A stretch of DNA of 64,000 bases from Candidatus Aminicenantota bacterium (GTDB lineage: Bacteria; Acidobacteriota; Aminicenantia; Aminicenantales; Aminicenantaceae): contig WVXO01000031.1 in assembly GCA_011773465.1 (NCBI GenBank), positions 123,392 to 187,391 on the forward strand, read 5' to 3'. This document shows positions 1 through 64,000 of this stretch, piece after piece (positions within the stretch are counted from its first letter, which is position 1; each line of letters begins with the position of its first letter). The notes beneath the pieces were generated by a model that worked only from the letters and a program-made list of their open reading frames with translations, had not been told where the DNA came from and ran no database searches. Both the position numbers and the translations under genes were made by a program.

Positions 1-2
1 AA

Positions 3-320
3 GGCAAGATGAGCAAAATGTTAATCGAGAAGATGAAAGAGATAGCTCTTATCCAGGAGAACGAGATGACGAAAAAAGAAAAAGAACAAATAAGTGAGCA
101 AAGAAGAAAATTCGTACGCCAATGCCTTCAAACCATTCCTGAAAAATACCAGGTCATCTTATCTCTTAGGGATATTCAAGGTTTTTCTTACGAGGAAATC
201 ACTAAAATTCTGAAAATATCCCCTGGTACTGTGGATTCACGTCTGCACAGAGCCAGGAAAATGCTTCGAAAAAAATTAGCGCCTTTCTTTATTCAGAAAG
301 GAGGCAATCATGAAATGTAA
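3..320 (+). CDS. RNA polymerase sigma-70 family (ECF-type) factor, C-terminal part; 5' end lies outside window
   Basis: Region 4 HTH-like sequence (LSLRDIQGFSYEEITKILKISPGTVDSRLHRARKMLRKKL); frame open to the window edge; followed by an overlapping anti-sigma gene. Confidence 0.9.
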   Translation, partial: GKMSKMLIEKMKEIALIQENEMTKKEKEQISEQRRKFVRQCLQTIPEKYQVILSLRDIQGFSYEEITKILKISPGTVDSRLHRARKMLRKKLAPFFIQKGGNHEM

Positions 321-804
321 AAAAGTTGAGAGACTTCTTTTTCGGTCGTTCGATGAGCTTTTAAAAGAAGAAGAGAAGAATGAACTCAAGAAGCACTTGG
401 AAAGGTGTCCCTTCTGTCAAACAAAGAGAGAAGAATATCAAAGCATTCTCGACGCCCTCAAAGAAAAAGACTTTCCAGAACCTAAACCCAATTTTTGGGA
501 ACGCCTGCAGCCCAAGTTGAAGGGAAGGAAAAAATATGACCTATGGTCACTCTGGAAACAATGGGCCATAAGGGCCATTCCCGCTTCGATGCTTCTGGTT
601 ATTCTGTTCGCAGCCGCTATAATTCTTTTTACTCCTCCGAAAAAAGAAGAGCTCAGTGAATCAGGAGACCTTCTGCTTCGCAACTTAGACCCTTTGCAAG
701 AAACTACAATATTGCTGGAAGAAGAGAAAGTCGAAGACAAAAACATGATGCTTATCTTCACCGCACTGGAAGAAAAAAACTCGACGGGGAGATACTTGCC
801 ATGA
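310..804 (+). CDS. Anti-sigma factor, zf-HC2-like with one TM segment
   Basis: N-terminal H-x3-C-x2-C type motif (LKKHLERCPFCQ) and TM stretch; overlaps the sigma gene. Confidence 0.8.
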   Translation: MKCKKVERLLFRSFDELLKEEEKNELKKHLERCPFCQTKREEYQSILDALKEKDFPEPKPNFWERLQPKLKGRKKYDLWSLWKQWAIRAIPASMLLVILFAAAIILFTPPKKEELSESGDLLLRNLDPLQETTILLEEEKVEDKNMMLIFTALEEKNSTGRYLP

Positions 805-1241
805 AAAACTATAATAAATTCTGGATTGTGATTTCTTTAATCGTGGTCTTTGCTGCCGGTTTCACAGGTGGAATTCTTTTTGAAAAGAACATCATTGACA
901 AAAAAGTAGAAAAAAGGGTGAAACGAAGGAGCTCTGTTCGGTTTCCCTCTTTAGAAATGATGTCTATGGAGTTAAACCTCACCCCAGAACAGGAAGAACA
1001 GATTAGGGAAATCTTTAAGAATAACGAGGAAAGATTCAAAAATTTGAGAAAAAATATCGATGAACGCCTTTCGAGCATAAGGACTCAACTTAAAAATGAA
1101 ATCAAAGACGAATTAACTGATGAACAAGTCCTTAAGTTTGAAGCTATGATCAAGAAATACATTTCTCAAAGAAAAAAAGAAATGGAGAAAAGAAAAAAGC
1201 ATTCGAGAAACCGAACTAAAGACAAGGGAGAAAAAAGATGA
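801..1241 (+). CDS. Spy/CpxP-like periplasmic protein (heavy-metal sensor/chaperone-like)
   Basis: N-terminal signal anchor, then LNLTPEQEEQIREIFKNNEERF-type LTxxQ helical motif. Confidence 0.65.
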   Translation: MKNYNKFWIVISLIVVFAAGFTGGILFEKNIIDKKVEKRVKRRSSVRFPSLEMMSMELNLTPEQEEQIREIFKNNEERFKNLRKNIDERLSSIRTQLKNEIKDELTDEQVLKFEAMIKKYISQRKKEMEKRKKHSRNRTKDKGEKR

Positions 1242-2587
1242 AGAAAAAGATCATTATCAGTGCCTCTATCCTTGTTGTTATCGCCGGAGTTGTTCTGGTT
1301 CTCTCCTTATTCAGCCGCAACAAAAACGATATCTCAAAATACAAAAAAGAAGCTATTGATAAAGGAAATATTGAAGCCTTGGTTATCACAACGGGCACAT
1401 TGAACCCGGTGACCATTGTCGACGTTGGGAGTCAAGTCTCAGGGAAGATTGATAAGCTTTATGTGGATTTTAATTCTCAGGTCAAGGAAGGCCAGATTAT
1501 AGCCGAGCTTGACCAATCTCAGTTCATCACCCGGGTAAAACAGAATGAAGCTAATTATCAAAGCGCCAAAGCCTCCCTCGAAAAGGCCAAAGTCACCCTT
1601 GAAAATACAAAGAAAAAATATGATCGAGCTATGAATCTTTTTGAAAAGGACTTGATATCTTTTGAAGAGAAAGAAGCCATCGAAACCCAATATTACAGCG
1701 CCATGGCTGACATCCAATCTTCAGAAGCAAGGCTAGAACAGGCAAAGTCTCAACTCGACTCAAGCAGGGTAGATCTGACCTACACCATCATCAAATCGCC
1801 TATTGAAGGGGTCGTTATCGACAGAAGAGTCAACATCGGACAAACTGTTGCTGCCAGCTTTCAGGCTCCGGTTCTTTTTCAAATTGCCAATGACCTGAGC
1901 AAAATGCAGGTAGAATGTAGTGTGGACGAAGCTGACATCGGGAAAGTAAAAGAGGATCAGAAAGTCAGGTTCACTGTCGATGCCTTTCCCAATGAAAATT
2001 TCACAGGGGAAGTAAGCCAAGTCCGCTATGCCCCTGAAATAATCCAAAACGTTGTCACCTATACAACTATTGTTGAAGTGAATAATCCGGAGATGAAATT
2101 AAGGCCGGGAATGACAGCTACAGTTTCCGTCGTAACAGGAGAAGCAAAAAATGTGCTGCGAGTTCCTAACTCGGCCCTCCGCTTTAATCCTTCCTTAAGC
2201 CCCGAAGAAATGCAAGAAATCATGGCAAGCATAAGGAAGGAAATGAGAGAAAGAAGAGGAGGTTCAGAGCGGGCTGAAAGGCCCAGACCACAAGGAGATT
2301 TCCAACGGCCAGAGGCACAAAGGCCTGGCTCAGGACAGCAAGCCTCTGGGAGGAGAGGATTTGGCATGCCAGGGGGACAGATGAGACAGATCGCTCGAGT
2401 CTGGTTTGAGGATGAAAACGGAAAACTTAAACTGGCTTTTATAAGAACAGGAGTCACTGATAACAGTTATACAGAAATCGTAAGAGGAGACTTGAAAGAA
2501 GGACAGCTTATTATCACTGGCGAGGCTTCAGGAGAGGGAAGCAGTCGCTCGAACAGGCCTCCTTCCATATTCAGGATGTTTCGCTAA
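1238..2587 (+). CDS. MacA-like periplasmic adaptor (HlyD family)
   Basis: Signal anchor, lipoyl/barrel-hybrid pattern (VDVGSQVSGKIDKLYVDFNSQVKEGQIIAELD); directly upstream of MacB-type ABC genes; R/G/P-rich insert near C-terminus. Confidence 0.9.
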   Translation: MKKKIIISASILVVIAGVVLVLSLFSRNKNDISKYKKEAIDKGNIEALVITTGTLNPVTIVDVGSQVSGKIDKLYVDFNSQVKEGQIIAELDQSQFITRVKQNEANYQSAKASLEKAKVTLENTKKKYDRAMNLFEKDLISFEEKEAIETQYYSAMADIQSSEARLEQAKSQLDSSRVDLTYTIIKSPIEGVVIDRRVNIGQTVAASFQAPVLFQIANDLSKMQVECSVDEADIGKVKEDQKVRFTVDAFPNENFTGEVSQVRYAPEIIQNVVTYTTIVEVNNPEMKLRPGMTATVSVVTGEAKNVLRVPNSALRFNPSLSPEEMQEIMASIRKEMRERRGGSERAERPRPQGDFQRPEAQRPGSGQQASGRRGFGMPGGQMRQIARVWFEDENGKLKLAFIRTGVTDNSYTEIVRGDLKEGQLIITGEASGEGSSRSNRPPSIFRMFR

Positions 2588-2635
2588 AAGCTCTCCTTCC
2601 AGAACTATAAGACCGAAAGAAGAGAGAATAGAAAA

Positions 2636-3328
2636 ATGGAAAACAACAATCTCATTCAACTAGAAAATATTAAAAAAATATATAAGGTGGGCGAGACACA
2701 GGTCAATGCTTTAAAAGGTGTGTCTTCTGCCATTAAAGGAGGAGATTTTGTGGCTATCATGGGGCCCTCGGGCTCTGGCAAATCAACCCTGATGAATATA
2801 ATAGGCTGTTTGGATAGACCTACAGAAGGGAAGTATCTCCTCGAAGGAGAAGAAGTTTCTACTCTAGATAAGAACAAACTGGCGCGGATTCGCAACAAGA
2901 AAATTGGCTTTGTTTTTCAGACTTTTAACCTCCTGGCTCGCACCACTGCTTTAGAAAACACCGAGCTTCCACTTATGTACTCAAATGTTCCCAGAAAAAA
3001 GACAAGGGATTTAGCTTATAAGGCTCTCTCGTTAGTGGGTTTAGAAGGCAGAGAGCTCCACCGAACAAATCAACTCTCTGGTGGAGAGCAGCAGAGAGCC
3101 GCCATTGCTAGAGCCCTTGTGAATAATCCCTCGCTGATTCTCGCCGATGAGCCGACTGGAAACCTGGACACAAAAACAGGAAAAGAAATTATAGACATTT
3201 TTAAAAAGCTCAACGAGGGAAAACATATTACAGTTATTTTGGTCACACACGAGCAGGAAATAGCTCAAATTGCTCATCGAAGAATACATCTCAGAGATGG
3301 ACAAATCATAAAAGAGGAACATGCATAA
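2636..3328 (+). CDS. MacB/LolD-type ABC transporter ATP-binding protein
   Basis: Walker [10 protein letters not shown], signature LSGGEQQR, Walker [13 protein letters not shown]. Confidence 0.95.
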
Positions 3329-3370
3329 AACTTACGTTTTAAAATTTCCATCAAAATTAGGGAGCGAAAA

Positions 3371-4591
3371 ATGAACATAATGAGGACCATTCGAGTCGCT
3401 CTTAGAGCTTTAAGCCGCAATAAAATGCGCTCTTTTCTCACAGCCCTCGGCATTATCATCGGTGTTGGCGCTGTGATTGCCATGGTCAGCATCGGACAAG
3501 GAGCCAAGAGTAACGTTGAAAAGCGGTTTGAGTCAATGGGAACCAACCTTCTTTTTGTCCATGCCGGAAGTCGTTCCTTTCGCGGCCGTCATGGGGGCGG
3601 AGGAACATATCAAAACCTTACCCCAAATGACGCCAAAGCCATTCTAGAAAGAGCTGATGCTGTAGAGTATGTCTCACCAAATGTGTCGACTCGAGCACAG
3701 GTCATCTACGGAAATAAGAACTGGAATACAAGCATACAGGGAGCTGGCGAGAATTATACTAAAATCAGAAACTGGAGAGTCGAAGAGGGGATTTTCTTTG
3801 ATGAACAAATGGTCAAGTCTGGACAAAAAGTCGCTGTATTAGGAAGCGAAGTGAGTGAGAATCTTTTCGAAGGAGCAGATCCCATCGGGCAAATCATAAG
3901 AATCAAGAAAATCCCTTTTAGCGTAATCGGTGTTTTAGAAACAAAAGGAGAAGCTGGTGGGTGGCATAGCAGGGATGACATGATCGTCATTCCATACACC
4001 ACTGCCCAAAGAAGGCTTGTTGGGAGACCCGACAGGGTTTCTTCGATTGATATTTCAGCCGTTAGCGCAGCCAAAACAGCAGAAGCAACAGAGCAAATCG
4101 AAGAAATCCTCAGGATTCAACACAAAATTGCTCCAGGAGCAGAAGATGATTTCCATGTCAGAAATATGGCTGATGTTGCCGAAAGCTTTGCTGAATCAAC
4201 AAAAACTCTGACTTTCCTTCTCGGAGGAATTGCTTCTGTCTCGCTTCTCGTTGGAGGGATAGGCATCATGAACATAATGCTCGTATCTGTAACCGAGCGG
4301 ATCCGAGAAATCGGGATCAGGATGTCCGTGGGGGCTCGGGAAAGAGATATTCTTTTCCAGTTTCTGGCAGAAGCCATCGTGTTGAGCCTGTTGGGGGGAA
4401 TCTTAGGGATTATTCTTGGCATAGGAGGCTCTAGACTTATCGCTCGCATCGCCGGATGGCAGACTCTTGTCTCCATGGGCTCTATAGCCCTAGCATTCCT
4501 TTTTGCAGGCTCAGTAGGAGTATTTTTCGGTTTCTACCCTGCCCGCAAAGCCTCTAAGCTGGACCCGATTGAAGCATTAAGATACGAATAA
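3371..4591 (+). CDS. MacB-like ABC transporter permease (FtsX/MacB_PCD)
   Basis: ALRALSRNKMRSFLTALGIIIGVGAVIAMVSIGQGA and C-terminal FtsX-type TM region. Confidence 0.95.
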   Translation: MNIMRTIRVALRALSRNKMRSFLTALGIIIGVGAVIAMVSIGQGAKSNVEKRFESMGTNLLFVHAGSRSFRGRHGGGGTYQNLTPNDAKAILERADAVEYVSPNVSTRAQVIYGNKNWNTSIQGAGENYTKIRNWRVEEGIFFDEQMVKSGQKVAVLGSEVSENLFEGADPIGQIIRIKKIPFSVIGVLETKGEAGGWHSRDDMIVIPYTTAQRRLVGRPDRVSSIDISAVSAAKTAEATEQIEEILRIQHKIAPGAEDDFHVRNMADVAESFAESTKTLTFLLGGIASVSLLVGGIGIMNIMLVSVTERIREIGIRMSVGARERDILFQFLAEAIVLSLLGGILGIILGIGGSRLIARIAGWQTLVSMGSIALAFLFAGSVGVFFGFYPARKASKLDPIEALRYE

Positions 4592-4792
4592 AAAAGAATC
4601 ATACTTAGGAGAAAAAATTATTAGATTTTAACTGAAGCAAATAAAAAAAGATCAAGTAAAAAACCAAGCGGACATGAAAGGCAAAAAAATTGAAATCGAA
4701 ATTTGGTTTTTATCGTATTTCTAGCTTGCCTCGCTATCCTAGCTTCTTTAGCTTGTCCTGCTTTTTATTAATCCAAATCAAGGAGGATTGAA

Positions 4793-6352
4793 ATGCGCAA
4801 GCGCAAAATCAGAATTTTCGTTTTCCTGACTTTATTCATAGCAATTACATCCTTTGCCCAACAAAAAGAAAAAGCTCTTTCGCTCGAAGACTGTATCCTG
4901 AAAGCCATGGAGAACAACCTCGATGTGGCCATTGAGGTCTTAACTCCAGAACTTGCTGATATTTCTATCTCCAAAGCCCAGGAAAAATTTTTGCCCAGTC
5001 TTTCTTTAAGCTACAGCAAAAGGGACCAAATTTCTGCTTCTTATTCATTTCTCGATGCCTCTGACCAAGTAGCTACTGCCAGAGACGATTATTCTGCCGA
5101 GATCAGCCAGCTCATTCCTACAGGAGGCAGTTTTTCTATTTCCCTCAGCGGTCGCAAGACCGATACAAATAGAAGATTTACGAGCATTAATCCCCGCTAC
5201 GAAAATACAATAACCTTTAATTTCACCCAGCCCCTCCTTAGAAATTTTGGTTTTAAGATAAACCGCAGAGAAATCATCATCGCCAGGAACAACCAGGATA
5301 TTTCAGAAAATCAGCTAAAAAGAGTTCTTCAGGAAACGATTTACAGTGTGGAGGAGGCTTACTGGAATTTGGTCCATAGTATCGAAAACCTCAAGGTAAG
5401 GAAACAGTCTTTAAAGCTAGCCCAAGACCTTCTGGAAAAAAACAAGAGGGCCGTCGAAGTGGGAACTTTAGCACCCATAGAAATATTAAGCGCTCAGTCC
5501 GCAGTCGCTACCAGGGAAGCGGACATCTTGCAAGCTGAGGCCTTACTTAAAGATAGCGAGGATCGTTTAAAAACAATCATTAACCTTGCTGCTACGGAAA
5601 AAGAAGCTGAATTAGCAACAATAATCCCCCTGGATAAGCCAGCCTACGAAAAAAAGGAAGTGAGCCTCGATGAGGCCCTTCTAACTGCCATGGAGAATCG
5701 CCCGGATTTGAACGCAACAAGAATAGACTTGAAGAACAAAGACTTAGATTTGAGCTACAGCAGGAATCAACTTCTTCCGAACTTAAGTCTAAATGCATCG
5801 TACTGGAGCCCTGGGATAACAGGAGACCAACTTCTCTATCCTCCAGGCGACCCTTTCGCGGACCCTATCGGCGTAATCAAAGGCAGTCCCTCAGATGCCT
5901 TAAGGGATGCTTTAGATTTTAAATACGATAACTGGTCTGCCGCAATAACCCTCGATATACCCTTGAATACCATCCTCTCCCGTGCAGACTACGCCCAGGC
6001 GAGAGTCAACCTGGATCAGGCGATGCTGAAGCTTAAGAACCAGGAACAGCAAATTTTTCTTGAAATAAAGAACGCAGTGAGAGCAGTGCAGACAGATTAT
6101 AAAAGAGTTCAGGCCTACAAAGTTGCCAGGGAGCTGGCTGAGAAAACACTCGAAGCTGAAGAAGAAAAACTCAAAGTTGGCATCACAACACCCTTCTTTG
6201 TCCTCCAATACCAAACAGATTTGGCTACTGCCCAGACAAATGAGCTTAAGGCTATGGTTGATTACAACCTCTCTTTAGCCCGTTTGGACAGAGCCATGGG
6301 GGTAAGTCTTAAAGTTAAGAACATCAAATTCTCTGCAATACTGGGAGAATGA
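4793..6352 (+). CDS. TolC family outer membrane efflux protein
   Basis: Signal peptide, repeated coiled-coil OEP pattern; adjacent to efflux genes. Confidence 0.9.
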   Translation: MRKRKIRIFVFLTLFIAITSFAQQKEKALSLEDCILKAMENNLDVAIEVLTPELADISISKAQEKFLPSLSLSYSKRDQISASYSFLDASDQVATARDDYSAEISQLIPTGGSFSISLSGRKTDTNRRFTSINPRYENTITFNFTQPLLRNFGFKINRREIIIARNNQDISENQLKRVLQETIYSVEEAYWNLVHSIENLKVRKQSLKLAQDLLEKNKRAVEVGTLAPIEILSAQSAVATREADILQAEALLKDSEDRLKTIINLAATEKEAELATIIPLDKPAYEKKEVSLDEALLTAMENRPDLNATRIDLKNKDLDLSYSRNQLLPNLSLNASYWSPGITGDQLLYPPGDPFADPIGVIKGSPSDALRDALDFKYDNWSAAITLDIPLNTILSRADYAQARVNLDQAMLKLKNQEQQIFLEIKNAVRAVQTDYKRVQAYKVARELAEKTLEAEEEKLKVGITTPFFVLQYQTDLATAQTNELKAMVDYNLSLARLDRAMGVSLKVKNIKFSAILGE

Positions 6353-6585
6353 TCATAGCTTAAAATACGTTTTTTAATAGAAAAAATTGAAAAATAGAAG
6401 AAGTCAACCGCTGGAAGCACAACCCCGCAGCCAGGAACTTATCATGGTGCTTCTTCTCAGCAGTTTCTGTATTATATCTGCCAAACCAGGTATAATAATC
6501 CATGTGTTTTAACACGGTATAAGAAGAACGCATATGCTTCAGTTGAAACAGGGCGCAGGGCCATCTTGAGGTAAGGAGAAATAGC

Positions 6586-7830
6586 ATGAAAAAAAAATAC
6601 GTCTGGATATTCATTGCTGTAGCCGCGCTTGGCGTTATCAGCTGGCAAGTCTATCAAAGGATTTCAGAATCTTCTAAGGAATCCGGAATGAGGCAGATGC
6701 AAATCCCAGTTGCTGTTGAAATAGCGGCTGTCCAGAGGACAACAATCCGTGATGTGGGGTTATTTACAGGAACTCTTTTTCCCAAATCACAGTTCATGGT
6801 CGCACCTAAGATCTCCGGACGACTGGAGAAGCTCATGGTCAATATCGGAGACAGGGTAGAACGTGACCAGTTGATTGCGGTTCTTGATGACAAGGAGTAT
6901 GCCCAACAGGTCGCCCAGGCCCAGGCAAACCTGCAAGTTGCCCAGGCTAATCTTGAAGAAGCTCGCAGCTCATTAGAAATTGCAAAGCGGGGACTCGAGA
7001 GAGCACAGGCGCTTCACAAAAAAGGAATAGCGTCTGATTCAGAACTCGATACCGCCCAGGCCGCTTACAAGGCCCAAGACGCAAAATACAAGGTTGCTGT
7101 TGCCCAGGTTGCTCATACGAAAGCAGGCCTGAAAGCAGCGGAGGTTCGTTTATCGTATACACAAATCAGGTTATCATGGGAAAACGGCTACGACCATAGG
7201 GTTGTAGGAGAACGTTTTGTCGATCAGGGAGCTATGCTTACGCCCAACGCTCCTATCCTCTCAATCCTGGAGATACAACCAATAATCGCCGCCATCTATG
7301 TGACTGATAGAGACTATTTCCGGATTAAAACAGGTCAAAACGCGGTCGTGTCCAGCAAAGCGTTCCCTGAAAAAACATTTAGCGGAAATATTGCACGCAT
7401 AGCGCCCTTGCTAAAGGAAACTTCTCGTGAGGCAAGGGTTGAGATCGATATTCCCAATCCAGACGAACTTCTTAAGCCTGGCATGTTTATCAACGCCCAA
7501 ATTGAATTTGCCACACAAAAAAATGCGACTGTTGTCCCCGTGGATGCGGTGGTAAAACGTGAAAATCAACAAGGCATTTTCCTGGCAGACACGCAGAACA
7601 AGATTGCCCAGTTCATTCCTGTTAATCTTGGCATTGTCAGCAGTGAATGGGCTGAGGTTGTCGAGCCAGCCTCTCTCTCCGGATTTGTGGTAACACTGGG
7701 GCAGCATCTTCTTGGGAGCAGGAGTCCGATCATCCTGCCTCCCGACTGGCAGGAAACTTCCGCAACAGGTAAACCTGATTCTAAACCTCCAAGCAAGAAT
7801 GACCAGAATCAACAAGGAGAAAAGAGATGA
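6586..7830 (+). CDS. RND efflux periplasmic adaptor subunit
   Basis: HlyD/AcrA-like pattern (VAPKISGRLEKLMVNIGDRVERDQLIAVLDD); overlaps RND pump gene. Confidence 0.93.
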   Translation: MKKKYVWIFIAVAALGVISWQVYQRISESSKESGMRQMQIPVAVEIAAVQRTTIRDVGLFTGTLFPKSQFMVAPKISGRLEKLMVNIGDRVERDQLIAVLDDKEYAQQVAQAQANLQVAQANLEEARSSLEIAKRGLERAQALHKKGIASDSELDTAQAAYKAQDAKYKVAVAQVAHTKAGLKAAEVRLSYTQIRLSWENGYDHRVVGERFVDQGAMLTPNAPILSILEIQPIIAAIYVTDRDYFRIKTGQNAVVSSKAFPEKTFSGNIARIAPLLKETSREARVEIDIPNPDELLKPGMFINAQIEFATQKNATVVPVDAVVKRENQQGIFLADTQNKIAQFIPVNLGIVSSEWAEVVEPASLSGFVVTLGQHLLGSRSPIILPPDWQETSATGKPDSKPPSKNDQNQQGEKR

Positions 7831-10800
7831 AGCTAACTGAATTTTCAGTCAAACATCCTATTTTTACTGTCATGATAGTCCTGATTGTCATTATTCTGGG
7901 TGCGGTGTCCCTTAGCCGCCTGCCCGTTGACCTGTTGCCGGATATTACCTATCCAACCCTCAGCATTCAAACTTCTTACGAAAATGCAAGCCCTGAAGAA
8001 ATCGAAGAAATGATATCTCGTCCTATTGAAGCAGTATTGAGTGCTGTTCCTGGAGTGGAAAGTGTTTTTTCGACTTCATCAGAGGGCAGCAGCAGTGTCC
8101 GCGTTACCTTTGGATGGGGCACAGATTTGGATGCCGCAGCGAATGATATCCGGGACCGCTTAGACCGCGTAATCCCGCGTCTTCCGGAAGAAGCAACAAG
8201 GCCAAGCTTGCGTAAGTTTGATCCGGCGAACTTTCCCATTCTTATTCTCGGCGCTTCGAGTGACTTGGACCCTCTACAAATGCGCCGCATTCTCGATGAT
8301 CAGATCAAGTACCGTATAGAGCGTGTGCCCGGAGTTGCTTCTGTAGATATCTGGGGAGGCCTTCAAAGGGAAATACATGTCAATCTTCACCCTGATAAAA
8401 TTAAGGCAATCGGTCTTCCTCTTGATTACATACTCGCAAAAATAAGATCGGAAAATGTCGACGTGCCTGCAGGCACAATCGAGAGGGGAAACCTTGAGGT
8501 TCTGATCCGCATCCCAGGAATATTTACTAACCTGGAAGAATTGCGGAATACGGTTGTTGCTGTTCGCGACAATGTACCAATCCAGCTCAAGGAAATCGCA
8601 AGTGTTGAGGATTCCTGGCAGAGGGTCAGAAGGGTTGTTCGGATTAACGGGCAGCCCGGAATTCGCCTGTCAATCAATAAACAATCGGGCAAGAACACTG
8701 TTGATATTGCCAAAAAAGTTTTTCGCGAGCTCGACAGGATTAAGCTGGATATCCCCCAAATCCAATTGAACCCGATGATAGATACTTCAAAATACATTCA
8801 AGACTCGATCAGAAGCGTAGGCTCAGCAGCTCTTTATGGCGGAATTTTAGCAGTACTGGTGCTGTTTCTATTCCTGCGCAACGTGCGCAGCATAACTATT
8901 ATCGCCACGGCTATACCAATTTCTATTATTGCTACCTTTGCTCTTATATATTTCGGCGGATTTACATTGAACATCATGACTCTTGGGGGCCTTGCCCTTG
9001 GCATAGGCATGCTGGTCGATAACGCAATTGTCGTCTTGGAAAACACATATCGCCTCCAGGAATCAGGGGATTCTCCCCTAAAAGCAGCAATTAACGGGAG
9101 CGCGGAAGTTACATCTGCCATCATTGCCAGCACTCTCACTACTATGGCGGTTTTTCTGCCAATGGTCTTTCTCCGAGGCATGGCAGGCGTCATGTTCAAG
9201 CAGCTTGCCTATGTAGTGAGTTTTGCGCTCCTTTGTTCGCTGGTTGTTGCCCTTACTCTTGTACCGATGCTTTCGAATAAAATCCTGCGGATGATAGAAA
9301 TTCAGACATCAACTGGCAAGACACTAAAACACAAGATCTTTATAACCGGCAAACAATTCTTTACTAGAATGGAGAACAGTTACAAAAATCTGCTCCATTA
9401 TGCCTTAAGTCACCGTGGACTCGTCCTGGGGATAGCGGCTTTACTTCTCATCGGAAGTTTGGCTCTCATAAGGCTTGTTGGCACAGAGTTTATGCCTGCC
9501 GCGGACGAAGGGGAAGTGCGAGTAAGCGCAGAGATGGATGTGGGGACGCGAGTGGGAGTCGTAGATGAAAAGTTTAAAATTATCACATCCGTCGTAAAGG
9601 AAGAAGTTCCCGAAATAAAAAGCATGGTGGAAAGCTTGGGAGGATCAGGCTGGCGCGGAGGTGCTCACAGAGGAAGTATCAGGATTTCTCTCAAGCCTGA
9701 ATCCGAAAGGTCAAGGTCGAGTGAAGAGATTGCTGCCACCCTTAGGCGTAAGCTTCTCAATATTCCGGGAGTTGTGATTCGCACACGGGCAGGGCAAGGA
9801 CTCTTCCTTTTGCGTCGTATGGGAACGAGTGATGCAGAAAGGATACAAGTCGAGATTCGAGGCTATGACCTTGAAATCTCGAATTTACTCGCCGAACAGG
9901 TGAAAACTGCTCTTGAGAATATAGAAGGTGTTACTGACGCCCGGTTGAGCCGGGAAACCGGCACTCCAGAGGAACTCATCATAATTGACCGGCAGAAGGC
10001 TGCAGACATGAAGGTTACAGTCTCTCAAATTGCCAGGACTCTTCAAACAATACTAACCGGAACTCACGCCAGCGACTATCGTGAGGGAGGAAGAGAGTAC
10101 TGGATTCGCGTCAAAGTCAAGGATTCAGAACATCTGGCTATGGAAGACATCCTGGACCTAACTCTAACCAATGCAGACGGACAGCCGGTTGTTTTGCGCA
10201 ACGTAGTGGATGTTCGTCCTCGAGAAGGACCGCTCCGAATCCAACGCAAAGATCAAGAGCGCATTATCACAGTCTATGCTGACATCAGCGGACGGGATAT
10301 GGGATCTGTTCTAGCTGATGCCCGCCAGAGCCTTCGATCAATTCCGGTGCCAAGGGATTTCAGCATAATATTTGCCGGTGATTACGAAGAACAGAAAGAG
10401 GCCTTCCGTGAGCTTCTGCTGAGTCTCACCTTGGCTCTACTGCTGGTTTACATGATAATGGCCTCCCTGTATGAATCAATTGTAGATCCTTTCGTTGTAA
10501 TGTTTTCAGTTCCTCTTGCTGCCATCGGCGTAATCCTGATGTTATTCTTCACCAAAACAACTTTCAACGTTCAGTCATACATAGGATGCATCATGCTGGG
10601 AGGCATCGTGGTTAACAATGCTATCTTACTCGTGGACCATACAAATCTCCTCAGACGCCGTGATGGAATGCCCATGAAGGAAGCTATCGAAGAGGCCGGC
10701 CGGCGGCGCCTGCGGCCGATCCTGATGACGGCCATGACAACAATCATGGCACTTTTCCCGTTGGCACTGGGCCTTAGTGCCGGGGGAGCTGCGCAAGCAC

Positions 10801-10913
10801 CTTTGGCCAGGGCCGTAATCGGAGGATTAATAAGCTCGACACTAATTACTCTAGTAATCGTGCCCGTTGTTTATTCTATCTTTGAAACAAAGCTGAGGAA
10901 AAAGAAAGCCTGA
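7827..10913 (+). CDS. RND efflux pump, AcrB/MdtC-like
   Basis: 1028 aa; LPVDLLPDITYPTLSIQTSYENASPEEIE; GMLVDNAIVVLENTYR. Confidence 0.96.
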   Translation: MKLTEFSVKHPIFTVMIVLIVIILGAVSLSRLPVDLLPDITYPTLSIQTSYENASPEEIEEMISRPIEAVLSAVPGVESVFSTSSEGSSSVRVTFGWGTDLDAAANDIRDRLDRVIPRLPEEATRPSLRKFDPANFPILILGASSDLDPLQMRRILDDQIKYRIERVPGVASVDIWGGLQREIHVNLHPDKIKAIGLPLDYILAKIRSENVDVPAGTIERGNLEVLIRIPGIFTNLEELRNTVVAVRDNVPIQLKEIASVEDSWQRVRRVVRINGQPGIRLSINKQSGKNTVDIAKKVFRELDRIKLDIPQIQLNPMIDTSKYIQDSIRSVGSAALYGGILAVLVLFLFLRNVRSITIIATAIPISIIATFALIYFGGFTLNIMTLGGLALGIGMLVDNAIVVLENTYRLQESGDSPLKAAINGSAEVTSAIIASTLTTMAVFLPMVFLRGMAGVMFKQLAYVVSFALLCSLVVALTLVPMLSNKILRMIEIQTSTGKTLKHKIFITGKQFFTRMENSYKNLLHYALSHRGLVLGIAALLLIGSLALIRLVGTEFMPAADEGEVRVSAEMDVGTRVGVVDEKFKIITSVVKEEVPEIKSMVESLGGSGWRGGAHRGSIRISLKPESERSRSSEEIAATLRRKLLNIPGVVIRTRAGQGLFLLRRMGTSDAERIQVEIRGYDLEISNLLAEQVKTALENIEGVTDARLSRETGTPEELIIIDRQKAADMKVTVSQIARTLQTILTGTHASDYREGGREYWIRVKVKDSEHLAMEDILDLTLTNADGQPVVLRNVVDVRPREGPLRIQRKDQERIITVYADISGRDMGSVLADARQSLRSIPVPRDFSIIFAGDYEEQKEAFRELLLSLTLALLLVYMIMASLYESIVDPFVVMFSVPLAAIGVILMLFFTKTTFNVQSYIGCIMLGGIVVNNAILLVDHTNLLRRRDGMPMKEAIEEAGRRRLRPILMTAMTTIMALFPLALGLSAGGAAQAPLARAVIGGLISSTLITLVIVPVVYSIFETKLRKKKA

Positions 10914-11017
10914 AAAGCAAGACCCAAGATCTTAGAACGTAGTTTTGATTTGCCTAATAAAAATAGATGACTTTTAAATTAAGACACAATACTATATACT
11001 TCGTACTTCGTTCAAGA

Positions 11018-13219
11018 ATGAAAACTCGAACAAGATTTTCTCTGCCTATTATAATTATTCTCAACACCTTATATATTTTTGCTCCTTTTTCCTTTTCCCA
11101 AGAAGACCAAAATAATTACAAAATAAACGTTCCAAAATTTCATTCTCCACCAAAGATTGACGGAAAGCTTGAAAATCCCGTCTGGGAAAAAGGGGCGATC
11201 ATCGACACCTTCACTCAATTCGAACCGCAAGAAGGGGCCAGGCCCTCTGAAAATACTGTGGCTTACATGGGATATGATAAAAAAAATCTTTACATTGCGG
11301 TCCGCTGCTTTGATTCCAATCCAGAAGCCATCAGAGCCTGTCTAACGAAAAGAGACAAAGTGGAAGGAGACGACGAAGTTACGATTTACCTCGACACGTT
11401 CAACGATAAAAAAAGAGCTTTTGTCTTCCAGATTAATCCCTGCGGGATACAAAACGATGGAATTTATACGGAAACACGGAGAAGAGGCCGCGGGAGAGGA
11501 TTTTTCGGGTTCGATAGAAACTGGGATACTTTTTTTCTCTCCGACGCCCATATAGACAACTCTGGCTACACCATTGAAATGGCCATTCCTTTTAAAAGCT
11601 TAAGATTCCCCAACGCCCAACCTCAGACTTGGGGTCTTCAGATAATGAGAACTATAAAAAGAAAAAATGAGGAAATTTATTGGCGACCGCGATCTCGCGA
11701 TATAAACGGCTTCCTGGTTCAATCCGGAACTATGGAGATAGACGGGGCTATTGACAAGGGAAAGAATATTGAAATTATGCCCGTTTTGACAGGTTTGAAA
11801 CAGTCCGATAAAAAATTTGAACCTGAAGCGGGTTTAAACGTCAAATATGGTATTAGTTCTGATTTGATAGCAGACATCACTTATAATCCTGATTTCAGCC
11901 AAGTCGAAGCTGATATGCCCCAGGTCGAAGTCAATCAACGCTATGTTGTTTATTATCCGGAAAAGAGGCCTTTCTTCTTGGAAGGAAAGGATTTCTATGA
12001 CACACCACTCGAATTGGTCTACACGCGAAAAATTGTTGCCCCTCAATTGGGAGTTAAGCTTACAGGTAAAACCGGCAAAACTACCTTGGCCTTTTTAAGC
12101 GCCTTTGATACAAATCCCCCTGATATCAAGATTGGAGAGGAGGAAGATGAGGAGGAGGAAGATGAAGAAGAGTATAATTCCTATAAAGCCCTGATAAATA
12201 TCTTCCGCATTAAAAGAGACCTTTATTCAGAATCTCACATCGGATTTATCATGACTGATAAAGAAATGGGGCTCTCAGGGGAATCCCTTACGGACAACTA
12301 CAACAGGGTTTTAGGAGTGGACGGGCATTTCAAATTCCAAAATTATTACAGATTCTCCTTTCAATTCTTAAGCTCCTTAAGTAAAGCAGAGAATGAAAAA
12401 ACTGACTTTGTCCCGGCCATGAACTTTAGCTTTAGCAGAGTGGCCCGTCATTTAACGTTCTCAACCAGCTGGACAAGCATCCATCCTGATTTTGAAGCAT
12501 CATCAGGCTTCTTCCGCCGTAAAAATATTCATTCTCTAAACACACGTGTAAGCTATGCGTTCCTTCCCCAAAATGATTTAATCATATCTATCCGTCCCTC
12601 TTTCGAATATCGAAGAATTTATGACTTTGACAACACTCTCACTGATGAAGAATTCCAATTCACTGGTTTTATAAACGGCTGGAGGCAATCTCATCTTTGG
12701 GCCACCGCTTCTTCGGAACTGGAGAGGTACGAAGGAATAAACTTTCGCAAAAAAAACTTTCGAGCCAATTTTAGCTCGGAGCCGTTTTCCTGGCTGAGCG
12801 GCCGTCTCTCCTATTCTTTTGGAGATGCAATTAGATATGAAGATAATCCTTACTTAGGCTATAAAACCTCCCTTGGAATAACACTCACCTTGAAACCTTT
12901 AACCAACCTTCGCCTATTTTATGATTTGAAGAGTGTTGATTTCTACAGAGTAAAAGGCGGAGAGAAAGATTATGAGATCAACATCATCAGCCAGCGTATC
13001 AATTATCAGATTTCCCGTCCATTATCCTTGCGGCTTATCACAGACTACAACGACTACGACGGGGAACTCTACAACAGCATCCTTCTGAGTTATGAGCTAA
13101 GGCCCGGTACAGTCTTTTATTTCGGGATAGATGACAACCAAGAAAGAGGCGAATCAGGAATTTTCAGAAGAGAGGGCCGCTATTATTTCATCAAATTTTC
13201 ATACTGGTGGAGAATCTAG
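11018..13219 (+). CDS. Exported protein with N-terminal CBM9-like domain and C-terminal outer-membrane barrel-like region (DUF5916-type)
   Basis: Signal peptide from Met at 11018 (ORF opens at 10967); PKIDGKLENPVWEKGAIIDTFTQFEP; YNPDFSQVEADMPQVEVNQRY; C-terminus of alternating aromatic strands. Confidence 0.75.
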   Translation: MKTRTRFSLPIIIILNTLYIFAPFSFSQEDQNNYKINVPKFHSPPKIDGKLENPVWEKGAIIDTFTQFEPQEGARPSENTVAYMGYDKKNLYIAVRCFDSNPEAIRACLTKRDKVEGDDEVTIYLDTFNDKKRAFVFQINPCGIQNDGIYTETRRRGRGRGFFGFDRNWDTFFLSDAHIDNSGYTIEMAIPFKSLRFPNAQPQTWGLQIMRTIKRKNEEIYWRPRSRDINGFLVQSGTMEIDGAIDKGKNIEIMPVLTGLKQSDKKFEPEAGLNVKYGISSDLIADITYNPDFSQVEADMPQVEVNQRYVVYYPEKRPFFLEGKDFYDTPLELVYTRKIVAPQLGVKLTGKTGKTTLAFLSAFDTNPPDIKIGEEEDEEEEDEEEYNSYKALINIFRIKRDLYSESHIGFIMTDKEMGLSGESLTDNYNRVLGVDGHFKFQNYYRFSFQFLSSLSKAENEKTDFVPAMNFSFSRVARHLTFSTSWTSIHPDFEASSGFFRRKNIHSLNTRVSYAFLPQNDLIISIRPSFEYRRIYDFDNTLTDEEFQFTGFINGWRQSHLWATASSELERYEGINFRKKNFRANFSSEPFSWLSGRLSYSFGDAIRYEDNPYLGYKTSLGITLTLKPLTNLRLFYDLKSVDFYRVKGGEKDYEINIISQRINYQISRPLSLRLITDYNDYDGELYNSILLSYELRPGTVFYFGIDDNQERGESGIFRREGRYYFIKFSYWWRI

Positions 13220-13328
13220 AACAGGAAAAAATTCCTCTTTGCATTAACCCCCCATTTCTATAGAATATATAGATAAGCTTGATCAATGCTAAGGCGGCTT
13301 TAGATTGAGCTAGATGAGAAAAGATAAA

Positions 13329-14582
13329 ATGAAAAAATATATTATTCTCCTTTCGTTACTCGTTTTCTTTTCTTGCGGAAGCAAAGAAAAGAATATTTCA
13401 TCCCGCTCTCACGAGCATGAAGCTCAGGCGCCTGAAGTTATCGAACAGGAAGCAGATGAAAGCGAAGACCACGCTGAACTGCATCTGGCTGCGAAAAAGC
13501 AGAAAGATTGGGGAATCGTAGTCGGCACAGCCACTAAACAGGATATTGCCTCAAAAATTACTATCCCGGGTGTCATTGCGCTCAATCAAAATAAAACTGC
13601 TCACATCTCTTCCTTTGTTAAGGGAAAGGTTGTCTCCCTCTCCACAGATTTAGGAGATAGAGTAAATAAGAAACAGGTTCTGGTTACGATTAATTCTCCA
13701 GATTTCACCCATGCCCAAGCAAACTTTCTTCAAGCACGAGCAAAATTAAACCTAAGCCGCCAAGAAGTCGAAAGAGCTAGGCTGCTCCTTCAAGAAAAGG
13801 CTATTGAACAAAAAGAGTACTTGAGACGTGAAGCAGAGCATGCGGAGCTTTCCACCGAATATGGAGCTGCAGAGTCTGTCCTGCATTCTTACGGAATAGA
13901 ACACGAACAAATCCAAGATCTCATTAAGAAGTGTGACTCTTTGGTAGAAAAAGGAGAATTATGCGGGCTCGCAGATCCAAATCTATGCATCCTCTCTCCT
14001 ATGGAAGGGACCGTTATCTTTAGGGATGTCACTGTTGGGGAGCACGTGGAACCGCAAAAGATACTCTTTACTGTCTCAAACCTCAATACTCTGTGGGCTC
14101 ATTTAGATGCCTACGAGAAAGATTTGCCGTATATAAGCAAAAAAAGCAAAGTCACCATCAAATCCCCTCTTTATCCTGAAAAAGAATTCAAAGGAAAAAT
14201 CGCTTATATAAGCGATATAATAGATGAAAAACTCCGAACCATAAAAATTAGAGTCGAGGTCAAGAATGACGAGGCTCTGCTCAAACCTAACATGTACATC
14301 CAGGGGATTATAGAAAATAGGCAAGCAGAGAAAAAAATACTGGTCATACCAGAAGAGGCTATTCAAAATATGAACGGAGAAAAAATTGTTTTTGTCCTTG
14401 AAGAAAAACTCGAAGAGGAAGATGTTTTTGCTGCCATCCGTGTGGAATTAGGTGAGAGAATTGGAAACAAAAGGATAATAGCCAAAGGCTTAGAAGAAGG
14501 AGAAAAAATAGTCATAAAGGGAGCATTTAATTTAAAAACTGAGCTCACCAAGCAATCCTTCGGGCGTGCTCATGCTCATTAG
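13329..14582 (+). CDS. CusB/CzcB-like RND adaptor, probable lipoprotein
   Basis: Lipobox-like LVFFSC; HIS-rich N-terminus; HlyD-type domain; next to CusA/CzcA-like pump (ORF opens at 13314). Confidence 0.85.
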   Translation: MKKYIILLSLLVFFSCGSKEKNISSRSHEHEAQAPEVIEQEADESEDHAELHLAAKKQKDWGIVVGTATKQDIASKITIPGVIALNQNKTAHISSFVKGKVVSLSTDLGDRVNKKQVLVTINSPDFTHAQANFLQARAKLNLSRQEVERARLLLQEKAIEQKEYLRREAEHAELSTEYGAAESVLHSYGIEHEQIQDLIKKCDSLVEKGELCGLADPNLCILSPMEGTVIFRDVTVGEHVEPQKILFTVSNLNTLWAHLDAYEKDLPYISKKSKVTIKSPLYPEKEFKGKIAYISDIIDEKLRTIKIRVEVKNDEALLKPNMYIQGIIENRQAEKKILVIPEEAIQNMNGEKIVFVLEEKLEEEDVFAAIRVELGERIGNKRIIAKGLEEGEKIVIKGAFNLKTELTKQSFGRAHAH

Positions 14583-14623
14583 TTTAAAAATTAGGATTTT
14601 TAAAGAATAATCGGGAACGATGG

Positions 14624-17600
14624 ATGATTCCCAGAATTATAAGCTTCTCTCTAAAACAAAGGCTTTTCATAGTCTTAGCCACTGCAATAATAGCCTGTTT
14701 AGGCTTTCTCGCTTTTCAAAGACTGTCCATAGACGTCTTTCCTGATCCTTCCCCTCCTCTCGTCCAGATCTACACAGAAGCCGAAGGCATGGCTCCTGAA
14801 GAGGTTGAAAGACTCATATCTTACCCCATCGAATCTTCCATGTTTGGCTTGCCTCAGGTCAAAAATATCCGCTCTTTTTCCACCTTTGCCCTGTCCATTG
14901 TCAGTGTTTACTTTGAAGATAAAACAGATATCTACTGGGCCAGACAGCTTGTCTCTCAGCGCCTTCTTGAGGCCAGTGAAAATATTCCTGCTCAAGCGCA
15001 TAATCCTGTCTTAGGACCGATCGCGACCGGTCTGGGCCTGGTTTATCTTTATTATCTTGAAGGAGAGGGCTATTCACCACTCGAGCTCAGGACTGTCCAG
15101 GACTGGCTCGTAAAATATGAGCTGAAGTCTGTGCCCGAAGTATCCCAGGTCTTAAGTATCGGAGGAGATATTAAGCAATTCCAAATTCTTGTCAGTCCCC
15201 ATTCTCTTCTCAAGTATAACCTTACAATCTCTGATCTCGCAGAAAAAATCAGGAAAAACAACCAAAATATAGGGGCAAGCTTCATCACCAAAGGAAAAGA
15301 AGAATACATAGTCAGAAGCACTGGGCTCGTCCAAACTCTCGAAGACCTTAAAAATATTGTCGTCGCTAACTATCAAGGGACTCCTATCTCTTTAAAGGAT
15401 GTCGCTTCAGTCCAAATACTTCCAGCCATAAAAAGAGGAGCAGCGCTAGTCAACGGGGAGGGAGAAAAAGTTGTCGGCATGATCTTGAAACTCTTTGGTT
15501 CCAACACGGCTAAGGTCATCAAAGACATAGAGGAAAGAATCGCTGAGATAAACAAATCCCTTCCCGCTGGCATAAAAATTGTACCCTTTTACAACCAGGC
15601 CTCTTTAGTCAAGAAATGTTTTTCAACGGTTTCCACAAACTTGATTCTCGGAATTGTTCTTGTCATTCTCGTTCTCTTTCTCTTTATGGGAGATTTTCCT
15701 TCAGCCCTGATAGCGGTTTTTTGTCTGCCCTTCTCTATTCTTTTTACCTTCATCATGATGCAAAGAATAAACCTGGCAGCGGATTTGATGTCCTTTGGAG
15801 GGCTGGCTATAAGCATAGGTCTTATCGCGGATGCAGCCATTATTTTTGTCGAAAACACCCACCGGAATCTCCAAGTCTCCCCAGAAAAAAAGATGCAGAC
15901 TATTGTTCGAGCTGGAGAGGAAGTGGGCCGGCCTCTCTTTTTTGCTATTGTGATAATCATCCTTGTCTTCCTCCCTATCCTTACCCTTACAGGGGTAGAA
16001 GGCATCATGTTTCGACCCATGGGCTTTTCTATATCCTTTGCCTTGGCCGGATCTCTGATCTTTGCCCTAGTTTCTGCCCCTGCCCTTTCTTATTATTTTT
16101 TAAGGCGAAAGAAAAATGTCTCAAGAGAACCATTCCTGATAAGAAACATAAAAAAAGCCTATCTTCCCTTTTTTTCACTGTGTCAGAAACACCGAAAAAG
16201 GGTTTTCTTTATCACCTTTATTATTTTTATAGCAGGCATTGCCTTAATACCTTTTTTGGGAAGAGAATACATCCCGGCTTTAGAGGAGGGGACGATTCAC
16301 CTTCGAGCCACTCTTGATCCAAACATCAGCCTTCAAGAAACCATTTCCATAGCGACCTCTATAGAAAGAGCATTAAAAGATGTTCCTGAAGTGTCCGGCA
16401 TTCTAAGCCGGATAGGGAGAGGGGAAATAGGGAGCCACGCCCATTTTGTGAATGATGCTGAAATTCTCATCCAGCTCAAACCCATCCAAAAATGGAAATA
16501 TTTTAAGGCGAAAAATGAACTTCTCGAAGAGATCGAACACCGTCTTGAAAAACTGCCTGGAGTAAACCTCAACATTACTCAACCTATTGCCCATAACCTG
16601 GATGAACTCATCACAGGAGTAAAGGCTCAATTGGCCATAAAAATCTACGGCGAAGATTTTGATATCCTGAAGGATAAATCCATACAGATTAAGGATGTTG
16701 TCTCATCCATAAAAGGAGCAGCAGATGTCCAAGTCGAACAGTTCACGGGTCAAAATCACATCCAGATTGGTATCCTGAGAGAGCAAATAGCCCGCTACGG
16801 TGTGAATATCAGCGATATTCAGGATACAATTGAAGCCGCTGTGGGAGGGATTACAGTCGGTCAGGTCTACGAGGGTCAGAAAAAATTTGACATCTTTCTC
16901 AGGTTTGAGCCCGAATTCAGAAAAGATATTGAGCAAATCGAAAATCTCTTAATCAGCCTTCCCAGCGGAGGTCAAGTCCCGCTTAAACTTCTGGCCTCGA
17001 TCGAGGAGGCCGTGGGCCCCCGCCTTATAAACAGAGAACATAACAAAAGGTTCATCACCGTCCAATGCAACATCAGGGAAAGGGATATCGGCCGGTTTGT
17101 TAATGAGGCTCAGAGAGAAATTGAAAAAAACATCAAGGTCCCCCCCGAATATGCTGTCAAATGGGGTGGGCAATTCGAACTGCAGCAGCGGGCAAATAGA
17201 AGGTTGGCACTCATAACCCCTATAACTTTGGCCTTAGTTGCGCTCCTTCTTTTCACTATCTTCTATTCTTTTCAGGAAGTTCTTATTATCCTTATCAATA
17301 TTCCTTTAGCTCTCACAGGTGGAATCATTGCTTTAAAAATTTCAGGCCTTTATTTAAGCATTCCTGCTTCCATCGGTTTTATCGCTATTTTAGGAATCTC
17401 ATTAGAAAATGGCCTTGTTCTTATCTCCTATTTCCGCTATAACCTTCTTCAGGGAGCAACAATTAAAGATGCTATCATCAAGGGAGTGAGTTCCAAAATA
17501 AGGCCAGTCTTGATGACGACCTTCACGACTATATTTGGAATCATGCCCCTGCTCTTAGCTAGAGGCCCTGGGGCAGAAATTCAAAGACCGCTGGCTACGG

Positions 17601-17695
17601 TCGTTGTTGGAGGGCTCTTAACTTCAACTTTAGTCACCCTTCTAGTCCTTCCTCTTCTGTATCAAACCCTTAAAAAATCTTCCTCCGCCGTTTAA
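14624..17695 (+). CDS. CusA/CzcA-like RND efflux pump
   Basis: 1023 aa; LSIDVFPDPSPPLVQIYTEAEGMAPEEVERLISYPIE; paired with adaptor. Confidence 0.93.
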   Translation: MIPRIISFSLKQRLFIVLATAIIACLGFLAFQRLSIDVFPDPSPPLVQIYTEAEGMAPEEVERLISYPIESSMFGLPQVKNIRSFSTFALSIVSVYFEDKTDIYWARQLVSQRLLEASENIPAQAHNPVLGPIATGLGLVYLYYLEGEGYSPLELRTVQDWLVKYELKSVPEVSQVLSIGGDIKQFQILVSPHSLLKYNLTISDLAEKIRKNNQNIGASFITKGKEEYIVRSTGLVQTLEDLKNIVVANYQGTPISLKDVASVQILPAIKRGAALVNGEGEKVVGMILKLFGSNTAKVIKDIEERIAEINKSLPAGIKIVPFYNQASLVKKCFSTVSTNLILGIVLVILVLFLFMGDFPSALIAVFCLPFSILFTFIMMQRINLAADLMSFGGLAISIGLIADAAIIFVENTHRNLQVSPEKKMQTIVRAGEEVGRPLFFAIVIIILVFLPILTLTGVEGIMFRPMGFSISFALAGSLIFALVSAPALSYYFLRRKKNVSREPFLIRNIKKAYLPFFSLCQKHRKRVFFITFIIFIAGIALIPFLGREYIPALEEGTIHLRATLDPNISLQETISIATSIERALKDVPEVSGILSRIGRGEIGSHAHFVNDAEILIQLKPIQKWKYFKAKNELLEEIEHRLEKLPGVNLNITQPIAHNLDELITGVKAQLAIKIYGEDFDILKDKSIQIKDVVSSIKGAADVQVEQFTGQNHIQIGILREQIARYGVNISDIQDTIEAAVGGITVGQVYEGQKKFDIFLRFEPEFRKDIEQIENLLISLPSGGQVPLKLLASIEEAVGPRLINREHNKRFITVQCNIRERDIGRFVNEAQREIEKNIKVPPEYAVKWGGQFELQQRANRRLALITPITLALVALLLFTIFYSFQEVLIILINIPLALTGGIIALKISGLYLSIPASIGFIAILGISLENGLVLISYFRYNLLQGATIKDAIIKGVSSKIRPVLMTTFTTIFGIMPLLLARGPGAEIQRPLATVVVGGLLTSTLVTLLVLPLLYQTLKKSSSAV

Positions 17696-17710
17696 CACTT
17701 CCTTCTTAGC

Positions 17711-18102
17711 GGGATCAAGTCTTGCTTTTTGCCTTTATCCATGCGCATGAAAACGCAATTTTATTTGTGGGGTCAGGCCTTGCCATCGGGAAAAGATATT
17801 TTCCTACGTCTTGTCCCTATGGCATTCCGTTGGATAAGGCCTGACCCCGAGGATTGACGGGCGACACAGCTCTTTTTATAAATGGCCAGAGGAACATAGT
17901 AATAATAAAGGGGACAGGTCCTCTTTTCTGTATGAAAGAGGACAGTGACTTATCGTGGACAGAAAATTGAAAAAAAAGGAACCTGTCCTCTTTTTTCCAT
18001 CCCGAAGATAGGAGACAAGGGTGTCGCTTTCTTCCTTGCAATGAAATTTTGATGCGTTTATGTGAGATCTTTAGGACAAGCAAAAAGCAAGACCTGGCCC
18101 CA
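17711..18102 (+). repeat. Nested inverted-repeat element (putative non-autonomous, REP/MITE-like)
   Basis: Outer perfect 14-bp IR GTCTTGCTTTTTGC (17719-17732) / GCAAAAAGCAAGAC (18080-18093); inner IR GGGGTCAGGCCTT (17769-17781) / AAGGCCTGACCCC (17836-17848); further GGGGACAGGTCCTC / GAACCTGTCCTC pair at about 17909 and 17980. Confidence 0.8.
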
Positions 18103-18231
18103 TTTATGATCCCATTTAAAAAATATGCTTAGTTCGCTCTCAATATTCTTGAAATTTTACGGATTTGATGTTATCATTATTTTAACGACTTAAAAGTCTC
18201 TTAGCCAGCTTAAATCTTGGAGAAGTAAATT

Positions 18232-18546
18232 ATGAACAGAAAGCTTATCAGACCAAACCTATCTGAGATAAAAGAAAAGATGAATCGTGAATCAGCCAAA
18301 AAGAAAGCCCATCCCCCTTACGATACTCACGCCGAAAATTATTACTACCTGAAACAGATGAACAAAAAAACTCCAATGGGAGTTGTTTTTGAAGATGGAG
18401 AAACGGTTGAAGGATACATTGAATGGTATGATAAAAATTGTATAAAGCTCAACAGAGACAGCGCTCCCAATTTATTAATCTATAAAGACAACATAAAGTA
18501 TCTCTATAAGCTGAATGATACTAAAGAAGCTAAAGAAAAATCATAA
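18232..18546 (+). CDS. hfq: Hfq-like Sm-fold RNA chaperone with N-terminal extension
   Basis: PMGVVFEDGETVEGYIEWYDKNCIKLN...NLLIYKDNIKYLY resembles Sm1/Sm2 of Hfq. Confidence 0.65.
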   Translation: MNRKLIRPNLSEIKEKMNRESAKKKAHPPYDTHAENYYYLKQMNKKTPMGVVFEDGETVEGYIEWYDKNCIKLNRDSAPNLLIYKDNIKYLYKLNDTKEAKEKS

Positions 18547-18549
18547 AAA

Positions 18550-19530
18550 ATGAATATTCCCAAGATAGGAGTAACTCTTGGGGATCCAGGGGGAATCGGA
18601 CCAGAAATCGTCATAAAGGCCTTATCGTCTAAAACTTCCCTTCCCAAGGTTTCATACGTCCTTTTTGGTTCTTCGCTACTCGTAGAGGAAGAAAAACTCG
18701 CATTGGGTCTCGAACTGGATATTCAACCTTTTGATAAATCAAGAGAGACAATCTATCCTTCTCTATCTCTTTTAGAAGTCAAAAGCCCTCTAAGAACCAT
18801 AAAAAAGGGATCTCCTACCAAGGAAAACGGACAGGCATCTTTTCTCTTCTTCAAAAAGGCTTTCGAAGAAGCAAAAAAGGGAACTATACAAGCCTTGGTC
18901 ACAGCGCCCGTATCAAAACAATCCTGGAAACTAGCAGGACTAAAGTGGCACGGCCATACAGATTTCCTCAGCCAAGCCTATCCTCAGGCGACGATGGCTT
19001 TCTGGTCGGAGAGAATAAAGGTAGTCCTGTTTACTCACCATCTACCCTTGAAGGACGCACTAGAAAAAATAAAAAATGAAGATCTTTATGATTTTTTCCT
19101 CCGGCTTTACCAGCATACAGAAAAGATCCAGCCTGAGACATTCCAGTTCCTGGTTGCAGGGATGAATCCGCATGCAGGAGAGCGGGGACTTTTTGGATCA
19201 GAAGAAGAAGTGGAAATAATGCCTGCTGTAAACCGTGCCAAGAAAGAAGGGATGAGAATCAGCGGCCCTTTTCCACCTGACGTTGTTTTCCGGAAGGCTC
19301 TAAACCATTCAGACAAAATCGTCATTGCCCTCTACCATGATCAGGGGCTCATTCCTTTCAAGCTTGAGGCTTTTGAAAAGGGAGTTAATACCACCTTGGG
19401 TCTTCCGTTTATTCGCACTTCTCCTGACCATGGTACAGCTTTTGATATCGCTAATAAAAGAGTGGCAAATCCCGAAAGTATGGTAGAGGCGATAAAGTTA
19501 GCCTACGAGTTATCGCCGCGCTCTCTTTAG
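18550..19530 (+). CDS. pdxA: 4-hydroxythreonine-4-phosphate dehydrogenase
   Basis: GVTLGDPGGIGPEIVIKAL; KWHGHTDFL; ALYHDQGLIPFK; RTSPDHGTAFDIA. Confidence 0.96.
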   Translation: MNIPKIGVTLGDPGGIGPEIVIKALSSKTSLPKVSYVLFGSSLLVEEEKLALGLELDIQPFDKSRETIYPSLSLLEVKSPLRTIKKGSPTKENGQASFLFFKKAFEEAKKGTIQALVTAPVSKQSWKLAGLKWHGHTDFLSQAYPQATMAFWSERIKVVLFTHHLPLKDALEKIKNEDLYDFFLRLYQHTEKIQPETFQFLVAGMNPHAGERGLFGSEEEVEIMPAVNRAKKEGMRISGPFPPDVVFRKALNHSDKIVIALYHDQGLIPFKLEAFEKGVNTTLGLPFIRTSPDHGTAFDIANKRVANPESMVEAIKLAYELSPRSL

Positions 19531-19977
19531 TTCAGCCCGCAGTTCGCGTTCGCGATCCCTCTCTTTGATAGCTTCCTTTTTCTGATAGGCCCTTTTACCC
19601 CTGGCAAGGGAAACTTCTATCTTTATTTTTCCTCTATCGTTGATCAGGACCTTTGTCGGAATGAGCGTTAAGCCTTTTTCTATCACTTTTCCTGCTAACC
19701 TTTTTATCTCACGCCGGTGGAGTAGAAGTTTTCTTTCCCTTGTAGGATCATGATTGAATATGTTCGCAGCTTCGTAGGGGCTTATGCGACAGCTGATAAG
19801 AAAAATTTCACCTGATTTAATTTCAGCATAGCTCTCCTTTAAACTTATCCTGCCTTCCCTAATGGACTTGACTTCGCTCCCCATAAGAGAAATACCTGCT
19901 TCAAAGCTCTCCAGTATTTCATAGTTATAATAAGCCTTTTTATTCTTGGCAACGATTTTCATCTGCTTCATCTTCAT
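19510..19977 (-). CDS. smpB: SsrA-binding protein
   Basis: NKKAYYNYEILESFEAGISLMGSEVKSIREGRISLKESYAEI; ARGKRAYQKKEAIKERDRERELR. Confidence 0.96.
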   Translation of the reverse strand: MKMKQMKIVAKNKKAYYNYEILESFEAGISLMGSEVKSIREGRISLKESYAEIKSGEIFLISCRISPYEAANIFNHDPTRERKLLLHRREIKRLAGKVIEKGLTLIPTKVLINDRGKIKIEVSLARGKRAYQKKEAIKERDRERELRAELKRARR

Positions 19978-21223
19978 TTTTTTGTTCTATTATAATTCGG
20001 AGTAAGTTTATATGACGCTTGCTCATTTTTTCAACGATGAATCTGTAGCTCTCGTATTTTAAAACCTCCCCTTCTTGGGGTATCTTTCCAAATTCGTAAA
20101 GAAAAAAACCGGCTAAAGTCGTATATTCCCTTTTCTCCGGTAGTTTAAGGAGAAGTCTTTGATTAACATCCTTGATAGAAGCTCTTCCTTTGACCACATA
20201 GACATTTTCCTCAACTTGGCTAAACCATTCTTCCTTAGGATCGTACTCGTCCTGAATCTCTCCTACTATCTCCTCGATAATATCCTCGAGGGTTACAATA
20301 CCCTCCATGTTCCCGAATTCATCCACCACAAAAACAAGATGGTTTGCGGTCTCTTGCATCTGAAGCAAAACATTCTCTAAAGAAGCAGGTTCAGGGACAA
20401 AAAACGGCTTTCTTATAACTTTTTTTATGTTAAATGCTTTATTATCAATAAGATAAGGAATTACATCTTTCACATGAATAAGCCCCTCTATGTTATCTAA
20501 ACTTCCTTTATACACTGGAAACCTGGAGAATTCAGCTGAAAGAATTATATCTAATATTTGTTGCATAGAGGATTTCACCTCAATAGCCTTGACTTGAGGG
20601 CGCGGAACCATGATTTCTCTGATGGGGCGGGAGCCTATATCAAGAACACCAGAAATCATATTTTTTCGAAACGAAGACATCCCCTTTATCCCCATTGTCA
20701 ACAGAACTTTTATTTCTTCCGTGCTAAGAGAACGACCTAGGCCTTTTTCCTTTTTCTGAGAGGAAGGAAATATCAAGCGGGAGATGAATGTGAAAGCTTT
20801 AACAAAAGGATAAAAGATCAGGATAAAAAACCTGATCGGCTGCACAAACAAAAAAGAAAGCTTTATAGGATTATAAGCAGCATAAATCTTGGGAGTGATT
20901 TCTGCGAGAATAAGAATCAAAAAAGTCGTCGCCAAAGTCGCCAATAAAACCGCGTGATTTTTGTTCGGAATCAAAGAGACAAAAATAAATGTCGCAATAG
21001 AAGCCGCGGCTACATTGACTAGAGTGTTGCCGATGAGTATAGTTGCCAGAAGGCTATCCACTCTCGCCAACATTCTTTTTACAAATTTTGCCCTCTTCGA
21101 GCCCTTCTTTTCTAGATAATCAAGTTTATAAGGATTAACAGCAATAAAAGATGTTTCAGAAGAAGAAAAGAAAGCACTGAGAAGAAGAAACAGAAAAAAA
21201 AGAATGAGGGCAGGAAAGAGCAT
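19940..21223 (-). CDS. CNNM/CorC (HlyC/CorC) family membrane protein with CBS domains
   Basis: N-terminal DUF21-like TM region, CBS pair, VDEFGNMEGIVTLEDIIEEIVGEIQDE, C-terminal CorC_HlyC-like domain. Confidence 0.92.
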   Translation of the reverse strand: MLFPALILFFLFLLLSAFFSSSETSFIAVNPYKLDYLEKKGSKRAKFVKRMLARVDSLLATILIGNTLVNVAAASIATFIFVSLIPNKNHAVLLATLATTFLILILAEITPKIYAAYNPIKLSFLFVQPIRFFILIFYPFVKAFTFISRLIFPSSQKKEKGLGRSLSTEEIKVLLTMGIKGMSSFRKNMISGVLDIGSRPIREIMVPRPQVKAIEVKSSMQQILDIILSAEFSRFPVYKGSLDNIEGLIHVKDVIPYLIDNKAFNIKKVIRKPFFVPEPASLENVLLQMQETANHLVFVVDEFGNMEGIVTLEDIIEEIVGEIQDEYDPKEEWFSQVEENVYVVKGRASIKDVNQRLLLKLPEKREYTTLAGFFLYEFGKIPQEGEVLKYESYRFIVEKMSKRHINLLRIIIEQKNEDEADENRCQE

Positions 21224-21234
21224 ATTTATGAAAA

Positions 21235-21759
21235 TCAGGAATCCAAACGAGGATTTACATCTCTAAAACAGAGAGATAAGGTTTCCATAAGTCTTTGCTC
21301 AATCTCTGAGCAAGGGAGGGAGGAAACTTCTGATATTTCTGATACGACAAGCTCTTTTACTTTTTCCATCATTTTTTTCTCGCGGAAAGAAAGGGGTTTG
21401 ACTAAATTGAGATAATAAAGGCTCTTCAAGACCAAGGCCATATCCAACATCGATCCAGATTTCAGAAGATTGAGATGTTCTTTGTATCTCCCCTTCCAGT
21501 TCATCGTGACATCGACATCTCCGTTTCTCATAAATTCAAATATTTTCCTAATAAGCTCAGTAGTGACAGGCTTTCTGATCCCAATCTCTTCAGCATTGGA
21601 AGAAGGCACCAGAACTAAAGTATTATTGGAAAGGATTCTCAAATGATAAATCCTGAATTTTTCCCCGTAGTAACTTTCTTCCTGAATATCTTCTATGATA
21701 CCCAGCCCTTGATTGGGATAAATAACCTTATCTCCAACCTTGAAGGAGTCCATTGTCAT
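21235..21759 (-). CDS. CarD family transcriptional regulator
   Basis: FKVGDKVIYPNQGLGIIEDIQEE; C-terminal helical ALVLKSLYYLNLVKPLSFREKKMMEKVKELVVSEIS. Confidence 0.92.
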   Translation of the reverse strand: MTMDSFKVGDKVIYPNQGLGIIEDIQEESYYGEKFRIYHLRILSNNTLVLVPSSNAEEIGIRKPVTTELIRKIFEFMRNGDVDVTMNWKGRYKEHLNLLKSGSMLDMALVLKSLYYLNLVKPLSFREKKMMEKVKELVVSEISEVSSLPCSEIEQRLMETLSLCFRDVNPRLDS

Positions 21760-21846
21760 GGTATTATAATCAATAATGGCCCTGGAGTCAAATCATTATT
21801 GTGCAGAATTAGCATGTCCTTTTCCGTGATAAACGACATAATATCT

Positions 21847-22034
21847 GAGCAGGCTGGGTGTTTCGAAAACACGCGGGATTTCCCCAGCGAGGAAATCCCG
21901 CTCGGATACAGGCTTCGCTCTCCTCTCGGGATCAGACTTTTTCCTCATGTTGATAATCGGGCTGAATTTACCTATGAACATTACTCCATGATAAAGTCTG
22001 ACCCCAACGGTTTTCTCAATCACCCAGCCTGCTC
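21847..22034. repeat. Nested inverted-repeat element related to those at 17.8 and 25.2 kb
   Basis: Perfect outer 14-bp IR GAGCAGGCTGGGTG (21847-21860) / CACCCAGCCTGCTC (22021-22034); internal hairpin CGGGATTTCC/GGAAATCCCG; inner pair GGGATCAGACTTT (21928-21940) / AAAGTCTGACCCC (21993-22005). Confidence 0.8.
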
Positions 22035-22130
22035 TCTTCATTCTCGCGGATTTAGAAATGCCTCTTTGTGCGGACTTGACAGATAAAAGCAGGTTTATTA
22101 ACATACTCCCTCTAAAGTCGAAGGACAGGT

Positions 22131-22265
22131 ATGAAAAGAACTTTCCAACCCAACAAAAGAAAGAGAAAAAAAAATCACGGCTTTTTGGTCCGGATGAGAA
22201 CTAAAGGAGGCCAGCATATCATCAAGAACCGAAGACAAAAAGGCAGAAAAAGACTCGCTGGCTAA
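22131..22265 (+). CDS. rpmH: 50S ribosomal protein L34 (44 aa, absent from supplied ORF track)
   Basis: Translation [44 protein letters not shown]. Confidence 0.97.
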
Positions 22266-22612
22266 TGAACGAAACCCTTAGCCCTCAGGAGAGGATAAGA
22301 AATAAAAAAGAATTTTCGCATCTTTACAAAAATGGCAGCCGTTATAGAGGAAAATATTTTAATCTTATCTACGCTTCCAACGACTTGAGTTTCTCCAGAA
22401 TGGCCGTTGTCATCAGCAAGAAAGTAGGTAGTGCAGTTAGAAGAAATAAAATCAAAAGACAGATGAGAGCGCTTTTCCGAAGGAATAAAAACTTGCTCGA
22501 AAGCTCCTTTGACATCTTAATCATCGCTAAAAAGGAAATCCTCGAAGCCTCCTGGCTCATGCTTCAGGAAGACTACTTTGCTGCCCTGAGATCCATCGGT
22601 CAAAATAAATAA
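22265..22612 (+). CDS. rnpA: Ribonuclease P protein component
   Basis: [28 protein letters not shown]-type motif; overlaps rpmH stop, followed by yidD-yidC. Confidence 0.93.
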
Positions 22613-22617
22613 CATCT

Positions 22618-22827
22618 ATGAAAAAAATTGTTTTGTTCTTGATAAGATGTTACCAAGTGCTCATCTCACCGCTGCTTGGCCGTCACTGCCGTTTTTACCC
22701 TTCATGCTCTAGCTATGCCTACGAGGCCATAAAAAAGCATGGTTTACTTAAAGGAATATTTTTGGGAGGGAAAAGGCTTCTCAAGTGTCACCCGTTTCAC
22801 CCAGGAGGAGTCGATCTCATCCCTTAA
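22618..22827 (+). CDS. yidD: Membrane protein insertion efficiency factor YidD
   Basis: [31 protein letters not shown]...[17 protein letters not shown]. Confidence 0.97.
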
Positions 22828-22838
22828 GAGGTCCATAG

Positions 22839-24536
22839 ATGGAAAAAAGAGTACTACTGGCTATTGTCCTCTCTTTCCTGATTTTGATTCTTTATCAGGC
22901 ATTTTTCATTAAAAAACAGCCAAAGCCAGAAGTTCCACCAGAAAGTTCAACAGAGATAGAGAAAAAGCCTGGGCAAAAGCCTGCAGAACAAGAGCTCCTT
23001 TCTCCTCCAGCAATAACAGAGGAAAGAGAACCAGCAGAAGAAGAAAGAGCCCTTCAGCCAATCTCAGCCCAGACTGAAGAAGAAATCCTGATCGATACTT
23101 CTCTATATCAAGCTGTATGGAGTAACAGGGGAGGGGTGCTAAAGAGTTGGAAGCTTAAAAAACATACGGATGAGAATAAAGAAGACTTGAACCTTGTTTC
23201 TCTCCGATCGGCAGAGCTTGATAGATATCCTTTTTCCCTGAGAACAGATGATTCTTCCTTCGATAGCACTATCAACACTGCCCTCTTCGAATTCTCAAAC
23301 CTCAAGATAGAATTGGAAGGCGGCCGGACAGGTGAACTCCGCCTTCAGTATGGAGATGATAAAGGGACCCGCGTGGAGAAAATCCTGACTTTCCAGGATG
23401 GAAAATATGATTTTGATGTGATAATCAATGTTTGGAAATACGGACAAGAAATCGAGTTCCATGCTCTTTGGGGCCCGGGCATTGGCAACCCCTCTCCAAA
23501 AGAGCAAAGAAGCCGATTCGGAGGGGCAAGAGGCATGGCTGTTTTTCCACCGCCAGCTCGCCCCAAAAAAGACCGTTTAGAAGAAAGAAAATTCAAACAA
23601 ATAAAGCAATGGGAAGATTTGACCGCGAAGAAACATAATGACTTTTATTTCGTCCAATGGGCCGCCTATGAAGATAATTACTTCACAGCACTTTTCCTCA
23701 CTTCTCCTGAAAAAGCAAGCGCGTCCTTCTTGAGAGAAGGGCCAGAAGAAAATCCTTACTTTTTTATCTCTGTGAGCTTCCCCCAAAAGGTTTATATTGG
23801 ACCTAAGGATTTCGATATTCTAAGTGAGTTCGGCTACGAAGCGAAAAGATTAATAAGGTTCGGATTTTTTGGGTTTATTTCTGAAATCCTCCTCAGAGCC
23901 AGCAAAGCTACCCATAAACTTATCCCTAACTGGGGCGTTTCTATCATCATCCTCACTCTTATTATCAAAATCCTCTTTTTCCCCTTAACCTACAGCAGCA
24001 TGCGCTCCATGTCCAAAATGCAGGAACTCCAGCCCAAGATTAAAGCTCTGAGAGCCAAATACAAAAAGGCCAAACAAGACATCGCCCAGCGCCGCAAAAT
24101 GAACGAAGAAATCATGAAACTCTACAAGCAGCACGGTATCAATCCTGCTGGAGGCTGCTTGCCCCTGCTCATCCAAATCCCCGTCTTCTGGGGATTTTTC
24201 CGGCTTCTGGTCGTAGCGATTGAATTCAGGCACAGTCCCTTCATTTTTTGGATAAAAGACCTTTCCGTAAAGGATCCATTCTATGTTACTCCAATCCTTA
24301 TGGGCATTACTCAATTCATAAGCCAGAAAATGACTCCCACATCTGCTGACCCCACTCAGGCAAGGATGATGCTCCTCATGCCTGTTATCATGACTATCTT
24401 TTTTATGCAATTTCAAAGCGGGCTCGTCCTTTACTGGCTAACCAACAATGTCCTCCAAATCGGCCAGCAGTACATCATGAACCGCTTGAGGCAAAAGAAA
24501 AAGAGAGAATCTCATGGCAAAAGAAGAAAAAAATAA
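22839..24536 (+). CDS. yidC: Membrane protein insertase YidC
   Basis: 565 aa, N-terminal TM, periplasmic domain, NWGVSIIILTLIIKILFFPLTYSSMRSMSKMQELQPKIKALR. Confidence 0.97.
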   Translation: MEKRVLLAIVLSFLILILYQAFFIKKQPKPEVPPESSTEIEKKPGQKPAEQELLSPPAITEEREPAEEERALQPISAQTEEEILIDTSLYQAVWSNRGGVLKSWKLKKHTDENKEDLNLVSLRSAELDRYPFSLRTDDSSFDSTINTALFEFSNLKIELEGGRTGELRLQYGDDKGTRVEKILTFQDGKYDFDVIINVWKYGQEIEFHALWGPGIGNPSPKEQRSRFGGARGMAVFPPPARPKKDRLEERKFKQIKQWEDLTAKKHNDFYFVQWAAYEDNYFTALFLTSPEKASASFLREGPEENPYFFISVSFPQKVYIGPKDFDILSEFGYEAKRLIRFGFFGFISEILLRASKATHKLIPNWGVSIIILTLIIKILFFPLTYSSMRSMSKMQELQPKIKALRAKYKKAKQDIAQRRKMNEEIMKLYKQHGINPAGGCLPLLIQIPVFWGFFRLLVVAIEFRHSPFIFWIKDLSVKDPFYVTPILMGITQFISQKMTPTSADPTQARMMLLMPVIMTIFFMQFQSGLVLYWLTNNVLQIGQQYIMNRLRQKKKRESHGKRRKK

Positions 24537-25146
24537 TCAAGAAAAAGAGTTCAAAGGAAAAAATTTAGATGAGGTCATTGGCCACGCCGAGCATGTTCTC
24601 AAGCTTCCCCGGAGTAAGATAAACTATGAAATTGTTACAGAAAAAACTAAGCTCTTCGGAATCAAGAGCAAAGAGATTGTAATCCGCGCCTGGCCTCGGG
24701 AAGAACCACAGGAAAATCCCGTGGCTCAATTTCTCGATAAGATCCTGTCTCGCCTACCCCTTGAAATAAATTACCAGATAAAAAGAAAAAACGACATGAT
24801 CTATCTCATTTTTGAAGGAGAAGACAAAAACTTTCTCCTGCGGAAAGATGGGTCACTTCTCCAAGCCTTTCAGCACATACTTAACAAAATCTCTCCCCAA
24901 AAAGTTCAAGCCGACTGCGAATTTTTTAGAAAAAGGAAAGAAAAGCAGCTAAGGGAGTATGCTCAGCATATTGCTCATCATGTTCACGAAACAGGCAAGG
25001 ATGAAATCCTGGATATGATGAATCCTTATGAAAGAAGAATCGTGCATATAGCTGTGAATCAAGTTTCAGGAACTAGGACTGAAAGTATTGGCAATGGATT
25101 TCTGAAACGAATCAAGATTTTCCCCGTAAAGAGCGAAGCTAAATAA
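24514..25146 (+). CDS. Jag/KhpB-like RNA-binding protein (Jag-N, KH, R3H)
   Basis: Jag-N-like GKNLDEVIGHAEHVLKLPRSKINYEIVTEKTKLFGIKSKEIVIRA; R3H-like MMNPYERRIVHIAVNQVSGTRTESIGNG; yidC neighbour. Confidence 0.9.
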   Translation: MAKEEKNNQEKEFKGKNLDEVIGHAEHVLKLPRSKINYEIVTEKTKLFGIKSKEIVIRAWPREEPQENPVAQFLDKILSRLPLEINYQIKRKNDMIYLIFEGEDKNFLLRKDGSLLQAFQHILNKISPQKVQADCEFFRKRKEKQLREYAQHIAHHVHETGKDEILDMMNPYERRIVHIAVNQVSGTRTESIGNGFLKRIKIFPVKSEAK

Positions 25147-25286
25147 AGGGGACAGGCTACTTTTTCTGATGTTGGGGTCAGGCTTTATCCAGTAAAATGG
25201 TATTAGCGCGGGAGGAAGGAACATATCTTTTCCCAATGGCAAGACCTAATCCCACATAATAAAAGAAAAAGTAGCCTGTCCCCTTT
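25145..25286. repeat. Nested inverted-repeat element, related to the 17.8-kb copy in opposite orientation
   Basis: Perfect 23-bp IR AAAGGGGACAGGCTACTTTTTCT (25145-25167) / AGAAAAAGTAGCCTGTCCCCTTT (25264-25286); inner about 81-bp unit 25174-25254. Confidence 0.85.
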
Positions 25287-25299
25287 TTTTGCTTTCAGA

Positions 25300-25336
25300 A
25301 AATGGGGCCTGGCCCCATTTTTCTGGCCCCATTTTT
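25300..25336 (+). terminator. GC-rich palindrome with T-run; possible intrinsic terminator for the yidC-jag operon and/or REP-like unit
   Basis: AAATGGGGCC-T-GGCCCCATTTTT followed by CTGGCCCCATTTTT. Confidence 0.6.
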
Positions 25337-25380
25337 CCTCACTTTACGTTTTGCGCTTCACGATTTATTATATATAAGCC

Positions 25381-26748
25381 ATGCTTGAAGATACGATCAT
25401 TGCCATCTCCACTCCTCTGGGCTACGGTGGTCTGGGCATTGTCCGTCTCAGCGGAAAAAAATCCTTGCCCATAGCAAAAAAAATGTTCAAACCGAAGAAA
25501 AGCAAGGCACAAATCCCTCCTCGTCAGCCCATTTTGGGAAACCTGTATCATTTTGAACAAAAGGAATTCTTCGAAGAAGCTTATCTGACTTATCTCCCTT
25601 CGCCACACACTTATACCAGGGAAGATGTGGTGGAAATCAGCTGTCATGGAAGTCCTGTAATTCTTGAGGAAGTTGTTCGCCTCGGCATAAAAGCCGGAGC
25701 CAGGCACGCAAAACCCGGAGAGTTCACTCTTCGGGCTTTTCTTAGCGGAAGAATCGACATTCTCCAGGCTGAAGCCATAAACGACATCATCCAAGCCCCG
25801 TCATATAAACAGGTAAAAATATCCTTTAGCCAGCTCGAAGGAAGCCTCTCCCAAAAAATTGCCTCTCTTCGGAGCCAGATTATCCTTCTTCTCTCTCAAG
25901 TCGAAGCCAGCATTGAATTCCCGGAAGAGGGGCTGCGAATCTCAGCAAAGCAGATATCAAAAAAAATGGAAAAGGCTATTCATGACTTAAAAAAGCTCGT
26001 AGAAAGCTATGATCTGGGAAAAACACTTTCCGAAGGCCTGACATTAGCCATCACAGGAAGAAAAAACGTGGGCAAATCTACTCTATTTAATTCACTTCTC
26101 CAAAAGGAAAGGGCAATTGTCACACCTTATCCTGGGACAACAAGAGATTATCTGTGCGATAAATTAAATGTAAATAGTTCAATTTTCACCCTGATCGACA
26201 TGGCTGGATTGGGTAGTCCCCTCCATCTGGCAGAGAAAGAAGGGATCAAAAGAGGAAAAATACTTGCATCTCAGGCTGATGGAGTACTCCTTATGCTTGA
26301 TGCTTCTCAGGGCGAAAGTACTGAAGATTTTAAGCTTATCGAAAAATTTAAAAACAAGAAGACCATCCTCCTTTTTAATAAAATTGATCTTCCTCAAAAA
26401 ATAAACAAAAAGAATGTAAAAAGCCGAGCAGAATCCCTGCCTGCGCTCGAAATATCAGCCTTAAAAGGAACAAACTTAGAGAAGCTAAAAGAGACGATCT
26501 ATGAGTTTTTTGTCCCCCAGCAGAAACAGGCAGAAGAGGTTATTCTTCATTTGCGGCAAAAGCTCCTGCTTGAAGATATACTGGACTGTCTGATTGACGG
26601 CCTCCGCCTCCTTAAAGAAGGCCATTCCGAAGAAATCTATGCTGAAGAAATCCGCAAGACAATCCCTTTAATCGGCCAGCTTACCGGAGAAATTCGCACG
26701 GATGATATCATCGAGAATATATTCAGCAGGTTCTGTGTAGGAAAATAA
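25381..26748 (+). CDS. mnmE: tRNA modification GTPase MnmE
   Basis: IAISTPLGYGGLGIVRLSG; GRKNVGKSTLFNSLL; C-terminal CxGK (FCVGK). Confidence 0.97.
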   Translation: MLEDTIIAISTPLGYGGLGIVRLSGKKSLPIAKKMFKPKKSKAQIPPRQPILGNLYHFEQKEFFEEAYLTYLPSPHTYTREDVVEISCHGSPVILEEVVRLGIKAGARHAKPGEFTLRAFLSGRIDILQAEAINDIIQAPSYKQVKISFSQLEGSLSQKIASLRSQIILLLSQVEASIEFPEEGLRISAKQISKKMEKAIHDLKKLVESYDLGKTLSEGLTLAITGRKNVGKSTLFNSLLQKERAIVTPYPGTTRDYLCDKLNVNSSIFTLIDMAGLGSPLHLAEKEGIKRGKILASQADGVLLMLDASQGESTEDFKLIEKFKNKKTILLFNKIDLPQKINKKNVKSRAESLPALEISALKGTNLEKLKETIYEFFVPQQKQAEEVILHLRQKLLLEDILDCLIDGLRLLKEGHSEEIYAEEIRKTIPLIGQLTGEIRTDDIIENIFSRFCVGK

Positions 26749-26756
26749 GGCAAAAA

Positions 26757-28619
26757 ATGAATTTTGTGGATGAATATGACGTAATTGTGGTCGGCGCCGG
26801 TCACGCAGGATGTGAAGCCGCATACGCAGCCTCCACCATGGGCCTTGAGACATGTCTTATCACCATCCATCTCGAAACAATCGCACAGATGTCGTGTAAT
26901 CCTGCCATAGGAGGACTGGCCAAGGGGCATTTGGTTCGCGAAATAGACGCCCTGGGCGGTATCATGGGCCTCCTCGCTGATGAGACAGGGATACAATTCA
27001 GACTCCTGAATAGAAGCCGGGGTGGAGCAGTCCAAGCACCAAGGGCGCAGTCTGATAAGGCTCTTTACAGGCTGACCATGAAAAACTGGTTGGAAAAAGT
27101 CCCGAATTTAACGCTCTTCCAAGGAGTTGTCACTGAAATTCTTATAAAAGATAAGAAAGTGCAGGGTGTTAAGACCTTGGAAGGGAACAGGCTGTTGTCA
27201 AAAGCCGTTATCTTGACCCCAGGAACATTCTTGAACGGCCTCATCCACATCGGTCTACACAGCTATTCCGCAGGAAGAGCTAACGAGCCGGCTTCACATG
27301 AACTAAGCGAAAATTTAAAACAATTAGGGCTGAAATCCTTTCGCTTGAAAACGGGCACACCGATGAGGCTTCATGAACAAACCATAGACTGGAGCCGATT
27401 TACCGCTCAACCCGGAGATAAAAAACCTGTTCCATTTTCCTTTCGTACTCAAAAAGACCTAAAAAACCAAATCCTCTGCCATATTGGATATACGAATCAA
27501 AAAACCCATGAAGTTATCAAAAAGAATCTGGATAAATCTCCTCTGTACAGTGGGAAAATCACAGGTGTGGGGCCGCGTTATTGCCCCTCAATAGAGGACA
27601 AAGTTGTCAAATTTCCCCATCATCAAAGACATCAATTTTTTCTTGAGCCTGAAGGCTTAGAAACAGCCGAAATCTACGTTAACGGCATCTCCTCCAGTCT
27701 TCCTCTTGAAGCCCAGATGGAAATCCTGAAAAGTATCCCTGGCTTGGATCAGGCAAAGATATTGAGGCCAGCTTACGGCATTGAATACGATGCAGTTGCT
27801 CCTACCCAGCTAAACCACTCTCTTGAAGCAAAAAATATTAAAAATTTGTTCTTAGCCGGCCAGATCAACGGAACCTCTGGGTACGAAGAAGCAGCTGCCC
27901 AGGGCTTGATGGCCGGCATAAATGCTTCTTTAAGGATTAAAGGGAGGAAGCATTTCATCCTTGGGAGGAATGAGGCGTATATAGGGGTGCTCATCGACGA
28001 TCTCATCTCTAAAGGAGTTGAGGAGCCTTATCGTCTTTTTACATCGCGTGCTGAATACAGGCTCCTCCTTCGGATTGATAACGCAGACAAAAGGTTGACT
28101 CAGTACGGATACAAATATGGGCTCATTAATGAAAAAGATTATGAAGCTTACCAAAAAAAACAGGAGAGGATAGAAAAAGCCATGCATTTTCTCCAGAAAG
28201 AAAGAATAATAGCAGATAATAAAGAAAAACTTAGGCTGAAGGACCTTCTAAAAAAACCTGAAGTGAAATTCAAAAATGTGGTAGAATATAAAAAATTCAA
28301 CGGGTTCTTAACTGATGAAGAAATACGACATGTCGAGTCAGAGGTAAAATACGAGGGCTATTTAAAAAAACAAGAGAAAGAGATTGCCAGAATTAAAAAA
28401 ATTGAGGGAGAGAAAATCCCAGAAAATACAAACTTCAGAAAAATACCTGGTTTGACCAGGGAAGTGATGGAAAAATTGGAAGAAATTCGACCTCAAACGA
28501 TAGGGGAGGCAAAAAAGATCCCTGGAATAACCCCGGCAGCCGCCATGAACCTGCATATCTACTTAGGCATTCAAAAGAGAAAATCAGAAAAAGGGGAAAT
28601 GTTCCACGTGAAACATTAG
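26757..28619 (+). CDS. mnmG: tRNA uridine-5-carboxymethylaminomethyl modification enzyme MnmG
   Basis: YDVIVVGAGHAGCEAAYAASTMGLETCLIT; NPAIGGLAKGHLVREIDALGG. Confidence 0.97.
   Translation: MNFVDEYDVIVVGAGHAGCEAAYAASTMGLETCLITIHLETIAQMSCNPAIGGLAKGHLVREIDALGGIMGLLADETGIQFRLLNRSRGGAVQAPRAQSDKALYRLTMKNWLEKVPNLTLFQGVVTEILIKDKKVQGVKTLEGNRLLSKAVILTPGTFLNGLIHIGLHSYSAGRANEPASHELSENLKQLGLKSFRLKTGTPMRLHEQTIDWSRFTAQPGDKKPVPFSFRTQKDLKNQILCHIGYTNQKTHEVIKKNLDKSPLYSGKITGVGPRYCPSIEDKVVKFPHHQRHQFFLEPEGLETAEIYVNGISSSLPLEAQMEILKSIPGLDQAKILRPAYGIEYDAVAPTQLNHSLEAKNIKNLFLAGQINGTSGYEEAAAQGLMAGINASLRIKGRKHFILGRNEAYIGVLIDDLISKGVEEPYRLFTSRAEYRLLLRIDNADKRLTQYGYKYGLINEKDYEAYQKKQERIEKAMHFLQKERIIADNKEKLRLKDLLKKPEVKFKNVVEYKKFNGFLTDEEIRHVESEVKYEGYLKKQEKEIARIKKIEGEKIPENTNFRKIPGLTREVMEKLEEIRPQTIGEAKKIPGITPAAAMNLHIYLGIQKRKSEKGEMFHVKH
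28600..28615 (+). promoter_or_regulatory. parS: parS-like centromere site
   Basis: TGTTCCACGTGAAACA, matching the parS consensus TGTTNCACGTGAAACA, immediately upstream of parA. Confidence 0.9.
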
Positions 28620-28625
28620 ATAGCG

Positions 28626-29381
28626 ATGAGCAAAATTATAGCCATAGCCAACCAAAAGGGCGGAGTGGGAAAAACAACAACTGCGATTAACCTTGCCGCT
28701 TCTTTGGCTTTAAAAAAGAAGAAAGTTCTGGTTGTGGACTTTGATCCTCAGGGAATGGCCACCACAGGCCTTGGGAAGAAAAAAGAGAAAAAAAAGGGGA
28801 TTTACCAGGCTCTGATGAACGGACAGGACATAATGGATAATATCGAATCCACCCAACTCGATAACCTTTATATATGTCCTTGTTCCCCTGAACTGGCAGG
28901 AGTAGAGGCAGAACTTTTTTCCATAGAGGCGAAAGAAAGGAGGCTGCAGGAAGCCTTAAATAAAACAAAGAAATACTTTGATTTTATTCTAATTGATTGC
29001 CCTCCTTCGCTGAGCTTCTTGACTATTAATGCTTTAACAGCTTCTGACTCAGTCCTTATTCCTATACAGTGCGAATTTTTCTGTATGGAGGGCATCCCAG
29101 ATCTCCTTCGCATCTATGACGAGGTACGTACTCATTTGAACCCCTCTCTTTCCATCGAAGGAATTCTCTTGACTATGTTCGACGAACGAACTAACCTCTC
29201 TAAACAGGTAGCGGCAGAGGTCAAACGTTCTCTAAAGGGTATCATATTCGAGGTCATTATTCCTCGAACAGTAAGGCTGGCCGAAGCGCCTAGTTTTGGC
29301 AAACCGATTCAGCTCTATGATAAAAAATCAAAAGGAGCCGAGGCCTATCTCAATTTAGCGCGGGAGATACTGCAGACATGA
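28626..29381 (+). CDS. parA: Chromosome partitioning ATPase ParA/Soj
   Basis: KIIAIANQKGGVGKTTTAINLAASLAL; FILIDCPPSLSFLTINAL. Confidence 0.96.
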   Translation: MSKIIAIANQKGGVGKTTTAINLAASLALKKKKVLVVDFDPQGMATTGLGKKKEKKKGIYQALMNGQDIMDNIESTQLDNLYICPCSPELAGVEAELFSIEAKERRLQEALNKTKKYFDFILIDCPPSLSFLTINALTASDSVLIPIQCEFFCMEGIPDLLRIYDEVRTHLNPSLSIEGILLTMFDERTNLSKQVAAEVKRSLKGIIFEVIIPRTVRLAEAPSFGKPIQLYDKKSKGAEAYLNLAREILQT

Positions 29382-30217
29382 AAAGGAAAGCTTTAGGAAA
29401 GGGATTAAAGGCATTCATCCCTGAAGAATATGGCATACTAAAAGAAGAAAGATATGCTGATTTAGAAATTGAACAACTCAAGCCGAATCCTCTTCAACCG
29501 AGGCTGAAATTTGACAAAGAGTCTATTGACGAGCTAGCTCGCTCAATAAAAGAATCCGGAGTTCTCCAGCCAGTTATCGTTGTTTCTGAAGGAAATTATT
29601 ACAGAATTGTTGTTGGGGAAAGAAGGTGGCGTGCGGCCCAAAAAATCGGCCTGCGAAAAATTCCATCTCTTATCCGCTCCATGCCCAAGGTGCAGCAGCT
29701 CGAGACCTCCCTCGTGGAAAACCTGCAAAGGGAAGATCTCAATCCTTTGGAAATAGCCTTGGCCTATCAGAAATTAGCTCAGGAGCTGGACTATACTCAA
29801 CAGGAAATCGCTGAAAAAGTCGGAAAAGACAGGACCTCTGTAGCCAATTATCTGCGTCTCCTCAACCTTCCCAAGGAAATCCAAGATAATCTGGCAGAAG
29901 GTAAGATTTCTATGGGACACGCCAGAGCCTTGATCGCTCTTGAGGATCCCAAGCTCCAAATTTCTGTTTCACGTCAAATCATTCAAAAACATCTTTCTGT
30001 CCGGGATGTCGAAAAGATGGTTCACAAACTCAAGCACCCTGTACCCAGCCAAAAAAGACACATGCCTGATCCTGACCTTAAGGCTCTTCAAGAAGAATTG
30101 GTCAAGCTGTTGGCAACGAAAGTTTCAATCTCGGGAAGCCAGAAAAAAGGGCATATCAAAATCTATTATTTCTCTACTGAAGATTTAAACAGGGTTTATG
30201 AAAAAATCAAGGAGTGA
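29378..30217 (+). CDS. parB: Chromosome partitioning protein ParB/Spo0J
   Basis: IEQLKPNPLQPRLKFDKESIDELARSIKESGVLQPVIV; GERRWRAAQ; NLQREDLNPLEIA. Confidence 0.96.
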   Translation: MKRKALGKGLKAFIPEEYGILKEERYADLEIEQLKPNPLQPRLKFDKESIDELARSIKESGVLQPVIVVSEGNYYRIVVGERRWRAAQKIGLRKIPSLIRSMPKVQQLETSLVENLQREDLNPLEIALAYQKLAQELDYTQQEIAEKVGKDRTSVANYLRLLNLPKEIQDNLAEGKISMGHARALIALEDPKLQISVSRQIIQKHLSVRDVEKMVHKLKHPVPSQKRHMPDPDLKALQEELVKLLATKVSISGSQKKGHIKIYYFSTEDLNRVYEKIKE

Positions 30218-30220
30218 ACC

Positions 30221-30646
30221 ATGGAAGAAAGGACAATAGATGAAAATAAGCTATCTGGTTTTTTCGATAAAGACACTGAAATTAAAGGCGATTTAGTTTT
30301 TGAAGGTTCTTTCCGGATTGATGGACGTTTCATAGGAAAAATAGACTCTAATTCTGTACTTATCGTCGGGGATAATGGAAAAGTCGAAGCAGACATTAAA
30401 ATTGGCAATATTATCATAAACGGCGAGGTCAAGGGTACCATCCAAGCCAAGGAAAAGGTCGAAATAAATGCAAGCGGAAGTGTAATCGGTACAATCATGA
30501 CTCCCAAATTAACGGTGGAAGAAGGGGCTTATCTTGATGCAAACTGCCAGATAACAAATCAAGTTTCTACGACGGATGAAGAAAAAGCCGAAGAAGTTAT
30601 CCAATCATTACCTGAGAAAAAACCTGATTCGGGATATCAAAGTTGA
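30221..30646 (+). CDS. Bactofilin family polymer-forming protein
   Basis: Beta-helical pattern KGDLVFEGSFRIDGRFIGKIDSNSVLIVGDNGKVEADIKIGNIIINGEVKGTI. Confidence 0.93.
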   Translation: MEERTIDENKLSGFFDKDTEIKGDLVFEGSFRIDGRFIGKIDSNSVLIVGDNGKVEADIKIGNIIINGEVKGTIQAKEKVEINASGSVIGTIMTPKLTVEEGAYLDANCQITNQVSTTDEEKAEEVIQSLPEKKPDSGYQS

Positions 30647-31368
30647 AACTGGCTACAGGCATCATCCCCGCTCGTTATCAATCTCAGCGATTCCCTGGAA
30701 AGCCCTTGGCTCTCATCCAGGGAAAGCCGATGATCCAAAGAGTGTACGAGCGAGCAAAAGAAGCAAACTTTCTCGATCGTCTCATCATAGCCACTGATAA
30801 TGAGGAAATTGTAGAGGCCGCTGAAGATTTTGGAGCAGAAGTCCAAATGACCTCTCGCTTGCATAATTCCGGAACTGAACGAGTTGCTGAAGTAGCCAAG
30901 GAGATAAAAACTTCAATTGTCATCAATATTCAGGGAGATGAACCTCTCCTTAGAGGAGAGATGATAGACGACCTGGTGGAAGCTTTGCAGGATAAAGCCA
31001 TCCCCATGGCTACTCTTGTGGCCAGAGAGAAGAATATGGACCTCCTTTATGATAACAACGTTACTAAGGTTGCTGTGGATAGGGAAGGCTTTGCCCTTAA
31101 TTTCTCTCGTTCTCCTCTACCTCTTGAAGACCCAGGCTATTTCCTGCTGCACATAGGAATCTATGGCTACCAAAAAGAGTTTCTTCTTGCTTTATGCAAG
31201 ATGCCGCCATCTAAGTTAGAAAAATCAGAAAATCTGGAGCAACTTAGAGCTGTAGAGAATGGCTACAAAATAAGAGTTATCGAAACTCCATTTTCTACCT
31301 TGAGTGTTGACTCTCCTCAGGATATAATCAGGGTTGAAAAATCTTTGGACCAAGAAGCAAATGGTTAA
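30643..31368 (+). CDS. kdsB: 3-deoxy-manno-octulosonate cytidylyltransferase
   Basis: GIIPARYQSQRFPGKPLALIQGKPMIQRVYERA; NIQGDEPLL. Confidence 0.95.
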   Translation: MKLATGIIPARYQSQRFPGKPLALIQGKPMIQRVYERAKEANFLDRLIIATDNEEIVEAAEDFGAEVQMTSRLHNSGTERVAEVAKEIKTSIVINIQGDEPLLRGEMIDDLVEALQDKAIPMATLVAREKNMDLLYDNNVTKVAVDREGFALNFSRSPLPLEDPGYFLLHIGIYGYQKEFLLALCKMPPSKLEKSENLEQLRAVENGYKIRVIETPFSTLSVDSPQDIIRVEKSLDQEANG

Positions 31369-32983
31369 GTTTATCTTCATCACAGGAGGAGTCTTATCCA
31401 CCCTGGGCAAAGGAATTGCCGCAGCTTCTATCGGGAGGTTACTGGAAAGTCACGGCTACAGAATAACTATCCAAAAATTCGATCCTTATCTTAACGTGGA
31501 TCCAGGCACGATGAATCCCTTCCAACATGGAGAAGTGTATGTCACAGATGACGGAGCTGAAACAGACCTTGACCTGGGGCATTATGAACGGTTCACCTCT
31601 ACAAAAACGACCAAAGCTCATAACTGGACAGCCGGAAAGATTTACGAGTCTATCATAAGAAAAGAACGCAAGGGAGAATACCTCGGCCAAACAGTTCAGG
31701 TTATTCCTCATGTTACTGATGCGATAAAAGACGCTTTTTACGCTGCAGCTGACGAAAACGATATAGTTATCGTTGAAATCGGCGGCACCGTCGGAGACAT
31801 TGAAAGTCAGCCTTTCCTTGAAGCAATAAGACAGATGAGGCTTTCTTTGGGGGCTGAGAATACACTTTTTATGCATCTGACATTGGTCCCTTTTATCAAG
31901 ACATCTGGAGAACTGAAAACAAAGCCAACTCAGCACAGCGTGCGCGAGCTACAAGCCGTAGGAATTCAGCCTGACATTATTCTCTGCCGGACGGATAGAT
32001 TTCTTAATAAAGACATAAAGGCTAAAATTTCCCTGTTTACTAACGTGCCCTTAGAAGCTGTTATCACTGCCAAAGATGTGGATAATATTTATGAAGTGCC
32101 CCTTGTATTGGCCCAAGAAGCACTGGATAATATTATTCTTAAACAGTTCAATCTTAACCAGAAGAAAAGGCGGCTGGGGCTCTGGAAAGCCCTTGTTGAA
32201 AGCATGAAAAACCCCAGAGATGAAGTTGATATTGCCCTCGTGGGTAAGTATGCTGAGCTTCATGATTCCTATTTTAGCCTAAAGCAGGCTTTAGATCATG
32301 GAGGCATCGCTCACCAGCTTAAAGTCAACATATCTTGGATAGAGGCAGAGGATTTAGAAAAGAGAAAAGCCAATAAAATCTTGGCAGGTGCTGACGGGAT
32401 TCTGGTTCCAGGTGGCTTCGGCGTTAGAGGAATCGAAGGCAAAATCAAAGCTGTTACCTATGCTCGGGAGAATAAGGTTCCCTTTTTCGGCATCTGTTTA
32501 GGCATGCAATCCGCAACCATCGAGTTCGCCCGAAATATCGCCTCGCTAGACAGCGCTAACAGCACAGAATTTAATCCCAAGACTCCTCATAAAATCTTCT
32601 TTAAATTGCGGGATTTGAAAGGAATAAAAGACCTGGGAGGCACTATGAGGTTGGGCAAGTTCCTCTGTCGCCTTGAAAAAGGATCGTTTGCTGAGAAAGC
32701 ATATGGCAAATTGAACATTTATGAACGCCACCGTCATCGGTATGAGTTCAATCCTGATTACGAAGAAATCTTAGCCAAGGCGGGTCTTTTCATATCAGGA
32801 AAAAACCCAGATCATAATTTGGTAGAAATTATTGAGATCAAAAAGCATCCTTGGTTTCTAGGATGCCAGTTTCATCCTGAGTTTAAATCTAAGCCCTTGA
32901 AGCCTCATCCTCTTTTCAAAGCTTTTATTGGAGCAAGTTATGCCTATCGTTCCCAAAGAAATACTCATAAACGAAAAAGTTAA
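31361..32983 (+). CDS. pyrG: CTP synthase
   Basis: MVKFIFITGGVLSTLGKGIAAASIGRLLESHG; FGICLGMQ; likely start at 31361 (ORF opens 31334). Confidence 0.96.
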   Translation: MVKFIFITGGVLSTLGKGIAAASIGRLLESHGYRITIQKFDPYLNVDPGTMNPFQHGEVYVTDDGAETDLDLGHYERFTSTKTTKAHNWTAGKIYESIIRKERKGEYLGQTVQVIPHVTDAIKDAFYAAADENDIVIVEIGGTVGDIESQPFLEAIRQMRLSLGAENTLFMHLTLVPFIKTSGELKTKPTQHSVRELQAVGIQPDIILCRTDRFLNKDIKAKISLFTNVPLEAVITAKDVDNIYEVPLVLAQEALDNIILKQFNLNQKKRRLGLWKALVESMKNPRDEVDIALVGKYAELHDSYFSLKQALDHGGIAHQLKVNISWIEAEDLEKRKANKILAGADGILVPGGFGVRGIEGKIKAVTYARENKVPFFGICLGMQSATIEFARNIASLDSANSTEFNPKTPHKIFFKLRDLKGIKDLGGTMRLGKFLCRLEKGSFAEKAYGKLNIYERHRHRYEFNPDYEEILAKAGLFISGKNPDHNLVEIIEIKKHPWFLGCQFHPEFKSKPLKPHPLFKAFIGASYAYRSQRNTHKRKS

Positions 32984-33788
32984 AATTGGAGGAGCCAATC
33001 CCTTTTTCCTGATTGGTGGTCCTTGTGTGATTGAAAATCAAGACCATGCTTTTTTTATGGCAAAAGAAATAAAAAAAATATGCGAAAATCTCAAAATTTC
33101 ATTTATTTTTAAGGCCTCCTACGACAAAGCAAACCGCTCCTCAATATCTTCCTATAGAGGACCTGGTGTGGAACGGGGATTGGAAATCCTGCGCACCATA
33201 AAAGATGAGCTTCACGTTCCTGTCCTCTCCGATGTTCACGAAACAGATCAGGTCAAGAAGGCCGCCCAGGTGCTGGATGTTATCCAAATTCCGGCTTTGC
33301 TCTCCCGTCAGACAGATTTAATCGTCGAAGCATCTAAAACTCAAAAACCCCTTAACCTCAAAAAAGGACAGTTTTTATCTCCTCATGAAATGAAAAATGC
33401 AGTGGAAAAAGCCCTCAGCCAGGGAAATGAAAAATTAATCATCACTGAACGAGGAACCTTTTTCGGTTATAATAATTTAGTTTTCGACATCCGTTCCATT
33501 CCAATCATGAAGAAATGGGGATTTCCCGTTGTCATAGATGCTTCCCATAGCGTTCAAAAGCCTGGCGCCGAGGGAAGTTCCTCAGGAGGAGAGGCTGAAT
33601 TTATCCCCTACAAAGCAAAGGCAGGCGTGAGCGTTGGTGCGGATGGAGTTTTTCTTGAAATCCACGATAATCCTTCCCGAGCTCTTTCAGACAAATATAA
33701 CTCATTGATATTAAAAGACTTACATAATCTTCTTGCTTCCCTTCTTCGACTAAAGCAAGCAATAGATATGAATAATAATCACTCATAA
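32940..33788 (+). CDS. kdsA: 3-deoxy-8-phosphooctulonate synthase
   Basis: FFLIGGPCVIENQDHAFFMAKEIKKIC; FKASYDKANRSSISSYRGPG; FDATHS-like VIDASHSVQKPG. Confidence 0.95.
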   Translation: MPIVPKEILINEKVKIGGANPFFLIGGPCVIENQDHAFFMAKEIKKICENLKISFIFKASYDKANRSSISSYRGPGVERGLEILRTIKDELHVPVLSDVHETDQVKKAAQVLDVIQIPALLSRQTDLIVEASKTQKPLNLKKGQFLSPHEMKNAVEKALSQGNEKLIITERGTFFGYNNLVFDIRSIPIMKKWGFPVVIDASHSVQKPGAEGSSSGGEAEFIPYKAKAGVSVGADGVFLEIHDNPSRALSDKYNSLILKDLHNLLASLLRLKQAIDMNNNHS

Positions 33789-33791
33789 GGA

Positions 33792-34775
33792 ATGATAAAA
33801 GCTATGAAAAAAAATGATATCATTCGAACCGGTAAATATGTGCTGGAAACAGAGGCAAAGGCAGTTGAAACCTTGGCTTCCGGACTTGATGAAAGTTTTG
33901 TAGAGGCAGTTGAGCTTCTTTTCCAGACAAAATCTCGAGTAATAGTTACTGGCATGGGAAAATCAGGTCATGTAGGCCGGAAAATCGCCGCCACCTTGGC
34001 CAGCTGCGGTACTCCAGCCATTTTTATCCACCCGGCTGAAGCTGGACACGGAGACCTCGGTATGATCCTCAAAGAAGATATTCTCATAGCTATCTCTTAC
34101 AGCGGAGAAACGAGAGAGCTTGTTGATCTCCTGGATTTCGTGAAAAGGACTGGAATAAAACTGATCAGCATCACAGGCAATAAAAATTCAAAATTGGCCA
34201 AATACAGCGATATCGTACTGGAGGCGAAGGTCGAAAGGGAGGCGGAACCCAACAGCATGATCCCCACAGCAAGCTCTACCGCAGCCCTGGCGATGGGGGA
34301 TGCACTCGCTATCGCCTTGATGAAGAAGAAGGGATTCGGAGCAAAAGATTTCGCCTTTGTTCACCCCAGAGGTGAAGCCCGAAAAAAGCTTCTCAAGATT
34401 AAAAGTCTAATGCACAAAGGAAAAGAGATCGCTCGCGTGTCTCAAAAGACTCCGATGAATGCGGTCCTTGAGGAAATGACCAAGAAAAAATTAGGAATGA
34501 CATGTGTAATCGACAATAAGGAAAAGCTTTTGGGGATTATAACAGACGGCGATCTAAGACGGCTGATACAAAAATTCAGAAAAAATTTGCTGCAAAAAAC
34601 CGCTGAAGATTGCATGACTCCAAATCCAATAACGATCGACAAAGATGATTTGGCCACCAAGGGCTTAAACCTCATGGAAGAAAACAAGATCACTTCCTTA
34701 ATCATCAAGAATAAAAAAGGGGAAATTGAGGGAATCATCCACCTCCATGATTTATGGCGAACAGAGATGTTCTAA
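33792..34775 (+). CDS. kdsD: KpsF/GutQ family arabinose-5-phosphate isomerase (SIS + CBS)
   Basis: VIVTGMGKSGHVGRKIAATLASCGTPAIFIHPAEAGHGDLGMI plus CBS pair. Confidence 0.93.
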   Translation: MIKAMKKNDIIRTGKYVLETEAKAVETLASGLDESFVEAVELLFQTKSRVIVTGMGKSGHVGRKIAATLASCGTPAIFIHPAEAGHGDLGMILKEDILIAISYSGETRELVDLLDFVKRTGIKLISITGNKNSKLAKYSDIVLEAKVEREAEPNSMIPTASSTAALAMGDALAIALMKKKGFGAKDFAFVHPRGEARKKLLKIKSLMHKGKEIARVSQKTPMNAVLEEMTKKKLGMTCVIDNKEKLLGIITDGDLRRLIQKFRKNLLQKTAEDCMTPNPITIDKDDLATKGLNLMEENKITSLIIKNKKGEIEGIIHLHDLWRTEMF

Positions 34776-35320
34776 TGAAAGAAAAAGAGCGAGCCCGTAA
34801 AATAAAAATGATCATCATGGATGTCGACGGCACCCTTACTGACGGAAGCCTCCTTCTGCTTCCTGATGGCGAAGAACTCAAATCATATAATGTCAAGGAC
34901 GGCACGGGAGTTTTGCTAGCTCGCATAGCGGGGCTGAAGACAGGTATCATAACCGGAAAAATATCAAGTTCTCTGAAAAAAAGAGCTGAAAAGCTGAAAA
35001 TCATGGAAGTCTATGAGGGAGTTCTTGATAAAAAAAGGGTTCTAATGGAAATACTCGAAAAAAACAAGCTCAATCCGGAGCAAGTTGCCTACATCGGCGA
35101 TGACGTGGGAGACCTTGAGGTCATCAAATCTGTAGGGCTGGCCGGCGCCGTAGCAGATGCACACCCAGAGATAAAGAAACACAGTCATTTTATCTGCAGC
35201 AATTTTGGGGGGAAAGGAGCAGTACGGGAATTTATCGAATTCATTCTTGAAGCCCAGAATAAATGGCCAAACGTCGAAGCCAGCCTTAAAGATTTTGTAA
35301 AGCTGAAGGAAAGAATCTAA
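34754..35320 (+). CDS. kdsC: KdsC-type HAD phosphatase (3-deoxy-manno-octulosonate-8-phosphatase)
   Basis: KMIIMDVDGTLTDGSLLLLPDGEELKSYNVKDGTG; YIGDDVGDLEVIKSVGLAGAVADAHPE. Confidence 0.92.
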   Translation: MANRDVLMKEKERARKIKMIIMDVDGTLTDGSLLLLPDGEELKSYNVKDGTGVLLARIAGLKTGIITGKISSSLKKRAEKLKIMEVYEGVLDKKRVLMEILEKNKLNPEQVAYIGDDVGDLEVIKSVGLAGAVADAHPEIKKHSHFICSNFGGKGAVREFIEFILEAQNKWPNVEASLKDFVKLKERI

Positions 35321-35384
35321 AACTAAAAATATGACAAGCTAGGCAATAACCAGTTGGAGTTTTCCTGGTCAGCTGGAGGATAAG

Positions 35385-36755
35385 GTGAAAATAAAACCAG
35401 AGATTTTCAGAGAGTACGATATAAGAGGGGTAGTCGATCAAGACCTGACACAAGATACCGTTGAATTACTAGGAAAGGGAATAGGCACCTATTTTCGCCA
35501 GCATAAAAGAAAAGAAGTAGCCCTGGGAAGAGACTGCCGACTCAGTTCTCCATCGTTTTCTAAGGCTTTATCCAGGGGCCTTCTCTCAACAGGATGCGAG
35601 ATCGTAGATCTCGGCGTCATCCCGACTCCCGTCCTTTATTTCGCCATTTATCACAAAAAGATGGAGGCGGGAGTGATGCTCACCGGCTCCCACAATCCCC
35701 CTGAATATAACGGCTTCAAAATAATGGTTGGAGAAGAAACACTCTACGGAGAAGCCATCCAAAACATATTCACCATCATTCAAGACAACGATTTTATAAA
35801 AGAGGAAAGCACCTCCAGGAGAACTTATGATATTGTTTCTGAATACAAAAATTATATTGAGAAAAACATTAGACTAGAAAAAAAACTGAAAGTCGTCGTA
35901 GATGCTGGAAACGGAACTGCAGGAGTTATAGCTTGCCCCATTTTCAAAAAGTTGGGATGTGATGTTGTTGAACTCTACTGTGAGATGGACGGCAACTTTC
36001 CTAACCACCATCCTGACCCAACACTTCCTAAAGCCCTCCAAGACCTCATCAAACAAGTCATCACATCAAAAGCACATTTGGGTGTAGCTTATGATGGAGA
36101 TGGAGACAGGATTGGAGTCATTGACGATGAGGGGCACATCATCTGGGGCGACCTCCTCATGGTCCTCTTCTCGCAGGATATACTTTCGCGAAATCCAGGA
36201 GCTCCTATTATCTCTGAAGTGAAAGCCTCTAAAGTTTTTTACGAAGAAATTAAAAAATTAGGCGGCAGACCTATCATGTGGAAAACCGGTCATTCCTTAA
36301 TCAAGAAAAAAATAAAGGAAGAAAAAGCTCTTCTGGCTGGGGAGATGAGCGGCCACATCTTCTTCGCAGACAGATACTTTGGTTTTGATGACGCCATCTA
36401 TTCTTCAGCGCGCCTGCTGGAACTCCTCTCCAGGTCAGAAAAAAAGCTCTCCCAGATGCTCTCTGAACTGCCCAAAACCTACCATACTCCGGAAATCAGA
36501 GTTTACGCCTCAGATGAGGTGAAATTCAAAATAGTCGAAGAAGTAAAAAAAGAGCTTTCTCAAACCTACCCCATCATCGATATAGACGGTGTCAGGGCAA
36601 TTTTTCCTGAAGGATGGGGCCTGGTTCGGGCCTCAAACACTCAAGAAGTCCTGGTTCTCCGTTTTGAAGGCAATACAGAAGAAGCCCTCAAGGCCATAGA
36701 AAAAGAAGTAAAAGGTGTTGTTGAGAATGCCATAAAAAGGTTAGAGCGTTCTTGA
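35385..36755 (+). CDS. Phosphomannomutase/phosphoglucomutase
   Basis: FREYDIRGVVDQDL; GVMLTGSHNPPEYNGFKI; AYDGDGDRIGVID. Confidence 0.94.
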   Translation: MKIKPEIFREYDIRGVVDQDLTQDTVELLGKGIGTYFRQHKRKEVALGRDCRLSSPSFSKALSRGLLSTGCEIVDLGVIPTPVLYFAIYHKKMEAGVMLTGSHNPPEYNGFKIMVGEETLYGEAIQNIFTIIQDNDFIKEESTSRRTYDIVSEYKNYIEKNIRLEKKLKVVVDAGNGTAGVIACPIFKKLGCDVVELYCEMDGNFPNHHPDPTLPKALQDLIKQVITSKAHLGVAYDGDGDRIGVIDDEGHIIWGDLLMVLFSQDILSRNPGAPIISEVKASKVFYEEIKKLGGRPIMWKTGHSLIKKKIKEEKALLAGEMSGHIFFADRYFGFDDAIYSSARLLELLSRSEKKLSQMLSELPKTYHTPEIRVYASDEVKFKIVEEVKKELSQTYPIIDIDGVRAIFPEGWGLVRASNTQEVLVLRFEGNTEEALKAIEKEVKGVVENAIKRLERS

Positions 36756-36895
36756 GCTTATGCGAGAGGCCCTTCTCAGGAATCCTTCAGGGCTTAATAA
36801 ATTTCACCTATTATTATTGCGGGCGCTGCAGCTCTTATTTTATCCTTTATCCCATAGAATGAATAATTTAACTGCTTTTTTTAAAGGAGATTAAA

Positions 36896-37972
36896 ATGGA
36901 TATTCGAGCAGTTATAATGGCCGGGGGTGCCGGCACTCGATTCTGGCCCTTGAGCAGAAAGAAAAAGCCGAAGCAGTTTCTTCCAATTGTCAGCGAAAAA
37001 ACAATGATCGAAGAAACAGTCCATCGTCTTTTGGCAAAGGTCCCCTCTAACAATATCTACACTATTGCTAACTTTGAGCAGACTCAAGTTATAAGAAATC
37101 TCCTTCCAGATCTTCCTGAAGTGAATCTTCTCGTAGAACCTCAGGGAAGAAACACAGCTCCTTCTTTGATGCTGGCCACAGCCTGGATTTATCTCCAAAA
37201 TCCCAAGGCAGTGCTGGCTGCCTTGCCCGCTGACCATCTCATAAAGGACGCTCCTTTTTTTCTGAAAAAGCTCGAAGCCGGGGCCACAGCAGCCGCTAAA
37301 GGAGAAAACCTCATCACTTTTGGAATTCCTCCCTCATATCCGGAAACTGGCTACGGCTATATCCGATTTTCCCCCGAAAAACCTCTCCAATTCCAGGATG
37401 AGCCCTTTTTTCTCGTCCAGGAATTCAAGGAAAAACCTGAATACGAGCAAGCCAAGAATTTTTTAGAACAGGGAAACTATTTCTGGAACTCAGGAATGTT
37501 TCTTTGGCGGGCAGATATTTTCGTTCAAAAGCTTGAAAAACACGCACCTTCCATGTTTATTTACTGGCAAAAGATTCTTGATGCTTTAAGAAACAAGGAC
37601 GAGGCGCGGATCGCTTCAATCTTTGATGAGATTCCTTCAATATCCATAGACTGTGCTCTGATGGAAAAAGCAGAGGGAGTGTTGATGGGCAAAGGAACTT
37701 TTGGCTGGTCTGATGTGGGAGCTTGGTCCTCATTAGCGGACATATGGCCTCGAGACAAAGAGAGAAATGCCCTGCGAGGAGAAAGCATTATTCTGGATTC
37801 ACAAAACTGCCTACTGTATAATCCCCACAAATTAACAGCCCTTATAGGAGTAAAAGATATCATTGTGGTGGATACGGAAGATGCCCTTCTCATCACAAAA
37901 AAGAACATGGATCAGAAAGTGAAAGACGTAGTCGAGGAAATTAGACAAAAAGGCAAAGCTGAATATTTATAA
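36896..37972 (+). CDS. Mannose-1-phosphate guanylyltransferase
   Basis: AVIMAGGAGTRFWPLSRKKKPKQFLPI; FGWSDVGAWSSL. Confidence 0.94.
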   Translation: MDIRAVIMAGGAGTRFWPLSRKKKPKQFLPIVSEKTMIEETVHRLLAKVPSNNIYTIANFEQTQVIRNLLPDLPEVNLLVEPQGRNTAPSLMLATAWIYLQNPKAVLAALPADHLIKDAPFFLKKLEAGATAAAKGENLITFGIPPSYPETGYGYIRFSPEKPLQFQDEPFFLVQEFKEKPEYEQAKNFLEQGNYFWNSGMFLWRADIFVQKLEKHAPSMFIYWQKILDALRNKDEARIASIFDEIPSISIDCALMEKAEGVLMGKGTFGWSDVGAWSSLADIWPRDKERNALRGESIILDSQNCLLYNPHKLTALIGVKDIIVVDTEDALLITKKNMDQKVKDVVEEIRQKGKAEYL

Positions 37973-37986
37973 AAAGCGCCCTCGCC

Positions 37987-39453
37987 ATGTTAGATTTAAC
38001 AAAGAATGAGACCAAGCTCGAAAGAGCGGTAGAACAGGTCAGGAAGCGCAAAATCATTATCCCCACCTTCAAACAGATGAAAAATCCAAAACTAATTCCA
38101 AGAAAGATAAAAGAAAAACTTAAAGGGATCGCTCTAGGCGGTATAAATCCTTACAACCTGTTCAGAATTACCTGGAAGAATGAGCCAGTTCCCAAAGGAG
38201 GACTCTTCGGGGATGTCAACTACATGGAGATTCCGAGAGAATTGACAGGCGTGGAAGCCCGAATTATTGCTCTGGTCGGTAAATGGTTCCCTACTGGCTC
38301 TCATAAGGTCGGAGCTACCTTTGGATGCCTGGTTCCGAGACTTGCAACAGGACAATTTGATCCCACCTATTAAAAAGCAGTCTGGCCATCTACCGGGAAT
38401 TACTGTCGCGGTGGCGCATACGTCGCCACTCTCCTCGGATGTAATTCTATCGCGATTCTGCCCGAGGAAATGAGCAAAGAACGCTTTGAGTGGCTTTCGT
38501 CTGTAGCAGGTGAGGTGATCAAAATCCCTGGTTGCGAGAGCAACGTCAAAGAAATTTTTGATAAATGTTGGGAGCTTCGTAAAAAAAGAGAAGATATCGT
38601 GGTTTTCAACCAGTTTGACGAATTCGGCAACTATCTCTGGCACTATGCTGTCACAGGAAAAGCAGCATTGGAGGTGCTCAGAAAGGCAATGTCCGCTAAA
38701 GATCGTTTCACGGGCCTTATCGCGTCTTCTGGCTCCGCAGGAACAATATCAGGTTGCGGAGATTACCTTAAGGAAAACTTCCCTGAAAGCAAAATCGCCG
38801 TTGGAGAAGCAGTTCAGTGTCCCACACTCCTTCTCAATGGTTTTGGGGGCCATCGAATCGAGGGAATCGGAGACAAACACGTGCCCTGGATTCATAACGT
38901 CCGTAATACTGATATGGTCATAGCCGTAGATGACAACGATTGCCTCAATTTGATCAGACTTTGCAACGAACCTCCTGGAAAAGCTTTTCTAAAGAAACAG
39001 GGTCTATCCGAAAGCGCAATCAACGACCTCTCTCTTATGGGAATTTCAAGCGCTGCCAATTTATTGGCTGCCATAAAATTCTCCAAGTACTTTGAACTCA
39101 CCTCTAGAGACTTGATCCTAACGGTTTTCACAGATTCCATGGACCTATATGAAAGCCGTCTGGAAGAACTTCGGGCACAATACGGAAAATACTCCGAGCT
39201 GGAGGCTGTAAAAGACTACAACCGCTCTCTCTTGGCTTTAAACATTGATCATATTCTCGAACTCAATTACTACGATAGGAAACGGATTCACAGCCTCAAA
39301 TACTTTACCTGGATAGAGCAGCAGGGACGAAATGTGAATGAATTGAATGCCCAGTGGTATGATTATCCTGATTACTGGAAGAACATTCAATCAAGAGAAG
39401 ACAACATAGACAAGTTGATAGGGGAATTCAACGAAAAAACAGGGCTCCTCTGA
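37987..39453 (+). pseudogene. PLP-dependent cysteine-synthase-like enzyme interrupted by a single in-frame TAA (38371-38373)
   Basis: 37987-38373 and 38470-39453 are in the same frame; readthrough gives ...[45 protein letters not shown]..., a continuous family-like sequence. Confidence 0.8.
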
Positions 39454-39641
39454 AAAGATACTCTTCAGCTTCTCTAATACCGTTATTAAACAATCATGGA
39501 TCCGAAGATTACCCCCCTTTTCTGCTTCTCGTTTGACAACAAATCTATGCTCTGTTATAAGCTTCTCTTTAGAAAATAAAAACGGGAATTTGAGACAATA
39601 AAGAACATGATATGCTTTTTGTCCTGATAAAGGCGCCATGA

Positions 39642-42179
39642 ATGGGAATTGAATATTCGATCAAAGCCTGCCAGATGTTAGGGGAGCACTTCCGAAGTCA
39701 AAAGATTTTTCGTCCTCAGTTCATCAAGCGCTACGATCCTGGCGCTGAGCTTTCTTATGAAATAAAAGGCGTGGCTCCGGCACGGACAGGCCGGATTAAG
39801 TTAGAAGTGGAAAAGTTTGTCGGAGGCGGATATGCTGGCCAGGTCTACAAGGTAAAGGCTTTATCCGTTGAAGCTCCTGAAGGGCCGCTTGAAGGCCTTG
39901 ATGTGGGTCATTCCTATGCCATGAAAATTTTCATCACGCCCACAGGCTTGGCAAAATTGTTCCGCAACTTCATCTATGCTATTGCCTTTCAAGGACCATT
40001 TTCGTTCCATGTCAATCCTGCTGCGGTCAGGGCAGGCGCATTATGGCAGAAGTTTATACGGCGTGGGGCAAGGATCAGAATCGGCTCTGAAGAGGCGGTC
40101 GTAGACATATTGGCCACCTTCCTTGATTCGGCACTCGGGAGCTGCGGAGAAATCAGTGAGTGGGTAGAAGGGCGAATGTGGAGGTTCGAAGCTGATGACA
40201 ATCTGGATGCCAGGCTGAGATGGAAAGTCGGAGATCCAGACGGCGAGCTGGGTTCTATTGAGTATCGCGCTAAACGAACCTTCTTAAAACGCCTTGTGCA
40301 ACTGATGCATGAAATGGGAGCTTTTGAGCTCGCCCGTCAGTACGAATGGTGGACCTGCAAGAGCCAACCCAATGCCCTCAAGCGGATCGCCAGTGATCCT
40401 GATCCTGCTGAAGGGTATGTCGCTGTAGATTTCCGGGCAGGTTTAGCTCTTCTCCCTTTTATTCCGATGAGTCCGGCCGATTTCAAGCTTATTTGCAAAG
40501 GGATTGCCCGGGCCAGCTTTGTCCAGTTCGACCGCGGAAACATAGACAAGCTCCAGAGTTTTGTGAAGACTAACTCTGAGGCTTTTGCCGGCATGCACGA
40601 AGCTATGGAGGAACTTAAGGAAACAGAAAAGCTTTACCGCGATTCCTTACCTGATATCACCCATCATCATTTTAAATTGATTTACAGCTCTAGACTGTGG
40701 TCATCAATCTTGAAAAGCAGCATAAAAGGCTGGAAAATTCGTAATGCCATCGATGAGAAGACCTCAAACCAGCTGCATAAAAAAAGATTCGCAACCTTAA
40801 TTTTTTACTTTTTGGGACTCATCCCCTTTTTGGGGAATTTTTTGCGCAAGCTATGGGGACGAGAGGATTACCGTAAGCATTATGGGCGCCTGCTGACAAG
40901 TTTAGATTATTTCCGCCGTGCTGTGCGAGCCCGCATTGCTGAAATCCTTATCAACTGGCACCGCGGAGGCCGTGTCGATGAGAAACGCGCCCAGAAGATG
41001 ATTGAGCATCCCGCTAGATTTTTCGGACACTTGCCCCTTTCTGTTTTTCCAGCAAAGGTGCACCGCTTTTTCTCTGATCGACGTTTCTTTGTGAAGTCAT
41101 TGGATTATATTTTTATCAGACCCTTCCGTCTATACTTTAAAGCCGAAGCTCGAGAACGATGGCTGCGCGAGATAGTCTCCCGCGGGCAAAAAAGCGGCAT
41201 GCTGAACAAGCAAGAAGCAGAACACATCGAATCTCAGATAAAGGAGCCCTTCATACAGAAGTATCTCAAAAGCCTTGCTGTCCATGTTTGTACAATTCCG
41301 GTAACCCAGATTGTTTCAGTCGCTGTGGCCTTTATCTATATCAAATTGCATCCAGAGCTTTCATGGCAACAGGCAACGTTACACGCAGGCATAATCCTGG
41401 GGCTTTTCCAGGTAACGCCTGTCTCTCCTGGCTCAATTGTCCGAGGACTGTATGTATCCTTTCTTATTTTCCGCGAGCGAAACTTCAAGGACTACAACAT
41501 TGCTTTTTCCTTGAGTTTCCTCAAATACATCGGTTATCTTGCTTTTCCGATCCAGATGGCTTACCGCTACCCGGAACTTGCCCGTTTCATGGCCGGCCAC
41601 TGGGCGACAGGAGCTGTGCATATTGTACCTGTTTTCGGGGAGAGAGGAGCGCTCCTGGAACATGTCATTTTTGATCTTTTTTACAACTATCCCCTGAATA
41701 TCCGCCGACGAATTCGCCAACGCAGGGAGTTCCGCGCTGCTTTGAAGCCAAGATCCTGGCATGTCCCCTTATGCATGCTTGCAGGCGCTCTTGTGCTGGC
41801 GCTTGCCGACGTTGTTTATTTCAATTTGACCGGGCGCATACCCACATTAGGAGATATTTGGTGGCTGGCTATATTGGTACCTGTTTTTGCAGCTGCAGCG
41901 GTGGCTGCTTTTGCTGGCGGAGCCTCTCTTTCGAGGCGAATGAAAATGGGTGTGCTATGCGGAGCCCTGCTCGGTTTTCTTTATGCAGCTTCTAACACTC
42001 TCCTGGACAGTTTCTTGGCTCAAGAAGGAGGAGAGCTGTTTGCATCTCTACATCTGTTGGGCCAGATTGGACTGACGGCGCTCTGGAGAATTTTTTTATT
42101 CACGATTTTGGCCATAATAGGAGTATTTATAGCCGAAACAAGACCATTAAAACCAACGTCATCTGTTTCTTCTCGTTAA
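39642..42179 (+). CDS. Large protein: N-terminal kinase-like region plus C-terminal multi-TM region, function unknown
   Basis: Gly-rich loop-like VEKFVGGGYAGQVYKVKA, YAMKIF lysine, DFG-like VAVDFRAG; several hydrophobic TM segments from about residue 540. Confidence 0.7.
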   Translation: MGIEYSIKACQMLGEHFRSQKIFRPQFIKRYDPGAELSYEIKGVAPARTGRIKLEVEKFVGGGYAGQVYKVKALSVEAPEGPLEGLDVGHSYAMKIFITPTGLAKLFRNFIYAIAFQGPFSFHVNPAAVRAGALWQKFIRRGARIRIGSEEAVVDILATFLDSALGSCGEISEWVEGRMWRFEADDNLDARLRWKVGDPDGELGSIEYRAKRTFLKRLVQLMHEMGAFELARQYEWWTCKSQPNALKRIASDPDPAEGYVAVDFRAGLALLPFIPMSPADFKLICKGIARASFVQFDRGNIDKLQSFVKTNSEAFAGMHEAMEELKETEKLYRDSLPDITHHHFKLIYSSRLWSSILKSSIKGWKIRNAIDEKTSNQLHKKRFATLIFYFLGLIPFLGNFLRKLWGREDYRKHYGRLLTSLDYFRRAVRARIAEILINWHRGGRVDEKRAQKMIEHPARFFGHLPLSVFPAKVHRFFSDRRFFVKSLDYIFIRPFRLYFKAEARERWLREIVSRGQKSGMLNKQEAEHIESQIKEPFIQKYLKSLAVHVCTIPVTQIVSVAVAFIYIKLHPELSWQQATLHAGIILGLFQVTPVSPGSIVRGLYVSFLIFRERNFKDYNIAFSLSFLKYIGYLAFPIQMAYRYPELARFMAGHWATGAVHIVPVFGERGALLEHVIFDLFYNYPLNIRRRIRQRREFRAALKPRSWHVPLCMLAGALVLALADVVYFNLTGRIPTLGDIWWLAILVPVFAAAAVAAFAGGASLSRRMKMGVLCGALLGFLYAASNTLLDSFLAQEGGELFASLHLLGQIGLTALWRIFLFTILAIIGVFIAETRPLKPTSSVSSR

Positions 42180-42399
42180 ATATTTAATCAAGGGACTAAA
42201 TTAAAGGGGGGAATTGAAAAAATTACTTTCTGACTCTACTTCGTGCATTCATCCCTTTTCTTGGCACTAATTATAAGCCTTGAGATTGGAATTAGAGAGT
42301 TTAAAGAGGAAAAAAGAGAAGTGAAAGATTAATAGTATATTAAATAGATGTAAAAAGTAGGAATATATAGTAAAATAAAAACTATAATGGAGCTTTAAG

Positions 42400-42993
42400 A
42401 TGAACAAAGAAAGCTGGGATCAAGTATACAGAATTCATAAGCTGGATGAAATCCCCTGGCACTCCAGTCAACCGGATCGAAACCTTGTCAATTTAATTCG
42501 AGAAAAAAAGATCCAGAAAGGCTCAGTTTTAGACATGTGTTCTGGTGACGGAACAAATTCCATTTACTTGGCCTCGAAGGGATTCAAGGTCGTGGGTGTT
42601 GATATCTCGCCGACAGCGGTTGAGATAGCAAAGGAACGATGTAAAAAAAGAAATGTTAAGTGTGACTATTCTGCAGGCGATATTCTAAAAATAAAATCTG
42701 ATAAAAAGTTTGACTTTGTTTTCGATAGAGGATGCTTTCACCATATTGCAAAAAAGGATAAGCCAAAATATGCCAGGCTTGTCAATAGAATATTAAAAAA
42801 GAAGGGCAAGTTCTTCCTTCTATGCTTCAGCGATAAAAATCCGCCCTTTGCCAAGAACCTTTCTAAAAAAGATATAATTGGCTATTTTTCAGAGTATTTC
42901 AATATTCTTTTTATCAAGGATTCTGTCCATAAGGAACCGAAGACTGAGCACAAAAGATACCTTTATGCAGTCTTTATGGAAAGAAAAGATTAA
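42400..42993 (+). CDS. Class I SAM-dependent methyltransferase
   Basis: GSVLDMCSGDGTNSIYLASKGFKVVGVDISPTAVEIAKER. Confidence 0.9.
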   Translation: MNKESWDQVYRIHKLDEIPWHSSQPDRNLVNLIREKKIQKGSVLDMCSGDGTNSIYLASKGFKVVGVDISPTAVEIAKERCKKRNVKCDYSAGDILKIKSDKKFDFVFDRGCFHHIAKKDKPKYARLVNRILKKKGKFFLLCFSDKNPPFAKNLSKKDIIGYFSEYFNILFIKDSVHKEPKTEHKRYLYAVFMERKD

Positions 42994-43000
42994 AATATTT

Positions 43001-44497
43001 TTACTTTCCTGTTTTCTCTTTGGGCGTAAGGGGAGGAATTGTGATATCAATAACATTAACGTCCCCCAGGCTTGCGAGAGGCTTGTCAAAGTCCTCCTTT
43101 TTCCCCACTACTAGAATTTGAACTTTATCTGGACGGAGGTATTTTTTTGCCACTCGTAAAATATCTTTTTTTGTGACTTTCTCCACTCCTTTTTTAACCT
43201 TATCCATAAAATCCAGAGGATAACCGAAGAAGGCATAGGTCATTAAACGATTTACAATTTTTTCCCGGCTGTCAAAATTAAAGACATAAGAATTCAGGTA
43301 TTCATCCTTGGCTTTGGCCAGCTCTTCGCTACTGACTTCCTCCTCTCTTATTCGTTTTAGCTCTTTGAGCATTAATTCTATGGCATAGACGGTGGATTCT
43401 GATTTGGTTTGAGCTCCGGAGCTAAAAACTCCAGGAACCAGGTAATTAGCTCCGTAGCTTCCCCAAACACTATAAGCAAGCCCTTCGTCTGTCCTGATCT
43501 TTTTAAACATTCGATCAAAAGAAAGAATGCTATTCATGACACTCAAAGCCGGGAAATCAGGGTTTTTTCTCAACCCTCCAATGTGCCCGATTAGAATATT
43601 AGATTGGTTTACATCTGGCTTATCGATAAAATTGACCGTATATTTATATTTGTAATCGATCTTAGGCATTGGAGGAATTTTAGCCTTGACTGCTTTCCAT
43701 TGTCCCAGAGCCTTCTTTATCTTAACTTCCATGTCTTTGCTATCGAAATCTCCCCATACTGCCATAATAATGTTGTTCGGGTAGAAGTATTTTTTATAAA
43801 AATCAACAATATCTTCCCTTGTTATAGCTTCGATAGTGGCATATTCTGCATGACGAGCATAGGGGCTGTCTTTCCCATAAATTAGCTTTTCAAACTCTCG
43901 GAATGCGATTTGCCTTATTTCATCATTTCGTCGAGAAATAGCTGTCTTTTGCTGGATTTTGGCTAACCTGATTTTATCCTCTTGAAAAGCAGGATTCATC
44001 AAGATATCTGCCAAGATTTCCAGGGCTCTGTCTACATCTTCTTTCAGAACAGAAACCGTAATATAACCTGAACCCCGGCCGATCCCTGTCGAAACTGTTG
44101 CTGCCAGAGTCTCCAATTCCTTATCGATCTCATCCCCTGTCATAGATGTGGTCCCCCCTGTGCGTAAAACCTGCCCAGTAATGGAAGCTAACCCAACCTT
44201 TGAAGCCGGTTCAAATACAGAGCGTGCGTGAACCATTGCCCGCATGTCTATGGTTGGATATTCATGATCCTCCACTAAAAAAAGCTTTAGGCCGTTTTTC
44301 AGATTAACGGTTTCCACCTTGGGCATCTTGATTGGATTCAAAGGCGAGAAGACAAATTTATCCCGAGGACCCTTCTGAGCAAAAACAGAAACCCCGCAAA
44401 AAATGATCAAAAGAAACAAAATTGAAAAAATTGTGAATAATTCTCTCGTTTTTTTCATTGTCCTTTCCTTTCTATGAAGAAAATTTATTATACTCAT
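43001..44497 (-). CDS. M16 family peptidase-like protein (probable non-catalytic partner)
   Basis: M16 fold-like sequence with signal peptide; no HxxEH seen in the N-terminal region. Confidence 0.88.
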   Translation of the reverse strand: MSIINFLHRKERTMKKTRELFTIFSILFLLIIFCGVSVFAQKGPRDKFVFSPLNPIKMPKVETVNLKNGLKLFLVEDHEYPTIDMRAMVHARSVFEPASKVGLASITGQVLRTGGTTSMTGDEIDKELETLAATVSTGIGRGSGYITVSVLKEDVDRALEILADILMNPAFQEDKIRLAKIQQKTAISRRNDEIRQIAFREFEKLIYGKDSPYARHAEYATIEAITREDIVDFYKKYFYPNNIIMAVWGDFDSKDMEVKIKKALGQWKAVKAKIPPMPKIDYKYKYTVNFIDKPDVNQSNILIGHIGGLRKNPDFPALSVMNSILSFDRMFKKIRTDEGLAYSVWGSYGANYLVPGVFSSGAQTKSESTVYAIELMLKELKRIREEEVSSEELAKAKDEYLNSYVFNFDSREKIVNRLMTYAFFGYPLDFMDKVKKGVEKVTKKDILRVAKKYLRPDKVQILVVGKKEDFDKPLASLGDVNVIDITIPPLTPKEKTGK

Positions 44498-44512
44498 AAG
44501 TTTTCCTTCTGT

Positions 44513-46018
44513 TTATTTTCCATAGACAAGCTCGCCAATGGTTCTCTTTTTCTTGGCTAAATATTCATTGGCGACACGCTTGACATCCTCAGCAGTAATA
44601 GCTTCTATTTCTTTTATCTGCTCAAACGCTTCATCTAAGCCTCCAAGGACTACCTCGGCATAGGTCAACAAAGCAGCCATGCGTGAGTTGGATTTCATCT
44701 GATTCATAATACTTTTTACAGCACTCCTCTTGAATTTAGTCAATTCCTCTGCTGTTACTGATTCTTTTTGTATCTTTTCAATCTCTTCATCTATGAGCTC
44801 CAAACACTCAGCCGAAGTATGACCCCTGGAAGGAACAGCATAAAAAGCAATGAGATTTGGAAACTTTTCGCCTGGGAATCCATTAATAGCGATAACTGCA
44901 ACAGCGACCTTCTTCTCTTTCACTAAAAGCTGATAAAGCCTTGATGAACGTCCTTGGCCCAATATATTGGCCAAGGCCTCTAAAGAAGTGCTATCTTTGT
45001 GGCGAGCGTCAGGGCGGTGATAGCCGACAATTATCAAGGGCTGGGCTTTCGCAACGACAGTGACCCGGCGTTCTCCTCCTTGTTCAGGTTCTACTGTCCT
45101 CACAAACTCTGGCTTGGGACCACTGGGAATCCGTTCAAAATACACCTCAGCTATATCAAATACTTCTTGGGTCTTGACATCGCCCACAATTCCGACCGTC
45201 AAATTACTGGGACCGTAGAATTTTCTGAAGTACTGCTCAACATCCTTGCGAGTTATATGTTCTAGGTCTGACATGTGGCCAATGACTGAATGATGATAAG
45301 GATGAGCTTTAAAAGCAACAGCTAAAAAATCTTCGATAAGGCGTCCCATAGGTCGAGTTTCCAAACCAAGTCTTCTTTCTTCCATAACAACATCTCTCTC
45401 TTTGAAAAATTCACGGAAGATTGGATTAAGAAACCTATCAGAGGTCATGGCCATCCAGAATTCCAATTTGTTTGAAGGCAGGCTGTTTATATACTGAGTT
45501 GCATCATTGCTGGTGTAGGCATTAACTCCTCGGTCGCCTTCTCTCATCATCATATCGAAGTATTCGTTGTTAATAACATACTCCTTGGCTTTTTTACGCA
45601 GGGCCTCAAATTTCTCTTCCATCTCTTTGATCTTATTGGTGTCCGGTTTGGGCTTGACCTTCTCTCTTTTTATCTGGTCATAAAGATCATCCAATTCTTT
45701 AAGTATTTTTGCTTCTGCCTCATAGTCTTTTGTTCCTATTGCTTTTGAGCCTTTAAAAGCCATGTGTTCTAAAAGATGAGAAATGCCTGTTATCCCATAC
45801 GATTCATTGGCACTTCCCACATCCGCATATACATGGAAAGACACAACAGGAGCTTCATGGCGTTCAAGAACTATGAATTTCATGCCATTCTTCAGGGTAT
45901 GGACCTTCACCTGATTTTTAATAGCTTCAAAAGTTTGAGCCTGAAGGGAGAGATTGAAGATTGTGATGATAGCAAGCAAAAGAAACAGTTTGAGATAAGA
46001 TCCTTTCTTTTCAAACAT
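44513..46018 (-). CDS. M16 family zinc peptidase
   Basis: HLLEHMAFKGSKAIG carries HxxEH; signal peptide. Confidence 0.93.
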   Translation of the reverse strand: MFEKKGSYLKLFLLLAIITIFNLSLQAQTFEAIKNQVKVHTLKNGMKFIVLERHEAPVVSFHVYADVGSANESYGITGISHLLEHMAFKGSKAIGTKDYEAEAKILKELDDLYDQIKREKVKPKPDTNKIKEMEEKFEALRKKAKEYVINNEYFDMMMREGDRGVNAYTSNDATQYINSLPSNKLEFWMAMTSDRFLNPIFREFFKERDVVMEERRLGLETRPMGRLIEDFLAVAFKAHPYHHSVIGHMSDLEHITRKDVEQYFRKFYGPSNLTVGIVGDVKTQEVFDIAEVYFERIPSGPKPEFVRTVEPEQGGERRVTVVAKAQPLIIVGYHRPDARHKDSTSLEALANILGQGRSSRLYQLLVKEKKVAVAVIAINGFPGEKFPNLIAFYAVPSRGHTSAECLELIDEEIEKIQKESVTAEELTKFKRSAVKSIMNQMKSNSRMAALLTYAEVVLGGLDEAFEQIKEIEAITAEDVKRVANEYLAKKKRTIGELVYGK

Positions 46019-46200
46019 GCTTTTATCCTCCTATTTATATTTTTTTGAGATTGTATTCAATTTATTATTATACAAATTATCGCACAAGGCATAAAACAGA
46101 AAAAAAATCATCTCTTGGGTTTTAGCTCCCAGATGTTAGGTCCCTTACTTTGGGCATTTTACTATAGACTGTTGTTTATAGCAAGCAGTAAATTCTAGAT

Positions 46201-47625
46201 CTATCTTTTACTTTTTTTCAGCCCCAGCTCTTCGAGCTGGTTTGGATCTGCCTCTGCTGGTGAACCTGTGAGCAAACATAGGGCACTCGTTGTTTTGGGG
46301 AAAGGAATCACATCTCGTATAGATTCTTCACCAGCCAGAATCATCACAATCCTATCAAATCCCAGGGCAATACCACCATGGGGAGGAGTTCCGTAAAGAA
46401 GGGCCTCCAAAAAAAAGCCGAACTTCTCCTTGACTTCTTCTTGACTCAAGCCGAGAAGCTTGAAAATCCTCTTTTGAAGCTCAGGATCATGTATTCGGAT
46501 AGAACCTCCTCCAATCTCAACACCATTAAGAACCAGGTCGTAAGCCTTGGCTCTTACTTTAGACGGATCTTTCTCAAGGAAATCTAGATCCTCTTCATGA
46601 GGCGAGGTGAAGGGATGATGCATGGAGAGGAGCCGTTTTTCCTCCTCGCTCCACTCAAAGAGAGGAAAGTCTGTAACCCAGGCGAATTGGAAGGTTTTTT
46701 TGTCCTTTTCTTGGCGCAAATCTGGCTTATCGGTACCGAATTTTTCCATGCTCTCTTCGTAGGTTAATCGGGGAAATGGAATATCTATCTTTGCCCCAAT
46801 AATTTTAAAAACAGAAGCCATCATGGATTCAACCAAACCGAATATATCCTCCGCCTCTGCAAAACTCATTTCTATGTCGATCTGGGTAAATTCAGGTTGG
46901 CGATCTGCTCTTAAATCTTCATCACGAAAACAGCGAACAATCTGAAAATAGCGGTCAAACCCTGAAATCATCAGAATCTGCTTGAAAAGCTGAGGGGATT
47001 GAGGAAGAGCATAAAACCTTCCTTTGTAGATTCGGCTGGGCACCAGGTAATCTCTTGCTCCTTCAGGAGTAGATTTCGTCAAGAAAGGCGTTTCAATCTC
47101 TAAAAAGCCATTTTCACTCATAAAATTGCGGATGCAGAGTGCTGCCTGATGCCTGAGCTTAATGTTACGCTGCATTGAGGGTCTTCTCATATCCAGATAC
47201 CTGTGTTTAAAGCGGAGTTCTTCTGAAGCCTGAGGAGGATCGGCAATAACAAAGGGCGGAATCTTGGAGGTGCCAATAATTTTGAGTTCTTTGGCCTCGA
47301 CTTCTACATCTCCGGTAGGAAGCTGGGGATTTCGGGATCTTTCTCCTCTCTTCTTAACCACTCCTTTTATGCCCACGACATTTTCCATCTTAATCTTCTT
47401 GGCCTCATCCAAAAGGGCTCCCTCCGAAGAAGGAACCACAACCTGAACCACACCCTCTCTATCTCTAAGATCTATAAAGACCAGGTTTCCTATGTCTCTT
47501 TGCCTGTGAGCCCAGCCCAGTAGAGTCACTTCCTTTCCCGCATGCTCTGAGCGGAGTTCTCCACAGTAGACTGTTCGTCGCCACTTTGTTGATTTGATAG
47601 TCCCCATTTGTTCTATCCTTATCAA
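46201..47625 (-). CDS. aspS: Aspartyl-tRNA synthetase, bacterial-type, apparently lacking the GAD insertion domain
   Basis: OB-fold N-terminus, RDEDLRADRQPEFTQIDIEMSF, GFDRIVMILAGEESIRDVIPFPKT; sequence runs GTDKPDLRQEKDKKTFQFAWVTDFPLFEW. Confidence 0.93.
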   Translation of the reverse strand: MIRIEQMGTIKSTKWRRTVYCGELRSEHAGKEVTLLGWAHRQRDIGNLVFIDLRDREGVVQVVVPSSEGALLDEAKKIKMENVVGIKGVVKKRGERSRNPQLPTGDVEVEAKELKIIGTSKIPPFVIADPPQASEELRFKHRYLDMRRPSMQRNIKLRHQAALCIRNFMSENGFLEIETPFLTKSTPEGARDYLVPSRIYKGRFYALPQSPQLFKQILMISGFDRYFQIVRCFRDEDLRADRQPEFTQIDIEMSFAEAEDIFGLVESMMASVFKIIGAKIDIPFPRLTYEESMEKFGTDKPDLRQEKDKKTFQFAWVTDFPLFEWSEEEKRLLSMHHPFTSPHEEDLDFLEKDPSKVRAKAYDLVLNGVEIGGGSIRIHDPELQKRIFKLLGLSQEEVKEKFGFFLEALLYGTPPHGGIALGFDRIVMILAGEESIRDVIPFPKTTSALCLLTGSPAEADPNQLEELGLKKSKR

Positions 47626-47640
47626 GCAGTAGTAAATCCT

Positions 47641-48891
47641 CTAAGAAGACTCTCGGATGATTTTGAGGATTTCACCTTGAGTTCCCTCCACCTGCAAACC
47701 AGAAGCCATGTTCTTCAGTTTATATTTCTTTTCCTTAACCTCCTCTTCGCCGATAATCAAAACCCAAGCTGCCCCCAATTTATTGGCTCGACTCATCTGG
47801 CTTTTTATGCTTCGTTCCTTGTATTCAATAAGGCACTCCACACCCTCTCTCCTCAAAAACTGGACTGCTTTCATGCCTGCTCTCTTAGACTCATCTCCTA
47901 AGTGGACTAAATAAAGGAATTCGCCCTTTTCCTCTGTAAAGGGAACAACTGAGATCAACCTTTCTAAACCCATGGCAAAACCGATGGCACAAAGGTCAGG
48001 ACCTCCAAAATCCTCCATCATATCATCGTATCTTCCCCCGCCAATTAGCGCATTCTGGGCCCCTAACTTGGAGGAGACAACCTCAAAAGTCGTTTTGGTG
48101 TAATAATCTATTCCTCGAACCAGGCGTGGCTCGACTTTATATTTTATTCCGTAGAAAGCCAGGTACTCGCAAAATCGGTTGAAATGATCCTCACACTCCT
48201 GGCAAAGATAATCTGTGATCCTAGGAAAATTTTTAGCCGCTTCACGGCAGGTCTCTATTTTGCAGTCAAAAATCCTCAAAGGATTTAGATCAACCTTTCT
48301 TTTACAGTCTGGACATAGATCGCGTTTTACCTCCTCTGCACGACTTCTCAAATCTTTTATGTAAGAAGGTCGGCATTTCTTACAGCCAACGGAATTCACA
48401 AGGTTTTCTGTAGCGGAAACCTTAAGTTCTCGGAGTAGATAATTCGCCATCTCCACGATCTCAGCATCAAGGGCCGGGTCCTCTTCACCAAACACTTCAA
48501 TATCCACCTGGTGAAACTGGCGATAACGTCCTTTCTGCGGCTTGTCGTAGCGAAACATCGGGCCAATATAGTAAAATCTCAAGGGATCAGGCTGAAGATA
48601 CAGGCGATTTTCTATGATGGAGCGGGCTACAGAAGGAGTGTATTCTGGCCGCAGGGTTAGGGAGCGCCCCGCCTTATCTTTAAAAGTGTACATTTCTTTG
48701 ATAACGATATCAGTAGTCTGCCCTGTTCCTTTTTCAAACAGCTCTGTGGCTTCAAAGACGGGGGTCCTGATCTCTTTATAGGCATAGAGCTCGAGGACTC
48801 TCTTGGTGACCGCCTCAACGTGCTGCCACTTCCTTGCTTCTCGAGGAAGGACGTCTTTTGTTCCCTTTATGGCAGAGATCTGTTTCTTCAT
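47641..48891 (-). CDS. hisS: Histidyl-tRNA synthetase
   Basis: GTKDVLPREARKWQHVE; FRYDKPQKGRYRQFHQVDIEVFG; LVRGIDYYTKTTFEV. Confidence 0.96.
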   Translation of the reverse strand: MKKQISAIKGTKDVLPREARKWQHVEAVTKRVLELYAYKEIRTPVFEATELFEKGTGQTTDIVIKEMYTFKDKAGRSLTLRPEYTPSVARSIIENRLYLQPDPLRFYYIGPMFRYDKPQKGRYRQFHQVDIEVFGEEDPALDAEIVEMANYLLRELKVSATENLVNSVGCKKCRPSYIKDLRSRAEEVKRDLCPDCKRKVDLNPLRIFDCKIETCREAAKNFPRITDYLCQECEDHFNRFCEYLAFYGIKYKVEPRLVRGIDYYTKTTFEVVSSKLGAQNALIGGGRYDDMMEDFGGPDLCAIGFAMGLERLISVVPFTEEKGEFLYLVHLGDESKRAGMKAVQFLRREGVECLIEYKERSIKSQMSRANKLGAAWVLIIGEEEVKEKKYKLKNMASGLQVEGTQGEILKIIRESS

Positions 48892-49844
48892 TTCTCCCTA
48901 AACACTCCTATCTCCCTGAATTTTTTGTATCTCATTTTTATTCTTTCTTCAGGGGATATCTGTCGCAACTTTTTTAAAATCAGATTAAGGTCTTTGTCTA
49001 CATTTTTGAATGTTTGTTCAGGATCTATGTGTGCGCCACCGGGGGGCTCAGCGATAATTTTATCAATTATTCCCATATCCAGTAAATCCTTGGCGCCAAT
49101 TTTCAGATTCTCTGCAGCTTTTTTAACAGCTTCCTGATCTTTCCAGAGTATTGCAGCACAGCCTTCAGGGGAAATAACAGAGTAGAAGGAATTCTCGAGC
49201 ATCAAAATGGCATCCCCCACACCTACAGCCAGGGCTCCTCCACTCCCTCCCTCTCCAATAACCACATTTACAACAGGAATTTTTAGTTTTGAAATTTCCC
49301 TTAAATTATAGGCAATCGCTTCTGCTTGACCTTGCTCTTCAGCTCTAACCCCTGGGTAAGCCCCAGGAGTATCGATAAAGGTTACTATCGGGAAGCCAAA
49401 TTTTTCTGCCAATTTCATGACTCTGAGTGCTTTTCTATAGCCCTCTGGGTTGGGTTGGCCAAAATTTCTACTTATTCTCTCTCTTGTTGTTCGTCCCTTT
49501 TGATGTCCGATAAGACCGACAGTGCTCCCTCTATAGAAACCAAACCCAGCCACGATGGCAGGATCATCTCCTGCGCGGCGATCTCCGTGGATTTCCATAA
49601 AATCCTCAATCATATAATCTATGTAATCCAGAGTATAAGGCCTCTTGGGATGGCGAGCTATTTGAACGATGTGCAGAGGACTAAGGTCCGGACTGATCTT
49701 GGCCCATTCTTTCTCTATTTTCTTTCTTAGCTCGAGTATTTTCTCTTTTTTGCCCGCCTTCTCGCCCGATTGTAGCTCATCTATATTTTCTTTGAGCGCG
49801 ACAATATTTTTTTCTAATTGATAGAAATTTCTTTCTTCTTTCAT
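48888..49844 (-). CDS. accA: Acetyl-CoA carboxylase carboxyltransferase subunit alpha
   Basis: QIARHPKRPYTLDYIDYMIEDFMEIHGDRRAGDDPAIVAG; IGEGGSGGALAVGVGD. Confidence 0.96.
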   Translation of the reverse strand: MKEERNFYQLEKNIVALKENIDELQSGEKAGKKEKILELRKKIEKEWAKISPDLSPLHIVQIARHPKRPYTLDYIDYMIEDFMEIHGDRRAGDDPAIVAGFGFYRGSTVGLIGHQKGRTTRERISRNFGQPNPEGYRKALRVMKLAEKFGFPIVTFIDTPGAYPGVRAEEQGQAEAIAYNLREISKLKIPVVNVVIGEGGSGGALAVGVGDAILMLENSFYSVISPEGCAAILWKDQEAVKKAAENLKIGAKDLLDMGIIDKIIAEPPGGAHIDPEQTFKNVDKDLNLILKKLRQISPEERIKMRYKKFREIGVFREK

Positions 49845-49920
49845 CTCTCTGTTGATAAAAAGGTGTCTTTTTTTACCCGTCTATTCTATAGACTTGCCTG
49901 AATTAATGTCAAGATGAGAA

Positions 49921-49945
49921 AAATGGGGCCTGGCCCCATTTATAT
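49921..49945. repeat. Short perfect palindrome, identical core to that at 25.3 kb; possible terminator for minus-strand gene 49973-50638
   Basis: AAATGGGGCC-T-GGCCCCATTT; on the minus strand it is followed by a T-run. Confidence 0.65.
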
Positions 49946-49972
49946 AAAGCGGGTTTGGGGACGGATGCAGAT

Positions 49973-50638
49973 TCAGGGATTCTGCTTATAGACTTTTAGC
50001 TTTTGGGCGGGACTGTGCAGGAAGTTCAGGCTACCTTCATCATCCGTTTCCATTTCCATCGTCATCCCGCTTATCTCAAGTATCATCGTGCACGGGGACT
50101 CCTCATCAAGTTCAAGGGAAAAGGGAACTTCGAACAGAGGAATGATATAGGCAGAAAGCTCAACAGGCTCTAAAAGGTGGCATCGGAATTTCTTGGCTAT
50201 AACCATATAACAAGAGAAAACAGGGTTCGGCAAAAGAAAAGCATCCCTCTTTATTTTAACTATGCTCTTCTGCTCCTGTCCAGAGACATGAATAGTATTC
50301 TCAACTTGACCATCCACAATTAAACTCGAAATCTCTTGGGCTATCCCACCAACAGAAAATTTAAAATTGAATTGACGGGGAATGAAACTTTTATCCAGAC
50401 GAAGGATCAGGCTATGGATTTCCATGTCAACCGGTTTTGCCATTCGGCCTTTTACCGAAAGAATATAACCCATCTCATCGGAAACCCAAGTGTATTCCTC
50501 GTAGCCCACCCTCTCGTCTTGAAAATATATAGAAAGAATCCCACTTTCAACTTCCTCTTCATATTGCGCTGCAAAGACATAGAAAAAAAGCAACAATAAA
50601 AATATAAAGATGGATATAACCAGTATTTTCTTAAGCAT
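49973..50638 (-). CDS. Exported/membrane-anchored protein of unknown function
   Basis: 221-aa ORF with N-terminal signal anchor; no family recognised with certainty. Confidence 0.6.
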   Translation of the reverse strand: MLKKILVISIFIFLLLLFFYVFAAQYEEEVESGILSIYFQDERVGYEEYTWVSDEMGYILSVKGRMAKPVDMEIHSLILRLDKSFIPRQFNFKFSVGGIAQEISSLIVDGQVENTIHVSGQEQKSIVKIKRDAFLLPNPVFSCYMVIAKKFRCHLLEPVELSAYIIPLFEVPFSLELDEESPCTMILEISGMTMEMETDDEGSLNFLHSPAQKLKVYKQNP

Positions 50639-50661
50639 TTTATATGTTTATTCTATGCCGC

Positions 50662-50976
50662 TTATTCAACGATAACGGCTGTACCATAAGCTAAGATTTC
50701 AGAGGCACTCTGCATGATCATCGAAGTTGTGAAACGAACATTTATAATAGCATTGGCTCCTAGTTCTTCAGCTTCTTCAATCATGCGATCAATGGCCTGT
50801 TCCCGGGATTCTGCCATCATTTTTGTGTAATCCTTTATTTCTCCTCCTACAATATTCCTTAGAAAAGCTATAATGTCTCGCCCGAGGTGACGGGCACGAA
50901 TAGTATTTCCTCGAACGAGACCCATGGTTTCTTTAACTGTTTTGCCTGGGACACAATCAGTTGTTACTATAATCAT
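50662..50976 (-). CDS. YbjQ/UPF0145 family protein
   Basis: GLVRGNTIRARHLGRDIIAFLRNIVGGEIKDYTKMMAESREQAIDRMIEEAEELGANAIINVRFTTS. Confidence 0.92.
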   Translation of the reverse strand: MIIVTTDCVPGKTVKETMGLVRGNTIRARHLGRDIIAFLRNIVGGEIKDYTKMMAESREQAIDRMIEEAEELGANAIINVRFTTSMIMQSASEILAYGTAVIVE

Positions 50977-51419
50977 TTTTCAACCTCCTTATATCTCTCC
51001 CGCTTGCGCACAAAGAACTGTTCCCTTATCAAGGAAGCCAATAGAACAACGATTCCTCCCAAAAAAATCAGAATCCCGGCTTTCAGAAGAAAAGGAGTAG
51101 AGGGGTCTTGGATGATACCCTCTACCATTTTATAGCCTCCAAAGAAAAGCATAATCATAGCACCAATGGAGAGTAAAATCCAGCCGATTCTCCGCTCCAA
51201 GCGATTATACACTGAAGCCCAATAGAGCCTCCATACATCCTTCGGGGGTTTTTTTAGCTCCATTTTACTCATCACCTCCTCAAATTTTCCCATTTCTTCA
51301 AATTCTTTTCTGCATTGCGGACACTCCTCTAAATGCTTTTCTACTATCTTCCTCTGCCTTTCATCCAGCTCTTTATCGTAATAGGAAGAAATGAGTTCTT
51401 TTATTTTTTTATGGTCCAT
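50973..51419 (-). CDS. Anti-sigma factor, zf-HC2-like, two TM segments
   Basis: VEKHLEECPQCRKEFEEM plus TM segments; directly downstream of ECF sigma. Confidence 0.82.
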   Translation of the reverse strand: MDHKKIKELISSYYDKELDERQRKIVEKHLEECPQCRKEFEEMGKFEEVMSKMELKKPPKDVWRLYWASVYNRLERRIGWILLSIGAMIMLFFGGYKMVEGIIQDPSTPFLLKAGILIFLGGIVVLLASLIREQFFVRKRERYKEVEK

Positions 51420-51440
51420 AAAAATCTCCCTCTCACACCT

Positions 51441-52040
51441 CTATTCAAAGCCCAGATATTTCCCGATAATCTTTTTTAACCTTTTTTTAGAATAGTACAA
51501 AGAAGACATCACAGTGCCTACAGGCTTCTCTGTCATCTCTGCAATCTCGTCGTAAGACAACTGCTGAAAATAACGCAGGATAACGACCTCTCTTTGCTCA
51601 AACGGAAGTCTTTCAATTCCTCTCCAAAGAACTTCCTTCATCTCTCTGTCTTCTCTTTTTTCATCAAGAACTTGGATTCCGTCAAGAGGAATCTCTTTAA
51701 CTCGGCTCCTTCGCCTGAGATGATCGAGACAAAGGTTTTTCATTAGCTTGTAAAACCATGGAAAAAAAGGCTTTTGGATGCTAAAATTTCTTATTTTACG
51801 GAAAGCTTTTATAAAAGACTCTTGGGAAATATCCAAAGCATCCTGGTGATTGTGGACATAGCTCAGGGCGATGTAATAAGCCTTCTTCATGTAACGACTA
51901 ACAATCTGCTGGTATGCTTCTTTGCTCCCCTTTTTGACTAATTCAATCAGCTCTCTTTCAGACAGGTCCCTATCTTTTCTCATCAAAAGCCCAACCCTGC
52001 AGATAACAAGTTTCCTGTGGAGCACTCTCTCCTCTGGCAT
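51441..52040 (-). CDS. ECF RNA polymerase sigma factor
   Basis: Region 2 (DALDISQESFIKAFRKIRNF) and region 4 (LPFEQREVVILRYFQQLSYDEIAEMTEKPVGTVMSSLYYSKKRLKK). Confidence 0.94.
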   Translation of the reverse strand: MPEERVLHRKLVICRVGLLMRKDRDLSERELIELVKKGSKEAYQQIVSRYMKKAYYIALSYVHNHQDALDISQESFIKAFRKIRNFSIQKPFFPWFYKLMKNLCLDHLRRRSRVKEIPLDGIQVLDEKREDREMKEVLWRGIERLPFEQREVVILRYFQQLSYDEIAEMTEKPVGTVMSSLYYSKKRLKKIIGKYLGFE

Positions 52041-52082
52041 CTTTTTTCCTCTCTTTTAATAACTACTCTTTTTGTTTTGAAT

Positions 52083-52811
52083 TTATTCATTCTCTCGGTT
52101 CTTCCTCTGTCTGACAACTTCATAAAGAAAAATCGAGGCAGCGGCTGAAACGTTAAGAGAGGTTATATTGCCCAAGAGAGGTAAGGAAAGAATCTTATCA
52201 CATTTCTTCCTGGTGAGAGGCCGTAATCCCTTCCCTTCAGAACCCAGGACGAGGCCCACAGGCAGTTTATAATCAAACTCGTACCAATATTCTTTACCCG
52301 CGGCTTCTGCTCCTACAAGCCAAACTCCCCAGTTTCTCAAATCATCCATGGTTCTGGCCAAGTTTTTTACTCTGGCCACTTTCAGATATTCTAGCGCTCC
52401 GGCCGATACCAAGGAAACCGCCTCTGATAAACCAACAGATCTCCTTTCAGGCAGGATAATTCCATCCGCCCCAGCTCCTTCAGCGGTGCGGATAATAGCT
52501 CCTAAGTTCTGGGGGTCTTCTATACCATCCAGCAAAACAAGAAAGGGGACATTTGCTGAAGACAATATAGAATCAAGAGAAGAAAACTCTTTCGGAGTCA
52601 GCAAAGCCACGACGCCCTGATGGTTCCGGTCCAGACTGTCAAGTTTTTGTTTGGGGACTAAAATCAGAGGGATGTGCTTGGCTTTAGCCAGTTGTATGAT
52701 TTCACTTATTTTCTTCTGTCTTTTTTCCTTTTGGATCAATAATTTATTGACTCGATTGGGACAAGATTTAACGATTTCTAAGATGGGATTAAGGCGGCTT
52801 ATTTTTTCCAT
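52083..52811 (-). CDS. rlmB: TrmH/RlmB family 23S rRNA/tRNA 2'-O-methyltransferase
   Basis: LLDGIEDPQNLGAIIRTAEGAGADGIILPERRSVGL; LVLGSEGKGLRPLTRKKCD; NVSAAASIFLYEVVRQR. Confidence 0.92.
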   Translation of the reverse strand: MEKISRLNPILEIVKSCPNRVNKLLIQKEKRQKKISEIIQLAKAKHIPLILVPKQKLDSLDRNHQGVVALLTPKEFSSLDSILSSANVPFLVLLDGIEDPQNLGAIIRTAEGAGADGIILPERRSVGLSEAVSLVSAGALEYLKVARVKNLARTMDDLRNWGVWLVGAEAAGKEYWYEFDYKLPVGLVLGSEGKGLRPLTRKKCDKILSLPLLGNITSLNVSAAASIFLYEVVRQRKNRENE

Positions 52812-52877
52812 CGAAAATCATATTAATATCCCTGATGACGTGAGTCAAGAAGACTCCATCTTTTAGAAAAAAGTAAT

Positions 52878-52900
52878 AAAATGGGGACAGGCCCCATTTT
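52878..52900. repeat. Short palindrome of the GGGGACAGG/GGCCCC family
   Basis: AAAATGGGG-ACAGG-CCCCATTTT in the divergent rlmB / small-ORF intergenic region. Confidence 0.7.
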
Positions 52901-52973
52901 ACGATGCAACTTTTCTTTTTTTTTTAACGTATATATAAGTGAAGTTGAAAAAAAAATGATAAAGGAGACATAG

Positions 52974-53159
52974 ATGAAATTCAGAACAAAATTTGCGATT
53001 TTTTTAGCGGCTGTTGTTCTCACTTTTGTCGGATTTAACCTCATTGCTTTTTCCCCAGCAGTAGATTTATTAAAGCTTGGAAAAAAAGCTGGCAATGAAA
53101 TCATAGCCAATGTTCTGGCCAAGGAAGAAGTAATCACTAAACATTCCGGTAGTTCATAA
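52974..53159 (+). CDS. Small membrane/secreted protein, 61 aa
   Basis: Good SD (AAAGGAGACATAG ATG); N-terminal hydrophobic segment KFAIFLAAVVLTFVGFNLIAF. Confidence 0.5.
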   Translation: MKFRTKFAIFLAAVVLTFVGFNLIAFSPAVDLLKLGKKAGNEIIANVLAKEEVITKHSGSS

Positions 53160-53172
53160 AGATGAGGCTTTT

Positions 53173-53301
53173 ATGCTAAAAAGAGTGAGGAACGAAATCA
53201 TCAAAATCTGGGATTGGTTGGTAATTGACTTTGAGAAGTTGATGCTCTCCACTTCCAAAGACGGATTAAGCCTTCAGACTCAACCGATTCCCATCCTTTA
53301 A
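53173..53301 (+). CDS. Small ORF, 42 aa
   Basis: MLKRVRNEIIKIWDWLVIDFEKLMLSTSKDGLSLQTQPIPIL*; GAGG upstream; immediately followed by an intrinsic terminator. Confidence 0.35.
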   Translation: MLKRVRNEIIKIWDWLVIDFEKLMLSTSKDGLSLQTQPIPIL

Positions 53302-53347
53302 GAGGCTGCGGTTTCTCCCAGGCGAGTAAATTGCAGCCTCTTTTTTT
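53302..53347 (+). terminator. Rho-independent terminator
   Basis: GAGGCTGC (53302-53309) / GCAGCCTC (53333-53340) stem followed by TTTTTTT. Confidence 0.85.
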
Positions 53348-53459
53348 ATATCATCACTTTTTAGATATGAGATTGGACTAATAGAGGTTCAAAGATCCAA
53401 AGCCAAATTTCAAACGGATGCTGAATGACTGAATATCATCAAAAATTTTTGTAGAAAGC

Positions 53460-54248
53460 CTAAAAATTATCCAGAAATTTTTGCCGCAGTTCTTCAGCTT
53501 CTACAACTGAAAATCCATAAATAGATTGGAAATTTTGTTTGATAACTTCTTTGGAATCCATCCGACTGCCGGTGCGGAAAATGGACAACATCTTATCTAG
53601 GTCATAATTGTCTATCATAAATGCAACAAAGGAACCTGACTCTGGATAGGTTTTCCCACTGTCATAACTCCTGAAAGCGTCACTTTCCAGTATACTGTCT
53701 AGAACAATCAAAGTCCCTTCATCCTAGTATTTTTTTGCCCAATAATGAACTGATTCACTCCACCACTTAGCTTCATAATCACTATTATAAGGATCTGTCG
53801 AAAAAGCAACGGCTATTCCTTCATTGAAAAAATCAGAAGGCCTTCCGATTAGAAAAGTGTAGCAATGAACGCATTCATGATTGTCCCAAGGCCATATGGT
53901 ATGCACAGCAAAATTTTCAGGATCTGCCCAACCATTCGTTGCTTTGCCAGTTATTACTTTCATATGTCCTTTATCTTTATATTTAAAATAATCAATTTTT
54001 TTTGGAATTTTAACTCCTAACCGTCCAGTTGCCCATTCATGAAAGGCTTCCTGCCTTGATGTTTGAACCTAATTCCCTTTAGAAAAATGAAAGATGAAGT
54101 TTTGAGTTTCAAGGGACTCTGTTAATTCTGTATATTCCCAACCCGTGGGAGTGAAAGGTGTCCCCTTGCAGCTTTGAAGTACAATAAAGCTAAGAAAAAA
54201 AATTATAAGAATTCTTAGCAAAATGTTCCTTGTATCCACTATTTTCAT
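53460..54248 (-). pseudogene. Lipoprotein with HExxH metallopeptidase-like motif, interrupted by two in-frame TAG codons (54069-54071 and 53724-53726)
   Basis: One continuous frame from ATG at 54248: MKIVDTRNILLRILIIFFLSFIVLQSCKG...KGN*VQTSRQEAFHEW...WDNHECVHCYTF...WAKKY*DEGTLIVLDSILESDAF...FLDNF*. Confidence 0.8.
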
Positions 54249-54727
54249 TTAAAAACCTTTTCCCTATTTAAGATTTTCTCAAACTCTAAAGGTAAAAATT
54301 TTTAGGAAAAGAGGAAGAAATTGACCATACCTAATAAATCGAATAAAAAAGATTCGCCTCAAGATTATGCCTTTGCAATTAATGCAATTGTCATTACCCC
54401 TCTTACTCGAGGTAGAGCAAATAACCTACTAATCAGGATGATAGGTTTTAATTAAGATTAGCGGGCATTTTTTGTCCTTATTTAATTAAAGAAGTAAAAA
54501 TTTGGAGATATACTTGGATTTTTCAGGACACTCGTCAATTCGACAACTCAAACAAATCTTTAGAAAAAAATATATCCCTGCAAGAACTATAATCATTATT
54601 ATCTTAATTTATTCGGCATTGCTCTCCCAAGTCTTCGATTCAAATAAAAACAAGAAAGAAAAAATATAGTAATGCTAGATGCCATAGCTATTATTATTCA
54701 AGCTTTTTATGACTTCTTATTCAAATA

Positions 54728-55216
54728 TCAATTTGCCTTTTTCTCTCTCACAAGAACTTGAGCCCAGGAAGAAATAGCCGCCCCCTGGCCTTCTGCACCC
54801 AGCCCTTCATTCGTCTTAGCTTTTATTCCCAAATCATCCTTTCCAACTCCAAGGATTGGGCACAAGACTTCTTTCATCTGAGGAATATAAGGCGCTAACT
54901 TAGGCTTCTCAGCAATGATAATCGAATCGATACTTAGAATCTCCAAATCCTTCTCTTTAATCATACCGAGAACCTTCTTCAGTAACGCAGTACTTTGAAT
55001 ATCTTTATATCTTGGATCTTTATCTGGGAAGATCTGCCCGATATCTTTCTCTCCCGCAGCCCCCAGAAGGGCATCTATGAGGGCATGAATCAAACAATCT
55101 CCATCAGAATGACCCTTCAATCCCTTTGGGAAATCAATCTCCACTCCCCCTAAAAAGAGTTTTCTCCCTTCCTCTAACCTGTGGATATCATAACCAAGAC
55201 CTGTTTTAATTCTCAA
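54728..55216 (-). CDS. ispF: 2-C-methyl-D-erythritol 2,4-cyclodiphosphate synthase
   Basis: GLGYDIHRLEEGRKLFLGGVEI; GHSDGDCLIHALIDALLGAAGEKDIGQIFPD. Confidence 0.96.
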   Translation of the reverse strand: MRIKTGLGYDIHRLEEGRKLFLGGVEIDFPKGLKGHSDGDCLIHALIDALLGAAGEKDIGQIFPDKDPRYKDIQSTALLKKVLGMIKEKDLEILSIDSIIIAEKPKLAPYIPQMKEVLCPILGVGKDDLGIKAKTNEGLGAEGQGAAISSWAQVLVREKKAN

Positions 55217-55871
55217 GAAAGGCCTCCGCTATTTTCAGATCTTCAGGAGTAGTGATTTTAATATTTTTATGATCTCCCTGAACGACGACAACCTTCTTCC
55301 CTATTCTTTCCGCCAGGGATGCCTCATCTGTGCCATAAAAATTCTCTTCCTTTGCCTTATCGAGAGCTGCTTTAAGTACGCGGTAGGAAAATCCTTGAGG
55401 AGTTTGAACTCTGAAAAGTTGCTCTCTATCTAACGTCCGACTCACCTCATCTCCCTCTACAAGTTTAATCGTGTCCTCTACTGGAATGACTGGAACTGCA
55501 GCCCCAGCTTGCCGAGCCGCCTCGATGACCCGATCAATCAAATCTTCACTTACCAAAGATCTAACTCCATCATGGACAAGTACAATTTCCGCCTTCTCCG
55601 GATCAACCTGACAAAATCCCGAAAGAACAGAATCCTGTCTCCTTTTTCCCCCCTTGGCAACCGCATCAATTTTTCTGTATCGTTCTAGATACTCTTTTTT
55701 AAGGCTTAAATCCTTTAGGACCAACACGATTGCTGTAACCTTCTTATGTGCTTCAAACATTTCCAAACACCGATCTAAGACCGATTTTCCCCCTAAAAGA
55801 GCAAATTGTTTGGAAAAACCAAAGCGCCTTCCTTCTCCAGCAGCAACAATAATGGCCGTAACTTCGCTCAT
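55206..55871 (-). CDS. ispD: 2-C-methyl-D-erythritol 4-phosphate cytidylyltransferase
   Basis: AIIVAAGEGRRFGFSKQFALLGGKSVL; VLVHDGVRSLVS; RVQTPQGF. Confidence 0.95.
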   Translation of the reverse strand: MSEVTAIIVAAGEGRRFGFSKQFALLGGKSVLDRCLEMFEAHKKVTAIVLVLKDLSLKKEYLERYRKIDAVAKGGKRRQDSVLSGFCQVDPEKAEIVLVHDGVRSLVSEDLIDRVIEAARQAGAAVPVIPVEDTIKLVEGDEVSRTLDREQLFRVQTPQGFSYRVLKAALDKAKEENFYGTDEASLAERIGKKVVVVQGDHKNIKITTPEDLKIAEAFLEN

Positions 55872-56857
55872 CGAGAGACTTCGTTATACCGTCCGAATAT
55901 CATCTTGCCAACCGTTGTCTGAAGAACAGATGTAACGGTTACGTCAATGTTCTGTCCGATCATCTTGCGCGAGTTATCGACCACAACCATAGTTCCATCA
56001 TCCAGATAAGCCACCCCCTGGTCTTTTTCCTTTCCCTCCTTAAGAATAAAAACTTTTATTGTCTCTCCTGGTAAAACCACTGGTTTTAAAGCATTTGCGA
56101 GTTCATTAATGTTAAGAACATGGAGCCCCTGGAGCTGGGCAACTTTGTTGAGGTTAAAGTCGTTAGTGATGATTTTAGCATCCAGCTGCTTGGCTAGTTC
56201 AATGAGCTTGGAGTCCACATCTTTGATCTCAGGGTAATCCATCTCAGAAATTATGGTTGAAATTTGAGATGACTTTTGGAGGTGATCCAGAACTTCCAGC
56301 CCTCTCCTTCCCCTCTGCCTTTTTATTCCATCTGGAGAATCAGCCACCAGTTGAAGCTCCTTAAGGATAAACTGGGGGATGACAAGAGTCCCCCCGATAA
56401 ATGCGGTGTCACAAATGTCTGCAATCCGTCCGTCGATAATAACGCTCGTATCGAGAATTTTATAACCGTGCCCTACATTCTTTTCTTTGAAAAAGCGGAA
56501 AAGAAAGGGGGGATCAAGCCATTCAAACTTCCGAGAGCCGACTAAGAAACCAATGTAGGGCATGATGAGGAGAAAAAATATCCTGATAAAAGTTGTGGTG
56601 GAATTATCGCTTGAAATCGTCTGATAAATAGACCCTAAAGCCCATCCTAAAATAACACCGGCAAAAGTTCCTATTGTCGAACTCCAGATAATCTTAAACT
56701 GACTTTTTCGAATCTTGGTCTCCAGGTAGACAATGACGATGCTCAATATAAAACCAACAATCGCCCCATACTGAGGAGCTAAATTAAAAGGAGGGAAAAA
56801 ATACCCTGCCAGTGTTATGAAGACAATAATGAAAAAACGAAAAATAAGAATGCCCAT
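55868..56857 (-). CDS. PIN/TRAM domain membrane protein (YacL-like)
   Basis: N-terminal TM helices; KILDTSVIIDGRIADICDTAFIGGTLVIPQFILKELQ; C-terminal TRAM-like domain. Confidence 0.92.
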   Translation of the reverse strand: MGILIFRFFIIVFITLAGYFFPPFNLAPQYGAIVGFILSIVIVYLETKIRKSQFKIIWSSTIGTFAGVILGWALGSIYQTISSDNSTTTFIRIFFLLIMPYIGFLVGSRKFEWLDPPFLFRFFKEKNVGHGYKILDTSVIIDGRIADICDTAFIGGTLVIPQFILKELQLVADSPDGIKRQRGRRGLEVLDHLQKSSQISTIISEMDYPEIKDVDSKLIELAKQLDAKIITNDFNLNKVAQLQGLHVLNINELANALKPVVLPGETIKVFILKEGKEKDQGVAYLDDGTMVVVDNSRKMIGQNIDVTVTSVLQTTVGKMIFGRYNEVSR

Positions 56858-56868
56858 TTAATTATTCC

Positions 56869-58224
56869 TCAAAATATAATGCCTAACGCTTGTTTGATAT
56901 TTTGGACGCCCCTAAGGTTCATATCCGGTATATCTTTTTTATTTATGCGAGAAAGGTTGCCCTGGGGCATAATGACAGTTTGAAAACCGAGAGAGTGAGC
57001 TTCTTTCAGCCTGGCCAGAGGTTGACCTACAGAGCGGATTTCTCCGCTCAGGCCAGCTTCTCCAAAAACAGTGACATCTGCAGGGATTGCTTTGTTCTTC
57101 AGGCAGGAGACGACTGCCATAATCACTCCTAAATCTGTAGCAGGTTCGTCGATGGCAAGGCCGCCAGCGACGTTGATATAAATATCTTCTCCGGCAAAGC
57201 TAAAGCCAAGCTTTCTTTCGACGATAGCCAAAAGCATGGCAACTCGAAAATGATCGAGGCCGATTGTCATCCTTCTCGGATTCCCAGTGAATAAGGTCGA
57301 AGAAACCAGAGCCTGAATCTCCGCCAATAAAGGACGGGAGCCCTTGATGGTACAGATAACCACACTGCCTGCCTCTTTTGTTGGTCTCTCCTTCAAGAAA
57401 AAAGCAGAAGGATTTGGAATAGCCTGAAGCCCTCTTGCTCCCATCTCAAATATGGCAAGCTCGGAAACAGGCCCAAACCTATTTTTCAGCGCGCGAAGGA
57501 CCCGATGACTGTGATCCCTTTCACCCTCAAAATAGAGGACCACATCCACCATGTGCTCCAGAGCCTTGGGCCCAGCTAAGGAGCCTTGTTTGGTGATATG
57601 GCCAATAAGAAACGAGGAAACCTGGTTTTTCTTAGCGTGCCGAAAAACCTGATTGGCTACTTCTCGAACTTGACTGATCGTACCCGGGCCAGAGGATAAC
57701 TTCGAAGAAAAAATAGTCTGGACAGAGTCTAAAACAAAAATTTTAGGATTCAGTTTTTCAGCATGGGCTATAATTCGTTCAAGATTGGTTTCTGCCAATA
57801 AATACAACTTTCCGTTATGAAGGCCGAGCCTTTCGCCTCGAATCTTGATCTGCTCCAATGATTCTTCCCCTGATACATATAACACGCTTTCGCCCTGGGC
57901 AGCAAAATCTCGGCTCACTTGAAGAAGAAGAGTAGACTTGCCTACTCCCGGCTCACCCCCGATCAATACCAGAGATCCGGGGACAACTCCACCTCCAAGA
58001 ACGGGATTTAACTCTTCAATTCCTGTCTTTATTCTTTCTCTTTTTGCTTCCTTTATTTTTTCGTAGAGGATAGGTTCGGAGGGCGGAAAAGAATATTCAG
58101 CCGTAACTTCCTCTTCCACTTCTTCAATCAAGGTATTCCACTCTCCGCAACTGGGACACCTGCCCAACCACTTAGGAGAGTTGAAGCCACAATTTTGACA
58201 TATGAAAGCTGTTTTTTGCTTCAT
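56869..58224 (-). CDS. radA: DNA repair protein RadA
   Basis: CQNCGFNSPKWLGRCPSCGEWNT zinc motif; GGEPGVGKSTLLLQ; KNRFG motif. Confidence 0.96.
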   Translation of the reverse strand: MKQKTAFICQNCGFNSPKWLGRCPSCGEWNTLIEEVEEEVTAEYSFPPSEPILYEKIKEAKRERIKTGIEELNPVLGGGVVPGSLVLIGGEPGVGKSTLLLQVSRDFAAQGESVLYVSGEESLEQIKIRGERLGLHNGKLYLLAETNLERIIAHAEKLNPKIFVLDSVQTIFSSKLSSGPGTISQVREVANQVFRHAKKNQVSSFLIGHITKQGSLAGPKALEHMVDVVLYFEGERDHSHRVLRALKNRFGPVSELAIFEMGARGLQAIPNPSAFFLKERPTKEAGSVVICTIKGSRPLLAEIQALVSSTLFTGNPRRMTIGLDHFRVAMLLAIVERKLGFSFAGEDIYINVAGGLAIDEPATDLGVIMAVVSCLKNKAIPADVTVFGEAGLSGEIRSVGQPLARLKEAHSLGFQTVIMPQGNLSRINKKDIPDMNLRGVQNIKQALGIIF

Positions 58225-59534
58225 TAAAAACCTAACTCCAGACCAAAGTATACTTCTCTCTTGGGAGCTAAAGTAAAATTATCTACTCCAATAATAAAAT
58301 TAAAATACTCAGAGGCTGCAAATCGTGTCAAAAACCTGAAATGAGGACGGGGTTGGCGGTTAAAATCAAAAATGTCTAAACTGAACTTTAGCCGATTTCC
58401 AAACGTATAGTAATCCACCCCTGTCCCAACTTTGGATTCCATAATGCCAACTCTGGGGGCTATGCCTCCCCACCTGAGCCCGAATTGGGAAGAGTAAACA
58501 AACTTATCCATCCAGGGATCATGAATAACCTGAGCCAACAAATATTTTTTTTCCGTTGCCCATATGCCAAAGCTGAAATAATTCTTCAGCAAACTGCTCT
58601 TTCCATAATATTCTGTACTTAAGCCCGCAGTAAATCGAAGATTAGAAACTGGATAAATCAACTTTTCAAGCTCCCCCACTGCACCCTCTGCTCGCGCGTA
58701 GAGTTCCGGCTGAGAAATAAGCTTCCCTAAGGTCCCTTCACCTTTGTTAATTTTCTCCAAAGATTCATTCAAGAGCTTCAAGGACTGTTCTATTTCCTTT
58801 ATTAATTCTTGTATGCTATTCAAATTTATTTTAATATTCTCCCTATTTTCCTCAACCACATCTTTCAACATAAATATCAATTCGTCTATATTCCGAGAGA
58901 CTTCATCAACTCTTTGGTCAAATTTCTGGACAGCTTGAGAAGAACTTCGGAGACCTTGGTGGAGCTCCTCCTTGTTTGCCCCAAAAAATTCTTTTAAGTC
59001 TGATGAAAAGGAAGAAAGGTTAGAGAGAGTATTCCTGAAATTGTCCCTCGATTCTTCTCCCCCGATCAGCTCACTTATGATCCTTCCCATTTCTTTAAAC
59101 TCATTGCCTATCGAGAGCAACATGGTACCCATCTGGTCAAAACTTACAGGGGGAACTCCTTCAAGATTATCTTCTGGCTGACATATACCGGGCTCTGCCC
59201 CAGGCAGAAGTTCAACATGTTTCTCTCCTAAGAGGCCTAAAGAAGCCAGCGTAGCTTTAGAACCTCGTGGCACTTCGATCCCATAGTTAATTATCAATAT
59301 AACATTCGCCCTACTACCTTTTAGTCTTATATCCTTGACATAACCAATCTTTACTCCTGCCATCCTGACTACGGCCCTTTTTTCCAAGCCAGCAGCCGTA
59401 TCAAAAAAAACATTAAGCGAATAACCGGGCTTTCTGAAAAGAACGCTGAGGTCTCCCACAACGAATATAGCAGCGGCAATTATGAACAACGCAATTGAAA
59501 TAAATATTCCGATTTTTAACTCTCTCCTCATCAT
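58224..59534 (-). CDS. MlaD/MCE family protein with long helical region and putative C-terminal beta-barrel
   Basis: N-terminal TM, MCE pattern (YSLNVFFDTAAGLEKRAVVRMAGVKIGYVKDI), heptad-like helix, C-terminal amphipathic strands ending ...YFGLELGF. Confidence 0.88.
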   Translation of the reverse strand: MMRRELKIGIFISIALFIIAAAIFVVGDLSVLFRKPGYSLNVFFDTAAGLEKRAVVRMAGVKIGYVKDIRLKGSRANVILIINYGIEVPRGSKATLASLGLLGEKHVELLPGAEPGICQPEDNLEGVPPVSFDQMGTMLLSIGNEFKEMGRIISELIGGEESRDNFRNTLSNLSSFSSDLKEFFGANKEELHQGLRSSSQAVQKFDQRVDEVSRNIDELIFMLKDVVEENRENIKINLNSIQELIKEIEQSLKLLNESLEKINKGEGTLGKLISQPELYARAEGAVGELEKLIYPVSNLRFTAGLSTEYYGKSSLLKNYFSFGIWATEKKYLLAQVIHDPWMDKFVYSSQFGLRWGGIAPRVGIMESKVGTGVDYYTFGNRLKFSLDIFDFNRQPRPHFRFLTRFAASEYFNFIIGVDNFTLAPKREVYFGLELGF

Positions 59535-59586
59535 CGTCTCCTTATTGCCTTTAAAGAGGAATCAATCCTAATTTTAACATTATTCC

Positions 59587-60333
59587 TTACCAATTTTTAA
59601 TAGGCCCCTCCGCTTTACCATGGATAAACTGCTGAACCACTTGATTGTCTGAGTTCTTAATCTCTTCAGGACTCCCCATCTCGATAATCTGACCCTCATA
59701 AAGCATCCCAATCCTATCTGCTACCTTATAAGCGCTAACCATATCGTGAGTTATGATAAGAGTAGCCACTTTCAATTCTTCTTTCATCCTGATCACTAAT
59801 TCATTTATGGCATCTGCTCTAATCGGGTCGATACCCGTGGAGGGCTCGTCGTAGAGGATGATATCTGGTCGATAAGCGATCGCCCGGGCTAGCCCGACTC
59901 TCTTTTTCATGCCTCCGCTTAACTCGTAGGGCATTAAGTTTTCAATTCCTATTAATCCGACCTTGGCCAAGCTTTCCTTAACCAATTCTTTAATCTCTTC
60001 TTGTGAAAAATCAGTGTATCTTTCCAGACCAAAGCTTACATTCTGACCTACTGTCATGGAGTCAAATAGTGCCGATCCTTGAAAAAGCATACCAAACCTT
60101 CTGGTGACTTTATGGAGTTCATCATCTTTAAGCTTGGCGATATCCACGCCATCCACAAGAACACTTCCCTTATCAGGCTTAAATAGCCCGATTATGTGTT
60201 TAAGAAGAACACTTTTCCCGCACCCGCTCTGGCCGATGATGACTAGAGTTTCTCCGTGCTTAAGTCTTAGGTTTACACCTTGAAGGACTTTTTTTTGACC
60301 AAAAGATTTATGAAGATCAATTACGCGAATCAT
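59587..60333 (-). CDS. MlaF-like ABC transporter ATP-binding protein
   Basis: IRVIDLHKSFGQKKVLQGVNL; GQSGCGKSVLLKHI; LSGGMKKRVGLARAIA; likely start at 60333 (ORF opens 60534). Confidence 0.93.
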   Translation of the reverse strand: MIRVIDLHKSFGQKKVLQGVNLRLKHGETLVIIGQSGCGKSVLLKHIIGLFKPDKGSVLVDGVDIAKLKDDELHKVTRRFGMLFQGSALFDSMTVGQNVSFGLERYTDFSQEEIKELVKESLAKVGLIGIENLMPYELSGGMKKRVGLARAIAYRPDIILYDEPSTGIDPIRADAINELVIRMKEELKVATLIITHDMVSAYKVADRIGMLYEGQIIEMGSPEEIKNSDNQVVQQFIHGKAEGPIKNW

Positions 60334-60335
60334 AT

Positions 60336-61124
60336 TCAAATATCCGCTGGGAGGGCTTTGCTGAGAAAAAAGTTTACGATTAAAATAAGGATACTCGCTA
60401 TGACAACTGTCCGCGTCGTAGCTCTTCCAACTCCTTCTGCTCCCCCTTCTGTTCTTAATCCCTGCCAGCAACCTATTAAGGCAATAATAACTCCAAAAAC
60501 TGCTGATTTTATAAGCCCACTCATGATATCCCATAATTCCATATAAAGCAACGTATTCCTGATGTACAGAACCCTGTTTACTCCCATAATGTAAACATTA
60601 TAGAAAAAGCCAGCAGCCATGCCGATTATATCCCCGTAGATTGTCAAACAAGGAAGCATAACTAACGAAGCCAGAGTTCGGGGAACAACAAGGTAACGCG
60701 TCGGATCAGCTCCCAAGCTGAAGAGGGCATCAATCTGTTCAGTTATCTTCATTGTCCCGATCTCTGCAGCCATAGCCGAACCCACTCGGCCCGAAACCAT
60801 TAAACCTACCAGAATAGGGATCAATTCTTTGCTGAGGCCTAGAGAAATGATCGGTCCTCCGTAAGTCTCTGAGCCAGGACCTATGTACCTGTGAAATCCT
60901 AGGTAAGTTTGGAGCCCAAAAACAAGGCCGCCAAAAGCAGCGGTAAGAGAGACAACGGGAAGAGACCTGACTCCTATTTCCTCAAGCTGCTGAATGAAGA
61001 TTCTTTTCTCCCATGGTTTCTTAAAAAGATTCTTGAATGTCTGGAAAAAAAGCAGCCCTACTTCTCCGACCTGTTGGAGAAAAGAATTAAAATAATAAAG
61101 CGGGGATTTTGCTATTGGAAACAT
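60336..61124 (-). CDS. MlaE-like ABC transporter permease
   Basis: GLQTYLGFHRYIGPGSETYGGPIISLGLSKELIPILVGLMVSGRVGSAMAAEIGTMKITEQIDAL. Confidence 0.93.
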   Translation of the reverse strand: MFPIAKSPLYYFNSFLQQVGEVGLLFFQTFKNLFKKPWEKRIFIQQLEEIGVRSLPVVSLTAAFGGLVFGLQTYLGFHRYIGPGSETYGGPIISLGLSKELIPILVGLMVSGRVGSAMAAEIGTMKITEQIDALFSLGADPTRYLVVPRTLASLVMLPCLTIYGDIIGMAAGFFYNVYIMGVNRVLYIRNTLLYMELWDIMSGLIKSAVFGVIIALIGCWQGLRTEGGAEGVGRATTRTVVIASILILIVNFFLSKALPADI

Positions 61125-61125
61125 T

Positions 61126-62481
61126 TTATGATTTAAAAGATTGAAACTCCATGTCAGCAAACCGAGCATATTCTCTTATAAAGGCAAGGTTTATTCTTCC
61201 TGTGGGGCCATTCCTTTGCTTGGCGACATTGATATCTGCTATCCCTCGGATACTCTCATCATTAGGATGATATAATTCGGGACGGTAAATGAAGATAACG
61301 ACATCAGCATCTTGCTCGATGGCGCCCGACTCCCGCAAGTCTGAGAGTTGAGGAATTGGTTCCCGCCGCCCTCTCTCAGGAGCCCGGCTAAGCTGAGAAA
61401 TCCCTACAACTGGAATTTTAATCTCTTTGGCCAGTTCTTTTAAAGAGCGCGAGATGTAAGACATCTCCTGGGTTCTATTTTCAAACCTCCCCCCTGTCCT
61501 CATAAGCTGGATGTAATCGATAAACAGTAAGTCAAGATTTTGCTCCATTTTTAGCCTTCGTGCCTTGGCCTTCATTTCCATGACAGTCAAAGCAGGCGTC
61601 TCATCCACAAATATTTTAGCTTGAGAAAGAACTTCGCCACTCAGCTTGAGTTTCTCAAATTCTCTCTCTCCTATAAAACCGGTCCTGACCTTTTTTAGAT
61701 CTAGCTGCGCCTCAGCACAGAGCAACCTGATAATGACTTGTTCCTTGGCCATTTCGAGAGAAAAAAAGCCCACAGAATAGTCAGTTTTTAGGCCTGCATA
61801 TTGAGAGATATTCAAACAAAGAGCTGTTTTGCCCATTGAAGGACGAGCAGCAACAACAATAAACTCAGAGTTGTGAAAACCTGAAGTCAACCCATCTAAA
61901 TCCCTGAATCCTGTTGGTACTCCCGTTACAGTTTCCTTCCTATCATGGAGGGCCTTAATCATATCTAGCGTGGGCGGGGCTAACACACTCACAGGAACAA
62001 AGCCCGGCTTTATCCTCTGCTCAGCCACCTCTATAATTGCTGCCTGGGCTTCATCCAAAAGCTGATCTGCATCATCTTTTTGTTCAAAACTTGAGGAAAT
62101 GATTTTGGCAGAGGAGAGAATGAGTTGTCTAAAAAGAGATTTTTCTTTAATTATTCTAGCATAAAATTCAATATTCAAACTCTTGGGAACTCCATCCATC
62201 AACGATGAAAGATAAGAAGCTCCACCAATCTCTTCCAATGAACCTGTTCTTTGAAGCTCTTCACTCAGTGTAACCACGTCAACTGGAAGGCCTTTATCTA
62301 CTAAGAATATAATCCTGTCAATAATCTTCCGATTTGCTTCTTTATAGAAATCTTCTGGAGAGATAATGGAAAGCACTGGATTCAAATTTTCATTATTCAA
62401 AAGGATCCCTCCCAAAACAGTTTTCTCGGCTTCAAGGCTGTGAGGGGGGGTCTTTTTCAAAAACATTAAATCAAGTTCCAC
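61126..62481 (-). CDS. dnaB: Replicative DNA helicase DnaB
   Basis: PHSLEAEKTVLGGILLNNE; VVAARPSMGKTALCLNI; DLLFIDYIQLM; SDLRESGAIEQDADVVIFIYR. Confidence 0.96.
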   Translation of the reverse strand: MELDLMFLKKTPPHSLEAEKTVLGGILLNNENLNPVLSIISPEDFYKEANRKIIDRIIFLVDKGLPVDVVTLSEELQRTGSLEEIGGASYLSSLMDGVPKSLNIEFYARIIKEKSLFRQLILSSAKIISSSFEQKDDADQLLDEAQAAIIEVAEQRIKPGFVPVSVLAPPTLDMIKALHDRKETVTGVPTGFRDLDGLTSGFHNSEFIVVAARPSMGKTALCLNISQYAGLKTDYSVGFFSLEMAKEQVIIRLLCAEAQLDLKKVRTGFIGEREFEKLKLSGEVLSQAKIFVDETPALTVMEMKAKARRLKMEQNLDLLFIDYIQLMRTGGRFENRTQEMSYISRSLKELAKEIKIPVVGISQLSRAPERGRREPIPQLSDLRESGAIEQDADVVIFIYRPELYHPNDESIRGIADINVAKQRNGPTGRINLAFIREYARFADMEFQSFKS

Positions 62482-62503
62482 TTTTCTCTCTCTCCTTATA
62501 AAT

Positions 62504-63391
62504 TTATTTTTTGGACTTCTTCCTTTCTGTTTCTTCTTCTTTCCTATCTTTCTGCCCTTCCCTTTCTTTCTTTTCTACTTCGGCCTCGGCTTTCTCCTTT
62601 TCATCCGAAGGCATATCCCCTCCTTCCTTTTCGTCCTCTATCACATTTTTTTCCTCTTTCTCTTGCACCTCAATCTTTGGCTTTATGCTCTCTTCTTTAA
62701 CCTCTTCATTTTTTTCTTCAGAAGTTTTCTCTTCCCCCTTCTTCTCCTCCTCTCCTGCGGATTCCTGGATCTCTGTCGCCTCTTCTTTCAACTGCTCTTC
62801 AGGGATCTCCTCCTGTTCTTCTTTCTTCTCTTCTGGCACTTCTTCTCCCTTCTTCTTTTCTTCTTCTGGCTCCTCTCTCCCTTCCGCCACTTCCTCCATT
62901 TTTTCTTCCGGAACTTCCTCTTCCTTCTTCGCTTCTCCCATTTCCGCGCCTGGCTTTATAACCTCTACTTTTATCTCTGCCTTTTCCTCTTGGAAGATTT
63001 TAATCGGCACGCTGTAGTTGCCCAATCTCTTTATAGGCTCCTCCAGCAGGATCTTTTTCTTATCAATTTCAAAGCCCAATTCATGAAGGGCATCCTTAAT
63101 ATCTGAAGAACTCACTGAACCAAAAATCATATCCTTTTCCCCTGCCTTTCTCTCAAAGGAAAGGGCAACTTTGTTGAGATCCTGGATAAGCCCTTCAAAA
63201 GAAAGCCTTTCTTTCTCGAGCTTCTTTTTCAAAGCCTGCCTTTCTATCTCAATCATCTTCATGTTAGACGAAGTGACTTCCAGTGCTAATTCTTTGGGAA
63301 TCAGATAATTTCTCCCATATCCTGGAGCTACGTCTACAATATCTCCTTTGCTCCCAAGGTTTTCTACATCTTTTTTCAGGATAATTCTCAT
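62504..63391 (-). CDS. rplI: 50S ribosomal protein L9 with long E/K-rich C-terminal extension
   Basis: MRIILKKDVENLGSKGDIVDVAPGYGRNYLIPKELA; about 145-residue acidic/basic low-complexity tail. Confidence 0.94.
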   Translation of the reverse strand: MRIILKKDVENLGSKGDIVDVAPGYGRNYLIPKELALEVTSSNMKMIEIERQALKKKLEKERLSFEGLIQDLNKVALSFERKAGEKDMIFGSVSSSDIKDALHELGFEIDKKKILLEEPIKRLGNYSVPIKIFQEEKAEIKVEVIKPGAEMGEAKKEEEVPEEKMEEVAEGREEPEEEKKKGEEVPEEKKEEQEEIPEEQLKEEATEIQESAGEEEKKGEEKTSEEKNEEVKEESIKPKIEVQEKEEKNVIEDEKEGGDMPSDEKEKAEAEVEKKEREGQKDRKEEETERKKSKK

Positions 63392-63418
63392 TTTACCTCC
63401 AATTGCCTAGCTCCTATT

Positions 63419-63685
63419 TTAATCTTCTATGTAGGGAAGCAGAGCCAGCAAACGTGCTCTCTTTATTGCAGTTGATAACCTCCGCTGATGAAAAGCACAT
63501 GTGCCGGTCATCCGTCTGGGAGAGATCTTTCCTCTCTCAAGAATATATCTCTTCAAAATATCAACGTTTTTATAATCAATCTCTCTCACATTCCTCTGAC
63601 AAAAACGGCAGACTTTTCTTTTAGGGGGAAAATATCTCCGGAAAGTACCTCTATCGCCTCTATCACCTCTTTGTTCTCTCGCCAT
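63419..63685 (-). CDS. rpsR: 30S ribosomal protein S18
   Basis: [67 protein letters not shown]. Confidence 0.97.
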
Positions 63686-63687
63686 TC

Positions 63688-64000
63688 CTATTTATCCTCC
63701 TTGCTCGTTTCCGCGGAATCTAAATCTTCCTTTTCTTTCTTCTCTTCTGGTTCTTCTCCCTTCTTCTTTTCTTCTTCTGGCTCCTCTCTCTGTTCCGTCG
63801 CATCTTCCATCTTTTCTTCCGCAACTCCCTCTTCTTCCTTCTTCTTTTCCTCTTTGTCTTCTTCCTTTGCAGGAACCGCAACTTCCTCTTCCTCTGCAAG
63901 AGCTACAATCTCCTCCTCTTTTTGTTCAGCTTTCTCCTCCTCCTTCTTCTTAACTTCTTCCTCTTGAGGAATTACAATCTCTCCTTGCGCTGCAGGAGCA
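63688..64000 (-). CDS. C-terminal part of a gene upstream of rpsR (rpsF or ssb expected by synteny) with E/K-rich tail
   Basis: Minus-strand frame ending ...[32 protein letters not shown]; open to window edge. Confidence 0.6.

Follow-up and report, generated by a model that had tools for sequence, protein, structure and literature searches.

The 64,000-nucleotide stretch of DNA that we analysed (hereafter the window) carries, at 39642..42179 on the + strand, a gene whose 845-aa product joins a kinase-like domain to a polytopic membrane domain. As judged from sequence comparisons, this protein represents an undescribed family that is conserved along its full length and is not in any family library searched here. 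Its probable role, by a link drawn from genome context alone, is in the handling or control of membrane lipids. Our preferred reading, held tentatively and at somewhat less than an even chance, combines conserved residues with predicted structure: the product would be an integral-membrane lipid-handling protein in which an ATP-binding kinase fold serves to move, modify or regulate the lipids of the membrane. The open reading frame is intact, with an ATG start, no internal stops and full-length homologues, and its start is supported because the homologues align from residue 1. All features of the gene described below lie on the + strand.

The 845-aa protein matched nothing in Pfam (no family even at E 1), NCBIfam, PHROGs or the PDB sequences, the family profile had no match to the PDB sequences, and we found no description of the family in the literature; the statement of the earlier, sequence-only reading that no described family could be assigned holds throughout these comparisons. 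Scanning a single genome for each species gave 124 loci encoding relatives with ~46-82% identity, and nearly all of the 80 relatives kept from these loci are full length. They belong to the Aminicenantes, Planctomycetota (Phycisphaerae, Sedimentisphaerales and others), Desulfobacterales, Latescibacterota, Fibrobacterota (Chitinivibrionales, Chitinispirillaceae), SAR324 and Gemmatimonadota, and identity between phyla is ~50% along the full length. The phyletic profile, which had been proposed earlier as a check, thus spans many phyla: the gene is carried by 25 of the 60 close relatives of the window's genome, by 44 of the 142 genomes of the class and by only 3 of 297 Desulfobacterota genomes, and the last figure makes the distribution patchy, most of the genomes surveyed being MAGs. 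In a quick maximum-likelihood tree, whose outgroup is distant and whose base contains several unresolved forks, the Planctomycetota lineages are basal, the other phyla are nested among them and the Aminicenantes appear in at least two places, which suggests that the gene was transferred out of planctomycetes. A plasmid collection contained no match to the family, so plasmid carriage is unsupported.

Profile searches extended the family to a superfamily, with further relatives in Acidobacteriota and Planctomycetota that keep both halves and are ~21-24% identical to the window protein. The distant members from Acidobacteriota include proteins of 683 aa (L109) and 537 aa (L113), among others, and those from Planctomycetota fall at 515-608, 745-761 and 1216-1221 aa. 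The residues G61, G63, K95, A128, G177, G226, Q233, N244, D263, G267, F296, D297, L325, G631, P663, G666 and E673 are invariant in 35 of the 35 aligned members, and R601 is kept in 34 of them. The label "chimeric", given to the protein in the sequence-only reading, is therefore misleading, since the two-part architecture is ancient and common to the whole superfamily. The two planctomycete members of 1216-1221 aa (L154:5132-8782 and L155:6485-10150) have an extra C-terminal part with more TM segments and, by inspection, a possible SGNH-hydrolase-like stretch.

According to the predicted structure, the N-terminal half has a protein-kinase fold. The AF2 model of the whole protein, built from the 76-sequence alignment, has a pLDDT of 84, and all matches among the 50 listed by Foldseek are protein kinases (GSK3B, CK2, CDK8 and others), the best one with E ~1e-3 and a probability of ~1.0; the low TM-scores are partly explained by the length of the query (845 aa), of which only one domain is aligned. 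The AF2 secondary structure and the Foldseek match place the kinase-like domain at residues ~45-335 (39774..40646). Earlier, a predicted N-terminal fold unlike that of kinases had been named as an outcome that would count against the proposal; both AF2 and Foldseek gave a kinase-like one, and together with the conserved ATP- and Mg-binding residues they support the union of a divergent kinase-like domain with a polytopic membrane domain.

The motifs on which the sequence-only reading had relied are all present, with EKFVGGGYAGQVYKVKA at residues ~57-73, AMKIF at 93-97, ISEWVEGRMW at ~171-180, CKSQPNALKRI at 239-249, VAVDFRAG at 260-267 and PVSPGSIVRGLYVSFL at 593-608. Residues G61-G63, A65-Y69, K95, K240-N244, D263 and G267 are invariant in 76 homologues and, on this sequence conservation, the resemblances to known motifs are not due to chance. 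Conservation and an hhalign alignment to Pkinase define the Gly-rich loop FVGGGYAGQVY (residues 59-69, 39816..39848). K95 in AMKIF, the beta-3 (VAIK-type) lysine (39924..39926), is invariant in all aligned sequences; CKSQPN (residues 239-244, 40356..40373) is the catalytic-loop equivalent, with an invariant N244; and DFRAG (residues 263-267, 40428..40442), in which D263 and G267 are invariant, contains the DFG-type putative metal-binding Asp. In the AF2 model, N244 stands directly before beta strand 245-248 and D263 follows strand 259-261, matching the catalytic-loop Asn and the DFG Asp of kinases, within an active-site stretch (residues 231-300) of moderate confidence (pLDDT 65-85).

Two hallmarks of protein kinases are missing. 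No Asp precedes N244 in any of the 35 members, which have CKSQP or other non-acidic residues there, so the earlier remark that no HRD aspartate is evident is confirmed for every aligned member. Across the aligned homologues, helix 126-146 contains no conserved Glu in the role of the alpha-C Glu that pairs with the beta-3 Lys. The superfamily profile matched the Pkinase profile locally (hhalign, E 4.7e-6), from the Gly loop to beta-3 only, and one distant member scored E 0.17 against Pkinase (PF00069) in Pfam, below the cut-off. Compared with PF00069, the family shares the kinase-type fold, the Gly-rich loop, the beta-3 Lys, the catalytic-loop Asn and the DFG-type Asp; it differs in having no HRD Asp, conserved alpha-C Glu or Pfam match, in a C-lobe that is seemingly shortened and in the direct fusion of the kinase-like part to a polytopic membrane domain.

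A helical linker, assigned from AF2 helices and family-averaged hydropathy, follows at residues ~336-535 (40647..41246) and contains one hydrophobic segment near residue 392. The family-averaged hydropathy has ~8 further peaks past residue 550, which define the polytopic membrane domain at residues ~536-838 (41247..42155). Its conserved residues include R601, Q638, R648, E673 and H674. Together with the motifs SPGSxxRG (residues 595-602; SPGSIVRG in the window protein, 41424..41447) and FGExGALLEH (residues 665-674; FGERGALLEH, 41634..41663, with G666 and E673 invariant superfamily-wide), they put charged residues within the membrane or close to it. Modelled alone, the C-terminal half reached a pLDDT of 86.7, and Foldseek found no match to this model in the PDB under E 0.2; as far as the model goes, the membrane domain is without a match to any solved fold. 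A viral origin of this fold was rejected after BFVD gave no viral match.

The main clue to function, out of reach of the sequence-only reading, is the linkage of the gene to pgpA and pgsA. The conservation of neighbours, also suggested earlier as a check, is seen in one phylum: of 34 Planctomycetota loci, 26 have pgpA, whose identity was confirmed by PF04608, in the vicinity of the gene, and neither pgpA nor pgsA is near it in the 46 loci outside Planctomycetota. In 22 of the 34, pgpA immediately precedes the gene in the same orientation, mostly <50 bp away. In four other loci (L068, L094, L098 and L103) it is found, together with pgsA, at most 5 kb downstream and in the opposite orientation; L075 has pgsA alone near the gene (PF01066 confirmed there). 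Fourteen planctomycete genomes were checked, and since 13 have a single pgpA (one has none), a chance neighbour in several arrangements is unlikely; the pgpA-linked loci are related by descent and so are not independent events. Ten of them also have, a few genes downstream, uppS- and cdsA-like genes identified by sequence inspection.

The remaining surroundings are more varied. One Aminicenantes locus has a PAP2 phosphatase gene downstream, and in an acidobacterium the gene for the 683-aa relative begins 10 bp after the end of an MMPL-family transporter gene (L109:1701-4445), with PhoU-like (DUF47) and PiT phosphate-transporter genes following, by inspection. In two planctomycetes (L163:1359-7951 and L156), a cluster of type III PKS, acyl-AMP ligase, FAD enzyme and ICMT genes adjoins short members, and the other short members have mixed, heterogeneous neighbours. 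A conserved ~255-aa protein without a Pfam match is encoded, usually directly downstream, in L038 (4545-5324), L055 (4664-5431) and 12 other planctomycete loci, and is followed by a ~155-aa membrane protein, likewise without a Pfam match. A functional link through the phosphomannomutase/GDP-mannose genes found in Aminicenantes and Desulfobacterales was not retained, as genes of this kind are commonplace and the association with them is weaker than with pgpA.

In the mechanism that we favour, the kinase-like domain would lie on the cytosolic face and bind ATP, and the membrane domain would bind an anionic or otherwise phosphate-bearing lipid, for which the gene neighbourhood makes PG or its precursors the best guess. 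ATP binding or slow hydrolysis would then drive or gate lipid movement or modification, rather than protein phosphorylation. That all the residues for binding ATP and Mg are kept (Gly loop, K95, N244 and D263) argues for ATP binding, and the missing HRD Asp speaks against phosphorylation of proteins in the ordinary way; combined with the lipid neighbourhood and the conserved polar membrane domain, these make ATP-dependent or ATP-gated lipid handling the best-supported reading. The mode proposed for UbiB/COQ8 offers a precedent for lipid handling by a kinase fold, as described in the parts of PMC8346625 and PMC7263595 compared here. What counts against a lipid role is that the pgpA link is not found outside Planctomycetota and that most short members have heterogeneous neighbours. 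The 845-aa protein is not a replacement for PgpA, since 57 of 60 relatives have PgpA, with or without the gene.

Several other explanations have to be weighed against ATP-driven or ATP-gated lipid handling. The protein could be an active lipid (small-molecule) kinase, in which the membrane domain would hold a lipid and the kinase-like domain would phosphorylate it with ATP, with diacylglycerol, polyprenol, PG or a phenolic lipid as candidate substrates and an unusual catalytic residue, for example D297 or Q233, taking the place of the HRD Asp. K95, N244, D263, Q233 and D297 are indeed invariant in all 35 members, and the neighbouring lipid-phosphate phosphatases PgpA and PAP2 act on the reverse type of reaction; however, no member has an Asp at the catalytic-base position and no evidence points to a substrate, and we regard such an activity as rather unlikely. 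The missing HRD Asp and alpha-C Glu fit a fusion between a regulatory pseudokinase and a transporter or enzyme, in which the kinase-like part would sense ATP or bind partners and control the membrane part; a possible source of signals is the ~26 Pkinase-domain matches of the window's genome. A precedent is MviN of Mycobacterium tuberculosis, a MurJ flippase with a pseudokinase domain of the ActPs3 family that, in the text of PMC12599244 compared here, has lost ATP and Mg binding. By that account, a single chain carries both a kinase-like domain and a polytopic, lipid-linked membrane domain in each of the two proteins, but the order is reversed (the kinase-like part is N-terminal in the 845-aa protein), the membrane domain here is not MurJ-like by Pfam or Foldseek, and the ATP- and metal-binding residues lost in MviN are all invariant in the 845-aa family, which a pure scaffold need not keep; a regulatory role of this kind is, in our estimate, unlikely. 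An even less probable explanation is a kinase-like signalling protein without any lipid role, in which the membrane domain would be a receptor and the pgpA neighbourhood an inherited accident of planctomycete gene order. The confinement of the pgpA link to Planctomycetota would fit this, as would the recurrent phosphomannomutase and HIT protein neighbours, which are not lipid-specific, but the linkage survives orientation changes and spans deep branches, and the membrane domain has conserved charged residues and a mean column identity of 48%, against 52% for the whole protein.

The suggestion of the sequence-only reading that the protein might be a UbiB/ABC1-like ATPase, with an LPG-synthase-like membrane half, found no support, and we consider a divergent UbiB/ABC1 member with LPG-synthase-type helices very improbable. 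The stretch GQVYKVKA...YAMKI is superficially like the ABC1 loop GQVHCAWL...VAVKVQRP, but there is no Pfam match to ABC1/UbiB (PF03109), hhalign gave a probability of 6% to an ABC1 profile made from only four sequences, residues 1-60 lack the KxGQ motif, the nucleotide loop is GGG instead of Ala-rich, and no UbiB/COQ8 protein is among the 50 Foldseek matches listed. UbiB/COQ8/ABC1 proteins resemble the 845-aa protein in a kinase fold without demonstrated protein-kinase activity, in membrane association and in lipid context, according to the same parts of PMC8346625 and PMC7263595; they differ in having a short C-terminal anchor, compared with the large multi-helix membrane domain here. LPG synthase TM/UPF0104 (PF03706) was likewise rejected for the membrane half (no Pfam match, an hhalign probability of 0.1% and nothing in Foldseek under E 0.2), while sharing a polytopic membrane region, a P-G containing loop and a likely lipid substrate. 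The pseudokinase groups ActPs1-3, GLW, CP1, DYD and DLHK differ in motif patterns and taxa, going by their descriptions in the portion of PMC12599244 compared, which does not mention planctomycetes among the bacterial pseudokinase families reviewed.

The family is large, widespread and conserved along its full length, yet missing from the libraries searched here. UbiB/COQ8 and MviN are, in the parts of the cited sources used here, cases in which a kinase fold serves membrane-lipid biology and not signalling. If the lipid link is true, the 845-aa family would join these few known cases as a new one, with the ATP site kept and the HRD Asp gone, and would give a handle on planctomycete membrane biogenesis. 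It is possible, on the doubtful side, that it represents a novel kind of membrane-lipid machine, whose HRD-less kinase-fold ATP site powers or gates a new-fold membrane domain acting on PG or related lipids, patchy across many phyla and most diverse and basal in Planctomycetota. The conserved ATP and membrane residues open the way to direct mutational tests.

In the window's own genome, pgpA is on a different contig from the 845-aa gene, and at least 26 Pkinase-domain matches in 2.6 Mb represent a high number of eukaryotic-like kinases. Downstream of the gene, a SAM methyltransferase gene is accompanied by two genes for M16-type peptidases, the latter named by sequence inspection. Upstream are phosphomannomutase and mannose-1-phosphate guanylyltransferase genes, also named by inspection, and a PLP-dependent enzyme gene (PALP match) at window positions 37987-39453. 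This last gene is split into ORFs of 128 aa and 327 aa, compared with a single 488-aa ORF in the relatives L025, L029, L030 and L031, and the split is either an assembly frameshift or the mark of a decayed gene.
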